This document shows, piece by piece, positions 1 through 64,000 of a stretch of DNA of 64,000 nucleotides. Each line of letters begins with the position of its first letter. The stretch's first letter is position 1. Source of the stretch: an uncultured Gammaproteobacteria bacterium (GTDB lineage Bacteria > Pseudomonadota > Gammaproteobacteria > DRJJ01); contig CAMYJU010000001.1 of the NCBI GenBank assembly GCA_947258795.1, positions 186,001 to 250,000 on the forward strand, given 5' to 3'. The notes under the pieces were generated by a model. It did no database searches, was not told the DNA's origin, and worked only from the letters and a program-made list of their open reading frames with translations. Both the position numbers and the translations under genes were made by a program.

Positions 1-342
1 ACAATGCAGGGTCAGTTTGCTTCTCCTGAATCGTGAGCGGTCCAGGATGTCATCAATAATCAGGGATACATTGTGTACGATCTCTAGTGCGGCAGAAGAC
101 CGGATAATTTCCTCCGTTACCGGTTCGTCGTGAACGGCCTCATAGCATGCAAATATGGTAACTGGTCTGAAATATTTGGAATCACCGAGAAATTGCCAAT
201 GCAGAAGCTCCTGTACTTCCGCGTCACATTGCGCTATCCAGTCAGACAGGAACGCCTTTAACAGGACAATTTCTTCCTCATATCCCAGCCCCTGAATCAA
301 TCGATTGGCTGTATCAGCAGCACTGATTGTTTCAGCAGTCAT
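1..342 (-). CDS. Polyprenyl diphosphate synthase family protein, N-terminal part (runs off the left edge)
   Basis: The minus strand reads openly from an ATG at 342 to the window edge, giving about 114 residues. The translation contains DSKYFRP near residue 54, where isoprenyl diphosphate synthases have the GGKRxRP motif. Near the end it has LIIDDILDRS, the first Asp-rich motif (DDxxD), which binds Mg-diphosphate. The family condenses isopentenyl diphosphate with allylic diphosphates in the cytosol. The glycines of the first motif are replaced, so this may be a divergent member rather than IspA or IspB. It lies downstream, on the same strand, of five small unknown genes, with a 238 bp AT-rich gap that could hold its own promoter. 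The second Asp-rich motif lies outside the window, so activity cannot be judged. Confidence 0.75.
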   Translation of the reverse strand, partial: MTAETISAADTANRLIQGLGYEEEIVLLKAFLSDWIAQCDAEVQELLHWQFLGDSKYFRPVTIFACYEAVHDEPVTEEIIRSSAALEIVHNVSLIIDDILDRSRFRRSKLTLHC

Positions 343-580
343 TCGGAATTACTCTTGAAGTCAGGTATGCGAGATATGCGCACAATTACTACAATCATCT
401 TAGTTTATCGTTCTATTTATATGGTACTACCATCTTGAGTTGGTTATACCCTCTAGGTGTATTGAACAAAAAAAATATACAGTCTGTTAAGTACTTCGAG
501 TCAATGCCTTACATGAGATTATATCTGCCCGGTGGCTGAAGATTGATGTTATATATCCTCTATCCTACTCAATTGCCTGT

Positions 581-985
581 TCAGGGTTTTATCCGTGCAG
601 ACCGTTTGGCTTTGGGTTTTGCCTTGGTCTTTGCTTTGGTCCTGGTCTTGGGCTTAGCGCTAGTTTTTTTTACCGGCTTCCTTGCTTTCTCAAATGCATC
701 CAGTTCCCTGATGAATGACTCGGCAGCATGCCTGGGCAGATTGGTCATGGACCTCAGACTATCCCGGCTCAGGTCCGTTAACTCGAGCAGGATGCGGCTG
801 TTTTCCTTGGAGTCAGACTGGAGTTCACCCAGGCGCCGGATAGACTCCTCACTGAATTTGGTAGCCTGTTCCACCCATTCGCTCCAGAAGTTGATACTCG
901 CCTTGAACGCTGCCAGCTGGACCTCGACAGCCTCCATCAAAAGCGCCTGAATCTCTGTGTCTCTTGAACTCTTTTTTTCGGTCAC
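581..985 (-). CDS. Phasin-like protein with a lysine-rich C-terminal tail
   Basis: This is a 134-residue protein. Residues 8 to about 95 look almost wholly helical and amphipathic, with the phasin-like stretch AAFKASINFWSEWVEQATKF. About the last 30 residues are a Lys/Ala/Pro tail (KTSAKPKTRTKAKTKAKPK region) like the histone-like tails of PhaF-type granule proteins. Phasins coat polyhydroxyalkanoate or other hydrophobic granules, and basic tails can bind nucleoid DNA. No PHA synthase gene is visible here, so the coated body is unknown. It is the last gene of the tight minus-strand cluster that starts at 3398. The phasin-like fold is inferred from composition and helix pattern, not from a database match. 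Confidence 0.55.
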   Translation of the reverse strand: MTEKKSSRDTEIQALLMEAVEVQLAAFKASINFWSEWVEQATKFSEESIRRLGELQSDSKENSRILLELTDLSRDSLRSMTNLPRHAAESFIRELDAFEKARKPVKKTSAKPKTRTKAKTKAKPKAKRSARIKP

Positions 986-1012
986 GGTTTTATCCTGTTT
1001 TATATTTGTATG

Positions 1013-1615
1013 TTAAGCCTGTTTTTTCCTGGCCCTGGTTGATTTTTTAACGCCAGTCGATCTCTTGCGCTGTCCGGTTTTTGCTGGTTCTGAAGCGATG
1101 GCCATATCGGTATCTTCTTCTTCGCCGCGTCTACGTACAACGACTGGTGCCGGTGTATCGGCCAGACCGGGTATGCTGATACTGCCCTGATAGGCGACAC
1201 CCGGATCGAGGGAGTAACTGATCTCGGTAGCCACCTGAACGAGCATCTTTTCGCCTGGTTCAAGTGTCAGTTCGGAAGGCTCGAAAGTCAGCTCCTGCTC
1301 GACCTGTTCACCATTGGCATCGACAACAGGGGAGGCGATTACTCTGGCTGGTACCTTACGTGACAGTTTGTTGTCGACCAGAAAAAAGGCTTGCGCGGTT
1401 TCTCCTGCCTCTGCTTCCAGTACAAGCGCGTTTGTGCCGGTTTCCGGCTGAACGGGTTGTTCTGTATCGGTTCCCGCTTTTACGGGTACCTCACTGAAGA
1501 TAGTGCTCAGGTTTTTCAGGTAGTTGGCGGAAAGATCGACAAGACCGGCATAGAACCCGATATTGGTTTCCATGGTGCGTCTGAAAATTTCACTGATATC
1601 GGGACGTTCAGCCAT
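1013..1615 (-). CDS. Hypothetical protein: phasin-like N-terminal helix, beta-sandwich-like middle, basic tail
   Basis: This is about 200 residues from the ATG at 1615. That start was chosen over an upstream ATG at 1657 because AGGAG lies 7 bases before it and the overlap with the preceding gene then shrinks to 8 bases. Residues 1-40 (SEIFRRTMETNIGFYAGLVD) form an amphipathic helix like the neighbouring phasin-like protein. A beta-rich middle follows (about 60-165) with the LTFEPSELTLEPGEKMLVQV pattern typical of Ig-like or NEW3-type sandwiches. The end is Lys/Arg-rich (KRSTGVKKSTRARKKQA). No signal peptide is present, so it is probably cytosolic. The basic tail is shared with the gene downstream, which suggests both decorate the same structure. 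The function is unknown. Confidence 0.6.
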   Translation of the reverse strand: MAERPDISEIFRRTMETNIGFYAGLVDLSANYLKNLSTIFSEVPVKAGTDTEQPVQPETGTNALVLEAEAGETAQAFFLVDNKLSRKVPARVIASPVVDANGEQVEQELTFEPSELTLEPGEKMLVQVATEISYSLDPGVAYQGSISIPGLADTPAPVVVRRRGEEEDTDMAIASEPAKTGQRKRSTGVKKSTRARKKQA

Positions 1616-2201
1616 TAGTTGCTCCTGGCTTCTTGTCAAAAAAGCATGGACGTGCACAATAGAAATGATCGTACCAGTGATGTATCAGGTCTGGACAGTC
1701 CTCGATGTCTACCTCATGACAGCATTCCGTTGCGGGTGCTCCGGCGACCACGCGCCATCGTAGATAATGTTCCTTGCAACCCTTAACCCAGATAACAACC
1801 TCGTACGCCTGGTTGTCTTTGGCGTCATCCGGTATTTTCAGTTTTGCCAGCACCTGACGGCGTTCTTTAGGCCCAACGGAAAGAGAGGTCGGGTTCAGGT
1901 CTACCATTCCCGCATCGACACCGGCTACTGTGACGGTGTAGTTATGGGGTATACGGTCACAATTGCTGATCATCAGACGTATAACCACGGTCGCACCCTG
2001 GCAGGCATGACTTTCAAAATCTCCCAGTGTGACCGGCATCCAGCAGGGTTCTGGAATATCGCAACAGCTTTTACTTTTTGGTAACTGTATTTGGCTGGCA
2101 GCTTCCATCAGCTGGACGCCCAGGCGCATCTGGGTCTTGAGTAACTCAGACAATGTATTGCCGATTTCGCGTACAGGTAATTCTTTTGTTGGCGTATTCA
2201 T
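1608..2201 (-). CDS. Hypothetical Cys-rich protein: N-terminal amphipathic helix plus Ig-like beta domain
   Basis: This 197-residue protein lacks a signal peptide. Residues 8-40 (GNTLSELLKTQMRLGVQLME) form an amphipathic helix comparable with the phasin-like helices of the two genes downstream. From about residue 55 it is beta-rich with an Ig-like pattern (VVIRLMISNCDRIPHNYTVT, then LSVGPKERRQVLAKLKIP), as in COG1470/NEW3-type sandwiches. It carries about ten cysteines, including SCCDIPEPCW and ATECCHEVDIEDC; pairs of this kind could bind metal or form cross-links. Its 3' end overlaps the next gene by 8 bases, which argues for translational coupling. I do not recognise a named family. Confidence 0.6.
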   Translation of the reverse strand: MNTPTKELPVREIGNTLSELLKTQMRLGVQLMEAASQIQLPKSKSCCDIPEPCWMPVTLGDFESHACQGATVVIRLMISNCDRIPHNYTVTVAGVDAGMVDLNPTSLSVGPKERRQVLAKLKIPDDAKDNQAYEVVIWVKGCKEHYLRWRVVAGAPATECCHEVDIEDCPDLIHHWYDHFYCARPCFFDKKPGATNG

Positions 2202-2219
2202 GATTACATACTCTTTACG

Positions 2220-2954
2220 TTAACTGGTTTTATCAGAGAGCACATCGATTTCTATCTTGTAGTTATAGTCGTGCAGGGTCCAGATCCCCCAGTACTCATT
2301 GCCGGTGGACAGCTGTGATGGGACATGCATAATGATTTTTATCTCTCGCATATCACCGGGTTCCAGTGAACCGGCACCTTCCTGAATATTCAGCTTAACA
2401 ACGCCTCCATAACCTTGCTGCAATGCATCCATAAAACTGTCAATTCTGCTTTCGTCTTTTTCCGGCTTTTTCTGAAATGCAGTGCCGACTGCCATGTCCA
2501 GTCCTTTCTTGTTATAAAGGCCGAATCCGGATACTTTTGGAATCGACAAACTGACATTACCGCGGTTGATCAGTGTTACACAGAACTCAACGCGTTCGCC
2601 TGGTGCGCAGTTGACTTCTGTTCGTTTTGGAATAATGCTCAGGCGTTTTTTGGGCTCGACCTCGATCTCCAGTTCTTGCTTGTGGTTCTCGATTTCCACT
2701 GTCCCATGGTAGGTACCAGGGGGCATGGTTTTAGGCAGCCTGAGATGAAGCCGGGTAAAATTCAGGTCGCTTGCTGGGGTTGTTTGAACTTCGGGTGGAT
2801 TCCGTTCAAATGCTTTTCTGGTTGCACTATCCGGTGTGTCCAGGGTTATGGAAATCGCCTGGGCCTGTGCTGCTTTCGTTTTCAATGCTGCAAATAGGTT
2901 AGGAGGCGTACCCCTGATACGTATCCCTGCGTTATTGCCGGTTGTGGTGGCCAT
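2220..2954 (-). CDS. Hypothetical protein with Ig/NEW3-like beta-sandwich domains
   Basis: This is a 244-residue soluble protein without a signal peptide. Two beta-rich stretches are visible. One is near residues 65-105, with the PPGTYHGTVEIENHKQELEI pattern that ends many Ig-like domains. The other is near 105-240, with VEFCVTLINRGNVSLSIPKV, a typical NEW3/CARDB-type strand pair. A charged insert (QKKPEKDESRIDSFMDALQQ) lies between strands. The start codon at 2954 directly abuts the stop of the upstream gene at 2955, so the two are co-transcribed. The shared fold pattern with the two downstream genes suggests a family of related cytosolic beta-sandwich proteins made together. The function is unknown. 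Confidence 0.6.
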   Translation of the reverse strand: MATTTGNNAGIRIRGTPPNLFAALKTKAAQAQAISITLDTPDSATRKAFERNPPEVQTTPASDLNFTRLHLRLPKTMPPGTYHGTVEIENHKQELEIEVEPKKRLSIIPKRTEVNCAPGERVEFCVTLINRGNVSLSIPKVSGFGLYNKKGLDMAVGTAFQKKPEKDESRIDSFMDALQQGYGGVVKLNIQEGAGSLEPGDMREIKIIMHVPSQLSTGNEYWGIWTLHDYNYKIEIDVLSDKTS

Positions 2955-3398
2955 TTATTCGTCCGTCAAGGTCAGCACGGTATCAAACCCATGAGAAGGA
3001 TCCAGCACGCCCTGGGCTCTTTGTGGGCCGCAGACCTCACATGGATTGGGACGATAGGGCTCGGTAATGACCTGTGATTCCCCACATAGCCTGACATTTG
3101 CCAGTTCGATGCCCAACAGGGACAGGCCGACACAGTAATTCACCGGCACATGGGCCCTGACGTTGGGTATCTCCTTTAACCTGAACGAGATATCCATAGG
3201 CTCAATCTTGATCGGTTCGAGCTTGATTGGATCGATACTGAGTTCTATCTTCGGCAGGTTGGTGATGTCGATATGGTAGGTGTCCGGGATGCCGCTAACC
3301 GTAACCGGCCCGACGGGACCCACGCTGCCAACAGTAATAGTTGGCAAGCTGTTAACGTCAACATCGTGATCAAAGCCACTCGGAATACTGACACCCAT
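2955..3398 (-). CDS. Hypothetical Val/Pro/Ile-rich beta protein, first gene of the cluster
   Basis: This is a 147-residue protein preceded by a good ribosome binding site (AAGGGAGAG before the ATG at 3398). The first half is low in complexity, with alternating hydrophobic and Pro/Gly residues (TITVGSVGPVGPVTVSGIP, then IDPIKLEPIKIEPMDISF), a pattern expected for extended beta strands. The second half holds five cysteines, including NPCEVCG. There is no signal peptide or membrane segment. It is the promoter-proximal gene of the minus-strand cluster that runs to the polyprenyl synthase, and its stop touches the next start. I do not recognise the family; a structural or scaffold role is a guess from composition. 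Confidence 0.55.
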   Translation of the reverse strand: MGVSIPSGFDHDVDVNSLPTITVGSVGPVGPVTVSGIPDTYHIDITNLPKIELSIDPIKLEPIKIEPMDISFRLKEIPNVRAHVPVNYCVGLSLLGIELANVRLCGESQVITEPYRPNPCEVCGPQRAQGVLDPSHGFDTVLTLTDE

Positions 3399-3852
3399 GG
3401 CACTCTCCCTTTTCCTTGGTAGATATGCGCAATATTCTTGTCAGGATTATTGCTTATATAACTAGAAAAACACAGGAGTTAAAGCTTGTCAAGAAAGGGT
3501 GAAAGCACTACTTATATAGATGGAATGATCTGTCCTGCTTTCTGGATAAGCACAAAAAACATGGAATAATTTCTTGTGTCGGTTTCTTAGATATATGTTA
3601 ATAAACTGAGTATCTGATTTGTAATAAACCGAATGAAATACCAGGCAATTAACTGGAATAGCCTTCATATGTAGCTACAATATAAATAGGATTTCTTGCT
3701 ATCAAGGATTCTTAATAACCTACACAAAAATAAGGTAAATCATATTTGGACCAGTTCTATGATCTGAACAGTGAACATAAATACAGTGAACATAGATAAG
3801 GAAATCCAGATACAGCCTTGTTAACAATAAATGAGAAGGAGTTCATTTACCG
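3399..3852. other. AT-rich intergenic region between divergent genes
   Basis: These 454 bases hold no convincing gene. They separate the minus-strand cluster from the plus-strand ankyrin gene and must carry promoters for both directions. A 12-base direct repeat, ACAGTGAACATA, occurs at 3768-3779 and 3783-3794, 15 bases apart; it could be a regulator site or chance. The base composition is clearly more AT-rich than the surrounding genes. Confidence 0.5.
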
Positions 3853-4263
3853 ATGACCTATACCAATCTGTATCTAAACATTATGCAAGGGCATGATGAT
3901 GCGGTCATGACCAGCATTAGTCAACGACAGGACATCAATACACCCTGTGGTACATTTGACAACACACCCCTGCATATCGCTGCAGAAAAAGGACTTTCAG
4001 AAATTGTTAGATGCCTGATTGAAGAAGGTGTGGATATAAATGCCCAGAACAAGTTTGGTGAAACCCCGTTACATTTGACTGTAATGCTTGGACATCATGA
4101 TATAGCCGAATTGCTTCTGGGGAATCATGCAGATGCAAGTATTGAAAACTGCAATGGTGAAACGGCTTTTGATCAGGCAATCATTCTGGAGCCAGGAGGC
4201 CGAGAGGCCTATCGCGATCTGGAGTCACAATATAGCCATGCGCATCACCAGGATTCCACCTAA
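3853..4263 (+). CDS. Ankyrin repeat protein
   Basis: This is a 136-residue protein with about three ankyrin repeats. The clear ones are DNTPLHIAAEKGLSEIVRCL (about residues 38-57) and FGETPLHLTVMLGHHDIAEL (about 70-90), with a degenerate third beginning NGETAFDQA. Ankyrin repeats bind partner proteins; the partner is unknown. AAGGAG precedes the ATG by about 10 bases. There is no signal peptide, so it should be cytosolic. Its stop codon overlaps the stop of the convergent rtcB gene by 4 bases. It appears to be transcribed alone. Confidence 0.85.
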   Translation: MTYTNLYLNIMQGHDDAVMTSISQRQDINTPCGTFDNTPLHIAAEKGLSEIVRCLIEEGVDINAQNKFGETPLHLTVMLGHHDIAELLLGNHADASIENCNGETAFDQAIILEPGGREAYRDLESQYSHAHHQDST

Positions 4264-5690
4264 CCCTTGATGCACACCAGCGGCTCCAGCCGTACCACTT
4301 TACGTGCGAGACCGGAAAGGTCAGCTGCATCAACGACCGCAGTAACATCCTTGTAGGCGCCTGGTGCCTCTTCGGCAACCCCACGCATACTCGGGCTGCG
4401 GATGATAATGCCGCGTTCAGCCAGTTGATCAACCAGCGATCTGCCATTCCATTGTCGTTTTGCCTTGTTGCGGCTCATTGCACGCCCGGCACCATGGCAG
4501 GCAGAGCTGATTGATTTCTGTTCACTTTCTTCAGTACCGGTCAGAATGTAAGAGGCGGTACCCATCGAGCCACCAATAATGACCGGTTGACCAACCGCTC
4601 TGAGGTCTTCAGGTATATCGCTATGGCCCGGTCCAAACGCCCGGGTGGCGCCTTTACGGTGTACGAACAGACGTTGTGATTTACCATCTACTTCGTGTGT
4701 TTCTTCCTTGCAGGTATTATGTGATACGTCGTATAGCAGGCTCAGCTCTGCATCTGGCAGGACCCGGGAAAACGCCTGGCGGGTCAGGTGAGTGATAACC
4801 TGCCGGTTAGCCAGGGCGCAATTAATCCCGGCGCGCATCGCGCCAAGATAATTCTGACCGATACTGGACTTGAGCGGAGCGCAGGCCAGCTCCCGGTCTG
4901 GTAAAGAAATATGGTGCTGTGATGCGCTTATGGCCATGGACTTCAGGTATTCGGTGCCGATCTGGTGACCCAGGCCCCGTGATCCGCAATGGATACTGAT
5001 CACGATATCGTCCTTATTCAATGCGAAGGCCTGTGCTGTTGTACGATCATAGATATCCGTGACGACCTGGACTTCCAGATAGTGGTTACCGGAACCGAGG
5101 GTACCCATTTCATCCTGTTGTCTTTTTTTGGCGTGATCCGAGACCTTTGTCGGGTCTGCGCCTGGCATACAGCCATGCTCCTCGATGCGCTGCAGATCTG
5201 ATTCCATACCATAACCCTGGCTTACTGCCCAGCGTGCACCTTCACGCAACATGTTATTCATTTGTTTGTTGTTCAGATGAATATCGCCAACGCTACCGAG
5301 ACCGGCGGGGATGTCCCGGTATAGCTGGTTAGCAAGTTCGGATTTGACCTGTACTACATCATAACGGCTCAGTCCGGTATGCAGGGTACGAACACCACAG
5401 GAAATATCAAAACCGACACCACCGGCCGAGATCACGCCACCTTGTTCTGCATCGAACGCTGCGACGCCGCCGATAGGGAAGCCGTAACCCCAGTGTGCAT
5501 CCGGCATCGCATAGGCAGCCTTGACAATACCCGGCAGGGTGGCGACATTGGTAATTTGTTCATAGACCTTCAGATCCATCTGGCGCATTAGTTCTTCATC
5601 AGCGTAAATGATAGCCGGGACACGCATGTTGCCATGTGGCTCGACGCGCCAGGTGTATTCATTATCGCGTATGAACAGTTGCAGGTCCAT
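4260..5690 (-). CDS. rtcB: RNA ligase RtcB
   Basis: This 476-residue protein matches the long form of RtcB, the GTP- and Mn-dependent ligase that joins 2',3'-cyclic phosphate (or 3'-phosphate) and 5'-OH RNA ends in tRNA repair or splicing. The metal site motif GGVGFDISCGVR is present with the conserved Cys at residue 98. HCGSRGLGHQ supplies metal-binding histidines, and SSACHGAGRAMSR carries the histidine that takes up GMP. The ATG lies two bases after the stop of the archease gene, the protein that activates RtcB turnover, so the pair forms an operon. All key motifs look intact. Confidence 0.95.
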   Translation of the reverse strand: MDLQLFIRDNEYTWRVEPHGNMRVPAIIYADEELMRQMDLKVYEQITNVATLPGIVKAAYAMPDAHWGYGFPIGGVAAFDAEQGGVISAGGVGFDISCGVRTLHTGLSRYDVVQVKSELANQLYRDIPAGLGSVGDIHLNNKQMNNMLREGARWAVSQGYGMESDLQRIEEHGCMPGADPTKVSDHAKKRQQDEMGTLGSGNHYLEVQVVTDIYDRTTAQAFALNKDDIVISIHCGSRGLGHQIGTEYLKSMAISASQHHISLPDRELACAPLKSSIGQNYLGAMRAGINCALANRQVITHLTRQAFSRVLPDAELSLLYDVSHNTCKEETHEVDGKSQRLFVHRKGATRAFGPGHSDIPEDLRAVGQPVIIGGSMGTASYILTGTEESEQKSISSACHGAGRAMSRNKAKRQWNGRSLVDQLAERGIIIRSPSMRGVAEEAPGAYKDVTAVVDAADLSGLARKVVRLEPLVCIKG

Positions 5691-5692
5691 GG

Positions 5693-6115
5693 TCAGACAT
5701 CTATCACGGTTTTGGCATGCCAGGTACCATCCTCATCCTGGTATACCTTCAGTGAAGTATAGGTCGCGCCCTTGATTTCCACTACCGGTTGATGTCTGCT
5801 GATGTCGATTTTTTCGCCCCAGGCGCAGGCGTGCAGTTCACCGGTGTTGATACGGATCTCAAACCGACTGAACAGATATTTCCGGCTCGACATTTCATAG
5901 ATTAGTGCATTGAGCCAGTCGACAAACAACAGTTCATGATCAGGCGCTTCACAGTTGATCTCTATTTTGATTTGGGGGGTGATATGTTTCGGTTCTGTGA
6001 TTACTGCGGCCATGGCTATTGCGGCCTGGATAAAGGCCTCTTCAATGGTATTGCCGATACCATGTACGCCGATATCTGCCTCGTGTTCGAAGTGTTCCCA
6101 ATGCGGCGTGATCAT
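5693..6115 (-). CDS. Archease, activator of RtcB
   Basis: This is 140 residues from the ATG at 6115. The reading frame extends upstream to 6211, but that start would overlap the CBS gene and exceed the family's usual length of about 140. Archease speeds guanylylation and turnover of RtcB. The N-terminal [18 protein letters not shown] motif and the central [20 protein letters not shown], typical of the family, are both clear. The gene ends two bases before rtcB. The acidic metal-binding residues (Asp in HEADIG and the C-terminal Asp in VIDV) are present. Confidence 0.92.
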
Positions 6116-6137
6116 GGGTGAATGTGCTAATCCGGAA

Positions 6138-6587
6138 TTATGGGTGGCGCTGCGCTTCATGTACGATCTCGCGCGTATTGATCGAGACCAGGTCATTGGT
6201 GGCTTCGGCAATCAGTTCGATTACATCGTCTTCACTGAGTATGCCTTTCAGGGAGCCTGCACTATCAACCACCGGGATTCTGCGTATGCTGTGTTTGCGC
6301 ATGATGTGCAGCGTGTCCAGCAGGTTTTCGTTCTCGGTGACGATAACGAGCTCTGAACTCATGATATCCCTGATACTGACAGTTTCAGGCGAAACTTCCT
6401 GTGCCAGTACTTCCACGACCAGGTCACGATCTGTCAGTATACCTATCGGAATATTATTTTCGTCGCCTTTCTCAACCACGACCAAATCGCCGACGTGATA
6501 TTTGCGCATCAATCTGGCGGCTTCGATCACATTAGTATCTGGCCCGGTAATAATGACTTCACGATTACAGTAAGCGCCTGCTGTCAT
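6138..6587 (-). CDS. CBS-domain pair protein
   Basis: This is a 149-residue protein made of two CBS motifs. The first (about residues 10-65) includes [20 protein letters not shown] and [11 protein letters not shown]. The second (about 75-130) includes [20 protein letters not shown] and [17 protein letters not shown]. Stand-alone CBS pairs bind adenine nucleotides and act as energy sensors or modulators of partner proteins. It lies 22 bases upstream of archease on the same strand, so it may belong to the archease-rtcB transcript. The ligand and partner cannot be told from sequence. Confidence 0.9.
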
Positions 6588-6635
6588 GATTCATTGCCTC
6601 CATATACACAGGTCATATATCAAGTATGGCACAGA

Positions 6636-7079
6636 TTATCCTGGCAGGGCTCTGGGTAGGTGCTCACGAATTTCATCTGCGCCATGCTTGACCAGGTTTT
6701 TATCCAGGGAGAGCGTGATTGCTTTTGAAATCTCACCAGTGAGCTTATCACGCAGTAAACCGAGAAACGATGGCGCTGCAATGACAATCAGGTGCTGGAA
6801 TTCCTGTCTGTTCCAGGCATCATTCAGGTAATCTGTTATCTCGCGGGCGAAGTTCACAGCCTCCGTGGTTTTAGAATCTGTCTCTCCACTGACACCATGA
6901 TGGCTACCGCCAGCCCCACCGGCCTGACTGCCAGGCAGGTCGGATGTCAGTTTCTGTTCATGAAACCTGGCTTCAGGATGTGTTAGATCCTTGACTTCAG
7001 CGAGCGGAGAGGTGGCTTTTCCCGCAGCGAAAATTCGTGCGCGACTGCTGTCGGCTACCAGTATCCAGGAATGTTGCAT
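6636..7079 (-). CDS. Host-attachment family protein (PF10116 type)
   Basis: This 147-residue protein begins WILVADSSRARIFAAGK and contains FAREITDYLNDAWNRQEFQHLIVIAAPSFLG, the hallmarks of the family named 'protein required for attachment to host cells'. The family takes its name from an Agrobacterium locus, but most members sit in free-living bacteria and resemble eRF1/Pelota-like folds; their real role is open. A Gly/His-rich loop (GGAGGSHHGVSG) lies in the middle. It is a single gene, 48 bases upstream of the CBS gene. Confidence 0.85.
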   Translation of the reverse strand: MQHSWILVADSSRARIFAAGKATSPLAEVKDLTHPEARFHEQKLTSDLPGSQAGGAGGSHHGVSGETDSKTTEAVNFAREITDYLNDAWNRQEFQHLIVIAAPSFLGLLRDKLTGEISKAITLSLDKNLVKHGADEIREHLPRALPG

Positions 7080-7237
7080 GGTCGGTCTCCTGTAATGCTA
7101 TATCAACAATCTAGCAAAAACCCGGAATTGCACCATGATATACATCAAACTTGTTTCCTGGAGCTGAAAATCTTCCGTTCTGAGTGGATTCAACTAGACT
7201 AAAAGATAGTAGAACAAGGTGTGTCAGGGAGTTGGTC

Positions 7238-7714
7238 ATGGCGCTTTCGATCCATTCAGATGCCTTCTCATCAGGTAATGCTATACCAGCCCGTTTTACC
7301 TGCGATGATCAAGATATTTCACCACAAATAATGTGGCAGGATGTGCCGGCCGGGGCCAAGAGTCTGGTACTGATTGTCGATGATCCGGATGCGCCGGATC
7401 CGGCTGCACCAAAAATGACCTGGGTGCATTGGTTGTTGTACAACATCCCTGTCTCTGCCACAAGTCTGCCGGAAGGCGTGCAGGATGAAGAACTGCCGGC
7501 AGGGACCCTGCTGGGGCAGAATGACTGGAAGCGCACTGGTTATGGCGGACCATGCCCACCGATCGGCAGGCATCGCTATTTCTTTAAATTCTATGCGCTG
7601 GATAGGGTACTGGAAGACTTGCATACGCCAGCAAAAGCAAAGCTGGAGGCAGCGATGCAGGGACATATATTGGAGAAGGCAGAGCTGATTGGTCGCTATC
7701 AGCGAGGGTCGTGA
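7238..7714 (+). CDS. YbhB/YbcL-type PEBP family protein
   Basis: This is 158 residues from the ATG at 7238, preceded by CAGGGAG; an in-frame ATG at 7184 lacks such a site and would add an atypical N-terminus. The protein shows the phosphatidylethanolamine-binding-protein fold signature: FTCDDQDISPQIMW, then VLIVDDPDAPDP with MTWVHWLLYNIP, and GYGGPCPPIGRHRYFFKFYA. Bacterial members are cytosolic or periplasmic and of unclear function, related to eukaryotic Raf kinase inhibitor proteins. No signal peptide is seen, so cytosolic. Likely monocistronic. Confidence 0.9.
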   Translation: MALSIHSDAFSSGNAIPARFTCDDQDISPQIMWQDVPAGAKSLVLIVDDPDAPDPAAPKMTWVHWLLYNIPVSATSLPEGVQDEELPAGTLLGQNDWKRTGYGGPCPPIGRHRYFFKFYALDRVLEDLHTPAKAKLEAAMQGHILEKAELIGRYQRGS

Positions 7715-7861
7715 TATTCAACCTTTGGGGCGTGTTAATTCCAACCTTTGATACTGTCACTGGGTGATGGATTGTCGGGCAATTTTACAGTTTGGCCACT
7801 AGCCAGAAGTAACTGAGAAGAGCCTGTATTCCTGCCGACAAAAGTGTGCCGCATACGCTAG

Positions 7862-8317
7862 TGAGTATGTGTGGCAGGGACGGTCGCGTTGTACCGTAAA
7901 TGTTGTAAAATTCGCTGGCATTGGCGCACACTCAATTCTACATCATGGCAGTGCACCAGATAGGTTTGCAGCAGCTTTCCGCCCCAGGTGCTTTGGCGGT
8001 ACCTCAACTCACAGGGTGCTTTCAGTATATCGATTTGTAGCTGTTTGAGCTGATCGTCGCGCGGTCGGGTGGGGCGCCCTGTTTTTTGTTCATCCCTGAG
8101 TCCTTCGATACCAAAATGTCAGAAAGTAGTGAGCCCAACGCTACAAAGTGCGGGGATGTTCGTCAAACCATTCTGCAACCTGAGAACAACTAAAGCCGCG
8201 TCCTAGCAAAAGTACGCAGTGGATACGGTGTGGAAAGCGGAGCTCATGGTTATGAGTGATTTCATTTTTAATAACTGACTGAAGTTCTGTGCTATTTGGG
8301 ATTACCAGTTTTCGCAT
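7862..8317 (-). pseudogene. IS630-family transposase remnant (N-terminal HTH part)
   Basis: The minus strand reads RFPHRIHCVLLLGRGFSCSQVAEWFDEHPRTL, a winged-helix N-terminus like that of IS630-type transposases, then hits an in-frame TAG near 8138. The similarity resumes one frame away near 8112 as FGIEGLRDEQKTGRPTR and continues through LKAPCELRYRQSTWGGKLLQ and VELSVRQCQRILQHLRYNA. The gene thus carries a stop and a frameshift, and the whole DDE catalytic half is missing. No terminal inverted repeats were recognised, so the limits given cover the recognisable coding remnant only. The bases at 7715-7861 hold nothing I can identify. Confidence 0.75.
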
Positions 8318-8514
8318 GGTCTGAGTCCCTTCATTGTCGAGAAATAAAATAGATGTCGTCGCTTGCATCATGAAGTTTAACTCAATATGAGTAGAACATG
8401 CGTAATCAATTTTGTCGTCCCCTAAGCGAAGGTAACGTTGGTATGCTGTTTGCTTGTTATTCAGTGATAATTATGATGAGTTGCTTATTATCATCAACCA
8501 GGAGGGTTGTAGCT

Positions 8515-9909
8515 ATGATTAAATTACACAGCACAAAAGTCAAAGCGTTGGCTTTTACAGCACTTTTATCTTTCTTGTTAACATTGAATATTCAGCCAGT
8601 ATATGCAGAAAAGCCTACACTCACTACACTTATGGAACGGATCTCTGCTTTACAGAACAAAGTAGAGTCTCTTGAATCTGAGCTGGCTGCTGTAAAAAGC
8701 AATTCTGTCCTTGGTCTGGACGGCTTGATCAGCCTGGATTACAGCAGCGGGTACCCAACGATCTTATTGGAGGGTATCAATTTACAAATCACCAATGGCG
8801 ATAGTACTTATTCCAGTAACGGCCTTGGTAATCTGATTCTTGGATTTAATAAATCTGGCGAGACTGCTGGTCGAGTCGATGTATGTTCCGACGGGCAGTA
8901 TCAGAACGGAACGGATTGTATCGGAGCAGGCGAGATTTGGGCTAAAGACCATAAATCCGGCTCCCATTACCTGATTATCGGTGATTACAACAACTACTCG
9001 AAAGCGGTGGGAATTGTCGCGGGTGATAACAACACCAGCAATAGCCTGGGTTCCATGGTGCTTGGTGGAGGAGGTACTGCTCAGGCGAATATTGCCAGTG
9101 GTCTGGGTGCCGTAATCGTAGGCGGTGGGAATAACCGCGCCAGCGGGCGAGGCACTACGATAATGGGTGGATTTAACAATACGGCAAGCGGTGTTGGTGC
9201 CAACCTGGTCGGTAGCGTTGAAAGCATCGCTAGCGGCAGATTTGCCAGTGTGAGCGGTGGCTTTCAAAACATAGCAAGTGGTGAAGTTTCCAGCGTGAGT
9301 GGTGGGAGCGGTAATCAGGCCAGCGGGCAGTACGCCAGCATTAGTGGTGGCAGTGATAGTCTTGCATCCGGTTATGGTGCAAGTGTCAGCGGTGGTTTTT
9401 ATAATTTCGCCCAAGCTAAACATGCCAGTGCGAGTGGTGGATCCGGTAATGCCGTGAACGGCGAGAATGCCAGTGCGAGTGGGGGTTTTGCAAATTTGTT
9501 ATATGGTGAATTGAGTAGCGTTTGTGGTGGTACATCTCATCAGATTGACAGTTATGCAGGTACGATTAGCGGTGGTCGTGGAAATTATGTGTCCGGTGAT
9601 TATGGCAGCGTGAGCGGTGGTCTTGAAAATCGTGCAGTCGGTGGAAACGCCAGTGTGAGTGGCGGTCATGAAAACTATGCTAGCGGTGTTGATTCCAGTG
9701 TAAGTGGTGGTTACCTTAATAATGCAAAGGGTCTCGCTGCCAGCGTGAGTGGTGGAGAGGGTAATTTGGCAGAGGGTACGTTTGCCAGCGTGAGTGGTGG
9801 CGGTGGCAATAGTGCAGAGGGTCTTAACGCCAGCGTGAGTGGCGGGGAAAATCGTTCGGCAACAGGTGTTTTTGACTGGGCTGCAGGTAGTTTGTTCGAA
9901 GACTTCTAG
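8515..9909 (+). CDS. Secreted protein with about 17 YadA-head-like 15-residue beta-roll repeats
   Basis: This is 464 residues from the ATG at 8515, chosen because AGGAGG ends 8 bases upstream and a signal peptide follows at once (hydrophobic ALAFTALLSFLLTLNI, cleavage near VYA-EK). A short coiled coil (about residues 32-58, LMERISALQNKVESLESELA) could trimerise. From about residue 195 on, the protein consists of tandem units of 15 residues with the pattern SVSGGxxNxASGxxA, the repeat of trimeric autotransporter heads. No C-terminal beta-barrel anchor exists; the protein ends SLFEDF. It may be released, or held by a partner. Its only neighbours are the IS remnant upstream and a small-RNA candidate downstream. 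Confidence 0.8.
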   Translation: MIKLHSTKVKALAFTALLSFLLTLNIQPVYAEKPTLTTLMERISALQNKVESLESELAAVKSNSVLGLDGLISLDYSSGYPTILLEGINLQITNGDSTYSSNGLGNLILGFNKSGETAGRVDVCSDGQYQNGTDCIGAGEIWAKDHKSGSHYLIIGDYNNYSKAVGIVAGDNNTSNSLGSMVLGGGGTAQANIASGLGAVIVGGGNNRASGRGTTIMGGFNNTASGVGANLVGSVESIASGRFASVSGGFQNIASGEVSSVSGGSGNQASGQYASISGGSDSLASGYGASVSGGFYNFAQAKHASASGGSGNAVNGENASASGGFANLLYGELSSVCGGTSHQIDSYAGTISGGRGNYVSGDYGSVSGGLENRAVGGNASVSGGHENYASGVDSSVSGGYLNNAKGLAASVSGGEGNLAEGTFASVSGGGGNSAEGLNASVSGGENRSATGVFDWAAGSLFEDF

Positions 9910-9961
9910 ACACCATTGCAAAAAACCCGGTGACTTAAGTGTTCAATAACTTAATTTTATG

Positions 9962-9988
9962 GGAGGATCTGGTTGATTCAGATCCTCC
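9962..9988 (+). terminator. Hairpin after the beta-roll gene
   Basis: A perfect 10 bp stem (GGAGGATCTG with CAGATCCTCC) around a 7-base loop lies 53 bases after the stop. The T-tail is weak, so it may act as an mRNA end-stabiliser rather than a strong intrinsic terminator. Confidence 0.6.
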
Positions 9989-10063
9989 TGACTTGTGTTG
10001 CGGGTAATCTGGGTGGTTGTGTTGAATTATTGTGAATAAGTTAACGTTCAGTAAACGACAATA

Positions 10064-10077
10064 TTGATCTATATCAA
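10064..10077 (+). promoter_or_regulatory. FNR/ANR-type operator
   Basis: TTGATCTATATCAA is an exact match to the FNR/ANR consensus TTGAT-N4-ATCAA. Its centre lies about 52 bases upstream of the start predicted for the promoter at 10088-10116, a place compatible with activation by an oxygen-sensing FNR-family regulator. Confidence 0.65.
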
Positions 10078-10087
10078 CAATACTTCA

Positions 10088-10116
10088 TTGACATAAAACT
10101 TGCGCCTATCTATATA
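10088..10116 (+). promoter_or_regulatory. Sigma-70 promoter for the small-RNA candidate
   Basis: A perfect -35 box TTGACA (10088-10093) and a -10-like TATATA (10111-10116) are spaced by 17 bases. Transcription should start near 10123. No coding gene begins close downstream; the next strong signal is a terminator at 10165-10206. Confidence 0.65.
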
Positions 10117-10122
10117 CAAATA

Positions 10123-10206
10123 AAGACGGCGAAGGATGGCTGCAATGAATTCAATTTCTTTTATAAAGCCATGGGTATATGTCTACATATAGTACATGGC
10201 TTTTTT
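10123..10206 (+). ncRNA. Candidate small RNA of about 84 nt under FNR-type control
   Basis: The transcript from the predicted start would end at a textbook intrinsic terminator. This is a 9 bp stem, AAAGCCATG (10165-10173) with CATGGCTTT (10195-10203), an inner 6 bp stem (TATATG with CATATA) and a run of six T at 10201-10206. The layout of FNR site, promoter, short transcript and terminator resembles the FNR-activated small RNA FnrS of enterobacteria, although no sequence similarity is claimed. A 15-codon reading frame (10145-10192, MNSISFIKPWVYVYI) preceded by GAAGG lies inside, so the RNA might instead, or also, encode a micropeptide. Confidence 0.5.
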
Positions 10207-10516
10207 CATTTTGGACTCCTTCACTTCGGGTTTTAACGCTTAACTATATTCATTTTGAGATTTAACCGGGGATGTAGTGCTAATCCTGGTCTTTAACAGG
10301 CATATTAATACAAAGGATGTTGGCCTTCAGTAACAACGCATAACGAAATAATTCACAATGGCATATATTGCGTAGCGTCATAACTTAAGGCGAGAACGTC
10401 TCAAACAGGGAAAGATACTACTTAATTACGAAAATTCACCTGACCGGTTTTACTGTTTCAGTAGCTCATTATATGACTTGCAAATATCTATTTACCAGGA
10501 GGAATCAATATAGCGA
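10207..10516. other. Intergenic region without recognised features
   Basis: These 310 bases lie between the small-RNA terminator and the short reading frame ahead of the 716-residue protein. I see no gene. The promoter for the downstream gene should lie here but no convincing box stands out. Confidence 0.4.
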
Positions 10517-10591
10517 ATGAGTGAGATATGTCGTTTGAAGAATCATGAGTACCTTATGCATTATGCATTAGATAAACGAAACAAGGAGTAG
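10517..10591 (+). CDS. Possible 24-residue leader peptide
   Basis: An ATG at 10517 opens a 24-codon frame (MSEICRLKNHEYLMHYALDK, then RNKE). A strong AGGAGG lies 14 bases upstream, longer than the best spacing. The stop codon TAG overlaps the AAGGAG that serves the next gene, whose ATG follows 7 bases later. Such packing is typical of translational coupling. It is short and could be chance. Confidence 0.3.
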   Translation: MSEICRLKNHEYLMHYALDKRNKE

Positions 10592-10598
10592 TACGATC

Positions 10599-12749
10599 AT
10601 GAAAAAAGATACCTCACAAACACCACCTAAAATTGCCAAGGATCGCAGTCAGTTCCGCCAGTTGATTGCCGCTAATCCCAGTCATTTCTTCGATGTGAAA
10701 AAGGCGGCACCGAAGCTTGGTGGACCGCCGAGTGGCAATACCACCTATGAGGAATTAATGTGTGTCAGTTATCAGCCATCTCTTAAGCTGCTGCATGCAA
10801 CTGTACATGTCAAACTTGCCAACGGTTTCATGGGTGAACTATGCGGTGATGGTTCGATGGAGTATGTGCAGTTCTATATCGACTATGGAGAAGGAGTAGG
10901 CTGGGAGGACATCGGTTATGCCGCTTTTAATACGCACGATATCCCGAACTTCACCGACTGTGAAGACGGGCCGGACAAGCCATTAAGTTACGTGGTTACC
11001 TTGCCTCTGGATCCAGACACCAATTGTTGTAACAAACCGGTACTACCAAAAATTCGTGCAATACTTTCCTGGGAATCCCCGCCAACGGGTCCCACTGATC
11101 CAATCGTATGGGGTAATGGCCTGGACCGGCATATACAAATAAAGCCCTACGGTTTTTGTATGAACGCTTTCCTCGATTTTATGTTCAAGGATACGAATGA
11201 AGAATGGATAATGCCAACTTCCCTGAAATACCTGGAGGCCAAGAAAATCGAACTGCCACCACCACCTGAACTTGAACTGAAGGACATGCTTCAACTCTAT
11301 GGTTCCCCAAAGAAAGGAAAGGCGGCAGCGGCGAGTATGATTGTCGAACCACACCGTTTCGGATTCAAGAACATGATGTCAGCATTGAACGTTGGCACGC
11401 TTAATCCGGTTCTAATCGAGCAAAAAATTGCCGAATGGGGTAGCCTGAATCTGGACTGGGTAGGTGCCGTCACCGAACTGGAAAAGACCAGTGGTAATAC
11501 CAGTTATGAGGAGCTGGACTGCATCGGTCTTGATCCGAATACCGACCGATTGGTTGCTACCTATCGGGTCAAACGCAGTACCGGTTACTCAGGCGATCTG
11601 TGTTCCAACGGCAGTACCGAGTATGTTGCCTTCTGGGCTGATTGGAACGATACATGTAATTGGACCTACCTGGGTACGGCAGAGGTAGCCGCTTATGACA
11701 TTGACGAAATCCCCGATGACGACTTGCATTACGCGGCGGAACTCAAGGTTGATTTGACTGACTATCTTGAATCATGTGAGGACCCAAAAATTGGCCGTGT
11801 ACGCGCAACGCTGTCCTGGAATACACCCCCTAACCCTGCGAACCCGGATGCTGTCCCATATTGGGGGAATCGCCTTGATGTTCACGTGCATATCAAGCCT
11901 GGTGCAGAGGAAGAGGGGCCGCATCTCAGCATCATTGGTGGTATTGGCGTTCCCTATATTACCACCAACACTACCGGTATGACGGTTACCGGTGCGCGCT
12001 TTGCAATTTCTGGCTCCTTTGCTGATTCATGGCTCCATACGCGTCCGTGTCCATTCGGTGGTCGCATACAGATTAATGGCAAGCCACAGAACGTGGGTGA
12101 CCGTTATCGCATTATGGTGCGTACAGTAGCTGGTGGGTCCGAGCAACCCGTAACGAACAAATTCCTGGTCACAGATCATCTGGGTTTTAACCATTGGATT
12201 CATGCGGATGCCGATCAAGCGTTCACCTTTTTGCATGATGACCAGAACCAGTTTAATGTCCTGGCCTGGTGGACACCGGAAGGCAATGAGTTATGGCAAG
12301 TCCGCCTGCAGCTGATCAATGGTGCGGGTATCGAGGTGGCGTCCTCACCCTGGTATCGCATCCAGATGGATAACACAAAGCCCACGGCTGAGATTACTCT
12401 CGACTCCGGACCATGCCATCAGTTCGTCAAAACTGACCCAGCTCCTGTTGTTACGGGACACTTTGTCGCAAGGGAGCCAGGTGGTCACTTTGGTGCCTTC
12501 GCACTGGATACACTGCCTAATAGTGTATCACCACCAAATCCTTCCACGGCTACACCGACAACGTCCGAGACAGCTGCATCACCCGGTGATAGTTGGTCGC
12601 TGGACACAAAGACCATGGTGCCGTGTGGATATGTGGTTAGAGTGCGTGTTTGGGACCGTTCAATTATTAATAGTCTCCCGGGTTTGGGTTACCACAATAG
12701 AAGTGCCGACGACGTTGGTTTCTGTCTGTTGGCTCCGGAGGAAGAGTAA
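10599..12749 (+). CDS. Large hypothetical protein with a duplicated beta-rich domain
   Basis: This is a 716-residue protein with no signal peptide or membrane segment. Two copies of one domain are evident. Copy A, about residues 45-190, has SGNTTYEELMCV, LCGDGSMEYVQFYIDYGEG and RAILSWESPP. Copy B, about 300-445, has SGNTSYEELDCI, LCSNGSTEYVAFWADWND and RATLSWNTPP. Each ends near WGN-RLD/LDR-HIHIKP. The remaining 270 residues form another beta-rich, His- and Trp-containing region. Conserved cysteines in each copy hint at a metal or disulfide. AAGGAG precedes the start, and a 24-codon frame is packed just upstream. The family is not recognised; an Ig-like or carbohydrate-binding-like fold is only an impression. 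Confidence 0.75.
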   Translation: MKKDTSQTPPKIAKDRSQFRQLIAANPSHFFDVKKAAPKLGGPPSGNTTYEELMCVSYQPSLKLLHATVHVKLANGFMGELCGDGSMEYVQFYIDYGEGVGWEDIGYAAFNTHDIPNFTDCEDGPDKPLSYVVTLPLDPDTNCCNKPVLPKIRAILSWESPPTGPTDPIVWGNGLDRHIQIKPYGFCMNAFLDFMFKDTNEEWIMPTSLKYLEAKKIELPPPPELELKDMLQLYGSPKKGKAAAASMIVEPHRFGFKNMMSALNVGTLNPVLIEQKIAEWGSLNLDWVGAVTELEKTSGNTSYEELDCIGLDPNTDRLVATYRVKRSTGYSGDLCSNGSTEYVAFWADWNDTCNWTYLGTAEVAAYDIDEIPDDDLHYAAELKVDLTDYLESCEDPKIGRVRATLSWNTPPNPANPDAVPYWGNRLDVHVHIKPGAEEEGPHLSIIGGIGVPYITTNTTGMTVTGARFAISGSFADSWLHTRPCPFGGRIQINGKPQNVGDRYRIMVRTVAGGSEQPVTNKFLVTDHLGFNHWIHADADQAFTFLHDDQNQFNVLAWWTPEGNELWQVRLQLINGAGIEVASSPWYRIQMDNTKPTAEITLDSGPCHQFVKTDPAPVVTGHFVAREPGGHFGAFALDTLPNSVSPPNPSTATPTTSETAASPGDSWSLDTKTMVPCGYVVRVRVWDRSIINSLPGLGYHNRSADDVGFCLLAPEEE

Positions 12750-12822
12750 TATCAGGACATCGTGCCGATGTCCACCGGGTTGATATCGTACTTGACAATG
12801 TTATCTGAGTAGAGAGGATTGT

Positions 12823-12850
12823 GGGGTCGGAGTAAACTTACTCTGGCCCC
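12823..12850. repeat. REP-like palindrome
   Basis: GGGGTCGGAGTAA and TTACTCTGGCCCC form a 13 bp stem with two G-U pairs around a 2-base loop. Palindromes of the type GGGGTCAGAGTAA...TTACTCTGACCCC are known in gammaproteobacteria as REP-like elements mobilised by TnpA-REP (RAYT) proteins. It sits 73 bases after the preceding stop and may also serve as a terminator. No RAYT gene is in the window. Confidence 0.5.
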
Positions 12851-13028
12851 GTCCGCTCTTATTAAACGGAGAGAATCAGGTATGATTCCAGGTAGTATTC
12901 CACAGCCACTACTCCCGTTCTATAAAATCAGAATCTCCTGTAGGCCAGCTATTAAATCTCTTTAACTGTGTGTGCTGTACTATACTTATTTTAAACTCAT
13001 TCTTGAGTATACCGGGGAGGGTAGCGAT

Positions 13029-13817
13029 ATGCTGTTAGAAAGAGCACTTTCTGTTCTGTTAAGTAGTGTGATTGCATTGCTCAGCTACACAGTGGTAGCT
13101 ACGTATGCATATGCTGACAAGGATCGTGACAAGCATTATGACAGGGAAAAGTACGAAAAAAAGTGGGATAAAAAACACCGGCCGGAGTCATACTCAAAAA
13201 AGGATCATAAGGACTACAAGCGCGATAAAAAGCATGACCGATCAAAGCACCGCCCGCGTCCAGATCGTCATGGCTACTATCCGTATCGGCCATATCCATA
13301 TTATGACGATGATGATCACTACGAGCATCGGCCATACAGGCCGCCGGCGATACACTACGGTACTCGTCCAAGACATGAATATCACTACCACAAGGGCAAG
13401 AAGTACAAAAAATATATTGTGATACCATCATGGCGTCATTACGATCACTATATCCATATCAGGCCGTTCAGGCATTCCTATCCGCACTACCGGCCGTTAT
13501 ATGTTGATAATGATTTCTGGGGCTGGCTCGCACTGTCATTTATCGCACTACAGTTACTGGATCATCTGAATGACGATCAACGACATGCCCACGAGCGGGC
13601 GCTGTATCGGGCAACCCGTGCACCGATCGGTGAAACGATTTACTGGAGTGATACGCCCGAAGTCGTAGGTTCAGTGACACCGGTCTGGGAAGGACCGAGC
13701 AATACCGGTCAGTATTGCCGCGAATATCGCCATGAGATCAGTATCAGTGATCGCACCGAGGTCGCATACGGTACCGCCTGCCGCCGACCGGATGGTACCT
13801 GGGAAATTGTTCAATAG
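13029..13817 (+). CDS. Exported His/Tyr/Lys/Asp-rich protein with a 17-kDa surface-antigen-like C-terminus
   Basis: This is 262 residues from the ATG at 13029, picked because GGGGAGGG lies just upstream and a signal peptide follows (ALSVLLSSVIALLSYTVVAT, cleavage near AYA-DK). An upstream ATG at 12972 would bury the signal. Residues 30-165 are strongly charged and aromatic (Lys, Asp, His, Tyr, Arg, Pro), a composition often seen in metal-binding or disordered envelope proteins. A short hydrophobic stretch (NDFWGWLALSFIALQLLDHL) follows. The last 40 residues (GQYCREYRHEISISDRTEVA, then YGTACRRPDGTWEIV) match the C-terminal domain of 17-kDa surface antigens. Probably periplasmic or outer-membrane associated. 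The real role is unknown. Confidence 0.75.
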   Translation: MLLERALSVLLSSVIALLSYTVVATYAYADKDRDKHYDREKYEKKWDKKHRPESYSKKDHKDYKRDKKHDRSKHRPRPDRHGYYPYRPYPYYDDDDHYEHRPYRPPAIHYGTRPRHEYHYHKGKKYKKYIVIPSWRHYDHYIHIRPFRHSYPHYRPLYVDNDFWGWLALSFIALQLLDHLNDDQRHAHERALYRATRAPIGETIYWSDTPEVVGSVTPVWEGPSNTGQYCREYRHEISISDRTEVAYGTACRRPDGTWEIVQ

Positions 13818-13909
13818 TCTTAATCCGGCCAACGACATTCAGGGTATCCTGTATGCTTTCGGCGGATATTTTTTTAATACAGGTTGTTACAGAGCAGAGG
13901 ACTTTGAAT

Positions 13910-14785
13910 TTAACAACATCCGGTACCTGGCTTTACAGCTTCAATGGTTGCCGAGACAACGTAATCGGTTACGTTTTGATCCGGTGCCCAGTCACGAATG
14001 AACTCTTTGGACTCGTCTTTGGGTTCAATCGCAATCTGTTCAAAACCGGCGGACTTCATTATCGCAGCCAGATCTTCAATGAGTGAGGCATTACCCATGC
14101 AGCCGGCAATCAGTGCTGGGTCATTGCGCATGGCTTCCGGAAGCTCGACCGTAGCGACCACATCCGATATGGCCAGACGTCCACCGGGTTTCAGGATGCG
14201 ATAGGCATCGTTGAATACCTGCTGCTTGTTAGGAGACAGGTTGATCACACAGTTGGAAATAATCACATCGGCCGTATCGTTCTCAACTGGCAGATGTTCG
14301 ATCTCTCCAAGCCGGAATTCAACATTGGTAAATTTACCCTTTGCGGCATTGTTACGCGCCTTGCTGAGCATGTCCGGAGTCATATCGATACCGATCACAT
14401 GGCCTGATTCGCCAACCTCGTGTGCGGCCAGGAAACAATCGAAACCGCCGCCGGCGCCAAGGTCGACGACGGTCTCACCGGATTTCAGCGAGGCTATCGC
14501 TCTCGGGTTACCGCAACCCAGACCCATATCGGCGCCTTCCGGTACCATGTCCAAGTCTGCCTCACTGTAGCCCAGACGGGTGGAGATCAGGGTGTTGATC
14601 GCCGCCTCATCGGATACCCCACAGCAACTGCTGTCGATACCGCAGGCATCACCATTGTTACTGGCGTTGGCGACCTGGGCATAGGCGCCACGGACTTGCT
14701 GACGGTGGTCATCATGTTCGTGATGTTTGATGTCCTTGTCTTCTGTTTCTAAACAACTGTCTGTTCCACAACAATCTTTGCTCAT
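13910..14785 (-). CDS. arsM: Arsenite S-adenosylmethionine methyltransferase ArsM
   Basis: This 291-residue cytosolic enzyme methylates As(III) with S-adenosylmethionine, using glutathione or thioredoxin, to give methylated and volatile arsenicals. The SAM-binding motif VVDLGAGGGFDCFLA lies near residues 105-120. The arsenic-binding cysteines are visible in IISNCVINLSP and LIAGCMGNAS, and further Cys pairs lie in GIDSSCCG and the terminal TGCC. The N-terminus is extended and rich in Cys, Asp and His (DIKHHEHDDH), which may bind metal. The next gene upstream is an ArsR-type repressor on the same strand, 27 bases away, so arsenic-induced co-expression is likely. Confidence 0.93.
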   Translation of the reverse strand: MSKDCCGTDSCLETEDKDIKHHEHDDHRQQVRGAYAQVANASNNGDACGIDSSCCGVSDEAAINTLISTRLGYSEADLDMVPEGADMGLGCGNPRAIASLKSGETVVDLGAGGGFDCFLAAHEVGESGHVIGIDMTPDMLSKARNNAAKGKFTNVEFRLGEIEHLPVENDTADVIISNCVINLSPNKQQVFNDAYRILKPGGRLAISDVVATVELPEAMRNDPALIAGCMGNASLIEDLAAIMKSAGFEQIAIEPKDESKEFIRDWAPDQNVTDYVVSATIEAVKPGTGCC

Positions 14786-14812
14786 GATGCTATCCTCGCC
14801 ACAGGTGATGAC

Positions 14813-15127
14813 TTATATCTGTCTGAAAAACGCAGCCAGGCTGTCCAGTACACTCGGCTCAACCCAACACTCGATATTTTTACCACGCCGTTCCATATTG
14901 ACCAGCCCGGCGCGGTTCAATTCCTTCAAATGGTGCGAAAGCGTGGATGGTGCGATATCCAGTCCATCACCGAGTTCACCGACGCAAAACCTAACTTCTT
15001 TTTCTGCGTTACAGCGGGTACCGGGTGCGCAGCAGGACATCAGCCGGCTGAACAGGGCCAGCCGGTGCGGGTTACTTAGTGCCTTGAACATCCCGGCGCG
15101 GTGGTCAATAGTACTAAAGTTCGACAT
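14813..15127 (-). CDS. arsR: ArsR/SmtB-family repressor
   Basis: This is a 104-residue winged-helix repressor. It has the ArsR opening MFKALSNPHRLALFSRLM and the recognition region IAPSTLSHHLKELNRAGLV. Cysteines cluster at SCCAPGTRCNAEKEVRFCVGEL, between the helices that usually hold the As(III) site, so it probably senses arsenite and releases DNA on binding. It heads the arsR-arsM transcript and likely represses its own promoter in the 80 bases upstream. Other thiophilic metals remain possible inducers. Confidence 0.88.
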   Translation of the reverse strand: MSNFSTIDHRAGMFKALSNPHRLALFSRLMSCCAPGTRCNAEKEVRFCVGELGDGLDIAPSTLSHHLKELNRAGLVNMERRGKNIECWVEPSVLDSLAAFFRQI

Positions 15128-15159
15128 ATTTCGAATTGTAGTGTTTTTAACAGTCGTGT

Positions 15160-15253
15160 CAAGATCAGATTTCAGATGTCAGATGTCAGATGCCTGAAGC
15201 TTACTACTATATATTAGAGATCTGATTTCTGAAATCTTATCTCTGACATCTGC
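15160..15253. repeat. Repeats of CAGATGT type reaching into the next gene
   Basis: The segment contains CAGATTTCAGATGTCAGATG-like direct copies and, further on, inverted versions (TCTGATTTCTGAAATC, TCTGACATCTG). The inverted part runs into the 3' end of the D-cysteine desulfhydrase gene and encodes its last residues. Its origin is not known. Confidence 0.55.
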
Positions 15254-16224
15254 CTCGCATAGGCGAACAGCGCAGGTGTGCCGCCGGTATGCCAGAACAA
15301 CACGCTATCCTGTGGTCCGAACTCCTGATTACGGATCATGCTGATCAGGCCACCCATAGCACGACCGGTGTAGATGGGATCGAGCAGGATGCCTTCATGG
15401 CGGGCCAGCATTTCGATAGCCTCGCGTTCAAGTACACCGACCTCGCCATAACCTTCACCGACAAAATCATCGCGCAGTATGATCTCGTCCTCACTAAAAC
15501 GATACGTTTGCTGTAGCTTGGCCATGGTGTCGTTAGTCAGGGTATGGATGTATTCACGGAAGGGTATGTCACCGCCTTCATCTTTGTCGATGTTGATACC
15601 GACAATGTCGAAATTCCTGTTAACGAGCTTTTTGCCAGTGAGCAGACCGGCCTGAGTGCCGCCGGAACTGGATGCAAAGACGATATGGCTGATATCAAGA
15701 CTGGTTTCGGTCATTTGCCGGTCCAGCTCACGTGCTGCCTCGACAAAACCCAATGCACCAATCTCATTCGATCCACCATACGGAACGACATAGGGTTTTT
15801 TGCCCTGTTTTTCTAGTTCAGCGACGATCTGCGGGATGTTCTCACCCTTGCGTGACTCGCCCGACCAGTGGATCTGTGCATTGAACAGTCTGTCGAGTAG
15901 CAGGTTGCCGTTCACATCTGCCGGTTCACTGCCGCCCAGTGCGAGATGGCAGGCAAGTCCGCTTGTGGCACAGGCCGCCGCAGTCTGCCGACAATGATTG
16001 GATTGTGCGGCACCACCGGTAACGATGGTGTCGGCGCCTTTGGCCATCGCATCGCCGATCAGGTATTCAAGCTTGCGGGTCTTGTTACCACCCAGGGCGA
16101 GGCCGGTCTGGTCATCCCGTTTGATCAGGATGCGTGGACCGTTCAGCAACAGGCTAAGGTGCCTGAGCTCCCTGAGGGGTGTCGGGAAAAAACCGAGTGC
16201 CTTTCGAGCTTGCTGTGTTGTCAT
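15214..16224 (-). CDS. D-cysteine desulfhydrase / ACC deaminase family, PLP-dependent
   Basis: This is a 336-residue fold-type II PLP enzyme. ALGGNKTRKLEYLIGDA holds the Schiff-base lysine near residue 50, and GGAAQSNHCRQTAAACA the phosphate and substrate loop. SSSGGTQAGLLTG binds the PLP phosphate, and FWHTGGTPALFAY is the conserved C-terminal stretch. The family splits D-cysteine into pyruvate, sulfide and ammonia, or deaminates 1-aminocyclopropane-1-carboxylate; the general features fit DcyD better but sequence alone does not decide. The C-terminal residues (MSEIRFQKSDL) are encoded by the adjacent repeat and are probably not native. It lies 28 bases downstream of purB on the same strand. 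Confidence 0.85.
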   Translation of the reverse strand: MTTQQARKALGFFPTPLRELRHLSLLLNGPRILIKRDDQTGLALGGNKTRKLEYLIGDAMAKGADTIVTGGAAQSNHCRQTAAACATSGLACHLALGGSEPADVNGNLLLDRLFNAQIHWSGESRKGENIPQIVAELEKQGKKPYVVPYGGSNEIGALGFVEAARELDRQMTETSLDISHIVFASSSGGTQAGLLTGKKLVNRNFDIVGINIDKDEGGDIPFREYIHTLTNDTMAKLQQTYRFSEDEIILRDDFVGEGYGEVGVLEREAIEMLARHEGILLDPIYTGRAMGGLISMIRNQEFGPQDSVLFWHTGGTPALFAYARQMSEIRFQKSDL

Positions 16225-16252
16225 TCCCTGGCCCCGCGATACTTGAGCAGGC

Positions 16253-17635
<1,383 letters not shown>

Positions 17636-17691
17636 TTATATAGCTACTGTTGTTATATATTTTGCCGATTAAGCAAAACGAAGAATTCATA

Positions 17692-17716
17692 CTCCTTCTC
17701 CCCCAGGGAGAGGGGA
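17692..17716. repeat. Short palindrome of the CCCTCTCCC/GGGAGAGGG type
   Basis: CTCCTTCTCCCCCAGGGAGAGG forms an imperfect hairpin in the 128-base gap between purB and acnA. The same kind of sequence occurs twice inside the element at 55370-55603, so it belongs to a dispersed family in this genome. It may also end acnA transcription. Confidence 0.5.
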
Positions 17717-17748
17717 TTGCTATGGATATTTAAACCAGACCGATAGCG

Positions 17749-20409
17749 TTACGAAGCCAACTGTCTCAGTACATAATGCAATATACCACCATGGCGATAA
17801 TATTCGACTTCCTGCGGTGTATCGATACGGATTCTGGCGCTAAAGCGGGTTTCCTTGCCGTCATCAGCAACAGCTATGACTTCGGTTTCCTTGCCGATAC
17901 CGTCGGCCAGGCCGGTGATGCTGAAGGTTTCGGTACCGTCCAGGCCGAGGCTGCTCGGGGTGTCGCCATCATTGAACTGTAACGGCAGGATGCCCATGCC
18001 GACCAGGTTGGAGCGATGGATGCGCTCATAACTTTCCGCGATCACGGCACTGACGCCGAGCAGGCGTGGGCCCTTCGCGGCCCAGTCACGTGACGAGCCG
18101 GAACCGTATTCCTTGCCGGCGATCACGATCAGTGGTGTGCCTTCCTGTTTGTATTGCATGGCCGCATCGAAAATGCTCATTTGTTCGCCATCCGGCAGGT
18201 GACGGGTGACCCCGCCCTCGGTGCCGGGTGCAAGCAGGTTGCGCAGGCGGATATTCGCAAAGGTGCCGCGCATCATCACTTCGTGATTACCACGGCGTGA
18301 ACCGAGCGAGTTGAAGTCTTCCGGTTTGACGCCCTTGCTGATCAGGTATTGTCCGGCCGGGCTGTCGGCCTTAATCGCACCGGCAGGCGAGATATGGTCG
18401 GTGGTGACCGAATTACCGAGCAGCGCCAGCACACGTGCGCCGCTGATGTTGTGCAGTTCACCCGCCTGCTTGCTCATGTTTTCGAAGTAGGGCGGATTGC
18501 GCACGTAGGTGGATTCGGCCGGCCACTCGAACAGCTTGCCTTCCGGTGAGGCCAGTAGTTGCCACTGGCTTTCACCGGCGAACACGTCCTGGTAGGTGCT
18601 GGTGAACTCGTCGCGAGACACGCTGGCGCTGACTACTTCATTTATTTCTTTCTGGCTCGGCCAGATATCCTTCAGGTAGACCGGGTTGCCATCACTGTCT
18701 GTGCCCAGTGCCTCGTTGTGCAGGTCGATGTTCATGGTACCGGCCAGTGCATAGGCGACCACCAGTGGTGGCGAGGCCAGGTAGTTCATGCGCACCTCGG
18801 CGTGTACACGGCCCTCGAAGTTGCGATTACCGGACAGTACCGAACAAGCCGACAGGTTACCATCGCTGATTGCTTTTGATACCGGCGCCGGTAACGGGCC
18901 GGAGTTGCCGATACAGGTCGCGCAGCCGTAACCGACGACGTGGAAACCGAGCTGTTCCAGGTCATCCATCAGGCCGGCCTGGTTCAGGTATTCGGTGACT
19001 ACACGTGAACCCGGCGCGAGTGAGGTCTTGACCCAGGGTTTGACCTTCAGGCCCAGTGCGGCGGCCTTTTTCGCAACCAGCCCGGCGCCGAGCATGACCG
19101 ACGGGTTGGAGGTATTGGTACAGGAGGTGATCGATGCGATTACCACTGCACCATCATCCAGCGTGACTTGTTCACCATTTATGGTGGTAGTGGCTGGTTG
19201 GCTTTGCAGGTTACGTTCGTTTTTCAGTGCGGACAGGTCATCATTAAAAATTGCCCTGGACTGGCTGAGTGGTACGCGGTCCTGCGGACGCTTGGGTCCG
19301 GCCAGGCTGGGTTCGATGTTACCCATATCCAGTTCCAGTACGGTGCTGTATTCAGCCTCGGCAGCGCCGGGCTTGCGGAACATGCCCTGTGCACGCGCAT
19401 AGGCCTCGGTCAGCGCGATCTGCTCCGGGCTGCGACCGGACAGTTCCAGGTATTTCAGGGTCTCGCTGTCGATCGGGAAAATGCCGCAGGTCGCGCCATA
19501 CTCCGGCGCCATGTTCGCAATCGTGGCGCGGTCGGCCAGTGACAGGTGGTCCAGACCGTCACCGAAAAACTCGACAAACTTGCCAACCACGCCGTGTTTG
19601 CGCAGCATCTCGACGATGGTCAGTACCAGGTCGGTCGCGGTGGCGCCTTCCGGTAACTGGCCGCTTAGGCGGAAACCGACCACCTGCGGAATCAGCATCG
19701 ATACCGGCTGGCCCAGCATCGCGGCTTCGGCCTCGATCCCACCAACACCCCAGCCCAGCACACCCAGGCCGTTGATCATGGTGGTATGGGAATCGGTACC
19801 GACCAGGGTATCCGGGTAGGCGATGGTCGCACCGTCGGCGTCAGTTTCAAACACCACCCGTGCCAGGTATTCCAGGTTAACCTGGTGTACGATGCCGGTG
19901 TCCGGCGGTACGACGCGGAAGTTACTGAAGGCCTTCTGACCCCATTTCAGGAAGCTGTAGCGTTCCTGGTTGCGTTCGTATTCCTTCTCGGAATTGAATT
20001 GTTCGGCCGTGGCGCTGCCAAACTGGTCGATCTGTACCGAGTGGTCGATCACCAGCTCGGCCGGCTGCAGCGGGTTGATCTTGTCCGGGTCGCCACTGAG
20101 GGTGCCCATCGCATCGCGCATCGCGGCCAGGTCGACTACGGCCGGTACCCCGGTAAAGTCCTGCATCAGTACACGTGCCGGGCGATAGGCAATCTCCTGG
20201 CTTGGGGTCGCCTGCGGATCCCAGTTTGCCAGCGCCTGGATGTCGTCATCGGTGACGCTGCTGCCATCGACATGGCGCAGCAGGTTTTCGAGCAATATCT
20301 TGAGTGAATAGGGCAGGCGCTGTGCATTTGCAACTTCGCTGAGCGGGAAGATGCGGTAGTCCTTGCCGTTAACAGTCAGTGTGGATGTGACCTTATTGTC
20401 ATCACTCAT
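17749..20409 (-). CDS. acnA: Aconitate hydratase A
   Basis: This 886-residue protein interconverts citrate and isocitrate through a [4Fe-4S] cluster. It is the AcnA/IRP1 type, which is more stable under oxidative stress than AcnB. The cluster cysteines are visible in [18 protein letters not shown] and [14 protein letters not shown]. The substrate loop [10 protein letters not shown] and the C-terminal swivel domain motif [16 protein letters not shown] are complete. The gene has its own 208-base upstream gap after hflD and separates it from purB. Together with icd nearby it supplies tricarboxylic acid cycle steps. Confidence 0.97.
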
Positions 20410-20617
20410 GGATGGCTCCTGTTAAATCTGATCGGTTTGTTTCTATATACCGGTCTGTAGCCCCGGCATGATGCTTCACGCAAGCGGCGTATTCTCGCCT
20501 ATTTGGCGGTTTTTTGGTAGTGCAGGGCGTGAATCAGGCTTGTTTGCTGCACCCGGTTTAGAATCAGAAAACAATTCAAGAAATGCTGGTAATTATTTGT
20601 TATTTATAAAATAAAGT

Positions 20618-21241
20618 TTATTCATGGATGTCATACAGACGCCGGGCCTCGCCCAGCAAGGCCTTACGCTGTAACAGCAGTTTCCAGCGGCTGCCACCGG
20701 CCTGACGCCACAATACCGCGGCACGGATACCGGCGAGTAGCAATGCGCGGATCAGGTTGGCGTTATCCGGATTGTTGAGTATGGTCGGTTCGCCGCTGAC
20801 CATGATCTTCGGGGTCAGCGTGCTGACGGTTTTCTTATAGATGTCGGCCAGGCCGGCGATCACATTCGGGTGGGTCTCACTGAAGTATTCGGCCTGCGCG
20901 GTCGCTGCATCGAGTCCGTCACTCAGGATCTGCATCAACTTCGGCTTACTGTTGAGTTTGCGTTCCAGGTAGAACAGGGTGACCACGTAGCGGGTCAGTT
21001 CCATATCCCGCGTCCCATTTCCACTGAATTGCGTGATCAGGCTGTTTAAACCGGTGTGAAGACAGGAAACGCCACCATAGATGGTTTCGATATCGGGTGC
21101 ATTCATCATAAACAGGCTGTGTATCGAGGTCTCGATATCCGGGTCGACATAATGGCCGCGATCGGCCACATCACGGACCAGGGTCGCGGACTGGAACAGG
21201 GCTGCCAATGCAATGGTGCGTTCGTGTAAGTTTTTTTTCAT
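20618..21241 (-). CDS. hflD: Lysogenization regulator HflD homolog
   Basis: This 207-residue protein matches HflD in length and in the stretches ALAALFQSATLVRDVADRG near the start and IRALLLAGIRAAVLWRQAGGS near the end. HflD is a peripheral inner-membrane protein that binds the phage lambda CII activator in E. coli; its housekeeping role is unclear. It starts 3 bases after the mnmA stop, the same coupling as in E. coli and Pseudomonas. Confidence 0.93.
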   Translation of the reverse strand: MKKNLHERTIALAALFQSATLVRDVADRGHYVDPDIETSIHSLFMMNAPDIETIYGGVSCLHTGLNSLITQFSGNGTRDMELTRYVVTLFYLERKLNSKPKLMQILSDGLDAATAQAEYFSETHPNVIAGLADIYKKTVSTLTPKIMVSGEPTILNNPDNANLIRALLLAGIRAAVLWRQAGGSRWKLLLQRKALLGEARRLYDIHE

Positions 21242-21244
21242 TCT

Positions 21245-22330
21245 CTATGTTGTCGAGTCGATAATCGCGCCGCCCAGGCAGGTTTCCCCATCATACAGGA
21301 CCAGCGACTGGCCCGGGGTCACCGCACGCTGTGGCTGGTCAAAGCAGACCGACAATCCGTTATTTTCGGTGGCGTGTATGGTACATGCCTGATCGGCCTG
21401 ACGGTAGCGGGTTTTGGCGTGGCAGCGCAGAGGCAGTTGCGGCGGCTGACCGGCAATCCAGTGCGCGTCAACGGCCTGCAGTTGTGTCGACAGCCTCGTT
21501 GGGTGATCATGGCCCTGGGCCACGACCAGCACGTTGTTGTCCAGATCCTTGCGCACAACATACCAGGGCTGTTCCGGCCGGTTATGCACACCGCCGATAC
21601 CCAGCCCCTGGCGCTGGCCGAGGGTATAGTACATCAGACCATGGTGCTGGCCGATGACTTCACCGCTATCCGAGATCATGTCGCCTGGCTCTGCCGGCAG
21701 GTAGCGGGCAATGAAATCCTTGAAGCGTCTTTCTCCTATAAAACAGATACCTGTGCTGTCTTTCTTCATGTGGTTTCTGAAGCCGGCCCGTTCAGCCAGT
21801 GCGCGCACCTGCTGTTTTTCCATGTCGCCGATCGGGAACAGGCTGTGGCTTAGTGCATGCTGTCCGAGCAGGTACAGGAAATAGCTTTGGTCCTTGTTGG
21901 CATCAAGGCCCTTGAGCAGGCGCACCTGCCCGTTAGCGCGCGCGATACGCGCGTAGTGACCGGTCGCAATCGCCTCGGCACCCATTTCCAGCGCGTAATC
22001 CAGGAAGGCCTTGAACTTGATCTCGCGGTTGCACATCACGTCCGGGTTCGGGGTGCGGCCGTGGCGCAGTTCGGCCAGGAAATATTCGAATACCCGGTCC
22101 CAGTATTCAGCGGAAAAATTGACCGTATGCAGTTTGATGCCAAGGGTCTCGCAGACCTGCTCGGCATCGGCCAGGTCTTCGGCCGCGCTGCAGTACTCCT
22201 CGCTGTCGTCTTCCTCCCAGTTTTTCATGAACAGGCCTTCGACTTCGTATCCCTGTTCGAGCAGGCGCAGCGCGGCGACCGCCGAGTCGACCCCGCCCGA
22301 AATTCCGGCTATGACGCGCTGACCGGCCAC
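21245..22330 (-). CDS. mnmA: tRNA-specific 2-thiouridylase MnmA
   Basis: This 361-residue enzyme thiolates U34 of Lys, Glu and Gln tRNAs, taking sulfur from IscS through the Tus relay. The ATP-pyrophosphatase loop [20 protein letters not shown] opens the protein. The catalytic cysteines are present in [12 protein letters not shown] (about residue 102) and [11 protein letters not shown] (about 198). The C-terminal beta-barrel region ([18 protein letters not shown]) is complete. The start lies two bases after the Nudix stop, and hflD follows after three bases, so the three form one operon. Confidence 0.97.
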
Positions 22331-22332
22331 GA

Positions 22333-22794
22333 TCAGGACTCCATGGAGGGTATCAGATGGGTGACACTATCGAGTGGCAGACGTTTGCCGGTCAGGTAGT
22401 CGTCAATGCAGCGCATCACCATCGGGCTGCGCAGCCGTTCAGGGTCGGCCTGCAGTTCGTTGCGCGACAACCAGTGCGTCGCATGGATGCCGTGATCCAG
22501 CTCGCGCCCGGGTTCATGTGTGGAGACTGCACCGGCATAGCAGAAGCGCACATAGGTAACGCCGTTATGCTGACCGGTCCAGAAATAGACGCCGACCAGA
22601 TACTCCGCTGTGAAGTGCCAGGCGGTCTCTTCAAGGGTCTCGCGGGACACCGCCTGCAGCAGGGTCTCACCCTCGTCCAGGTGACCGGCCGGCTGATTGA
22701 ACACGCGCTGACCGTTACTGGTCTCCTCGACCATCAGGAACTTGCCATTGTGTTCGGCAATCGCCGCTACGGTCACATGTGGTAGCCAGTTCAT
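22333..22794 (-). CDS. nudJ: Nudix phosphatase of the NudJ type
   Basis: This 153-residue protein carries a full Nudix box, [20 protein letters not shown] followed by TAW. NudJ hydrolyses thiamine pyrophosphate precursors and nucleoside di- and triphosphates in E. coli; the exact substrate here is not shown by sequence. It is the first gene of the nudJ-mnmA-hflD operon, an arrangement shared with E. coli and Pseudomonas, which is the main reason for the symbol. Confidence 0.88.
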
Positions 22795-23105
22795 ACGTTA
22801 TCCAGTTAAATGAGTAAGTTACACACCGGGGATATAGTTTACAGACACGCTGTCATCCCAAGCGACGACAACCCCAGTTATTTCTGTCTTTACAATAAAC
22901 TAGCATGATTTATCACGCATAGAACCCCTTCGGGCTTAGCCCCATACATCCCTTGCAGGGATCGTTATGGGTACCTTATCCATCTCCGATGGATCAAGGC
23001 AATTATGTGTACCTCACCCTTCGGGTCGAGGCACCTTTCACATTCTTTATGCCGTAGTGCTATGATAGGCGCCCTTTATACAGGCAATCCAGGTTCGGAG
23101 ATACC
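22795..23105. other. Divergent intergenic region between nudJ and icd
   Basis: These 311 bases hold no gene. Several small palindromes are visible, including CCTTATCCATCTCCGATGGATCAAGG near 22973-22998 and a CCTTCGGG-type loop near 23019-23028. They could fold in the icd leader RNA. Promoters for both directions must lie here, but I cannot point to clear boxes. Confidence 0.4.
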
Positions 23106-24374
23106 ATGGCTTATAAAAATATCACTGTCCCGGCTAGCGGGGAAAAGATTACCGTCAACGACGATTATTCCCTGAACGTCCCTGATCAGCCGATTATACC
23201 GTTCATTGAAGGCGATGGTATCGGCGTCGATATCACCCCGGTGATGCGCAAAGTGGTGGATGCCGCGGTCGACAAGGCCTATGGCGGCCAGCGTGCGATC
23301 CAGTGGGTGGAGGTCTATGCCGGAGAGAAGTCCACCACTGTGTATGGTAATCTCGACGACCCGAAATCCTGGTTGCCGGATGAAACCCTGGAGGCGGTGA
23401 AAGACTATGTAGTGTCGATCAAGGGGCCGCTGACCACGCCGGTCGGCGAGGGTATGCGTTCGCTGAACGTCGCTTTACGCCAGCTGCTGGACCTGTATGT
23501 CTGTCTGCGTCCGGTACGTTATTTCACCGGCACACCGACACCATTGAAAGAGCCGGAAAAGACCGACATGGTGATTTTCCGTGAGAATTCCGAAGATATC
23601 TATGCCGGCATCGAATGGGCGGCCGGTTCACCCGAGGTCAAAAAGGTCATTGATTTCCTGCAAAACGAGATGGGCGTATCCAAGATCCGTTTCCCGGACA
23701 CCGCCGGTATCGGCGTCAAGCCGGTGTCCAGTGAAGGCACCCAGCGTCTGGTGCGCAAGGCGATCCAGTATGCGATTGATAATGATCGTGATTCCGTGAC
23801 CCTGGTGCACAAGGGTAACATCATGAAGTTTACCGAAGGTGCGTTCCGTGACTGGGGCTATGCGCTGGCACGTGAAGAGTTTGGTGCCGAGGTCATCGGT
23901 GACGGACCCTGGTGCAGCATGAAAAACCCGAATACCGGTAAAGAGATCATTATCAAGGACGTGATTGCCGATGCGTTCCTGCAGCAGATCCTGCTGCGAC
24001 CGGCCGAATACAGCGTGATCGCGACCCTCAACCTGAACGGCGACTACATCTCCGATGCGCTGGCAGCTCAGGTCGGCGGGATCGGTATCGCACCGGGTGC
24101 GAATTTGTCAGATTCAGTGGCCATGTTCGAGGCCACTCACGGTACCGCTCCCAAGTATGCCGGCAAGGACCAGGTCAATCCGGGTTCGCTGGTGCTGTCT
24201 GCCGAAATGATGCTGCGTCATATTGGCTGGACCGAGGCGGCAGACCTGGTTATCAAGGGCCTGTCAATGGCGATTGAGGCCAAGACGGTGACCTATGATC
24301 TGGATCGTTTGATGGAAGATGCGACCAAGCTGAGTTGTTCCGGCTTCGGGGATGCTATCATCAAAGGGATGTAA
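23106..24374 (+). CDS. icd: NADP-dependent isocitrate dehydrogenase
   Basis: This 422-residue enzyme converts isocitrate to 2-oxoglutarate and CO2 with NADP. It is the E. coli type: [20 protein letters not shown] opens the fold, [11 protein letters not shown] holds the serine that AceK phosphorylates in E. coli, and [18 protein letters not shown] and [20 protein letters not shown] are intact. In obligate autotrophs it serves biosynthesis. GGAG precedes the ATG. It faces cspD across a shared convergent terminator. Confidence 0.97.
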
Positions 24375-24464
24375 GGTGAGCACCTGTTTTCAGGTCGTAC
24401 TCAACCTTCTCAGCTGCCACGCAGGGCACGCTGCGAACAACAGATACGACTTTTGCCAATCGAT

Positions 24465-24548
24465 TGTCTGGGATTCGTCTCAGTGACTGTGGCTGCGCCT
24501 GCGTAAGGTCAGGCGCCCACAGACTGGGGCGAATCAGGAATCAGACAG
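24465..24548. terminator. Large bidirectional hairpin between icd and cspD
   Basis: A long imperfect inverted repeat pairs TGTCTGGGATTCGTCTCAG with the complement of ACTGGGGCGAATCAGGAATC, closed by a GGCTGCGCCTG/CAGGCGCCC stem. It fills the space between the convergent icd and cspD genes and very probably ends transcription from both sides. Confidence 0.6.
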
Positions 24549-24755
24549 TCACTGGGCAGAGCGTATATGCGAGGCTGTCAGCCCTTTGGGGCCTTCAGTT
24601 AAATCAAATTCTACTTGCTGGCCTTGTTTAAGGGTTTTGTAGCCATCCATTTCGATTGAAGAAAAATGCGCAAAGATATCTTCATTATTGTCATCGGTCA
24701 GGATGAAACCATAACCCTTGGTATTACTAAACCACTTTACTGTGCCAGTTGCCAT
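24549..24755 (-). CDS. cspD: Cold-shock-domain protein, CspD position
   Basis: This is a 68-residue single cold-shock domain with both RNA-binding motifs: KGYGFI (RNP1) and DIFAHF (RNP2). It binds single-stranded nucleic acid as an RNA chaperone or, for CspD, as a replication inhibitor. The symbol rests on its place next to clpS-clpA, as in E. coli and Pseudomonas. It is divergently transcribed from clpS across 413 bases. Confidence 0.9.
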   Translation of the reverse strand: MATGTVKWFSNTKGYGFILTDDNNEDIFAHFSSIEMDGYKTLKQGQQVEFDLTEGPKGLTASHIRSAQ

Positions 24756-25168
24756 ACGTCTACTTCCTTTTCTGATATATATGACTCACTCTGACTAGCT
24801 GTCTGATAACGGATTAACGGCTAACAGGCAGGTGCCAGGCTTATTTTTTTCGGGGAGGCCAGAACTGGTCTGGAATCCCGTCCAGACAGGCTTATCATGC
24901 TGCCCTAGTTCTAGACTCTAATCAGTTGACAGAAATAGTCAAGCTTTCCCTGGCGTAAAAATAGACAAAGACCTTATAAAATAAATGTCTTTACGCAAAT
25001 TTGTAAATTGAGCTTGATATTTACGCTGGATCAGGCCAAATTTATAGATGAATTTTGGAATATCAGGCCTGTCAGGGGTTGAAGTCAGACACAACTGTAC
25101 CTATATAAGCTATTGTTTATGTGTTTGATATTGATGCGCCCAGGCAGTTTATACGAAATCGTAGAATT
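24756..25168. other. Divergent cspD-clpS intergenic region
   Basis: These 413 bases hold no gene. A hairpin GTCTGGA-ATCCCG-TCCAGAC lies at 24868-24887, in the probable leader of cspD, where cold-shock genes often have long structured 5' leaders. The rest is AT-rich and would hold the promoters of cspD and clpS. Confidence 0.45.
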
Positions 25169-25489
25169 ATGAGTGAACCGAAAAAATTATCGCATAACGG
25201 TGGTCTGGCATTAGAGGAAGCCAAGCCCAGGTTAAAAAAACCACCGATGTACAAAGTCGTGTTATTGAATGACGACTACACACCAATGGAATTTGTTGTA
25301 GAGGTACTGGAACGCTTTTTTTCACTGAATCGTCAGAAGGCAACCCAGATCATGTTGCATGTGCATACACGGGGCAAGGGTATTTGTGGCACATTTAGCC
25401 GTGACGTGGCAGAAACCAAGGTGGACCAGGTTAATGAGTTTTCACGTGCGCACCAGCACCCCTTGCTGTGCGCCCTGGAAGCGGCATAG
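25169..25489 (+). CDS. clpS: ClpAP adaptor ClpS
   Basis: This is 106 residues from the ATG at 25169; the frame opens earlier (25121) but the added residues are not family-like. ClpS binds proteins with N-terminal Phe, Leu, Trp or Tyr and hands them to ClpAP. The N-degron pocket motif [20 protein letters not shown] is complete, with the conserved Asp-Asp and Met. The substrates are partly created by Aat and Bpt, whose genes lie at 56-58 kb. clpA follows after 27 bases. Confidence 0.95.
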
Positions 25490-25516
25490 TGTTTTTATGA
25501 ATGAGGTGATCCAGGC

Positions 25517-27781
25517 ATGTTGAGTAAAGAGCTGGAGTTTACACTGAACCACGCGTTCAACGAGGCGCGCGAGAAGCATTACGAATTTATCACAGTGGAA
25601 CACCTGCTCCTGGTATTGCTGGATAATCCCACCGCGCATGAGGTACTGGTTGCCTGCGGTGCTGACCTGCCTGCAATACGTGAGGATCTGCAGAACTTCC
25701 TTGATGAAACCACGCCGTTACTGGCTTCCAATGATACCCGCGAGACCCAGCCGACCCTGGGTTTCCAGCGTGTATTGCAGCGTGCCGTGTTACACGTGCA
25801 ATCGGCCGGTAGCAAGGAGGTCACCGGTGCCAATGTGCTGGTCGCAATCTACAGCGAACAGGAATCCCAGGCCGTTTATTTTCTGAACAAGCAGGATGTC
25901 ACCCGGCTGGATGTCGTCAATTATATCTCGCATGGTATATCGAAGGTCCAGGGTGAAGGTGAAGATGAAAGTATTCCGCTGACCGATGATGACGAAGAGT
26001 CAGGCGAAGACGCACAAAACCGGCCGTTGGAGCAATTTGCGACCAACCTGAACCAGATGGCCAGTAATGGCAAGATCGATCCGTTGATTGGACGTGCGCT
26101 GGAAGTTGAACGCACCGTCCAGGTATTGTGTCGCCGGCGCAAGAACAACCCGATACTGGTCGGCGAGGCGGGCGTCGGTAAAACCGCGATTGCCGAAGGG
26201 CTGGCGAAAATGATCGTTGATGGTGAGGTGCCGGATGTGCTGGCTAACAGCGTCATCTATTCACTGGACCTGGGTGCGCTGGTGGCCGGTACCAAGTATC
26301 GCGGTGATTTTGAAAAACGTCTGAAAAGCGTATTGCATCAGTTGCGCATACAGCCTGAAGCGATCCTGTTTATCGACGAGATACATACCATTATCGGTGC
26401 CGGTTCGGCCTCGGGCGGGGTGATGGATGCGTCCAACCTGATCAAGCCGGTACTGGCCAATGGTGAACTGAAGTGCATCGGTTCGACCACCTACCAGGAA
26501 TACCGCGGTATTTTCGAGAAAGACCACGCACTGGCACGCCGGTTCCAGAAAATCGATGTCGAGGAGCCTTCGGTCGAGGATACCATCGAGATACTCAAGG
26601 GGCTCAAGTCGCGTTTCGAGGAGCATCACCAGGTCAAGTACACCTCACGTGCACTGCGTACCGCAGCCGAGCTCGCGGGTCGGTATATTACCGACCGGCA
26701 CATGCCGGACAAGGCCATCGATGTAATGGATGAAGCCGGGGCCGGTAACCAGTTACTGCCACCATCCAAACGCAAGAAGACCATTGGTGTGTCGGACATT
26801 GAAAACATCGTCGCACGCATCGCGCGCATACCGCCGAAGAGTGTGTCTGCTTCTGACAAGGCATCGCTGAAGAACCTGGAGCGAGATCTGAAGCTGGTGG
26901 TGTTTGGCCAGGACCAGGCCATCGGCACGCTTGCATCTGCAATCAAAATGTCTCGATCAGGTCTGGGTGATGCACAAAAACCGATTGGTTCGTTCCTGTT
27001 CGCCGGACCAACCGGTGTCGGCAAGACCGAGGTGACCCGGCAACTGGCCAAGATCATGGGTATCGAACTGATCCGCTTTGATATGTCCGAGTATATGGAG
27101 CGGCATACGGTTTCACGCCTGATCGGCGCACCACCCGGTTATGTCGGTTTCGACCAGGGCGGTTTGCTCACCGATGCGATCAACAAGCACCCGCACGCGG
27201 TCCTGCTATTGGATGAAGTCGAGAAGGCCCATCCGGAGGTGTTCAACCTGCTGTTACAGGTGATGGATCACGGCACGCTGACCGACAATAACGGCCGCAA
27301 GTCGGATTTCCGTAACGTGGTGATCGTGATGACAACCAATGCCGGCGCATCTGAAATGGGTCGTAGCTCGATCGGTTTTGTCGAGCAGGATCACAGCAGT
27401 GACGGAATGGAGGCGATCAAGCGTCTGTTCACACCGGAGTTTCGCAACCGCCTGGACGCGATTATCCAGTTCAAGGAACTGGATGGAGACACCATACGCC
27501 ACGTGGTCGACAAGTTCATGATCGAACTGGAATCACAGCTGGAAGACAAGAAGGTCACGGTGGCAGTTGATGATGCGGCCCACCGCTGGTTACGCAAGCA
27601 TGGCTATGATCCGAAGATGGGCGCCCGGGCAATGGGGCGTATCATCCAGGAACACATCAAGAAACCGCTGGCCGAGGAGTTGCTGTTTGGCAAGCTGGCC
27701 CACGGTGGTCATATCGTGGTGACCGAGCGGGATGACAAACTGGAACTCGAGTTCGAGTCAGCTGATACCAAAGTCCACTAA
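25517..27781 (+). CDS. clpA: ATP-dependent Clp protease ATP-binding subunit ClpA
   Basis: This 754-residue AAA+ unfoldase feeds substrates to ClpP. It has an N-terminal double Clp-N domain (residues 1-145), an acidic linker ([14 protein letters not shown]), and a first ATPase domain with Walker A GEAGVGKT and Walker [11 protein letters not shown]. The second ATPase domain has [13 protein letters not shown] and [14 protein letters not shown]. The IGF-type loop that docks to ClpP appears as SSIGFVEQD. Length fits E. coli ClpA (758). It forms an operon with clpS and converges on infA. Confidence 0.97.
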
Positions 27782-27821
27782 ATAGCAGGCCTGTCGAGGT
27801 TACACGCAGGCGAGATGCAGT

Positions 27822-28040
27822 CTAGCGTGCCCGGTAGGTGATACGGCCCTTGCTCAGGTCGTAAGGTGTGAGTTGTACCGTGACGGTGTCACCGGTCAGG
27901 ATGCGGATATAGTGTTTGCGCATTTTACCGGAGATATGTGCGGTCACAATGTGACCGTTCTCCAGTTCAACCCGGAACATCGTGTTAGGCAGGGTATCAA
28001 TCACCTTGCCCTGCATTTCAATTGCTTCTTCTTTCGCCAT
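27822..28040 (-). CDS. infA: Translation initiation factor IF-1
   Basis: This 72-residue protein is a single S1-like OB fold, [20 protein letters not shown] onward, the standard length and sequence of IF-1, which blocks the ribosomal A site during initiation. It follows clpA in reverse orientation, as in Pseudomonas. In Pseudomonas the next gene upstream would be bpt (ate); here a block of about 27 kb intervenes. Confidence 0.97.
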
Positions 28041-28164
28041 ATTACTCTCTGTTCAGTCATACAAACTGGACCAGCCTGACAGGCCATCGTTCACCGGTTT
28101 AAGCCGGTCGCGGCACGCAGTCTTGTCCGATGCGTAATTATGGGGGAAAAAAAGCGGATGGCAA

Positions 28165-28205
28165 GCATTTCTGCCAGGAAATGTGGGTAATGAGCTGTAA
28201 AACCC
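28165..28205 (+). repeat. Left copy of a 41 bp direct repeat flanking the island
   Basis: The sequence matches 55659-55699 in 35 of 41 positions, with an uninterrupted GCCAGGAAATGTGGG core. Both copies point the same way and both are followed by a small hairpin. It may be a recombination site or a dispersed repeat that recombination used. Confidence 0.6.
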
Positions 28206-28367
28206 TATTTTTCAGGGGTACTGCTGATTCAGATCGAGATCCAGCCAGGCCCGGGTGGTTGCCGGTTCGGAATTGACCGCCCGCCGGTAACACTCAAGAT
28301 TGCAGGTCTCCAATAATATAGAGTCTGCAGTAGCCAGCGCCAATGATAAATCAAATACCTATTATGT

Positions 28368-28383
28368 ATAGATAATCATCTAT
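28368..28383. promoter_or_regulatory. Candidate CbbR-type operator upstream of csoS1D
   Basis: ATAGATAATCATCTAT is a perfect inverted repeat (6 bp arms, 4-base spacer). Closely similar repeats lie upstream of cbbL (30057-30074) and cbbR (38991-39006). LysR-type regulators bind such sites, and the only LysR gene in the island is cbbR. Confidence 0.5.
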
Positions 28384-28606
28384 CTGTACAGAAAGAATTA
28401 TTTATTTGTATCAAAGTATCAAATTCCCTAAGCTTGGTTCCCCATTAGTGTAGCGCAATAAATGAGCCTCACTCCATCCAGCCTTTGACGGCATCGATGC
28501 GAGCAGGCCTGAATTAGATGCGTCTCTATCCGTTGTTACAACCAGGCAAGGTCTGGCGCTATATACAACACATGAATAAAGCAGCTGGTCAAGGCAAAGC
28601 AGTACG

Positions 28607-29221
28607 ATGGTAGAACTCAGAACCTACGTCTTCATCGATTCATTACAGCCGCAATTGGCAGAATTGATGGCGTCCGTGTCTCAAGGATTCCCGCCGGTGC
28701 CGGGTGATTCCTGTCTGTGGGTTGAAGTCGCGCCCGGTATGGCTGTGCATCGTGTTACCGATATCGCACTGAAAGCAACCCAGGTCAAGCTTACCCAGCA
28801 GGTGGTTGAACGTGCCTTTGGTTCTATGGTTCTCCACTCTCGTTCGCAGGCCGATGTTCGCGAGGCCGGTCATGCCCTGTTATCCAGCATGGGTTCTCAG
28901 CTCGATGAGCGTGATGAATGCAAGATTGAATGGTCGGAGATTATTCGTGGTATGACGAGTGATCATACTGTGCTTATTAACCGCCAGCATCGTGGTGGAT
29001 CAATGATGATGCCCGGTGAGAGTATGTTCATTCTTGAAACTCAACCCGCCGGTTATATTGTCTATGCAGCCAATCAGGCAGAAAAAGCCGCATCAATCAA
29101 GCTCGTCGATTGCCGCGCGGTCGGTGCTTACGGGCGACTGGTGCTGGCCGGGAAGGAAGCTGATATTGAAGAAGCTGCTTCGGCTGCCATCAGCGCGATA
29201 CAGAATCCCCCGGGTACCTAG
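28607..29221 (+). CDS. csoS1D: Tandem BMC-domain carboxysome shell protein, CsoS1D-like
   Basis: This 204-residue protein consists of two BMC-like domains, about residues 1-100 and 105-204. The second ends with [20 protein letters not shown] and an [11 protein letters not shown] helix, as in BMC shell proteins. CsoS1D forms pseudo-hexameric trimers that stack and have a large gated pore, thought to pass RuBP and 3-phosphoglycerate. Proteobacterial forms lack the N-terminal extension of cyanobacterial ones, which fits the length here. It is followed after 9 bases by a Nudix gene and lies about 1 kb upstream of cbbL, apart from the main cso operon. Confidence 0.8.
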
Positions 29222-29230
29222 GGCCCTAAT

Positions 29231-29806
29231 ATGCATCGCCAGGAACTTTTAACAATGTTACGCCAGCATCAAACCCGTTTTATGGACGAGGCGGGCTTTA
29301 TCAGGCGGGCGATTGGTTTTGTCGAGGCGCATAGCGAGGTTTTCTATCGTGAGCAGTGGCCGGCACATGTAACGGGTTCAGCATGGGTCGTGAATCCCGA
29401 TCGCAGCCACGTACTGATGATGCATCATCGCAAGCACGATCAGTGGTTTCAGCCTGGTGGGCATGCCGACGGCGACGCGGATATTGTGCGCGTTGCGCTG
29501 CGCGAAACAGCTGAAGAGACAGGCATTGATCCGACACATATTCATTTACTGGGTTCCACTATTTTTGATGTGGATATCCACCGGATCCCGACTATTGGCG
29601 ATGATCCCTGCCATGAACATATCGATATAAGGTTTCTGGTCGAGATCGACGACCGCCTGCCCGTACCGGGCAATGATGAGTCACATGACGTCATCTGGGT
29701 CAGCCTGCTCGAGGTGACCCGATACAATAACAACCGTTCCACTTATCGCATGTTGGAAAAGACGCGTCAGTTACGCAATCTCTACACGCATAGCCAGATC
29801 GCCTGA
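29231..29806 (+). CDS. Nudix hydrolase next to csoS1D
   Basis: This 191-residue protein has a Nudix box in the form GGHADGDADIVRVALRETAEETGI region. The catalytic REXXEE part is intact but the first Glu of the usual GX5E is Ala, a variant seen in some subfamilies. A conserved entry strand (HVTGSAWVVNPDRSHVLMMH) precedes it. The substrate is unknown. Its close packing behind csoS1D suggests a role with the carboxysome, for example clearing a by-product phosphate compound, but that is inference. No targeting peptide for the shell is evident. Confidence 0.85.
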   Translation: MHRQELLTMLRQHQTRFMDEAGFIRRAIGFVEAHSEVFYREQWPAHVTGSAWVVNPDRSHVLMMHHRKHDQWFQPGGHADGDADIVRVALRETAEETGIDPTHIHLLGSTIFDVDIHRIPTIGDDPCHEHIDIRFLVEIDDRLPVPGNDESHDVIWVSLLEVTRYNNNRSTYRMLEKTRQLRNLYTHSQIA

Positions 29807-30184
29807 GATTCAAGATGAACGTAACCATGACAGTCCAATACATTATAAATAAAATGGATATATATTATCCAGCTTTGCGTGTGATGAAGTTTCCGGCATT
29901 TTTGCAGAGATCCAGATCTGGTTTCGCTCACTGTAGTGCAAGAAAGTCAGAATTAGCGGCAGACAGGCTGTTGGCAGATCATGCTGCTGTTTGCCCGCCA
30001 ATGGTGTATGCGCCGGAGTTTCAGAGCAGCCGGGCCTATGGGCACCAAAATCCATCCATAGATAATATTCTATGTATTATAAATAAAATATTGATTGGAA
30101 CATGTGTTGCTTACTGCATATGCTTCATCAACATTTTGGTTACACTCCGAATCAATTAATTACTCGACGAAACAGGAGACGACT
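29807..30184. other. Promoter region of the RuBisCO-carboxysome operon
   Basis: These 378 bases hold no convincing gene. ATTATAAATAAAAT occurs twice (29842-29855 and 30076-30089), GGATATATATTATCC is a palindrome at 29855-29869, and a CATAGA/TCTATG inverted repeat lies at 30057-30074. The region is AT-rich and clearly regulatory; I cannot fix the -35 and -10 boxes with confidence. Confidence 0.6.
30057..30074. promoter_or_regulatory. Candidate CbbR-type operator upstream of cbbL
   Basis: CATAGATAATATTCTATG has 6 bp inverted arms with a 6-base spacer, 110 bases before the cbbL start. It shares ATAGATAAT with the perfect repeats upstream of csoS1D and cbbR. Confidence 0.5.
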
Positions 30185-31603
30185 ATGTCATCAACAAAAT
30201 CCTACCAAGCGGGCGTTAAGGAATACCGCGATAAATACTGGACGCCGGATTATGTTCCACTCGATACAGACCTGTTGGCCTGTTTCAAGGTTACCGGACA
30301 GCCTGAAGTTCCTCGTGAAGAGGTTGCTGCTGCGGTAGCTGCTGAAAGCTCGACGGGTACCTGGTCTACGGTATGGTCTGAGCTGCTGACCGACCTTGAA
30401 TTCTACAAGGGTCGTGCATACCGCATCGAAGATGTTCCAGGTGACTCAGAGTCCTTCTATGCATTTGTTGCATACCCAATAGACCTGTTCGAAGAAGGTT
30501 CCGTTGTTAACGTTCTGACCTCTCTGGTTGGTAACGTATTCGGATTCAAGGCCCTGAAGCACCTGCGTCTGGAAGACATTCGCTTCCCGATCGCCTACAT
30601 CAAGACCTGTGGTGGGCCGCCTGCCGGTATTCAGGTTGAACGTGACCGTCTGAACAAGTACGGCCGTCCGATGCTGGGTGCGACCATTAAGCCGAAGCTG
30701 GGCCTGTCTGCGAAGAACTATGGCCGTGCAGTATATGAATGTCTGCGCGGTGGTCTGGATATGACCAAAGACGACGAGAATGTGAACTCTCAGCCATTCA
30801 TGCGCTGGCGTGACCGTTTCGAGTTTGTCGGTGAAGCTATTCAGAAGGCTGAGCAGGAAACCGGTGAGCGTAAGGGTCACTACCTGAATGTTACCGCTGC
30901 TACCCCGGAAGAAATGTACAAGCGTGCCGAGTTCGCCAAGGAAGTCGGTTCTCCGATCTTGATGCACGACTTCCTGACCGGTGGTTTCACCGCCAATACG
31001 GGTCTGGCTAACTGGTGTCGTGAAAACGGCATGCTGCTGCATATTCACCGTGCCATGCACGCGGTTATCGACCGTCATCCGAAGCACGGTATTCACTTCC
31101 GCGTACTGGCCAAATGTCTGCGTCTGTCTGGTGGTGACCATCTGCACACCGGTACGGTTGTTGGTAAGCTCGAAGGTGACCGCAACTCTACTTTAGGTTT
31201 TGTAGATCAGTTACGTGAATCATTCGTTCCTGAAGATCGCTCTCGTGGTGTGTTCTTCGATCAGGACTGGGGATCATTACCGGGCGTCTTTGCTGTTGCT
31301 TCGGGTGGTATTCACGTATGGCACATGCCTGCACTGGTTACCATCTTCGGTGATGACTCGATGTTGCAGTTTGGTGGTGGTACCCAGGGTCACCCATGGG
31401 GTAACGCTGCGGGTGCGGCTGCTAACCGTGTTGCACTGGAAGCCTCTGTTAAGGCTCGTAACGAAGGTCGTGTCATTGAGAAAGAAGCTCGTGACATTCT
31501 TACCGAAGCTGCCCGTACCAGTCCGGAGCTGGCGATTGCGATGGAGACCTGGAAAGAGATCAAGTTCGAGTTCGAGACTGTTGACAAGTTGGACGTGGGT
31601 TAA
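30185..31603 (+). CDS. cbbL: RuBisCO large subunit, form IA (carboxysomal)
   Basis: This is 472 residues from the ATG at 30185, which is preceded by AGGAG; the frame is open upstream but that part is not RuBisCO-like. The protein fixes CO2 on ribulose-1,5-bisphosphate. Active-site stretches are intact: [29 protein letters not shown] with the lysine that is carbamylated, HIHRAMHAV, and loop 6 VGKLEGDR. Its place directly before cbbS and csoS2 marks it as the alpha-carboxysome form. The codon choice is noticeably biased, as expected for a highly expressed gene. Confidence 0.98.
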
Positions 31604-31661
31604 GGCTCGCGTCCATCGGACAACACTGTAACGATTAAAAAATTTTTACGAGGAAAAAATC

Positions 31662-31997
31662 ATGCCAACAGATATGGGTAACTTCGAGACCACTCAAACA
31701 CTCGAAACATTCGGCTTCCTTCCTAAAATGGACGCAAGTGAAATCCAGGCACAGGTTGCATACATCATTGCAAACGGCTGGTCGCCTGCGATCGAGCATG
31801 AGCATCCAAGCAAGTCGTTTGATCACTACTGGACCATGTGGAAACTGCCGTTCTTTGGCGAAACGGACATGGGTACCGTGCTGGCTGAGCTTGAAGCCTG
31901 TCACCGACAGTTCCCTGATCACCATGTTCGCCTGACCGGCTATGACAGCTATACCCAGTCACAGGGTTCATGCTTCGTGGTATACGAAGGCCGTTAA
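31662..31997 (+). CDS. cbbS: RuBisCO small subunit, form IA
   Basis: This 111-residue protein caps the L8 core. It has FETTQTLETFGFLPKMD, then QVAYIIANGWSPAIEHEHPS and WTMWKLPFFGETDMGTVLAE, typical of carboxysomal form IA small subunits. AGGA precedes the ATG. A strong stem-loop lies between this gene and csoS2. Confidence 0.98.
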   Translation: MPTDMGNFETTQTLETFGFLPKMDASEIQAQVAYIIANGWSPAIEHEHPSKSFDHYWTMWKLPFFGETDMGTVLAELEACHRQFPDHHVRLTGYDSYTQSQGSCFVVYEGR

Positions 31998-32017
31998 TAT
32001 TTGGACGTACATACTGT

Positions 32018-32039
32018 TGCCTGCCAACTGTGGCAGGCA
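32018..32039 (+). terminator. Stem-loop between cbbS and csoS2
   Basis: TGCCTGCCA and TGGCAGGCA form a perfect 9 bp stem with a 4-base loop, 20 bases after the cbbS stop. No T-run follows. It may protect the cbbLS message or thin out read-through into the cso genes, so that RuBisCO is made in excess over shell proteins. Confidence 0.65.
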
Positions 32040-32085
32040 TTAGTAGCACGGTGATTGAAACAATCATGACTCAACGGGGTTAACG

Positions 32086-34380
32086 ATGGCACAAGCACAG
32101 AGCACACGTGAGCTGGTCATGGCAAGACGCAAGGCTATGTCTACAGCGGGCAAGTCTGCGATACAGTCAAATACTGCTCAGAGAACAGCGCAGGCCAGAC
32201 AGGCAGCGGTAGCAGCACCTGTTACCACGCCATCCTATTCTGCGCCTACTGGTACGACTGCCAAGCCGGCATCCACCAGCCGTGCCGCTTCCATGGCACG
32301 ACGTCTGGCGATGTCTGCGGGTGGCAAGCGAAGTATCCAGACCAAGGATCGAACACGTACTGATGAGGTCAAGTCAGCAGCCCCGGCAGTGGCAACAGCG
32401 GCGGCTTCGACTGCACCCGCTGCAACCGATACAAGCGAAAAGAAGGGTTGCGGTTGTGGTTGTGACGGTACTCGGGCCGAATGCAAAGCCAGCATGAAAC
32501 CGGTGGCAGCGCCGGTTACAGCAGCGGCCAGCATTAATCAGGCGAAGCAATCAATCAGTCGTTCGATTGGCCGGGCTGCATCACTGGCGCGTCGTGAAGC
32601 GATGTCAACACGTGGCAAGGCTGGTGTCGGAAAAAACGGCATGACCGTGGCACAAACGGCGCGCGCAGGTAATCCAAACCTGAGTAGCCGTGATCTGTCC
32701 AAGGCTTTGCGCGAACAGCGCAGCAAGAATGGATCTGCCGGCCAGAAAAAATCTGAACCATGTGGTCGCCGACGTCCGCAGGCGTCAGATGATACAGGTG
32801 CAGCACAGGATGCACCGTGGAAAGTCGGTGCCAGCGAAACTGTCCAGGGTCAGACGGTTACCGGAACCATGGTCGGTCGAAGTGGCAGTGTTACCGGGGA
32901 TGAGCCGAGCACCTGTCGCACGATCACCGGCACGGAATATCTCGGAGCGGATATATTCCGTGATTTCTGCCAGGCAGAACCCAAGGGTATGCCACGCAAG
33001 GTAAATGTTACCTCTACTTCTGGCGGTAACCCGGTAAGTGGTACGCGTGTTGGTCGCAGCTCGAGTGTTACCGGGGATGAGGCCGGCACCTGCAAGGCAG
33101 TAACGGGTAATGAGTATATTAGTGCGGAACAATCACAGGGGTATTGTGGTGAGTTCCTGACCAAGTCACCCAGAAAGGTGTCTGTGTCCGAGACTAGCAA
33201 GGGTAAAACGATGACTGGAAGCAATGTTGGGCGTTCTGAAAAGGTTACGGGTGATGAACCCGGAATGAATCGCGCCCTGACAGGTACGCAGTATACCAAG
33301 GCTGAAGACATCGGCAATGCGCCTGCAAAAGTTGGTGTCAGTGCCACATTACGCGGTGGTAGCGTGACCGGCACCATGGTTGGTCGCCGCGATCGTATGA
33401 CAGGTGATGAGCCGGGTAGCTGCCGCAACATCACGGGTGATGACTATGTCGGCCAGGAGCAGTTCAGCAGCTTCTGTGCCTCAACGCCTGAACCGAAAGA
33501 CCGTAAGGTTGGTGTGTCGAGTACCACAAAAGGTAAGACGGTTACAGGCACCATGACAGATCGTGAAAGCAAGGTTACGGGCAATGAGCCTGGCGTCTGC
33601 AAGGCGATTACAGGTACACCTTATGCGAGTGAGAATGCATACGTAAATTTTTGCCAGGCTGAAGACGCAGCGATGGCGACTATGCGCACTAAACAACTGC
33701 GGGCAACACCGGGAATGCAGATGACAGGTACACAGCCAGGAATTGGTGGTGCCATGACGGGTGCAACCAAAGGGGTTTGCGAGCCGCTTACCGGTACACC
33801 GTATGTTGGCGCAGATCAGTATGCCGAAGCATGTCCGGCAACGCCTGCCTCTACGGCGAGTCCTGACTTTCCGCAGCCTGTGGCCGGTCAGGCGCCCTGG
33901 CAGCAGTTCAGCGTGGAGCAGCCATCCGGTGGCGCGCAGCAGGCCCTGGGTTCGACCGGTGTGACCGGAAACCAGTATGAGAATGGTCATATCACGGGGC
34001 CTTTCGGTATGGCTACAGGCAAGGTGACAGGTACTGAAGAAGCGCGTTTTGGTAAGGATAAAGTCCTGAACGAAACCATGCAGCCCGTAGTTGCCGAAGA
34101 AGTGGAAGGCCGTGTCAAGTCGCGTATCACCGGAGAAGGCCAGGATGCCGGACTCAAGATTACCGGTGATGACTGGGATCGTGGCGATAATGTCACCGGT
34201 ACCGAAGGCACCTCGGCGACTCGTCGGAATCCGACCATGCGGACGGCTCCGACAGTGGCCATGGCTGTAACACAGAAGCGCAATGAAGAGCTGCCAGAAC
34301 CGACCATCAAGGTAACAGGTGGAAGTGGGAATACCGAGAAGGGCTCTCTGATTACCTATTCAGGAGGCGCCCGCGGTTAA
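32086..34380 (+). CDS. csoS2: Carboxysome assembly scaffold CsoS2
   Basis: This 764-residue intrinsically disordered protein links RuBisCO to the shell. The N-terminal part has three clear RuBisCO-binding repeats (TRELVMARRKAMSTAGKSAI, SRAASMARRLAMSAGGKRSI and GRAASLARREAMSTRGKAGV) and a weak fourth near residue 205. Six middle repeats of about 50 residues follow, with VTGTMVGRSxxVTGDEPG and ITGTxY patterns and paired cysteines; the sixth is degenerate. The C-terminal part (from about 590) carries the shell-anchoring motifs. A slippery heptamer A-AAA-AAC lies in frame at 32631-32637. It is shorter than the Halothiobacillus protein (869). Confidence 0.97.
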   Translation: MAQAQSTRELVMARRKAMSTAGKSAIQSNTAQRTAQARQAAVAAPVTTPSYSAPTGTTAKPASTSRAASMARRLAMSAGGKRSIQTKDRTRTDEVKSAAPAVATAAASTAPAATDTSEKKGCGCGCDGTRAECKASMKPVAAPVTAAASINQAKQSISRSIGRAASLARREAMSTRGKAGVGKNGMTVAQTARAGNPNLSSRDLSKALREQRSKNGSAGQKKSEPCGRRRPQASDDTGAAQDAPWKVGASETVQGQTVTGTMVGRSGSVTGDEPSTCRTITGTEYLGADIFRDFCQAEPKGMPRKVNVTSTSGGNPVSGTRVGRSSSVTGDEAGTCKAVTGNEYISAEQSQGYCGEFLTKSPRKVSVSETSKGKTMTGSNVGRSEKVTGDEPGMNRALTGTQYTKAEDIGNAPAKVGVSATLRGGSVTGTMVGRRDRMTGDEPGSCRNITGDDYVGQEQFSSFCASTPEPKDRKVGVSSTTKGKTVTGTMTDRESKVTGNEPGVCKAITGTPYASENAYVNFCQAEDAAMATMRTKQLRATPGMQMTGTQPGIGGAMTGATKGVCEPLTGTPYVGADQYAEACPATPASTASPDFPQPVAGQAPWQQFSVEQPSGGAQQALGSTGVTGNQYENGHITGPFGMATGKVTGTEEARFGKDKVLNETMQPVVAEEVEGRVKSRITGEGQDAGLKITGDDWDRGDNVTGTEGTSATRRNPTMRTAPTVAMAVTQKRNEELPEPTIKVTGGSGNTEKGSLITYSGGARG

Positions 34381-34403
34381 TTTACTGCGGTGGTAATTGA
34401 AAG

Positions 34404-35936
34404 ATGACGAATACGCGAAAAAAAGCAAATCGCATCAGAACTAGCCAGGCGATGGCCCCTTTGGGCCGTCCCGGCGATCGAGGTGCTTTTACGCCGGCCG
34501 TGGATAAGGCTAATGCGCGTGTTCAATATCAGGGTAGTGGACACCCGTTAACGAATGGAGCCGAGAATTCGATGCTCTACACCTACGAAAGTAGCGTTAA
34601 AGAAGCATTTGATTCGATCGTACCAACGTTAAAACAGATATCCGCGATGCAGTATGAAGTGGATTTTGTACAGCAGGCACAACGCATTACCAAGTCGAAG
34701 CTGGGTTACGGTCTACCACAGCATTTGCTTGACGATGCCTGGGTGAATCAGCTCGACATGCGCAGTCTGTTTGCCTGGTGTGTATTTGAAACCTATCACC
34801 GGTTTTGTGATGACGTGTTTACGCGTGATCCCCTGGGTGGCACTGGTCATTCTGCAGCGTTCCAGGCAAAACTGGAAGAATGCGGTTTTCACACACTGGA
34901 TCTATCACCGTGTGCAGACGGGCGTATGGCACATGTGATTCGTTATGTGTTACGCCTGCCATACAAAATGGTACGTCGACGCTCCTATGCCGGGGCAATG
35001 TTTGATATCGACAACAGTCTTGAAAAATGGACACGCACAGAATTGACGCGTTATCGCGAAGGTAAGCCGAACAATGCAGATGAACCGACGCGTTATTTGA
35101 AGATGGTGGTGTATCACCACAGCTCGGTAGACCCGGAGCATGAAGGTTGTGCTGCACATGGTTCGGACACAGCGAAGGCTGCGAAAGGTGGCGCCGAACG
35201 CCTGAAGGGTTTCCAGCAGGCAGTGCAGAATACGTACTGCTGCGGTGCATCGATAGACTGCATGCTGTTGGGTATGGATACCGATACCGATGCAATCCGG
35301 ATTCATATGCCGGATGAGAAAGGCTGTATCGACCTGGACAACTATGTCGATAGTCTCGATGTGTTTGACAAGACACGGCACTTGTCGGCAAGCGAGGCGG
35401 AGCAGTGGGTAAAGGATCATATCAGCAGTACAGGAGGCGCAAACCTGTCCGAAGGGATGGCGCTATTGATGAACTATTTGCTGATCAACAATCTGTCCCA
35501 GGTTGACTATGTACGCAGTTATTACAATGGTCACTACAGCGATATAGGGCACAATGAGCATTTTATTGGTGCGGGTATCGGTTTTGAAGAAGTTCAGTTG
35601 CGGAATCTGACGTTTTTCGCATATCTGAATACGGTTGAAGAGGCCGCGAAAGATCTGGATGTTGGTATCAGTATTTTTACTGGCCTGAATGTTTCTCATG
35701 GCTTACCGGTACCGATCGTGGTCCGGTATGACTACCACGGCAATGTGCCTGGTGAACGTGAGCGAGCTGAAGAGCATTGTCATCGTGTATCAGGTGCATT
35801 GCATGATCGCTACCATGATTTGAGTGAACGTGGTTTGCTGCATACGATGCAGGTTGTACGCGACATTAATGCAGCTGGTCAGATAGAAGTGCTGGATTGT
35901 TCTGTAAAGGTTAAACGAGCGCAGGGGGCTCACTGA
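34404..35936 (+). CDS. csoSCA: Carboxysomal carbonic anhydrase CsoSCA
   Basis: This 510-residue enzyme (epsilon/beta type, also called CsoS3) turns bicarbonate into CO2 inside the shell. The zinc ligands can be placed at Cys170 (SPCADGR), His238 or 239 (VVYHHSSVDP) and Cys249 (HEGCAAHGS); Asp172 and Arg174 form the catalytic dyad. The basic N-terminus (RKKANRIRTSQAMAPLGRPG) is the kind of segment that binds RuBisCO. Its stop overlaps the start of csoS4A. Confidence 0.96.
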   Translation: MTNTRKKANRIRTSQAMAPLGRPGDRGAFTPAVDKANARVQYQGSGHPLTNGAENSMLYTYESSVKEAFDSIVPTLKQISAMQYEVDFVQQAQRITKSKLGYGLPQHLLDDAWVNQLDMRSLFAWCVFETYHRFCDDVFTRDPLGGTGHSAAFQAKLEECGFHTLDLSPCADGRMAHVIRYVLRLPYKMVRRRSYAGAMFDIDNSLEKWTRTELTRYREGKPNNADEPTRYLKMVVYHHSSVDPEHEGCAAHGSDTAKAAKGGAERLKGFQQAVQNTYCCGASIDCMLLGMDTDTDAIRIHMPDEKGCIDLDNYVDSLDVFDKTRHLSASEAEQWVKDHISSTGGANLSEGMALLMNYLLINNLSQVDYVRSYYNGHYSDIGHNEHFIGAGIGFEEVQLRNLTFFAYLNTVEEAAKDLDVGISIFTGLNVSHGLPVPIVVRYDYHGNVPGERERAEEHCHRVSGALHDRYHDLSERGLLHTMQVVRDINAAGQIEVLDCSVKVKRAQGAH

Positions 35937-36193
35937 TGAAGATTTGTCAGGTTGAAAAGCCACTGGTTGCGACGAATCGCATACCTGGCCTCGAGCACAA
36001 ACATATGCAGGTCGTGCGCGATGGTACTGCCCTGCTGGTTGCAGTCGATGCGGTTGGCTGTATCCCGGGTGACTGGGTGATTTGTGTCGGCAGTTCGGCG
36101 GCACGTGAGGCTGCCGGCAGCAAGGAGTATCCAAGTGACCTGACGATAGTCGGTATTATCGATCACTGGGATCCGGAAGAGGCGGAAAGTTAA
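35936..36193 (+). CDS. csoS4A: Carboxysome vertex protein CsoS4A
   Basis: This 85-residue bacterial-microcompartment vertex (BMV) protein forms pentamers that close the shell corners. The opening MKICQVEKPLVATNRIPGLE and the GDWVICVGSSAAREAAGSK stretch are characteristic. The ATG overlaps the csoSCA stop (TGATG), and its own stop overlaps the csoS4B start, so the genes are translationally coupled. Confidence 0.96.
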   Translation: MKICQVEKPLVATNRIPGLEHKHMQVVRDGTALLVAVDAVGCIPGDWVICVGSSAAREAAGSKEYPSDLTIVGIIDHWDPEEAES

Positions 36194-36465
36194 TGGAAAT
36201 CCTGCAGGTAGAGGCGCCACTGGTATGCACCCGTCGTGTAGAGGGTTTGCAAAAGACCAGTCTGCGGATATTGCGGGATGCAAAAGGTAAAGTACATGTC
36301 GCAACAGACCCTGTCGGTGTGCGTGAAGGAAACTGGGTATTCACTTCCAGTGGTTCAGCAGCACGCCATGCGATGGGGGATTATTCGGTTCTGACCGATT
36401 TGACGATTTGCGGCATTATCGATTTCTGGGAGGCTGATTCAGATCAGTCTGCCGTGAAAGCTTGA
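36193..36465 (+). CDS. csoS4B: Carboxysome vertex protein CsoS4B
   Basis: This 90-residue second pentameric vertex protein begins MEILQVEAPLVCTRRVEGLQ and has GNWVFTSSGSAARHAMGDYS, parallel to CsoS4A. Carboxysomes lacking both vertex proteins leak CO2. It starts within the csoS4A stop (TAATG). A 68-base gap with a small CAACG/CGTTG hairpin follows before csoS1. Confidence 0.96.
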   Translation: MEILQVEAPLVCTRRVEGLQKTSLRILRDAKGKVHVATDPVGVREGNWVFTSSGSAARHAMGDYSVLTDLTICGIIDFWEADSDQSAVKA

Positions 36466-36533
36466 CAACGGGCTAGACGTTGTAACGATTTTAAATGTAA
36501 TACAACCATGTCAACAACGTAGGAGATACAAAG

Positions 36534-36839
36534 ATGGCTAACGAAAATTATGGTATTGCTCTGGGTATGATCGAAACCCGTGGTCTGGTTCCTGCTATTG
36601 AAGCAGCGGATGCCATGACCAAAGCAGCAGAAGTTCGTCTGATCGGACGCGAGTTCGTCGGTGGCGGATACGTTACTGTTCTGGTTCGTGGTGAAACCGG
36701 CGCTGTTAACGCTGCAGTTCGTGCTGGTGCAGACGCTTGTGAACGTGTCGGTGACGGCCTGGTAGCGGCACACATCATTGCACGTCCTCACCGTGAGGTT
36801 GAGCCAGTTCTGCCAACAGGTGGTGAAGCTGTAGCCTGA
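36534..36839 (+). CDS. csoS1: Carboxysome shell hexamer protein CsoS1 (first copy)
   Basis: This 101-residue single BMC-domain protein makes the shell facets as hexamers with a small charged central pore. IALGMIETRGLVPAIEAADA and FVGGGYVTVLVRGETGAVNA are diagnostic. It differs from the second copy in one residue of the core (Tyr6 instead of Ile) and in the short C-terminal tail (LPTGGEAVA). AGGAG precedes the start. It would be one of the most abundant shell proteins. Confidence 0.97.
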   Translation: MANENYGIALGMIETRGLVPAIEAADAMTKAAEVRLIGREFVGGGYVTVLVRGETGAVNAAVRAGADACERVGDGLVAAHIIARPHREVEPVLPTGGEAVA

Positions 36840-36884
36840 AGCAGGGCTTTAAAGAGATAACTTAATCAACAGGAGAAACAGACC

Positions 36885-37199
36885 ATGGCCAACGAAAATA
36901 TTGGCATTGCCTTAGGCATGATTGAGACACGCGGACTGGTACCTGCCATCGAGGCGGCGGATGCCATGACCAAAGCTGCAGAAGTACGCCTGATCGGGCG
37001 CGAGTTCGTCGGTGGCGGTTACGTAACTGTTCTGGTTCGCGGTGAAACCGGTGCTGTTAACGCTGCAGTTCGTGCTGGTGCAGATGCTTGTGAACGCGTC
37101 GGCGATGGGCTGGTAGCGGCGCATATTATTGCCCGTCCGCATCGTGAAGTTGAGCCGGTGCTCAGCGATTCATCGGACAATCGTCCGCAACGTAGTTGA
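36885..37199 (+). CDS. csoS1: Carboxysome shell hexamer protein CsoS1 (second copy)
   Basis: This 104-residue paralog is nearly identical to the preceding gene over the BMC domain but has a longer, more polar tail (LSDSSDNRPQRS), as CsoS1B-type paralogs do. The first 100 bases differ at many synonymous sites, while a central stretch is almost the same in DNA, which suggests gene conversion. The two copies would mix in the same facets. GGAG precedes the ATG. Confidence 0.97.
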   Translation: MANENIGIALGMIETRGLVPAIEAADAMTKAAEVRLIGREFVGGGYVTVLVRGETGAVNAAVRAGADACERVGDGLVAAHIIARPHREVEPVLSDSSDNRPQRS

Positions 37200-37230
37200 T
37201 GACTGGTTGCTAGCCGACTGAGCGATCGTT

Positions 37231-37677
37231 ATGTTGCCATCCAGCGCTGATCAGCGCATTCTTGGTTACCTCGGCAGGGGCCTGAGTCTTGAGTACTCAG
37301 CAGTCCAGCTGTATAGCACCCAGGCGCGACTCGTCGACGCCTGGGGGCTGGCCGAGGTGGCGAAGAAACTCAATGCTGAAGCCCTGGAGGAAATGGGACA
37401 TGCCGATCGCATCATCAGTCGCATGTTGGCCCTCGGGGTCGCACCGAATGCATCACAATTGCGTCCGGTGCGCCTGGGGAACAACTTGCGGGAGTTATTG
37501 CAACATGATTATGCCTTCGAGCATGAGCTGGTCAGCCTCTACCAGGAGGCTAGTCAGTACAGTGCACGCATAGGTGATAATGATAGTCGCCTGTTTTTTG
37601 AGGCTTTGTTGAAAGAAGAGCAGGCCCATGAACAGGAACTGCAGCGGTGGCTCCAGGAACTCGACAGTCAGTCATAA
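37231..37677 (+). CDS. Carboxysome-associated bacterioferritin-like protein
   Basis: This 148-residue four-helix protein lies at the place where alpha-carboxysome operons carry a bacterioferritin-like gene. ILGYLGRGLSLEYSAVQLYS, LNAEALEEMGHADRII and FFEALLKEEQAHEQELQRWL show the ferritin-like E and ExxH pattern for a di-iron site. Its role in carboxysomes is unknown; iron handling or a link to assembly have been proposed. It follows csoS1 after 31 bases. Confidence 0.9.
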   Translation: MLPSSADQRILGYLGRGLSLEYSAVQLYSTQARLVDAWGLAEVAKKLNAEALEEMGHADRIISRMLALGVAPNASQLRPVRLGNNLRELLQHDYAFEHELVSLYQEASQYSARIGDNDSRLFFEALLKEEQAHEQELQRWLQELDSQS

Positions 37678-37719
37678 AATCGTATACCATGTAAGTGGTT
37701 TTGTTCGGGGAGAGTTGTA

Positions 37720-37980
37720 ATGAGCGGAAACTGGCAAGAACGTAACCGACCAGCTCGCCTTGAGAGACGTTATGATTTTGAAAACTATGAAGCCCTGCGT
37801 GATTTTCTTGATCGTGCTGCAGAGCTGTCAGAACGCGAAGGGTTATACCCGGATATCGGTTTCGGCCGTGACTATGTGAACATGACAATTCATATAGAAG
37901 ACGGTGAAACGGCAGTAAGCGATACCCAGCGTAATTTTGCTCAACAACTCGACGAACTGCTAAGTGATTCTACACATTAA
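37720..37980 (+). CDS. Alpha-carboxysome RuBisCO assembly factor (acRAF, pterin dehydratase-like)
   Basis: This 86-residue protein has the pterin-4a-carbinolamine dehydratase fold pattern (LERRYDFENYEALRDFLDRA, YPDIGFGRDYVNMTIHI) but lacks the histidine motif needed for dehydratase activity. In alpha-carboxysome operons this protein is acRAF, which helps fold and assemble form IA RuBisCO. mcdA starts 12 bases after its stop. Confidence 0.92.
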   Translation: MSGNWQERNRPARLERRYDFENYEALRDFLDRAAELSEREGLYPDIGFGRDYVNMTIHIEDGETAVSDTQRNFAQQLDELLSDSTH

Positions 37981-37992
37981 GGTGGGTGTAAA

Positions 37993-38628
37993 ATGCCGGT
38001 TATCGCCTTAGTCGGCAACAAGGGTGGAGCAGGCAAAACGACCTTGTCTGTCAATCTGGCAGCAGGACTGGCAAAACAAACAAGTATTGCCGTCGTGGAT
38101 GCTGACCCGCAAGGTTCGGCCTTGCAGTGGCGTGCCTTTTCTGAAAATGAAAACTCCACGCCTGTATATGAGGCGAATGAACATCTCGAAGCCCAGGCCC
38201 GGGAATTATTACAGGATTATCAATACGTTGTTTTTGATTGTCCACCATCCGTACATGCACCGCAAACCACTTCGGTATTGAAATTCAGTGATCTAGCCCT
38301 GATACCCGTACAGCCATCGCCTATGGATTTGTGGGCGACTATCCATATCGAGGAGGCAGTATCGCAGGCGCGGGAGTTCAACGAATCATTGCGAGCCATG
38401 CTGGTCATCAATCAACTGGAAATGCGCACGACGCTATCGCGCCTCGTGCGTGAGGCGGTGTCGGAGATCGGTCTACCCGTCGCAGATACAGCCTTGCGTC
38501 GACGTGCGATCTATCGCAGTAGTGCGCTGGAAGGCAAGAGTGTCTTTGATATGGGCCGCCGTGGTGCCGATGCTGTATCTGAACTCGAACTACTTATTGA
38601 GGAGATAGTCAATCATGGCCACGAATGA
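37993..38628 (+). CDS. mcdA: ParA-type ATPase for carboxysome positioning (McdA)
   Basis: This 211-residue ParA/MinD-family protein has the deviant Walker A motif GNKGGAGKTTLSVNLAAGLA near residues 8-27, the switch region VVDADPQGSALQW and FDCPPS. McdA coats the nucleoid and, driven by McdB, spaces carboxysomes along the cell. Its place behind acRAF and its 14-base overlap with a small basic protein ending RVWPD identify it as the alpha-type McdA rather than a chromosome partition protein. Confidence 0.92.
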   Translation: MPVIALVGNKGGAGKTTLSVNLAAGLAKQTSIAVVDADPQGSALQWRAFSENENSTPVYEANEHLEAQARELLQDYQYVVFDCPPSVHAPQTTSVLKFSDLALIPVQPSPMDLWATIHIEEAVSQAREFNESLRAMLVINQLEMRTTLSRLVREAVSEIGLPVADTALRRRAIYRSSALEGKSVFDMGRRGADAVSELELLIEEIVNHGHE

Positions 38629-38857
38629 CAAAACACGCCAGAAACTGGTCGATACCATGCGCAGAACCAAGGTCGGCGCGAGCAAGAAAGCGACGCCAAA
38701 AACAAAGGCACAACCCAAGCAGGAGGCCAGTAAGCCGGCACCGGCAGCCAAGCCCAAGCCTGCGGTACAGAAAAAACAACAGGCCAGGCCGGCAATCACT
38801 TCAAGCCCGGTTTCCGGTGATGCTTATCAGTCAACTCGGCGCGTATGGCCTGACTAG
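38615..38857 (+). CDS. mcdB: Carboxysome positioning protein McdB
   Basis: This 80-residue, strongly basic, disordered protein starts within the end of mcdA. Lys, Ala, Pro and Gln dominate residues 20-60. The C-terminus STRRVWPD carries the conserved terminal tryptophan motif of alpha-McdB proteins. McdB binds carboxysomes, stimulates the McdA ATPase and tends to phase-separate. The N-terminal basic stretch probably contacts McdA. Confidence 0.88.
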   Translation: MATNDKTRQKLVDTMRRTKVGASKKATPKTKAQPKQEASKPAPAAKPKPAVQKKQQARPAITSSPVSGDAYQSTRRVWPD

Positions 38858-39228
38858 GTACCTGTGCGTGTAGAGCTGTACTAAGTCATTAATAAGACAG
38901 ATATTTATTTGAATAGTGAAATCGCATCATACCTTCAGCCTGCCAAATCCGTTATATCCACAGTGATAGCGTATAGACAGTGCATTATCCATAGATAATA
39001 ATCTATTAATAACGTATACTACATATATTTATATAAATAGATCATTTGCTCAAGACCGGCCTTGAGGGGTTCGCCCTTGAGGATGAACACATAAAAACAT
39101 GTTTTTATTGAGTGATAATACTGCGATGTCCTTGATCCGGGCGTGTTGTAACGTGGCGTGTTATGGTGCCTGATGCTAACCAGTTCCCTGCAAGCAGGTC
39201 TGGCTGAACAGTACGACAGGTGATATGA
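38858..39228. other. Intergenic region upstream of cbbR
   Basis: These 371 bases hold no gene. They are AT-rich and include the inverted repeat at 38991-39006, an ATACTACATATATTTATAT stretch that may be the -10 region for cbbR, and a CTCAAG/CTTGAG hairpin near 39048-39065. Confidence 0.5.
38991..39006. promoter_or_regulatory. Candidate CbbR-type operator upstream of cbbR
   Basis: ATAGATAATAATCTAT is a perfect inverted repeat with 6 bp arms and a 4-base spacer, 222 bases before the cbbR start. It differs from the site upstream of csoS1D by one base. Self-regulation by CbbR would fit. Confidence 0.5.
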
Positions 39229-40278
39229 ATGCCAAAAGCCAAAGACACGAGTTACACCCCGCCGGTAGCCATGCCCGATTACCTGATACGACATGCAACA
39301 CTACGTCAGTTGCAGGTGTTTGAGGCCATATACAGACTGGGGAGTTTTACACGTGCGGCCGAGGAGCTGTTCCTGACGCAGCCCACAGTGTCCATGCAAA
39401 TAAAAAAACTGACTGATGTCATGGGCCTGCCCCTATTCGAACATGTCGGACGTAATGTCGAACCCACCGAGGCCGGTAATGAGTTATACGAAGCCTGTCG
39501 GCGTATGTTCGAGACCCTGTCCAATCTCGAAATGAAAATGGACGATCTCAAGGGCATGAAGCGTGGTCGCCTGCTCATCGCCGTGATTACCACAGCCAAG
39601 TACCTTGCTCCGGAGATCCTCGGTGAATTCAGTCAGCTTTACCCAGGAATTGATCTTGCCCTCAAGGTGACCAATCGTGATCGTATCATCGAACGTATGC
39701 ACGCCAACGCGGATGATCTGTATATCATGGGTCAACCACCTGAGGATGAGATAGATATCCAGACTTATCCGTTTTCACCCAATCCACTCGTGGTCATGGC
39801 GCCACGTAATCACCCCCTGGTCGGTAAAAAGATAGTCTCGCTAGCAGACATCGCCAAGGAACCATTCATTATTCGCGAACCCGGTTCGGGTATCCGTGAC
39901 GCAACCCTGAAACTGTTCAGTGCCCACGGTCTGCGACCCAAGATCCGTATGGAACTGGGTAGTAATGAAGCGATCAAACACGCTATTGTCGCGGGCCTTG
40001 GCCTGTCGGTTTTATCCTTACATACCCTGACCCTGGATGGTGCCGATGGTCCGGTTGCGATTCTCGATGTGGAAGGTTTCCCGATCATGCGCCAGTGGTA
40101 TATCGTGCATCCCAAGGGAAAGGAACTGTCACTTGTGGCCAGCACATTCCTGGATTTTGCTATCGAAAGCGTACCCAGGATCAGTGAGCGTATCGGGAAT
40201 ACATGGCCTGCCCTGAAGAACATGTTAAAAGATGCGAAGAAGGGCACAAAACACAGGAAAAAAGCGGTAAGCAAGTAA
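39229..40278 (+). CDS. cbbR: LysR-type regulator of CO2 fixation, CbbR
   Basis: This 349-residue protein has an N-terminal winged helix-turn-helix (LRQLQVFEAIYRLGSFTRAA, then LFLTQPTVSMQIKKL) and a LysR effector domain (YLAPEILGEFSQLYPGIDLA, REPGSGIRDATLKLF, GLGLSVLSLHTL). CbbR proteins sense RuBP, NADPH or related metabolites and activate RuBisCO operons. AGGTGA precedes the chosen ATG. The N-terminus is longer than usual by about 20 residues; an internal ATG at residue 15 (MPDYLIRHATL) is a possible alternative start. It sits between the cso operon and a SulP gene. Confidence 0.93.
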   Translation: MPKAKDTSYTPPVAMPDYLIRHATLRQLQVFEAIYRLGSFTRAAEELFLTQPTVSMQIKKLTDVMGLPLFEHVGRNVEPTEAGNELYEACRRMFETLSNLEMKMDDLKGMKRGRLLIAVITTAKYLAPEILGEFSQLYPGIDLALKVTNRDRIIERMHANADDLYIMGQPPEDEIDIQTYPFSPNPLVVMAPRNHPLVGKKIVSLADIAKEPFIIREPGSGIRDATLKLFSAHGLRPKIRMELGSNEAIKHAIVAGLGLSVLSLHTLTLDGADGPVAILDVEGFPIMRQWYIVHPKGKELSLVASTFLDFAIESVPRISERIGNTWPALKNMLKDAKKGTKHRKKAVSK

Positions 40279-40424
40279 CTTTCCATTACAGGCGATGATC
40301 GTTGCCCAGCAATGAGATCTATCGTCAAACATATGATTTGAACGCTATTCATGTCGGTAATGCTGGATATTCTCAAGATATAAAATGATTAGTTTGTCCA
40401 AAACAGTATTGTTCGGATATTTAC

Positions 40425-42104
40425 ATGCAGATATTTAATGAAATAGGACTCAATAATTTACGCGGTGACCTGTTTGGTGGTGTTACCGCAGCGGTGATTG
40501 CATTACCAATGGCTCTGGCATTTGGCGTAGCCTCGGGGGCAGGAGCAGAGGCGGGTATGTATGGTGCCATACTTGTAGGCTTGTTCGCTGCACTTTTCGG
40601 GGGGTCGCCTACACTTATCTCGGAGCCGACTGGCCCCATGACGGTCATATTTACCGCCGTTATAGCCAAGCTCATCGCCTCTGATCCAGTCAATGGTATG
40701 GCGATGGCATTTACGGTCGTGGTTATGGCTGGAGGCTTCCAGATTGTCTTCGGTGCTTTGCGTCTCGGTAAATATGTCACCTTAATGCCATACACGGTTA
40801 TCTCCGGTTTCATGTCCGGTATCGGCCTGATTCTGATAATTTTGCAAATCGGGCCATTACTTGGGCAAGCCGCACCTCCTGGTGGTGTACTTGGTGTTCT
40901 AGAAAATATTGAGCAACTTTTTTCCGGTATAAAAATACAGGAAACCATGTTGGCAGGCTTAACGGTCGCTATTCTGTTTCTCATGCCATCAAGGTTCAAG
41001 CGTTATATACCTCCACAATTGCTTGCACTGGTTGTGGGTACAGTTGTTTCTATCCTGCTATTCAATAATCCTGATATCCGACGTATTGGAGAGATTCCAA
41101 CCGGACTGCCCGATTTCAGAATGCCGGTATTCAGTATTGAGCAATGGCAAATAATGTTTTTAGATGCCATCGTGCTTGGTTTACTTGGCTGTATCGATGC
41201 ATTGCTGACCTCGGTGGTCGCTGATAGCCTCACACGGCAGCAACATAATTCCGATAAAGAACTGATTGGCCAGGGTGTCGGAAATGTTATGTCTGGGCTG
41301 TTTGGTGGATTACCCGGTGCCGGAGCGACAATGGGCACTGTGGTAAGTATTCAGGCCGGGTCTAAAACGGCCCTGTCAGGCCTGATCAGGGCAGGGATAT
41401 TGCTGATTGTCATCTTGTGGGCGGCAGGATTGACTGCAATCATACCGCTGGCTGTGTTGGCCGGTATCGCACTCAAGGTCGGTATCGATATTATCGACTG
41501 GGGGTTTCTGAAGCGCGCCCATCTCATATCCGGTAAGGGTGCGTTGATAACTTATGGTGTCATAGCACTGACGGTATTTGTTGACCTGATTGTTGCCGTT
41601 GGTATTGGCTTGTTTGTCGCCAATGTCATGACCATTACACGTCTTTCGGAATTGCAAGCTGATGATGTCAAGGTCGTAACTGATCCCGAGCTTACTGATC
41701 TCGAATTGTCGGAATATGAGCGAGACCTGTTAAGAAGTGCGCAAAACAAGGTAACGCTTTTACATCTTAAGGGTACAATGATTTTCGGCGCGTCTCGTGC
41801 AATTAGTCGTAAGAATTCCGAGGTGGAAGATTGTCAAGCATTGATCATTGATATCAGCAGTCTGTTGCATCTGGGTGTTTCTTCTGCATTAGTATTGGAA
41901 GAGGCTATTCTAGATATGATTAAAGCGAATCGTTGTGTTTATTTGGTTGGGGCTAAAGGGCAGCCCCGTGAGAGGCTGGAGAAGTTAGAAGTCATTCAAA
42001 AATTGCCGGCAATTAACCTTTTTGATCAACGCTCCATGGCACTCGAACGTGCTATCTACAGTTGTAAAGCGCTAGAGGAAGGCGGTTCCATAGGAAGTGT
42101 GTAA
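40425..42104 (+). CDS. SulP-family anion transporter, probable bicarbonate uptake
   Basis: This 559-residue membrane protein has about 12 helices. NNLRGDLFGGVTAAVIALPM marks the start of the SulP fold, and GSPTLISEPTGPMTVIFTAV is the conserved substrate loop. The C-terminal cytosolic STAS domain (about 440-550) includes LIIDISSLLHLGVSSALVLE. SulP proteins move sulfate, bicarbonate or other anions. BicA of cyanobacteria and SulP genes next to cbbR or cso genes in autotrophs carry bicarbonate, so context favours that here. No substrate can be proved from sequence. Confidence 0.88.
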   Translation: MQIFNEIGLNNLRGDLFGGVTAAVIALPMALAFGVASGAGAEAGMYGAILVGLFAALFGGSPTLISEPTGPMTVIFTAVIAKLIASDPVNGMAMAFTVVVMAGGFQIVFGALRLGKYVTLMPYTVISGFMSGIGLILIILQIGPLLGQAAPPGGVLGVLENIEQLFSGIKIQETMLAGLTVAILFLMPSRFKRYIPPQLLALVVGTVVSILLFNNPDIRRIGEIPTGLPDFRMPVFSIEQWQIMFLDAIVLGLLGCIDALLTSVVADSLTRQQHNSDKELIGQGVGNVMSGLFGGLPGAGATMGTVVSIQAGSKTALSGLIRAGILLIVILWAAGLTAIIPLAVLAGIALKVGIDIIDWGFLKRAHLISGKGALITYGVIALTVFVDLIVAVGIGLFVANVMTITRLSELQADDVKVVTDPELTDLELSEYERDLLRSAQNKVTLLHLKGTMIFGASRAISRKNSEVEDCQALIIDISSLLHLGVSSALVLEEAILDMIKANRCVYLVGAKGQPRERLEKLEVIQKLPAINLFDQRSMALERAIYSCKALEEGGSIGSV

Positions 42105-42190
42105 ATAGCATACAGCGAAAGATAAAAAATCATTTGTGGTTCATGCTTGTGTGGAGCAATGCAGGTTCTGTTTTCTTAAATTATTTGCCA

Positions 42191-42517
42191 CTAGCCACTG
42201 AATTTTACAAGTCTGGTTACCTGAATATCCGATACAAACACGACGCCTGAGTGCTCGCTATAAAAAGGTGATAGTCCTTCAAGAATGGGTTCGACCATTT
42301 CTTCCGGCACAGCTGCGATAATCATGATTAGGACGTCTTCCTCATTAAACATCAGGTGGCCTTCATGAAAACCGTGGCGGCCCTTACCGGAAAGATTATT
42401 GATAATGGTATAACCGGTTACGCCGGCATTATCGAGCAAATCGGTTGCAAATGCCTGATGCTCACCACTGAGAATGATTTCGAGTTTCTTGACTGAGCTG
42501 AAGTTGAGGTTTTTCAT
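42191..42517 (-). CDS. Carboxysome/DAB-associated PII-like protein (CPII type)
   Basis: This 108-residue protein has a PII-like pattern: LEIILSGEHQAFATDLLDNA for the first strand-helix, then GVTGYTIINNLSGKGRHGFH and VLIMIIAAVPEEMVEPILEG. The T-loop lacks the uridylylated Tyr of GlnB. A bicarbonate- and adenylate-binding homolog, CPII, was described in Thiomonas next to a transporter for inorganic carbon. Its ATG overlaps the dabA stop (ATGA), so it is co-translated and likely modulates the DAB complex. Confidence 0.85.
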   Translation of the reverse strand: MKNLNFSSVKKLEIILSGEHQAFATDLLDNAGVTGYTIINNLSGKGRHGFHEGHLMFNEEDVLIMIIAAVPEEMVEPILEGLSPFYSEHSGVVFVSDIQVTRLVKFSG

Positions 42518-45500
42518 TGTGTGCTGGGCTCCTTCGCTAAGGATGATTCATTTGCATCAGTAAGGTTCTGGGCATCCCACTGGTCATTATTGTAGGTATA
42601 CACGGTTTGTTTTTCCGGATCGATGACGAGTAAGCGGATCCAATCATTTCGTACCAGATTCTTGACCGCTACGACACTTTCCAGGGCGCGCTGAGCATGT
42701 TCCAGTGGCGCCTCGATCAAGGTAATCAATCGCAATGGATCATGATACGGCAAACCTTTATCCAGGACGGTCTGGGAAGGCAGGCCAGTGCGCAGATCAC
42801 TCAGGCCACCGGTCATTACGCCAAAGCGTCCGGCAACATTATGGTAAACCTTGCTACTACTGCCAAAACGTTCATTATCTACCGTCGAAAAATAGTGCTC
42901 CATATTGATCCATTGAGCCACCACCAAAGGACCGGTAATAATGTTTTCCAATAGGCGTTGTATCGGGTCCAGACGATAGTCATAGGAATGCAGGAACGAA
43001 CGGCCTTCCAGTGACATGTCCTTGCTTAAGGAGCGACGACCAATAATAAAATAGGCGTTGCGGGATAATCCCCATTCCGGCCGCACTTGTGACCAGTCCA
43101 TGGCATTACGCTCGATTTCGCGATAGGCTGCCGTTGGCTCCCGGGTCTTTGGTTTAAGTTGTAAACTGGGTAAGCGCTCCTGGGCACATAGACGCGAGGC
43201 CGCCAACAGACCGTTACGTAAACGATCGATATAGAAGATATGCGTGGATGGAATATGATCGAGATCGTATAGAGTGAGTTCGTCCGTGGTGGTGTTGTGC
43301 AGTGCCCCGACAAACCAGGCGTCATCCGCGATATCGATACCTTGTTCACGTAACTTACGGCGCACTTCTTTTTTATTCGCCATCTGGGCGAGCACCCGTG
43401 CACTGACCAGGCCATGATTACCGCCGCAAGCGCCGCAATCCAGTGCCGATTCGTACGGATTGTTTTCCGAGGTACTGCCATGCCCGAACAGCAAAATAAA
43501 ACGCGAGAAATCCCTGGTTAAACCGATTGAATGCAAAGCCTGACTAACAAACCCAACTTGCTCATCCAGGCTGAAGCCGATACGCGCGAGTCTTTCCATT
43601 TGCAATTGGGTATAGGCCGCATCGATCCGATAGGTATCGCGTAGACGCAAAATGAATTCGCGTTCCTGTTGCTTGTTTAAATTTAGCGAGCTGGCCAGTG
43701 TCGGAGCGCCGGAGTGTCTGCCTAGCGCGGCTTCACGCAACTCACGCACCATGCTGTCACTGATGTGCTCGGGCTCCAAACCAAGGTCCTGCTCAATCGC
43801 CATGATAATCACGGCACGTTGCACTGCTCTTAAAATGGAATCTGCCTGCTCGCGATCAAGTTTATCGATTAGTAAATGGGTGGAGCGTTTTTTGCGATAC
43901 AGACGTTTACGCCAGTGGTTGTAGGTTTGCGGCATCAGGGTCTTGCCGACCATATCAAACCCGAATAACAAACCAATGGCCTCCACGGTAACGAAGGGAC
44001 CAAGCACTGACTCCTTCAACTCATGCAAAGCCTTCTCTAGTGCGGTGACTGGATGCACATCCTCGGCATCGGCGACAGTCATTTCCAGTACCAGGTTTTT
44101 TGGCGTTAACAGCACTGGACAAAGATGCATTTCGCTGCCTTTACCCAGTTCCATAAAGCTCACCGGTACACCAAAGAAACCGGCGATACCATAGGTTTGA
44201 TAATCGCCGACACCTTCCAAATGACGACGAATACGTTCGGAACGGGTATCGATGCAGAACATCGCCTGCACGAAGGGACGCTTGGTGCGGCGCTCCGGTG
44301 GCGTTGTATTCACACCGGCCAGTAACTGTTTAATGGCATGGGCTTCCATGGCGTGCAACCAGACCATGCCTTCACCGTGTTCAAATATGCGCAAGCTATC
44401 CAATAAATCATTAAATTGTTCGGCCGATAAGGATTGCAGCGCATCGACCTGATTGACGCGTGTAGCCAGCGTGCGCAGTCTGTCTGCCTGGGTCCCGGCC
44501 TCATGCTGGCGTTTGAACTCGACATATTCATGAAAAACTTTTTCGATTTGCGAGGCATTGCCACGTGCCAGGGTCTGTTCCACGCGTTTTGCCATGGCCG
44601 GTACTATGCGTTTGCCATATAACTCATAGCGCAAATAAGTTTCCATGGTTTTGCTTCCGATGGCATCTCCAATTGCAACCGCCGTAGTAGTAATATCTTT
44701 ACGACCAGGCTCATTGAGCCGTTCGCTAAGCAGGGCAAGTGCAAAGGTTAAGCGCACCGCAAGCAGGTCAATCAGGTCAGCAGGGTATTGCTTGCTCCAG
44801 TAATAATTCTTGGCATTCCAGCGCCAGCGAATGAAGCCAGTCCATCCATGCAGTTCTGCCAATTCGCGTGTGAAATAATGAACCCAGCGATCCTCGGGGA
44901 TGCCAAGCGTATTCATGACATGGGCAATCACGCCTTCAGGTGTATCATCCACGGCAAGAATGTCCTGGATATGCATACCGCGCAAATAAAGTCGGAAATT
45001 GCGGTTAGCCACTTCACGCCAGGATTTGAAGAATCCGCGTTTGCGACCCGGCATTGACCAGACTGATTGCCCTTCATCAAAAAAGTCCAGACAACTTTTT
45101 ATCACCAGTTCATCGAGTTCGGTGCCAATTTCGGTGCCATACAGTGCATCGACGGCATCATAAACTGGGCGATCACCGAGTAATTCATGACGTAAGTATG
45201 GCACCAAACGGTCAGGCGTAAATGCCTTCTGTGGTGGTGATGACTGGTCGTTTACAGCTGCCTGAATATCCTCAACATTGACGATGTTATGTCTGAACAC
45301 CACTTTTTGTTCAGTCTGGGTTAACAGTGCCATCAGCCATTGCTGCAGATCAATTCCGGGGCTGGGTTCACGTTCGGCTACATAGGTGGCAACCTGTGCA
45401 GCCAGGTCCTGTTTGTCCACCTTGCCTTGTTCGAGATAGTGTTGATAGATAGGACGGCGTAAAAACACATGACCATGTAATAAACGCCTGCCTTCCTGTA

Positions 45501-45645
45501 CTGCCTGTTCAAACGGCAGATCCTCCAGCCCGTGTAAAGGGTTATGATGAATGAAGGTGCGCATTGGCCAGAAAAAAGGTATCGGTTCGCTCGCGACATA
45601 GACCATGGAGCGGATACTGAGTCTTTGTCCTGCTGATAAACTCAT
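42514..45645 (-). CDS. dabA: DabA, carbonic-anhydrase-like subunit of an inorganic carbon pump
   Basis: This 1043-residue protein of the UPF0753/DUF2309 family pairs with the membrane protein DabB to hydrate CO2 in one direction, powered by an ion gradient. The zinc site can be recognised: Cys464 and Asp466 in QAMFCIDTRSE, His722 in FGHGSTSENN, and Cys737 in ALDCGACGGNHG. The spacing of 15 between His722 and Cys737 equals that known for Halothiobacillus DabA2 (His524, Cys539). It is longer than DabA2. It overlaps its neighbours by ATGA on both sides. Confidence 0.95.
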   Translation of the reverse strand: MSLSAGQRLSIRSMVYVASEPIPFFWPMRTFIHHNPLHGLEDLPFEQAVQEGRRLLHGHVFLRRPIYQHYLEQGKVDKQDLAAQVATYVAEREPSPGIDLQQWLMALLTQTEQKVVFRHNIVNVEDIQAAVNDQSSPPQKAFTPDRLVPYLRHELLGDRPVYDAVDALYGTEIGTELDELVIKSCLDFFDEGQSVWSMPGRKRGFFKSWREVANRNFRLYLRGMHIQDILAVDDTPEGVIAHVMNTLGIPEDRWVHYFTRELAELHGWTGFIRWRWNAKNYYWSKQYPADLIDLLAVRLTFALALLSERLNEPGRKDITTTAVAIGDAIGSKTMETYLRYELYGKRIVPAMAKRVEQTLARGNASQIEKVFHEYVEFKRQHEAGTQADRLRTLATRVNQVDALQSLSAEQFNDLLDSLRIFEHGEGMVWLHAMEAHAIKQLLAGVNTTPPERRTKRPFVQAMFCIDTRSERIRRHLEGVGDYQTYGIAGFFGVPVSFMELGKGSEMHLCPVLLTPKNLVLEMTVADAEDVHPVTALEKALHELKESVLGPFVTVEAIGLLFGFDMVGKTLMPQTYNHWRKRLYRKKRSTHLLIDKLDREQADSILRAVQRAVIIMAIEQDLGLEPEHISDSMVRELREAALGRHSGAPTLASSLNLNKQQEREFILRLRDTYRIDAAYTQLQMERLARIGFSLDEQVGFVSQALHSIGLTRDFSRFILLFGHGSTSENNPYESALDCGACGGNHGLVSARVLAQMANKKEVRRKLREQGIDIADDAWFVGALHNTTTDELTLYDLDHIPSTHIFYIDRLRNGLLAASRLCAQERLPSLQLKPKTREPTAAYREIERNAMDWSQVRPEWGLSRNAYFIIGRRSLSKDMSLEGRSFLHSYDYRLDPIQRLLENIITGPLVVAQWINMEHYFSTVDNERFGSSSKVYHNVAGRFGVMTGGLSDLRTGLPSQTVLDKGLPYHDPLRLITLIEAPLEHAQRALESVVAVKNLVRNDWIRLLVIDPEKQTVYTYNNDQWDAQNLTDANESSLAKEPSTQ

Positions 45646-46403
45646 AAGATTACTCCACTCAGATAGATGCCGCCAATAATCAGCATGAGTAGTATTAAGG
45701 CATATAAACTGATTGTGGTAATTTCCATATCCAGAATTTTGACATTACTGGCTCTTCCCACGATCAGGCCTTGAATTAATCTGGCGCCAGCCCAGCTCCA
45801 TAACAGCCAAATGAGTAATAAGGCCATCGCAGCAAGTGGAGTGGCAGAAATGGTTTCGACGATCATATCGAGCATAATAAAAAAAGTGGGAAACAAGGGT
45901 GTCGCAATCGCGGCCACAACAACCGTGACCAGTATCCCTGTGAATCGAGGAATGGTTCGCGCCAGTCCGCCGTATAAGCCGGTATAGGCGGCACCAAAAC
46001 GCTGTTCAAGTCCTGCACTCAGTAGTACCAGTAATACCAGTGGAGTACTCATGCTGATTGCATAGCTATACAGTAATCCCACCGGGGTATCATGCATGAC
46101 GGCCAGCCACAACAAACTCCATAACGAAGTGGCCAGAAAGCCGCTCCACTGGGTCACTTCGCGCAAGCTAAGCATACGTAAGGCATACAAGGCCGAGGTA
46201 GTCAGTGCCATCGGCATTAACCAATCAGGTATGACCACTTTGCTGTTGTACACAATGAGTAAACCGATTAACGGCCAGACTGCAAATAAGAGCACCCGTA
46301 ACCAGGGATGTTTGATGTTATCAACGATGGCGTTGAATATCATGCTCATTGGAAACAGAGGTAGGAAAACGCCTGTAAGCAGAATGATGATGATCCCGGT
46401 CAT
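45642..46403 (-). CDS. Small NuoM/NuoN-like membrane protein between dabB and dabA
   Basis: This 253-residue protein is made almost only of about seven or eight membrane helices. The stretch YGGLARTIPRFTGILVTVVV with AIATPLFPTFF resembles the GGLAxxMPR region of NuoM and MrpD antiporter subunits, so it looks like a shortened antiporter module. Minimal DAB systems need only DabA and DabB. This gene lies one base after dabB and overlaps dabA, so it is likely a third subunit. Its role is not established. Confidence 0.7.
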   Translation of the reverse strand: MTGIIIILLTGVFLPLFPMSMIFNAIVDNIKHPWLRVLLFAVWPLIGLLIVYNSKVVIPDWLMPMALTTSALYALRMLSLREVTQWSGFLATSLWSLLWLAVMHDTPVGLLYSYAISMSTPLVLLVLLSAGLEQRFGAAYTGLYGGLARTIPRFTGILVTVVVAAIATPLFPTFFIMLDMIVETISATPLAAMALLLIWLLWSWAGARLIQGLIVGRASNVKILDMEITTISLYALILLMLIIGGIYLSGVIL

Positions 46404-46404
46404 G

Positions 46405-48084
46405 TTATAACCACCTCAACCAGACATTTAATCGACCGGAAATCGATAAAATTGTACGGGACAAACGGGTATAGATGTCACTGATGTAAAATTCCCGTGA
46501 TATCAGTGCATAAAAGTTCAGCCATAGGCGTTTGGTCTGCTGACGTCGCCGATAGCCATTTTGTTCCGCATAGTACGTCAAGATCCAGCCGGAGACGATA
46601 ATCAAGGTGGTGATGACTACCAGTACATCAAAGCGCAGCAGGTCTATTGTGGCGGCTGCGTATAACTGTGCACGAAACGCCGGATCCGGATATAGAAACA
46701 GATCAAAGGCATGACTAATGACGACATAGCCCAGTACCACGACTACCAGAGATAACACGCTCAGGCCTACCAGTCTCCAGATGTTCTGGCTACGCATCCG
46801 GTAAGTGGCGAAGATTAGTTGAGCACCTGTCACCCAGCCAAAGAATAGCAACACGACCGCGCCCTGTTTCTGAAAATAATCCTCGGCAATGAGTAGATGG
46901 GCAAATACCAGAATCACTAGTGGTACGGACAAGGTAATGGCCGCCATCAGTAACCAAGGCTGGCTCGCCGCGTTCGGACGTTTTTCCACCGCAAAGGTAT
47001 ATAGTTCATCTTTGGGAATACCGTCGTCATGGCGCGCATCATTGATCACACTGCCCGCAGACAGAAACATGGTGCCTTTGAACACACCATGGGCGAACAT
47101 ATGGTATATCGCCAATGAGAATGCCCCAATTCCACACTCCATGATCATGAAGCCCATTTGTCCCATTGTGGAATAACCGAGGGCCTTTTTGATGTCATTC
47201 TGGGTTAACATTAACAGCGAACCGAATACTGCAGTGATCAGGCCGACAACAAAGATACCGTTTAACACGTCGCCGCTATGGATAAACACTGGTGCAAAAC
47301 GATTGATTAAGAATCCACCGGCATTAACAATGCCGGCATGCATCAAGGCCGACACCGGAGTCGGTCCATCCATCGTGTAAGGTAACCAGGTATGCAAAAG
47401 AAACTGGGCTGATCGAGCAAAGGCGGCTAGCCCGATGAGTGCCGCCACCACTTCCGTTAACGGTAATCCCAGAAACTGATGGGCATCCGGATTAGCCATG
47501 ATCTCGGTGAAGATGGTTGTTAACGACCAGGTACCATAGGCGTTATAGAGTAAGGCCGCGGCGAGAATTAAAGGTAAGTCACCAATCCGATATGTGATCA
47601 GCGTCCAGAAGGCAAAACGGTAAGCGGTTTGACTGCGGGTGTCCTGGCCCAACAGGAAATATAGTATCACCCCGACCAAATACCAGGCGATTATCAAAGT
47701 AATCAAGTCACCCGCTATGACCATGAATAACAGCGCAGCCGTCATCAGATCAAGTAACACAAAAAACTGGCCGTAGGCAGCTTCTTCGGCCATATACCGC
47801 ACCGAGTACAAATGTACGATCAGACTGATACCAAGGATGATCGTCGCCAGCAAGGTACTCAGTGGATCAAACAGGAAGATGGTGGTGGTATTGCCTAGCG
47901 GCAGCGTCTGCGGACTGTGACCGATTAACGCCCACGAGAGTAGCAATGCGGACAACAGGAAACTGAGGGTGGTAATGGCCACACTGACCCGAGCAATGCT
48001 ACGGCCGATGCGACCAGCAAATAACTGAATCAATAACGCGGAAACAAGCGGCAGGACCGCAACAACAATGATGAGCCGCTCCAT
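46405..48084 (-). CDS. dabB: DabB, NuoL-like membrane subunit of the DAB carbon pump
   Basis: This 559-residue protein has about 15 membrane helices of the proton-translocating NuoL/MrpA type. It includes LPYTMDGPTPVSALMHAGIVNAG, the antiporter signature, and ALGYSTMGQMGFMIMECG, a conserved helix. DabB couples cation flow to the DabA reaction. It is the first gene of a four-gene operon (dabB, NuoM-like, dabA, PII-like) on the minus strand. The operon converges on the sulP gene that follows cbbR. Confidence 0.93.
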   Translation of the reverse strand: MERLIIVVAVLPLVSALLIQLFAGRIGRSIARVSVAITTLSFLLSALLLSWALIGHSPQTLPLGNTTTIFLFDPLSTLLATIILGISLIVHLYSVRYMAEEAAYGQFFVLLDLMTAALLFMVIAGDLITLIIAWYLVGVILYFLLGQDTRSQTAYRFAFWTLITYRIGDLPLILAAALLYNAYGTWSLTTIFTEIMANPDAHQFLGLPLTEVVAALIGLAAFARSAQFLLHTWLPYTMDGPTPVSALMHAGIVNAGGFLINRFAPVFIHSGDVLNGIFVVGLITAVFGSLLMLTQNDIKKALGYSTMGQMGFMIMECGIGAFSLAIYHMFAHGVFKGTMFLSAGSVINDARHDDGIPKDELYTFAVEKRPNAASQPWLLMAAITLSVPLVILVFAHLLIAEDYFQKQGAVVLLFFGWVTGAQLIFATYRMRSQNIWRLVGLSVLSLVVVVLGYVVISHAFDLFLYPDPAFRAQLYAAATIDLLRFDVLVVITTLIIVSGWILTYYAEQNGYRRRQQTKRLWLNFYALISREFYISDIYTRLSRTILSISGRLNVWLRWL

Positions 48085-48529
48085 CTTATTATTTAACCCC
48101 TGTTAACTATCATAATATCATGGGAGCCGAGGATAATTATATAGGCTCACCAGACCTTAGTATTATTAATTATATTTATAGTAACGATAGTATTTGGGCA
48201 ATGCCAGTGACGGTATGCAATATGGCGCCCGCAAGCAGAGAAGGTCGGATAGATAAATCCGGACTATTGAGGTTGATCACCGATCTGCTTATGTCGTACC
48301 GACTTGCCTGTCCTGTTTTGTTAGCGTTTGTTATGGATGCAGGCGCAGCTGTGGTTTCCATGAGTCATCAGCGTATCATGGGGTGGTGGTATTCGAGGTT
48401 TGCACGGCAAACTTTCATTCGGGAGATGATCGTCATTTTTACGGGAATAGATAAGTACGATGATAATATTACTAAAAAATTATTAAAATCAATAACTAAT
48501 AATAATTCGTCGGTGTTCGTGAACTATTG
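48085..48529. other. AT-rich region upstream of the dab operon
   Basis: These 445 bases probably hold the promoter of dabB, read leftwards. An open frame of 137 codons runs rightwards here but has no ribosome binding site and no protein-like composition, so I do not call it. The end near 48460-48529 is very AT-rich and may terminate the gene to the right. Confidence 0.4.
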
Positions 48530-48940
48530 TTAACTTTCTTTCTTAAATGACAAAACGGTTGAGGCATCGTGATTTTTATCCTCTGCAAGAGACTGTTTCA
48601 GGATAGTCTCCATCGCGTCGAGTGTTGTTTCTAATATCATGCGTGCTGCGAAATGATAGAGGCGTATTTCGCAGGGTACCGGTTCGTGCAGGCTGTCTCT
48701 CCATTTTGTTTCGAAGTTGGTCCAGGCCGCGATAGGTACATCATTCAGCACGCGGTCAACGACGATCCAGGCATCCTGCTGGACTATCAGATCGAGGTGG
48801 TTGAGTTTTGGGATCTTGAAACGAATCTGGCAGTCAATTCGTTTCAGTGCAGTTTGGACCTGATTAAAATTATCTGCATCCACATGACCGGGTCGACTAT
48901 TCAATATCGGAACTTCATTATGTCGAGTGTAGGGCGGCAT
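48530..48940 (-). CDS. Hypothetical protein
   Basis: This 136-residue soluble protein is not recognised. It has a mixed alpha-beta composition, a central stretch LDLIVQQDAWIVVDRVLNDV and a helix AARMILETTLDAMETILKQS. CAGGAT lies upstream of the ATG as a modest binding site. Codon use looks genuine. It lies between the dab operon and another unknown gene on the same strand, so it may be transcribed with that gene. Confidence 0.5.
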   Translation of the reverse strand: MPPYTRHNEVPILNSRPGHVDADNFNQVQTALKRIDCQIRFKIPKLNHLDLIVQQDAWIVVDRVLNDVPIAAWTNFETKWRDSLHEPVPCEIRLYHFAARMILETTLDAMETILKQSLAEDKNHDASTVLSFKKES

Positions 48941-49043
48941 GGTGAAAGTTTAGTATCCTGGATAGAGGTCCTTTGTCTATTTTTATACCCTTACATGATA
49001 CGTCATCGTGAATTGCCAACCATGTTCAGGCCAATACGGTGAC

Positions 49044-49367
49044 TCATTCGTCTTCGTTACGAGTTGAGGCCTCGGGATCCCAGCCTTTGTTCTTGGCTTG
49101 TGCGATGGCTGCATCATAAATTTGTTGATGTCGTTCACGTAAGTCTTCCGGTAAAGCGCTTACCATGCAGCCATATTTGTCCCATTCGGCATTGACCTGC
49201 TGGTGTATGGCATCGATACGGGATATTTCCCAGTCTTCGCAGGTCTCTGTCTCTGGCAAAATACCGAATACCCAGGCATCGCGTATTACTTTGCCGATCA
49301 TCGTCATACCGCCGTTAATATCATTATCGAGTCCGGGGTAGGTTTTGGGTATATTGGGTCGTTTCAT
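49044..49367 (-). CDS. Hypothetical protein
   Basis: This is 107 residues from the ATG at 49367, chosen because TAGGAA stands upstream and the longer open frame to 49532 has a non-protein-like N-terminus. The sequence begins MKRPNIPKTYPGLDNDINGG and ends with a helix-rich, acidic tail (AIAQAKNKGWDPEASTRNED). Tryptophans and charged residues are frequent, with no membrane segment. I do not know the family. It follows the response regulator gene by 185 bases on the same strand. Confidence 0.55.
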   Translation of the reverse strand: MKRPNIPKTYPGLDNDINGGMTMIGKVIRDAWVFGILPETETCEDWEISRIDAIHQQVNAEWDKYGCMVSALPEDLRERHQQIYDAAIAQAKNKGWDPEASTRNEDE

Positions 49368-49552
49368 CAGTACTATTATTCCTAAGGTCTTTAAAACTGT
49401 ATTTGTTAATGTAGTATCGACTATTTTAAATACATCGGCGACTCTGTTACAGCGGTATTTATATAGAATTAATCTGTTCCCGACAATCTTCACCCCGCTA
49501 CAGGGGGTAGGCTGATAAGTGCGTCTGCCCAAAAGATATACCAGGCTTTCAC

Positions 49553-50920
49553 TCAGTCAGATTCAATACCCAATTTCTTGAGTTTTCGCCATAGCGATAC
49601 ACGATCGATCCCAAGTATCTTGGCTGCCTGGGTACGGTTGCCATTAGCCATTTTCAATACCTGTAAGATGTGCTCCTTTTCCTGTTCTTTTAATGTCGTT
49701 GGGGTAGCCGCCATCTCCGGCTTGAACACACGAACCGTGATCGAACCCAGATTCTGCGGGAGATGTTCGATGCCCAGCGTCTTTCCCTGAGCAAGGGCGA
49801 CACCGCGCTCGATGAAATTCGACAGTTCACGTATGTTGCCAGGGAAGTCATATTCGATCAGACGTTCCATGGCTTCAGTGGTAATTTCATGCACGTCACG
49901 ATTCATCATGACGGAGAACTTGCGTAGCAGGTAGTAGGCCAGTAGCGGAATATCATCACGACGCTCGCGCAATGGCGGCAAGGTGAGGGTAACGACGTTT
50001 AGGCGAAAGTACAGGTCATTGCGCATCCGGCCTTCTTCGACAGCGGCTTTTAGGTCACGGTTGCTGGCGGCAACCACCCTCACGTTGATGTCGATGGGGT
50101 GTGTGGAGCCGACACGCATGAGCTCACGTTCCTGCAAGACGCGCAGCAGCTTGACCTGCATCAGCAGCGGCATTTCCGCAACCTCGTCGAGGAACAGCGT
50201 GCCACCCTCAGCGGCCTCGAACAGGCCGATCTTGGTTGTGTTGGCGCCAGTAAATGCCCCTTTTTCATGACCGAAAAGTTCACTGGCAGCTATTTCCTCG
50301 TGCAGGGCGCCACAGTTGAAGGCGACGAATGGCCCGTTGGCGCGCAAGCTGTTCTGGTGGATGAAGCGTGCCAGCAGTTCCTTTCCGGTGCCTGATTCGC
50401 CGTGGATGACCACACTGCAATCGGATTCGGCCACCTGGCGTGCCGTTTCCAACAGCCGTTGCATACCGAGATCCTGGGTGACGATGGAGGTGTGGTCGGT
50501 CAGGGTGGCAATCTGATCCTTGAGTTCCTGGTTTTCCCGCTTCACGCGCCGCAGGTCGAGAGCACCGCGTACGACCTCGCGCGCTTCGTCCAGGCGAAAC
50601 GGTTTGGAGATATAGTGATAGGCGCCGGCCTTCATCGCGTCGACAGCGGAATCGAGTGACGCGTGGCCAGTGATCATGATGACTGGTACATCCGGCGTGG
50701 TCCCGCAAACGTGGCGTAATACGTCCATGCCGTCAATGCCGGGCATGCGAATATCGGTGATCACCAGGTCGAATTCAGTGTTCTGCATCGCGGCAAGGCC
50801 GCTTTCCCCATCCTTGCACGCTGTGACCTTATAGCCCTCGCGTTCAAACACGTGGGTCAGGTTGGACAAGGCGATGGCCTCGTCATCAATCAGCAGCACA
50901 TGTGGTACTTGGTCGTTCAT
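49553..50920 (-). CDS. Sigma-54-dependent response regulator, NtrC type
   Basis: This 455-residue activator has three parts. The receiver domain has Asp56 as phosphate site in [13 protein letters not shown]. The AAA+ domain has Walker [14 protein letters not shown] and the sigma-54 contact loop GAFTGA, both intact. The Fis-type helix-turn-helix at the C-terminus has [20 protein letters not shown]. It would open sigma-54 promoters when phosphorylated. The upstream kinase gene overlaps it by 4 bases. A sigma-54 promoter with palindromic upstream sites lies just beyond the kinase and is the probable target. Confidence 0.95.
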
Positions 50921-52398
50921 GTTGTCTCCTGGTCTGGAGCTTGATCTGCCATGCCATCTCGGGGCAACCAGATAGAAAAGCGGGTGCCGCCATTGGGCCG
51001 GTTCTCCACGGCAATGCAGCCACTGTGTTCACTGATAATTTCTTCCACCAGGTACAAACCGAGCCCGGTGCCTTCACCGCCAGCCTGGGTCGTGAAAAAC
51101 GGATCAAAAATTTTCGCCAGGTGATCGGAGGGAATACCAGGTCCATCATCTTCCACTTGATATAGCAAAACATGGTGCGCCTGGCGCAGTTCGGTCGGGT
51201 CACCGACCAGGATATCTCGGTTCTTGGGTCGGGAAGCCGCCCAGGTCGTATCTCTGCCGAAGATCCAGATATTGCTGGAACCGGCAGCATAGGCGTTTTT
51301 AATCAGATTTATAAACACCTGCTGCATGCGTTCGCGATCCACGGGTATTTCGCTGTCGCAGATGTCTTCGATATGAAACAGGAATTCGGGATGTTGCCGG
51401 TGAGTCAATTGCACAGCAGACTGGACCAGTTCGGAGGCCTTGATGAGTCGCTCGTGGTGTTTGGGCTGGCGAACACTGTCCAACAGCCGGCGTACGATTC
51501 GGCGCGCGCGCTCACATTCACCATCTATATGGGACAACCATTGCTTGCGTAAATCTTCACGCACGCTGCCGTCATCTTCCATGATCAGCTGCACGGAGGT
51601 GGAAATATTTGATAATGGGTTATTGAGTTCGTGGGCGACACCGGATACCAGTACGCCCAGCGCGGCAGCCTTTTCATGTTGACGGAGTTGATGCTGCTGT
51701 CTCCGTAGCTGTTCCAGCATCGAGTTGAAGTGGTGCACAAACGACTGAATTTCCTTGTCATTGGAGGGCAGGGTCAGGTTTTGTTCGCGTCCTTCCGCGA
51801 CCTCGTCGAGTTGTTCTTCCAGCTGCGCCAGCGGCCGCACCACCCGCCGCACCATGAACAGGGCGCTGGCGATGCCGAGCAGGATCACCGTGATCGACGC
51901 CGCAATGAGCGTCATCTTCGCGACGCGGGCTGTTTTTTCCAGGCTCGCACGCTGTCGTACATAGACATTCTGGAATAATTCCGTCAGATTGTGGCCGGTT
52001 TTACGGATTTCCACCTGTCGGATTTGTTGTGCCGATGGGGCGAGGGTCGTGTAATCAGCAATGAGTTCACCATAGCGTTGCAGGATTGTCTCGATCTCCA
52101 GTATTTCCTGGGCACTGGCGAACTCGGAAAAAAACTGTTTGCTGTTATTGAAGGATTGATGTGCCACCTCGAGCTGTTGATGGAGCTGCTCCAGGTCCTT
52201 GTTGTGGTGGTAGAGAAACAGGTTTTTCTCGTCACGTCGGATTTCCTGGCTGGTTATATAGAGCTGGTTGACGGCCTCATCTTCGATAATCTGGGTTTGT
52301 AAATAGTGCAGGTCGGTGATCACAATGGCGACGAAGATCAGTAGGGCGAACGTCGACAGCCCATAGGAGGTCATGATCTTGTTACGTAGGCTACTCAT
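50917..52398 (-). CDS. Membrane sensor histidine kinase
   Basis: This 493-residue kinase has a first membrane helix at about residues 12-30 and a mainly helical periplasmic sensor of about 130 residues (QEIRRDEKNLFLYHHNKDLE is typical of four-helix-bundle sensors). A second membrane helix lies near 165-185, followed by a HAMP linker and the H-box GVLVSGVAHELNNPLSN. The ATPase domain has DDGPGIPSDHLAKIFDPFFT and GEGTGLGLYLVEEIISEHSG. The signal is unknown. It is transcribed away from the gene at 52609, with the regulator behind it. Confidence 0.95.
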   Translation of the reverse strand: MSSLRNKIMTSYGLSTFALLIFVAIVITDLHYLQTQIIEDEAVNQLYITSQEIRRDEKNLFLYHHNKDLEQLHQQLEVAHQSFNNSKQFFSEFASAQEILEIETILQRYGELIADYTTLAPSAQQIRQVEIRKTGHNLTELFQNVYVRQRASLEKTARVAKMTLIAASITVILLGIASALFMVRRVVRPLAQLEEQLDEVAEGREQNLTLPSNDKEIQSFVHHFNSMLEQLRRQQHQLRQHEKAAALGVLVSGVAHELNNPLSNISTSVQLIMEDDGSVREDLRKQWLSHIDGECERARRIVRRLLDSVRQPKHHERLIKASELVQSAVQLTHRQHPEFLFHIEDICDSEIPVDRERMQQVFINLIKNAYAAGSSNIWIFGRDTTWAASRPKNRDILVGDPTELRQAHHVLLYQVEDDGPGIPSDHLAKIFDPFFTTQAGGEGTGLGLYLVEEIISEHSGCIAVENRPNGGTRFSIWLPRDGMADQAPDQETT

Positions 52399-52426
52399 GT
52401 CTGATGGTGTGTCCCGAAACAGGGGG

Positions 52427-52496
52427 TGTTACATATTACAACACTGTTGCAACAACTGTAGCAGTTATTATCAGGGTATTGTTACATAGTGCAACA
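52427..52496. promoter_or_regulatory. Cluster of three palindromic activator sites
   Basis: Three related inverted repeats occur: TGTTACATATTACAACA at 52427-52443, TGTTGCAACA at 52445-52454, and TGTTACATAGTGCAACA at 52480-52496. Their distance of roughly 75-150 bases from the sigma-54 promoter suits enhancer sites for the adjacent NtrC-type regulator. They also lie just upstream of the kinase gene and may serve autoregulation. Confidence 0.65.
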
Positions 52497-52547
52497 AGCC
52501 ATTCCGTACGAAAATTATAAGTTATTGATTATTGGTAACTAAAAAGC

Positions 52548-52564
52548 TGGCATGGTCATTGCAT
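52548..52564 (+). promoter_or_regulatory. Sigma-54 promoter
   Basis: TGGCATGGTCATTGCAT matches the -24/-12 consensus TGGCAC-N5-TTGCA with one change in the first part. The GG and GC doublets have the right spacing. Transcription should begin near 52574, 35 bases before the ATG at 52609. Confidence 0.7.
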
Positions 52565-52608
52565 TTACATAAAGCAATATTCATAAATTTATAAATCTGG
52601 AGTTTACA

Positions 52609-53208
52609 ATGAAAAAGCTGACCGACACTTTGAAACAAATGCTGAATGCCTTGGCTTACGCTGATGCCGGTGAGTACCTGACCTCGCGGGAAAAGGCTGA
52701 AGTACTGAGTCAGATATCCGATCAGATCACCAAGGTGCCAGTGTCGCAAAGCAATGAAGCGCCAGAAATCACGATTAACAGCACGGGCCGTCGCATAGCA
52801 CTATATCTGGGTAGCGAGCTGCCGGCTGAGATGATGAGCTACGTGATTCAGACCTGCGCAAACATGCGACATGACCTGACGGTGCTGACCTTCGAACCGG
52901 AAAACATGGCACGTAGTCTGCTGCAGCCACATGATTCTGACCTGAGTGCGGCTGGCATCGATATGCAGTTGGTACAGTTGTCTGGTGATCCAATCTCCGG
53001 CTTGGCGCGTTACCTCAAGGGTCGCCCCGAGATTGCATTCCTGGCCTGCAAGGAAAATGGCTACCTGGGTCGCTCCTACCTCAAGGGTACCCAGGCTGGG
53101 AATATCATGCCGATACCAGTGGTTGTGGTTGCGGCAGGCAAAGGTAGCCCAGAAAGCCAGGTTGTATATACAACGGAAGAAAAAGCCGACAGCGCCAACA
53201 TCGCCTGA
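52609..53208 (+). CDS. Hypothetical protein under an apparent sigma-54 promoter
   Basis: This 199-residue cytosolic protein begins with a helical part (LTDTLKQMLNALAYADAGEY, then LTSREKAEVLSQISDQ). From about residue 60 it shows alternating strands and helices (RRIALYLGSELPAEMMSYVI, DLTVLTFEPENMARSL, IPVVVVAAGKGSPES), a pattern like Rossmann or universal-stress-type folds. TCTGGAG precedes the start. The promoter and upstream sites make it the first target of the neighbouring kinase-regulator pair, and a SulP gene follows after a hairpin. I do not recognise a named family; a stress or regulatory partner of the transporter is only a suggestion. Confidence 0.7.
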   Translation: MKKLTDTLKQMLNALAYADAGEYLTSREKAEVLSQISDQITKVPVSQSNEAPEITINSTGRRIALYLGSELPAEMMSYVIQTCANMRHDLTVLTFEPENMARSLLQPHDSDLSAAGIDMQLVQLSGDPISGLARYLKGRPEIAFLACKENGYLGRSYLKGTQAGNIMPIPVVVVAAGKGSPESQVVYTTEEKADSANIA

Positions 53209-53231
53209 TACAATAGCGCACCAACGCGAAG

Positions 53232-53261
53232 AGGCACGCAGCCGATGACGGCTGCGTGCCT
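53232..53261 (+). terminator. Strong hairpin between the sigma-54 target gene and sulP
   Basis: AGGCACGCAGCC and GGCTGCGTGCCT form a perfect 12 bp stem with a 6-base loop, followed by TCATGTATTTTT. It looks like an intrinsic terminator, perhaps leaky, that would lower sulP expression relative to the first gene. Confidence 0.75.
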
Positions 53262-53299
53262 TCATGTATTTTTATGGGCGTAAAAAACCTGGTTATGTC

Positions 53300-55366
53300 A
53301 TGCTGAAAAATCTGTTTCCCTTCCTGCGCTGGTTTCCATTTTCCAAGGAAAATCTGCGTGCCGATGTGATCGCCGGCATCTCAATTGCCATGATCCTGGT
53401 ACCGCAGAGCATGGCCTATGCAGCATTGGCGGGACTGCCTGTCGTCTATGGACTGTACGCGTCCTTCCTGCCAGTCATCGTGGCATCCATGTGGGGGGCA
53501 TCACGTTTTCTGCATACCGGCCCGGTTGCGATGCTCTCGCTCATGTCTGCGGCCGCGATCGAGCCGCTCGCCAGTCGCGGTAGCGACGAGTTTATCCAGC
53601 TTTCACTATTATTGGCATTGCTGGTGGGCGTGTTGCGACTTGCGCTCGGCCTGTTCAAAATGGGTGTTCTGATCAATCTTGCCTCACATCCAGTGATTGT
53701 GGGCTTTACCAATGCCGCGGCCCTGATCATCGGCCTGTCGTTGGTCAACGGTTTTCTTGGCGTACCCATGCCGCGATCTGATAATTTTCTCATTGACCTG
53801 TTACAGGTCTTTCAGCAAGTCCCGCTGTTACACGGACCGACCCTGGTATTCGGCCTGTTGACGCTGGTAGCGCTGCATCTATTGCGGGCTAAAGTACCCA
53901 AGCTACCCGGCGTCCTGATTGTCGTTATCGTCAGCACGGTTGTCAGTGCGGCGATCGGATTTGAGCAAACCCGACTGGTTTCACCCGAGCAAATTACCGA
54001 TCCCACTGTACGCGCCGATTTCGTGAAGATGGCAGCCAACGAAACCACGCTTCGGGAGTTAAAAGCCAGGCGCCAGGCTATCAACGAGGAACTGAAGCAA
54101 ATCGAGGCGCGCAGTGATCACGCCTATAAGCTGCAGACAGAACTGCTGAAGCTGCAGGCTGAGGAAAATATTCTCAAGCACGGTCTGTACCGGCAACGGA
54201 TTAGCAACTACAAGATTGCCCTGCAATCTGATGAGCAGGCCGACGGTCAGGTCCTTTACAAGCCAGGCAATGAGACGGGACCGTTTACGACTATGTGGCG
54301 TTGGGCCGGACACGATGACGGTAAGATCAAGCTTTCCGCCGGCGGTGCAGTGGTGAGCAATATACCCAGTGGTGTTCCCGGTTTCGCTGTACCGATGCTG
54401 GATCTGGGCATCATATCTGAGTTGTTCGCTATCGCCTTTATTATCGCCATGATTGGCTTTATGGAGGCCACGTCCATATCCCGCGCCTTGGCGGCCAAGA
54501 CACGAGAAAAACTCGATCCCAATCAGGAACTGATTGGCCAGGGTCTGGCGAATATCGTTGGCAGCTTTTTCCAGTCTTATGTAGTGAGCGGTTCGTTCTC
54601 ACGTTCTGCCGTGGCGGCACGTGTGGGAGCGCGTACCGGTTTCTATGCCATTATCAGCGCCATGGGCGTGTTGTTGGTGATGCTGTTTCTGACCGATTAC
54701 CTCTACCATTTGCCGAAAGCGGTGCTGGCTGCCATTGTGATGAGTGCGGTGTTTGGCCTGATCGATATCAAGTCGATGGTACATGCCTGGAAGGTGCGTC
54801 GCGCTGACGGCATTGTCGGGATTGTGACGTTCATAACGACCTTGTTAATGGCACCCAAGCTGGCTAACGGCGTACTCGTCGGCATTGTGTTGACCATCCT
54901 GTTGTTCCTTGCCAGCACGATGAAACCGCGTAGTGAGGTGTTGGGACGACGTGCCAATGGTTCCCTGGCCGGGGCGATTAGTCACGACCTTGCGCCGATC
55001 AGTGAGAACTACGTCGTTCTGCGTTTTGATGCCTCGCTGGTGTTTATTAACGCAGCGCACCTGGAGCAGGCGGTGCTTAAATCACTGAGTGATTTTCCTG
55101 ACGCTCGCGCCATCCTGGTCATCGGTCAAGGTATCAACCGCATTGATGCTACCGGTGAGGAAAAACTACGAGCGCTGGCACGTGACCTGAAAGCTGCGGA
55201 TATCACCTTTATGCTCGCCGGTTTGAAGCGCCAGGTTCGGGAGGCCATGGAACGGGCCGGGCTTGAGAAAGTTATCGGTACAGAGAATATTTTTGGCAAC
55301 AAGGAAATAGCCCTGCGAGAACTGGAGAAACGCTACCCGTCTCAGGATATGAATAAAATGGGTTAG
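53300..55366 (+). CDS. SulP-family anion transporter with a coiled-coil insert
   Basis: This is about 688 residues from the ATG at 53300. An in-frame ATG at 53264 lies in the tail of the preceding hairpin and is less likely, though neither has a good binding site. The SulP fold opens FSKENLRADVIAGISIAMIL with VPQSMAYAALAGLPVVYGLY. The STAS domain forms the last 130 residues (VLRFDASLVFINAAHLEQAV, INRIDATGEEKL). Unusually, about 110 residues between membrane helices (near 225-335) form a charged coiled coil (LRELKARRQAINEELKQIEA). The substrate is unknown; sulfate or bicarbonate are the usual ones. The stop codon is part of the target duplication of a MITE-like element. Confidence 0.88.
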   Translation: MLKNLFPFLRWFPFSKENLRADVIAGISIAMILVPQSMAYAALAGLPVVYGLYASFLPVIVASMWGASRFLHTGPVAMLSLMSAAAIEPLASRGSDEFIQLSLLLALLVGVLRLALGLFKMGVLINLASHPVIVGFTNAAALIIGLSLVNGFLGVPMPRSDNFLIDLLQVFQQVPLLHGPTLVFGLLTLVALHLLRAKVPKLPGVLIVVIVSTVVSAAIGFEQTRLVSPEQITDPTVRADFVKMAANETTLRELKARRQAINEELKQIEARSDHAYKLQTELLKLQAEENILKHGLYRQRISNYKIALQSDEQADGQVLYKPGNETGPFTTMWRWAGHDDGKIKLSAGGAVVSNIPSGVPGFAVPMLDLGIISELFAIAFIIAMIGFMEATSISRALAAKTREKLDPNQELIGQGLANIVGSFFQSYVVSGSFSRSAVAARVGARTGFYAIISAMGVLLVMLFLTDYLYHLPKAVLAAIVMSAVFGLIDIKSMVHAWKVRRADGIVGIVTFITTLLMAPKLANGVLVGIVLTILLFLASTMKPRSEVLGRRANGSLAGAISHDLAPISENYVVLRFDASLVFINAAHLEQAVLKSLSDFPDARAILVIGQGINRIDATGEEKLRALARDLKAADITFMLAGLKRQVREAMERAGLEKVIGTENIFGNKEIALRELEKRYPSQDMNKMG

Positions 55367-55369
55367 GGG

Positions 55370-55603
55370 CACTACTGTCCCATAAACTCCCTCTCCCTCA
55401 GGGAGAGGGTTGGGGTGAGGGGATAGTTATCGATAACTAATTGTTTTATTTATCCCCTCATCCTGTCCTTCTCCCTGAGGGAGAAGGGATTGTTCCAATT
55501 ACTCTGGTCAGAAACTCATGTCTTCAATGCATTCGGAATGGCTTAAGTATCACAAAACCAGTAACTTACCCAGTAATACGATCATGTTTATGGGACAGCA
55601 GTG
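55370..55603. mobile_element. MITE-like element with 17 bp terminal inverted repeats
   Basis: The ends CACTACTGTCCCATAAA (55370-55386) and TTTATGGGACAGCAGTG (55587-55603) are inverted copies with one mismatch. A 9-base direct repeat, GGTTAGGGG, flanks the element (55361-55369 and 55604-55612), as expected of target duplication by a transposase. Inside lie CCCTCTCCC/GGGAGAGGG-type palindromes (near 55389-55409 and 55467-55489) and a 16 bp perfect palindrome TAGTTATCGATAACTA at 55424-55439. No transposase gene is present. The insertion created a second copy of the sulP stop region without breaking the gene. Confidence 0.75.
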
Positions 55604-55658
55604 GGTTAGGGGTTAAGGTTTCTAAGCTGTCATGATTGGGGAAATAAACTGATGACTG

Positions 55659-55699
55659 GCATTCCCGCCAGGAAATGTGGGAAATGAGCCATTAAACCC
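55659..55699 (+). repeat. Right copy of the 41 bp direct repeat flanking the island
   Basis: It matches 28165-28205 in 35 of 41 positions, including the 15-base core GCCAGGAAATGTGGG, in the same orientation. It lies just left of the backbone segment that carries bpt and aat. Confidence 0.6.
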
Positions 55700-55740
55700 G
55701 GTTTTCGGGTTTTCTGTCAGCCAGATCAATGATCTGGCTG
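55694..55740. terminator. Pair of terminator hairpins
   Basis: AAACCCG-GTTTT-CGGGTTT (55694-55712) followed by TTCT can end rightward transcription. CAGCCAGATC-AAT-GATCTGGCTG (55718-55740) has a 10 bp stem and a 3-base loop and lies 5 bases after the stop of the leftward gene at 55745, whose transcript it would end. Confidence 0.7.
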
Positions 55741-55744
55741 TAGC

Positions 55745-55975
55745 CTAGACGGCCCTGGAATAGACCCGGTTCATCCAGCCCACCCGTGGATGCAAGGCAG
55801 ATTCATCCAGCATGATCTCCATATCCAGGTAAGCGACAATATCCTCCATCCTCATTTCCCGGCTGAAACAGCTGATCAGGTGTTGCAGGTGTTCCTGGGA
55901 AAGGTAGAGAGTATTGGGTCGTGAGCCGTGTTCCTGCTCATAGTCATCTACCAGGCGATATACAAAGCTTAGCAT
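55745..55975 (-). CDS. Small hypothetical protein
   Basis: This 76-residue protein (MLSFVYRLVDDYEQEHGSRP...) is acidic with one clear helix-turn region, LYLSQEHLQHLISCFSREMR. There is no signal peptide or membrane segment. GGGAG precedes the ATG. It is followed by a strong terminator hairpin. Bpt and aat lie upstream on the same strand after a gap of 240 bases. Similar short proteins are common in gammaproteobacteria but I know no function. Confidence 0.65.
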   Translation of the reverse strand: MLSFVYRLVDDYEQEHGSRPNTLYLSQEHLQHLISCFSREMRMEDIVAYLDMEIMLDESALHPRVGWMNRVYSRAV

Positions 55976-56215
55976 GGCTATTTACTCCCGGTGGCACAGT
56001 GAATACCACTATCTTTAGTATAGATCATCCCGCCAGTGGCGGGGGTGAAAAACAACCATATATTGACCTAGATCGGCCGTAATACCGCTTACTTGACCCA
56101 AACTAGTCGCGATTTGTTACAAAATGATGAAAAAAGACACCAGTTCTCAAAAAACCGGCTATCGGATCTACGGCCTGTGATGCTGACCGGTCAGCGGGTG
56201 GAGCGTAGTGAGGGA

Positions 56216-56980
56216 TTAGCCAGCCTGGCTGTCGTCTGGCAGGTCTGCCGGGTCGATCCAGATGCCGTTATGGAAGTGCTGTATCGGCTTGAACAGGTTC
56301 TTGTACTGCATTTTCTGGCATTCGGGTATCCAGTAGCCCAGGTACAGCCAGCGCAGGCCGCGTTGACGACAGGCCTCGATTTGCCACAGGATCGCGAACG
56401 TGCCCAGGCTGCGCCGGTCCAGCCCCGGGTCGTAGAAGGTGTAAACGGCCGACATACCGTTATCGAGCAGGTCAATCACCGCAACCGCTACCAGCTGACC
56501 GTTGACCCGGAATTCGACGAATTCGGTTTCCGACCAGTCGGCGACCAGAAAATCCATGTACTTGTCGGCTTCCGGGACGTCCATACCGCCGCCAGGATGG
56601 CGCGTGCTGATGTACTTGATATACAGCTGGTGTTGCTCCTCGTTGTACTCCGGCCGGCTGATATGCACAGTGAGATCCTGGTTACGGTCGCTGGTGCGGC
56701 GCTGGTTACGATTGGGCCTGAACTGATCGATGTCGATGCGCACCGGAATGCAGGAACTGCAGGATGGGCAGGACGGACGGTAGATATGCCGTCCGCTGCG
56801 CCGGAAGCCGTACTGTGACAGCTTGTCGTAGATATGATTATTCAGCCTCGCGTACGGATCAGCGAACAGCGTCACCGCGCGCCGGCCTTCCAGGTACGGG
56901 CATTCATGGTCGGGCGTCGCATAGAACGAGACGCGCTTGACCTGGTCTGTTTCAAAATGGGGTCTGCCCATAAAATCCAT
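56216..56980 (-). CDS. bpt: Aspartate/glutamate leucyl-tRNA-protein transferase Bpt
   Basis: This 254-residue protein (often annotated Ate) transfers Leu from Leu-tRNA to proteins beginning with Asp or Glu, making them ClpS substrates. The Cys-rich N-terminal motif GFRRSGRHIYRPSCPSCSSC, followed by IPVRID, and the central PGGGMDVPEADKYMDFLVAD are typical. YLGYWIPECQKMQYKNLFKP closes the catalytic GNAT-like fold. In Pseudomonas it directly neighbours infA; here the carbon-fixation block separates them. Aat lies 79 bases upstream. Confidence 0.94.
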   Translation of the reverse strand: MDFMGRPHFETDQVKRVSFYATPDHECPYLEGRRAVTLFADPYARLNNHIYDKLSQYGFRRSGRHIYRPSCPSCSSCIPVRIDIDQFRPNRNQRRTSDRNQDLTVHISRPEYNEEQHQLYIKYISTRHPGGGMDVPEADKYMDFLVADWSETEFVEFRVNGQLVAVAVIDLLDNGMSAVYTFYDPGLDRRSLGTFAILWQIEACRQRGLRWLYLGYWIPECQKMQYKNLFKPIQHFHNGIWIDPADLPDDSQAG

Positions 56981-57059
56981 CTGTGGCGTGTTTAGCTTGC
57001 AGCAACAATAACCTAATATTGTACGATCAGAGAATCACTTACAAGTGCTACAGTCAGGA

Positions 57060-57791
57060 TTATGTATCATTAGTCACATAACTGACCTGTTCAGGGAGTT
57101 GCCAGCGACCGCTAACTCCGGGGATTGACAGATATTGATCGAGCAACTCGATAAAGTGCGTGCGGGGCAGACCTGTGGCGCCAAAACGTTGCAAATGGCC
57201 GGTCGCGATCTGGCAATCGATCATGCCAAAGTCCCAGTAGTTCAACAACTTGCCGAGATGCGCGAACGCAATCTTGGAGGCATCGGCGGTGTGGCTGAAC
57301 ATCGATTCGCCAAAAAAAACCCCACCGAGCGCGACCCCGTACAGGCCGCCAGCGAGTTTGCCATCAATCCAGGTCTCGACCGAATGTGCATAGCCGGCTT
57401 GATGCAGTCGGAGATAGGCCTCCAGCATCTCACCGGTGATCCAGGTGCCGTCCTGACCATTACGGGGCACATTGGCACAGGCACTGATGACCTGACGGAA
57501 TTCCGTGTCCAGGCTAACCTGATACTGGCCCCGGCGCAGGGTCTTGGCCAGGCTGCGGCTGATATGTATTTGGTCAGGGAACAGCACGAAACGCGGGTCG
57601 GGCGACCACCACAGGATAGGTTGCCCGTCCGAGTACCACGGAAAGATGCCTTGCTGGTAGGCCTTCAGTAGCCTGGCGACGCTTAAATCACCTCCTACCG
57701 CGAGCAGTCCGTCAGGCTCGGTCAGCGCCTCGGACACCGGTGGGAAACGGTAGAACGGGTCGGATGGGTCTAGCCGGTACGGGGCGGGCAT
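57060..57791 (-). CDS. aat: Leucyl/phenylalanyl-tRNA-protein transferase
   Basis: This 243-residue enzyme adds Leu or Phe to proteins with N-terminal Lys or Arg, marking them for ClpS and Clp[22 protein letters not shown] and [20 protein letters not shown] at the start, and [19 protein letters not shown], are diagnostic of the family. It is upstream of bpt on the same strand; together with clpS and clpA it forms the bacterial N-degron pathway. Confidence 0.96.
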
Positions 57792-57829
57792 ATGCTGGCT
57801 TTACCGAACCGCTTCAGCTTGAGCGACCT

Positions 57830-58975
57830 TCAGGCACTGGTCTTGGGTGAAATCGGGTCCGTCGCTACGCTGATGCCGCCACCACCTTCGCTGTTTTTGG
57901 AACTGTACAGGGCCTTGTCTACATTATGTAGCAGCGATGCGAAATCGGTCCCGTGTGTCGGTGATTCACCGATACCGATGGTGATGCTGACGTTCAGATT
58001 CTCCTTGTGTGCCCAGTCGGTTAGTTGCTGCTGGATGCGCTCAGCGGCCATATAGGCCTCGCCCAGGGTCATGCCGGGCAGTATCAGTACGAATTCATCT
58101 CCCCCGTAACGGGCCGCAAAATCGGTCTGACGGATATTGTTGCGGATGATCAGGCCGACGGCCTTCAGTACCTGGTCACCGGTGGCATGCCCGAACTCAT
58201 CATTGATGCGCTTGAACTTGTCCAGGTCGGCAAACATCAGCACGGTCCGGCAGCCATGATCGCTGCTGCGGCATAAATAGCTCATGGCATGATCCATTAG
58301 CGCACGCCGGTTTAGCAGACCGGTCAGCACATCGTGTTTGCTGCGGCGTTCCAGGCGGTTACGGCTGGCGTCGATACGGCTCATCAACAGGTAGGCATAA
58401 CCGAGGATAATGATCGCAAACAGGTTCAGAAAGATGGTGCCGACGGACAGCGAATGCACACCATCGGTATAGCGCAGACTCAGTACAAAAACCGTGGCGA
58501 TGATTGAAATAATCAGGGTTTCAGCAAACGCACGCATACCATAGCGCATACCGTTACCCAGCACGATCACGATATAAACCATGGATGACAAGGGTACCAC
58601 GAACGGATCATTTAATACACAGACCGATACACTGAGCACATCGACCCACATCATCAGTCGGTAACGGAACTGTGAGTAATGCTTCAGGCGCGCGGCAATA
58701 AACCAGCCAGTGGTCCACACGGTATAGGCAATCAGGTAGTAAGTGATGTCGGTCAGGCTCAACCAGGGTGATACGTAATCATCAATGACAAAATTGAAAT
58801 AGCTGAAGCCGAGGGCGACAAAGACATAGCGGGTTATGAACTGGATACGCTGTTCTTCCCAGGAGGCGGGCGTCCAGCGCGGGCTCAGTTCAACGATGTC
58901 TTCAGCGCGATCCTGTTCATTGCGCCGATGGTCTTTTCTACGCTCGGGTGAACCGGAATGAGACTTGTTTTCCAT
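57830..58975 (-). CDS. Membrane-bound diguanylate cyclase
   Basis: This 381-residue protein has a charged N-terminus, about six membrane helices between residues 45 and 210 (a MASE-like sensor region), and a C-terminal GGDEF domain. RYGGDEFVLILPGM carries the catalytic signature. The inhibitory product site RxxD is present as RQTD five residues before it, so it should make cyclic di-GMP and be feedback controlled. LTGLLNRRALMDHA begins the catalytic domain. It lies 38 bases upstream of aat and is probably an insertion in the conserved backbone order. Confidence 0.93.
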   Translation of the reverse strand: MENKSHSGSPERRKDHRRNEQDRAEDIVELSPRWTPASWEEQRIQFITRYVFVALGFSYFNFVIDDYVSPWLSLTDITYYLIAYTVWTTGWFIAARLKHYSQFRYRLMMWVDVLSVSVCVLNDPFVVPLSSMVYIVIVLGNGMRYGMRAFAETLIISIIATVFVLSLRYTDGVHSLSVGTIFLNLFAIIILGYAYLLMSRIDASRNRLERRSKHDVLTGLLNRRALMDHAMSYLCRSSDHGCRTVLMFADLDKFKRINDEFGHATGDQVLKAVGLIIRNNIRQTDFAARYGGDEFVLILPGMTLGEAYMAAERIQQQLTDWAHKENLNVSITIGIGESPTHGTDFASLLHNVDKALYSSKNSEGGGGISVATDPISPKTSA

Positions 58976-59162
58976 AAGTCAAAGCATTGCCTGGTGATTG
59001 ATACCAGTGACTACGTATAAGTAAAAGTGTTTAGTTTTTATCTAGTAAAGTGTCTAGTTATTATCTAGTTTGAACTGATTATACACTACTGGTCAAAATT
59101 ACGCCTAAAAAGCTTAATTTTAATATGTTTAGGAAGTTACAAAGCCTACTTGATATAAAATA

Positions 59163-60293
59163 TCATTTATAAGGGCTTTTCTCCGATAAAATTTCTATAT
59201 GGGCCTGCATTGCGCGTTGTTCGTTATGAGTAAATTCATCTATGGCAGCCCGAAATCCCTGATCGGCGATCCAGTGCGCTGACCAGGTCTCGACTGGTAG
59301 AAAGCCGCGACTGATTTTATGTTCTCCCTGGGCACCGGGTTCAAAGGTTTCCAGGCCATTGTGGATACAGTATTCAATGCCCTGGTAGTAGCACAGCTCG
59401 AAATGAAGGTTTGGGACATAGGTATTGCACCCCCAGTTGCGCCCATACAGGGTGTCCGGCCCGACAAAGAAGATCGCGCAGGCCACACGAGCCTGCTTCT
59501 GACGGGCGAAAACCAGTAACAGGGAATCGGGTGCATGACTTGCGAGTTCGAGGAAGAAACCGGCATTCAGGGTTGCTACGCCATATTTTCGGTCATAGGT
59601 GGAGCGATAGAATGCATCCGCATCCAGCAGGTCCTGTGCAGTCGCATCATGACCGCTGATTAGCTCGATTTGCAGTCCCGTCTGTTGAACCTGGCGACGC
59701 TCGCGACGGATCTCCTTGCGTCGTCGTGAGGTCAGTCGCGACAGGAAGTCATCGAAATCGCGGTATTGCCGGTTATGCCAGTGATACTGAACGTCGAGGC
59801 GGGTGGACATACCCTGTTGTTGCAATAGCCGGGTATCGGCTGGATCGGTAAACAGCCAGTGCAGCGATGACAGGCGCTGTTCGTGGGCCTGTTGCAGGGC
59901 TGCCTCGATCAATTGCGCTGCGACCCGGTCACTGTCCTGGCCCGGGGCGACCAGCAGCCGTGGTCCGGTAGCGGGGGTATACGGGATCGCACACACACCC
60001 TTGGGATAGTAGGGCAGGCCCTGGCGGTGATAGGCCTCGGCCCAGGACCAGTCGAACACCAGTTCGCCGTAGGAGTTATCCTTCAGGTACAACAGCATCG
60101 CGCCGACCAGTTGGTCGTTGTCGTCGTAGGCGGCCAGGTGGTGGCCGAGCCAGCCGAATGTTTCACCGACACAATGATTGTGTTCCAGTGTGCTCAGGAA
60201 GGTGTGGCTCAGGGTTGGATTGGCGGTGGTGTTCAGCCGCTCCCAGTCGGCTGCACTGATTTCATCCAGGCTCGTGTGTACAAGGATATTCAT
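59163..60293 (-). CDS. FemAB-like/GNAT acyltransferase family protein (PF04339 type)
   Basis: This 376-residue protein matches the family once called 'peptidogalycan biosynthesis/recognition'. The central basic stretch FLSRLTSRRRKEIRRERRQV and later FYRSTYDRKYGVATLNAGFF, GRNWGCNTYVPNLHFELCYY and EPGAQGEHKISRGFLPVETW are hallmarks. The fold is a double GNAT; the acyl donor and acceptor are unknown. It has no signal peptide. It lies 57 bases downstream of trxB on the same strand and may share its transcript. Confidence 0.88.
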   Translation of the reverse strand: MNILVHTSLDEISAADWERLNTTANPTLSHTFLSTLEHNHCVGETFGWLGHHLAAYDDNDQLVGAMLLYLKDNSYGELVFDWSWAEAYHRQGLPYYPKGVCAIPYTPATGPRLLVAPGQDSDRVAAQLIEAALQQAHEQRLSSLHWLFTDPADTRLLQQQGMSTRLDVQYHWHNRQYRDFDDFLSRLTSRRRKEIRRERRQVQQTGLQIELISGHDATAQDLLDADAFYRSTYDRKYGVATLNAGFFLELASHAPDSLLLVFARQKQARVACAIFFVGPDTLYGRNWGCNTYVPNLHFELCYYQGIEYCIHNGLETFEPGAQGEHKISRGFLPVETWSAHWIADQGFRAAIDEFTHNEQRAMQAHIEILSEKSPYK

Positions 60294-60350
60294 GCAAGAC
60301 GTGCAGGCCTGGAGATGATAGTTTCAGTCCAGGCCTGCAGTGTGGATGGC

Positions 60351-61319
<969 letters not shown>

Positions 61320-61480
61320 TCACTCCGAATAATGACGGCTCAGGCGGGTTAATCAGCTTGTGCTGGCCTGGCGCCCTGCCAATAAGACCTGTGCAGGGCC
61401 TTGAGGTTCGCCAGTATCATGAACCGCCTGCATAACGTTGTAATGTTACGGAAACTGACGACCAAGAACAAGGCAGAGCT

Positions 61481-62551
61481 ATGCACATAGGAATACCCGT
61501 TGAATCCATGCCATTCGAAGGCCGGGTTGGTTTGATCCCGGAGGCCTGTGCGGACCTGGTACGTGCCGGACACGAGGTCATGCTACAGGCCGGCGCCGGT
61601 CTCGGTAGTGGCTATGATGACGGCGTTTATCAGCAGGCCGGTATACAAATAGTAGACAGCCTCGACCAGCTGATGGCCAGGTCGGAACTGCTGATCCGGG
61701 TCAAGGCCCCGGATGAAGCCATGCTGGACCGGCTTGAGCCACGCCATACCGTGTTCAGCTTCCTGCATCTGGCGGCGTACCCGGTACTGGCCGAACGCTT
61801 GCAACAAAGCGGTTGTACTGCGATTGCGTTCGAAACGGTCAGTGTCGGCGGGCAGTTACCGGTACTATCGCCGATGAGCGAGATCGCCGGGCGCCTGTCA
61901 GTACAGATCGGCGCCGGTTTGCTGCACGGCCCGCACGGGGGTCGCGGGGTGATGCTCGGCGGGATTGCATCTACCGACCGGGGGCGCGTAGTGATACTGG
62001 GTGCCGGCCATGCCGGGCACAGCGCCTGCCAGGTCGCCGCCGCGCTGGCCGCCAAGGTCACCGTGTTCGATCTGAACCGCGACCGCCTGCAGGCTGTACG
62101 TAGCCTGGGTAACAATGTCACCGGCCTGTACCCGTTTGCAGACCGCCTGTATGACCAGATCAGCCGGGCTGATTTACTGGTTGGTGCCGTACTGCTGCCT
62201 GGTGATCGTGCCCCGCACCTGGTCTCAGAGGCGCTGGTAAAGGAAATGAAAACCGGCAGCGTGATCGTCGACATCTCGGTGGATCAGGGCGGTTGTGTCG
62301 AAACCACCCGCCCGACGGACTATACTAACCCGGTTTTTCGCTATGCCGATGTGATCCACTTCGGCGTGACCAATATGCCGGGGGCAGTCGCCCGTACCTC
62401 ATCCCAGGCCCTGTCCTCGGTGCTGTTACCCTATGCGTTACGACTGGCGGCCGGTGACGGTCAAATGGACCCGGTACTGACCGAGGCGACGAATATCAAA
62501 GCGGGCGAAATTGTGCACCCGGTAGTTGCGCAGGCCCTGGAAAAAGACTAA
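61481..62551 (+). CDS. ald: Alanine dehydrogenase
   Basis: This 356-residue NAD enzyme interconverts L-alanine and pyruvate plus ammonia. The N-terminal domain MHIGIPVESMPFEGRVGLIP contains the conserved substrate Arg. FLHLAAYPVLAERL holds the catalytic His. The NAD-binding RVVILGAGHAGHSACQVAAA and the DISVDQGGCVETTRPTDYTN stretch are complete. In other bacteria trxB and ftsK lie next to each other, so ald looks inserted. It precedes ftsK by 56 bases in the same direction. Confidence 0.93.
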   Translation: MHIGIPVESMPFEGRVGLIPEACADLVRAGHEVMLQAGAGLGSGYDDGVYQQAGIQIVDSLDQLMARSELLIRVKAPDEAMLDRLEPRHTVFSFLHLAAYPVLAERLQQSGCTAIAFETVSVGGQLPVLSPMSEIAGRLSVQIGAGLLHGPHGGRGVMLGGIASTDRGRVVILGAGHAGHSACQVAAALAAKVTVFDLNRDRLQAVRSLGNNVTGLYPFADRLYDQISRADLLVGAVLLPGDRAPHLVSEALVKEMKTGSVIVDISVDQGGCVETTRPTDYTNPVFRYADVIHFGVTNMPGAVARTSSQALSSVLLPYALRLAAGDGQMDPVLTEATNIKAGEIVHPVVAQALEKD

Positions 62552-62607
62552 TATCCCTGAAAATATAAGTAGTTATAAAATTAATTTACAGTAAAAGGTT
62601 AACTTGA

Positions 62608-64000
62608 GTGGGCCAAGCCAGACGTACCAGAGCAGATGCAGTTCCAATTTCCACCCATATCAATCGCGGTGTCCGTGAGGGCCTGTTGCTAATCTTTATC
62701 GCGTTGGGCGTGTACCTGTACATCTCATTGTTGACTTACGATCATCAGGATCCGGGCTGGACCAACAGCGGATTAGCGGGTGGGCAGGCGTTGCAGAATC
62801 GTGGTGGACTGGTCGGGGCATGGTTTGCCGACGTGTTGTTGCTGCTGTTTGGCTATATGGCCTATTTGTTACCGCTAATGCTGATCTATGCCGGCTGGTT
62901 GCTATACCGGGGCTTTCCGTCAGAGTCCGGCTTCAACACCCGCCTGCATGCAATGCGCTGGGTTGGATTCCTGCTGACCCTGTTCAGTGGTACCGGTCTG
63001 GCGACGCTGCATTTTCATGTCGAACCAATGACTTTGCCGCAGGATAGCGCCGGGGGTGTGTTCGGCCTGGCGGTGATGGATATGCTGTCGGTATTCGGTC
63101 TGCTCGGCATGACGCTGTTTCTGCTCACCTTGTTCCTGACCGGTATTACCCTGTTTACCAGCCTGTCATGGATATGGGTGATGGACCAGGTGGGTTACTG
63201 GACCATGCAGGCCGGCTACCGCGTAAACGCGGCCTGGTATGCGCTGCGCGAGAACCTTGAGAACCGCAAGACACGCCAGCAACGTGTTGAGACCATCAAG
63301 GTCGAAACCGAGAAAAAACAGAGCCGCAAGCCACCTCGTATCGAACCGGTAATACAGAAAATCCAGCCCAGCCCGCGTATCGAAGAAGAAAAGCAGGTAC
63401 AGATGTTCGATATGCCGACCGACTCGGTACTGCCGCCACTGAAGATTCTGGATGTACCCAAGGTATCCAAGCATGGCTATTCCGATGAGGCGCTCGAGGC
63501 CATGTCACACCTGGTGGAACTGAAGCTGAAGGATTTTGGCATCGATGTCGAGGTGGTGTCGGTACACCCGGGTCCGATCATTACCCGCTTTGAAGTGTTA
63601 CCGGCCGCAGGGGTCAAGGTCAGCAAGATCTCCGCGTTGTCCAAGGATCTGGCGCGTTCGCTGTCGGTGGTCAGTCTGCGTGTGGTCGAGGTCATCCCCG
63701 GCAAGTCGGTGATCGGTCTGGAGATCCCGAATGAACATCGCGAGATGGTCTATTTGAGCGAGATCCTGCATTCCAAGTCCTATGATGCGGCCAACTCACC
63801 ACTGGCGCTGGCGCTGGGTAAGGATATCAGCGGTCAACCGACCGTGGTCGACCTGAGCAAAATGCCGCACTTGCTGGTTGCCGGTACCACCGGCTCAGGT
63901 AAATCGGTCGCCGTGAACGCGATGATCCTGAGCCTGTTGTACAAGTCCACCGCGGCCGATGTACGCATGATCATGATTGACCCGAAGATGTTGGAACTGT
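62608..64000 (+). CDS. ftsK: DNA translocase FtsK, N-terminal part (runs off the right edge)
   Basis: The frame opens with a GTG at 62608, preceded by AAAAGG; no ATG fits the frame before the first membrane helix. The 464 residues visible include four membrane helices between about 25 and 200 (LLLIFIALGVYLYISLLTYD is the first) and a short Lys/Pro/Glu linker (about 215-270), much shorter than in E. coli. The start of the motor follows, with Walker A LLVAGTTGSGKSVAVNAMIL near residue 430. FtsK anchors at the septum and pumps chromosome termini. The gamma domain lies beyond the edge. Confidence 0.95.
   Translation, partial: MGQARRTRADAVPISTHINRGVREGLLLIFIALGVYLYISLLTYDHQDPGWTNSGLAGGQALQNRGGLVGAWFADVLLLLFGYMAYLLPLMLIYAGWLLYRGFPSESGFNTRLHAMRWVGFLLTLFSGTGLATLHFHVEPMTLPQDSAGGVFGLAVMDMLSVFGLLGMTLFLLTLFLTGITLFTSLSWIWVMDQVGYWTMQAGYRVNAAWYALRENLENRKTRQQRVETIKVETEKKQSRKPPRIEPVIQKIQPSPRIEEEKQVQMFDMPTDSVLPPLKILDVPKVSKHGYSDEALEAMSHLVELKLKDFGIDVEVVSVHPGPIITRFEVLPAAGVKVSKISALSKDLARSLSVVSLRVVEVIPGKSVIGLEIPNEHREMVYLSEILHSKSYDAANSPLALALGKDISGQPTVVDLSKMPHLLVAGTTGSGKSVAVNAMILSLLYKSTAADVRMIMIDPKMLEL

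Follow-up and report, generated by a model that had tools for sequence, protein, structure and literature searches.

The window analysed here, a 64-kb stretch of DNA, holds a candidate for an FNR-linked, lineage-restricted small RNA of about 84 nt, and we rate the chances that this reading is correct as about even. The elements on which it is built are a set of sequence features, an enrichment of exact FNR boxes in the genome, the presence of genes for FNR and Hfq, and the strength of an intrinsic terminator. Transcription itself, the start site, the dependence on FNR and its direction, and base-pairing with mRNAs are predicted from these. The features are the following, with positions counted from the first base of the window.

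8398 to 9909: repeat-rich ORF of 503 aa, upstream of the candidate, with many 'ASVSGGxxNxASG' repeats
10064 to 10077, no strand: exact FNR/ANR-type palindrome, TTGATCTATATCAA
10088 to 10093, plus strand: putative -35 element TTGACA, a 6/6 sequence match
10111 to 10116, plus strand: putative -10 element TATATA, a weakly scoring 4/6 match without the final T
10123 to 10206, plus strand: predicted transcript of about 84 nt, its start placed seven bases past the -10 element
10145 to 10192, plus strand: 15-codon frame MNSISFIKPWVYVYI with AAGGA 9 nt upstream, probably no gene
10165 to 10206, plus strand: intrinsic terminator, a AAAGCCATG/CATGGCTTT stem and an inner TATATG/CATATA stem followed by T6
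10599 to 12749, same strand as the terminator: ORF of 716 aa, the next gene downstream

An exact FNR box in a genome that encodes FNR

The exact FNR/ANR box claimed in an earlier note on this DNA is indeed present, as the sole exact match in the window. Throughout the 3.36-Mb genome we counted 16 exact boxes and a single match to the reversed-control pattern, which suggests that boxes of the FNR type are under selection in this organism. Others among these boxes precede genes which, as read from their translations, are typical FNR targets: OmpW/ccoN (L019), a multihaem cytochrome c (L022), mobA (L027) and acetyl-CoA synthetase (L024). A true FNR is encoded (L047), with the N-terminal cysteine cluster CANCSLYELC and a score of 292 bits against NF008365 (cut-off 228), and an Hfq gene is present as well. 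Since further CRP/FNR-family regulators are also encoded, the box may answer to more than FNR alone. Judged by its sequence, the palindrome at 10064-10077 is a credible FNR-type site, beyond what chance would give, and it stands out among the boxes examined in the genome as the sole one with a clean hairpin plus T6 in the next 130 nt or so that does not resemble a terminator belonging to the gene before it.

A strong terminator closes a short predicted transcript

Two further claims, that the region carries a strong intrinsic terminator and no long gene, were borne out. The hairpin occupies 10165-10203 and the T-run 10201-10206, and no ORF of at least 60 aa was found between 9922 and 10598. 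When the 689-nt intergenic region was shuffled with its dinucleotides preserved, a terminator of -15 kcal/mol or better arose in just one of 300 cases. The terminator is strong and exceeds chance; a separate hairpin scan of the whole window was loose and too permissive to serve as a test. The predicted transcript folds with -22.1 kcal/mol (z = -3.0), a value equalled by none of 200 shuffles. An intrinsic terminator closing a short RNA that contains no gene, which characterizes the class of FNR-regulated sRNAs, is thus predicted here. According to the shuffle and reversed-control tests as a whole, box and terminator go beyond chance, the promoter is just suggestive and the peptide frame stays at chance level.

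Promoter and position of the box

The elements of the TTGACA-17-TATATA promoter that had been proposed are in place, with a spacer of 17 nt, but the -10 element is weak and a TTGACA paired with a 4/6 -10 arises in 7.2% of the dinucleotide shuffles of the intergenic region, so that the promoter is only suggestive. A stricter promoter scan omits it because the -10 ends in A. Relative to the predicted start near 10123, the centre of the box lies at about -52.5. Of 23 E. coli promoters that are activated by FNR and have a known start, 19 carry the site at -41.5 +/- 4 and one carries it at -60.5 (PMC3688515); the FNR site of fnrS is located at -41.5 or -42.5 (PMC3032703, PMC3688515). No class II arrangement (-41.5 +/- 4) was found on the plus strand, which has no usable -10 at 18-24 nt past the box. 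At L019 and L022, a TATATT or TATAAT -10 comes 20-22 nt after the box. As the box is situated some 52.5 nt and not 41.5 nt upstream of the predicted start, activation by FNR is not established. An involvement of FNR is plausible from the sequence, and activation of the 10088-10116 promoter by the standard mechanism is unsupported. With a perfect -35 element, an activator may not even be needed.

The intergenic region also contains two copies of ACTTGCNNNTATCTATNTAC, at 10098-10117 and 10476-10495. The first overlaps the putative -10 and the second lies about 100 nt ahead of the 716-aa gene. No match with fewer than two mismatches occurs elsewhere in the genome; the pattern was built from its two copies, and matches of such short length can be chance.

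If the small RNA is made, RNA polymerase would start near 10123 from a promoter of the sigma-70 type, and the intrinsic terminator would end transcription at 10206. At low oxygen, FNR occupying 10064-10077 would alter the output, most likely by activation. The 5' 40 nt, which are mostly unpaired in the predicted fold, would base-pair with mRNAs, and Hfq would possibly bind the U-rich tail. The architecture of an oxygen-responsive RNA or a leader peptide gene, as it had originally been described, is retained here in part: the regulon, FNR, Hfq and the terminator make an FNR-linked short transcript plausible, but the spacing of the box is off and a leader lacks a matching gene downstream.

Unrelated neighbours or a single unit

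Box and terminator could be unrelated neighbours, with 10165-10206 merely ending read-through from the 8398-9909 gene, the box acting elsewhere or nowhere, and no sRNA being made. The 503-aa ORF itself has no Pfam or NCBIfam match, and its repeats are reminiscent of the head region in YadA-like trimeric adhesins. Downstream of it, at 9960-9990, is a GC-rich hairpin with perfect arms of 10 bp. As this hairpin has no clean T-run, termination there may be poor and the upstream transcript may run on. This explanation also draws on the promoter pair, which is found in 7% of shuffles, and on a box spacing that is wrong for class II activation. Against it, the gene-free gap has the box and a strong terminator at a distance of about 120 nt from each other, and the terminator follows the upstream stop codon by about 255 nt. 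We consider the explanation unlikely.

The short frame and the downstream gene

The 15-codon frame runs from the ATG at 10145 to the TAG at 10190-10192, and an earlier in-frame ATG at 10136 would extend it to 18 aa. A frame with a binding site that ends inside the terminator is present as the earlier note had it, but its occurrence is at chance level: 8.7% of the shuffled intergenic sequences contain a Shine-Dalgarno-like site with a frame of at least 15 codons. Because the stop codon falls within the terminator's 3' arm, the hairpin would be opened by any ribosome that translates the frame. A peptide gene would be oddly designed in this way, yet such opening could matter for read-through. The Shine-Dalgarno sequence of the frame, GAAGGA at 10131-10136, could pair with UCCUUC at 10216-10221 in a read-through RNA; with six bases, this match is likely chance.

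An opening of the hairpin by ribosomes is central to a different explanation, in which the region serves the 716-aa gene starting at 10599 as a 5' leader under FNR control and acts as a transcription attenuator: ribosomes translating the short frame would open the terminator, and polymerase would go on. The shared strand, the entry of the frame into the terminator, the good Shine-Dalgarno-like site and a gap that contains no other gene are consistent with this. However, the terminator and the 716-aa gene lie about 390 nt apart, the full-length leader is no more structured than random sequence (z -0.16), the frame does not exceed chance, and the gene falls into no known family from which a leader signal could be understood. 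The 716-aa protein matched no Pfam or NCBIfam family and had no relative in the GTDB contigs, the genus genome or the plasmids. Internally it is duplicated, with two 'SGNTxYEELxC' units. An attenuator leader is improbable on this evidence.

The box could instead drive a leftward transcript on the minus strand, starting near 10029 and antisense to the region past the upstream gene. Unlike the plus strand, the minus strand offers a hexamer at the 20-nt class II spacing, namely TAACTT (TAxxxT). This hexamer is mediocre and weak, there is no minus-strand gene in that region except a mirror of the repeats, and near the box the minus strand shows no properly stemmed terminator that could set an end, all of which makes such a transcript highly improbable. 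A micropeptide gene encoding MNSISFIKPWVYVYI, or the 18-aa form from the earlier ATG, and expressed without oxygen would profit from the AAGGA 9 nt ahead of its ATG within a short predicted transcript with an FNR box, but comparable frames are as common in shuffles as noted above, the stop codon falls within the terminator stem and a homologue search found nothing for comparison, so that the micropeptide is not supported and has very little chance indeed. Least probable of all is a combined scheme in which FNR would control the sRNA from the non-canonical -52.5 position and the terminator would be opened by ribosomes that enter the short frame. In this isolated gammaproteobacterial lineage, oxygen and translation would then jointly choose between free sRNA and read-through into the 716-aa gene.

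Searches for relatives and targets

The sRNA candidate was searched for relatives at several levels. In Rfam, no family reached its gathering score, relaxed thresholds brought nothing either, and FnrS was absent even at E values up to 10. Within its own genome the region matched itself alone. The one genome of the same genus that was compared (G001) gave no match to the region, to the 716-aa gene or to 4200-8000, and shares just a methyltransferase gene nearby (78% DNA identity), which has a different neighbour there. G001 is 81% complete, fragmented and diverged, and absence from it is therefore weak evidence against conservation. When the FNR boxes of G001 were screened for a similar short transcript, none was convincing. 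A search of other relatives likewise yielded no similar sequence. A class-wide search of 369 genomes returned three short matches, none of them with box and terminator. Scanning the GTDB contigs with the 18-mer GCGAAGGATGGCTGCAAT gave five matches in unrelated contexts, about the chance expectation, and no homologue turned up in plasmids or phages. In a target prediction limited to 56 gene starts, the best duplex was no better than those of shuffled sRNAs (79% of shuffles were as good).

Comparison with known FNR-regulated small RNAs

The candidate resembles enterobacterial FnrS, gonococcal FnrS/AniS and SicX in its predicted architecture and is related to none of them by sequence as far as tested. 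With FnrS of the Enterobacteriaceae it shares a short intergenic transcript (here predicted), an FNR site, an intrinsic terminator, and an organism that possesses both FNR and Hfq. It differs in the position of the FNR site, which is -41.5/-42.5 in FnrS and about -52.5 here, and in having no Rfam match.

In Neisseria, gonococcal FnrS and meningococcal AniS are FNR-activated sRNAs about 110 nt long that carry a Rho-independent terminator at the 3' end and are unrelated in sequence to enterobacterial FnrS (PMC3032703). Length and 3' terminator are similar in our candidate, whereas the neisserial RNAs have a class II FNR site and demonstrated expression, and the candidate is a sequence-only prediction with a different spacing.

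SicX (PA1414) of Pseudomonas aeruginosa has an Anr box upstream, a small transcript, the small frame PA1414 and a Rho-independent terminator (PMC10247376). The same four elements are found here, the transcript again as a prediction. SicX has a known target, ubiUVT, and demonstrated Anr dependence (PMC10247376), and we found no sequence relation between it and the candidate. The region is a candidate for RNA-seq inspection and not a discovery. Should it be transcribed, a carbon-fixing bacterial lineage would gain an oxygen-linked regulatory RNA with no Rfam counterpart, which would represent another case of FNR-controlled sRNAs evolving independently across lineages.
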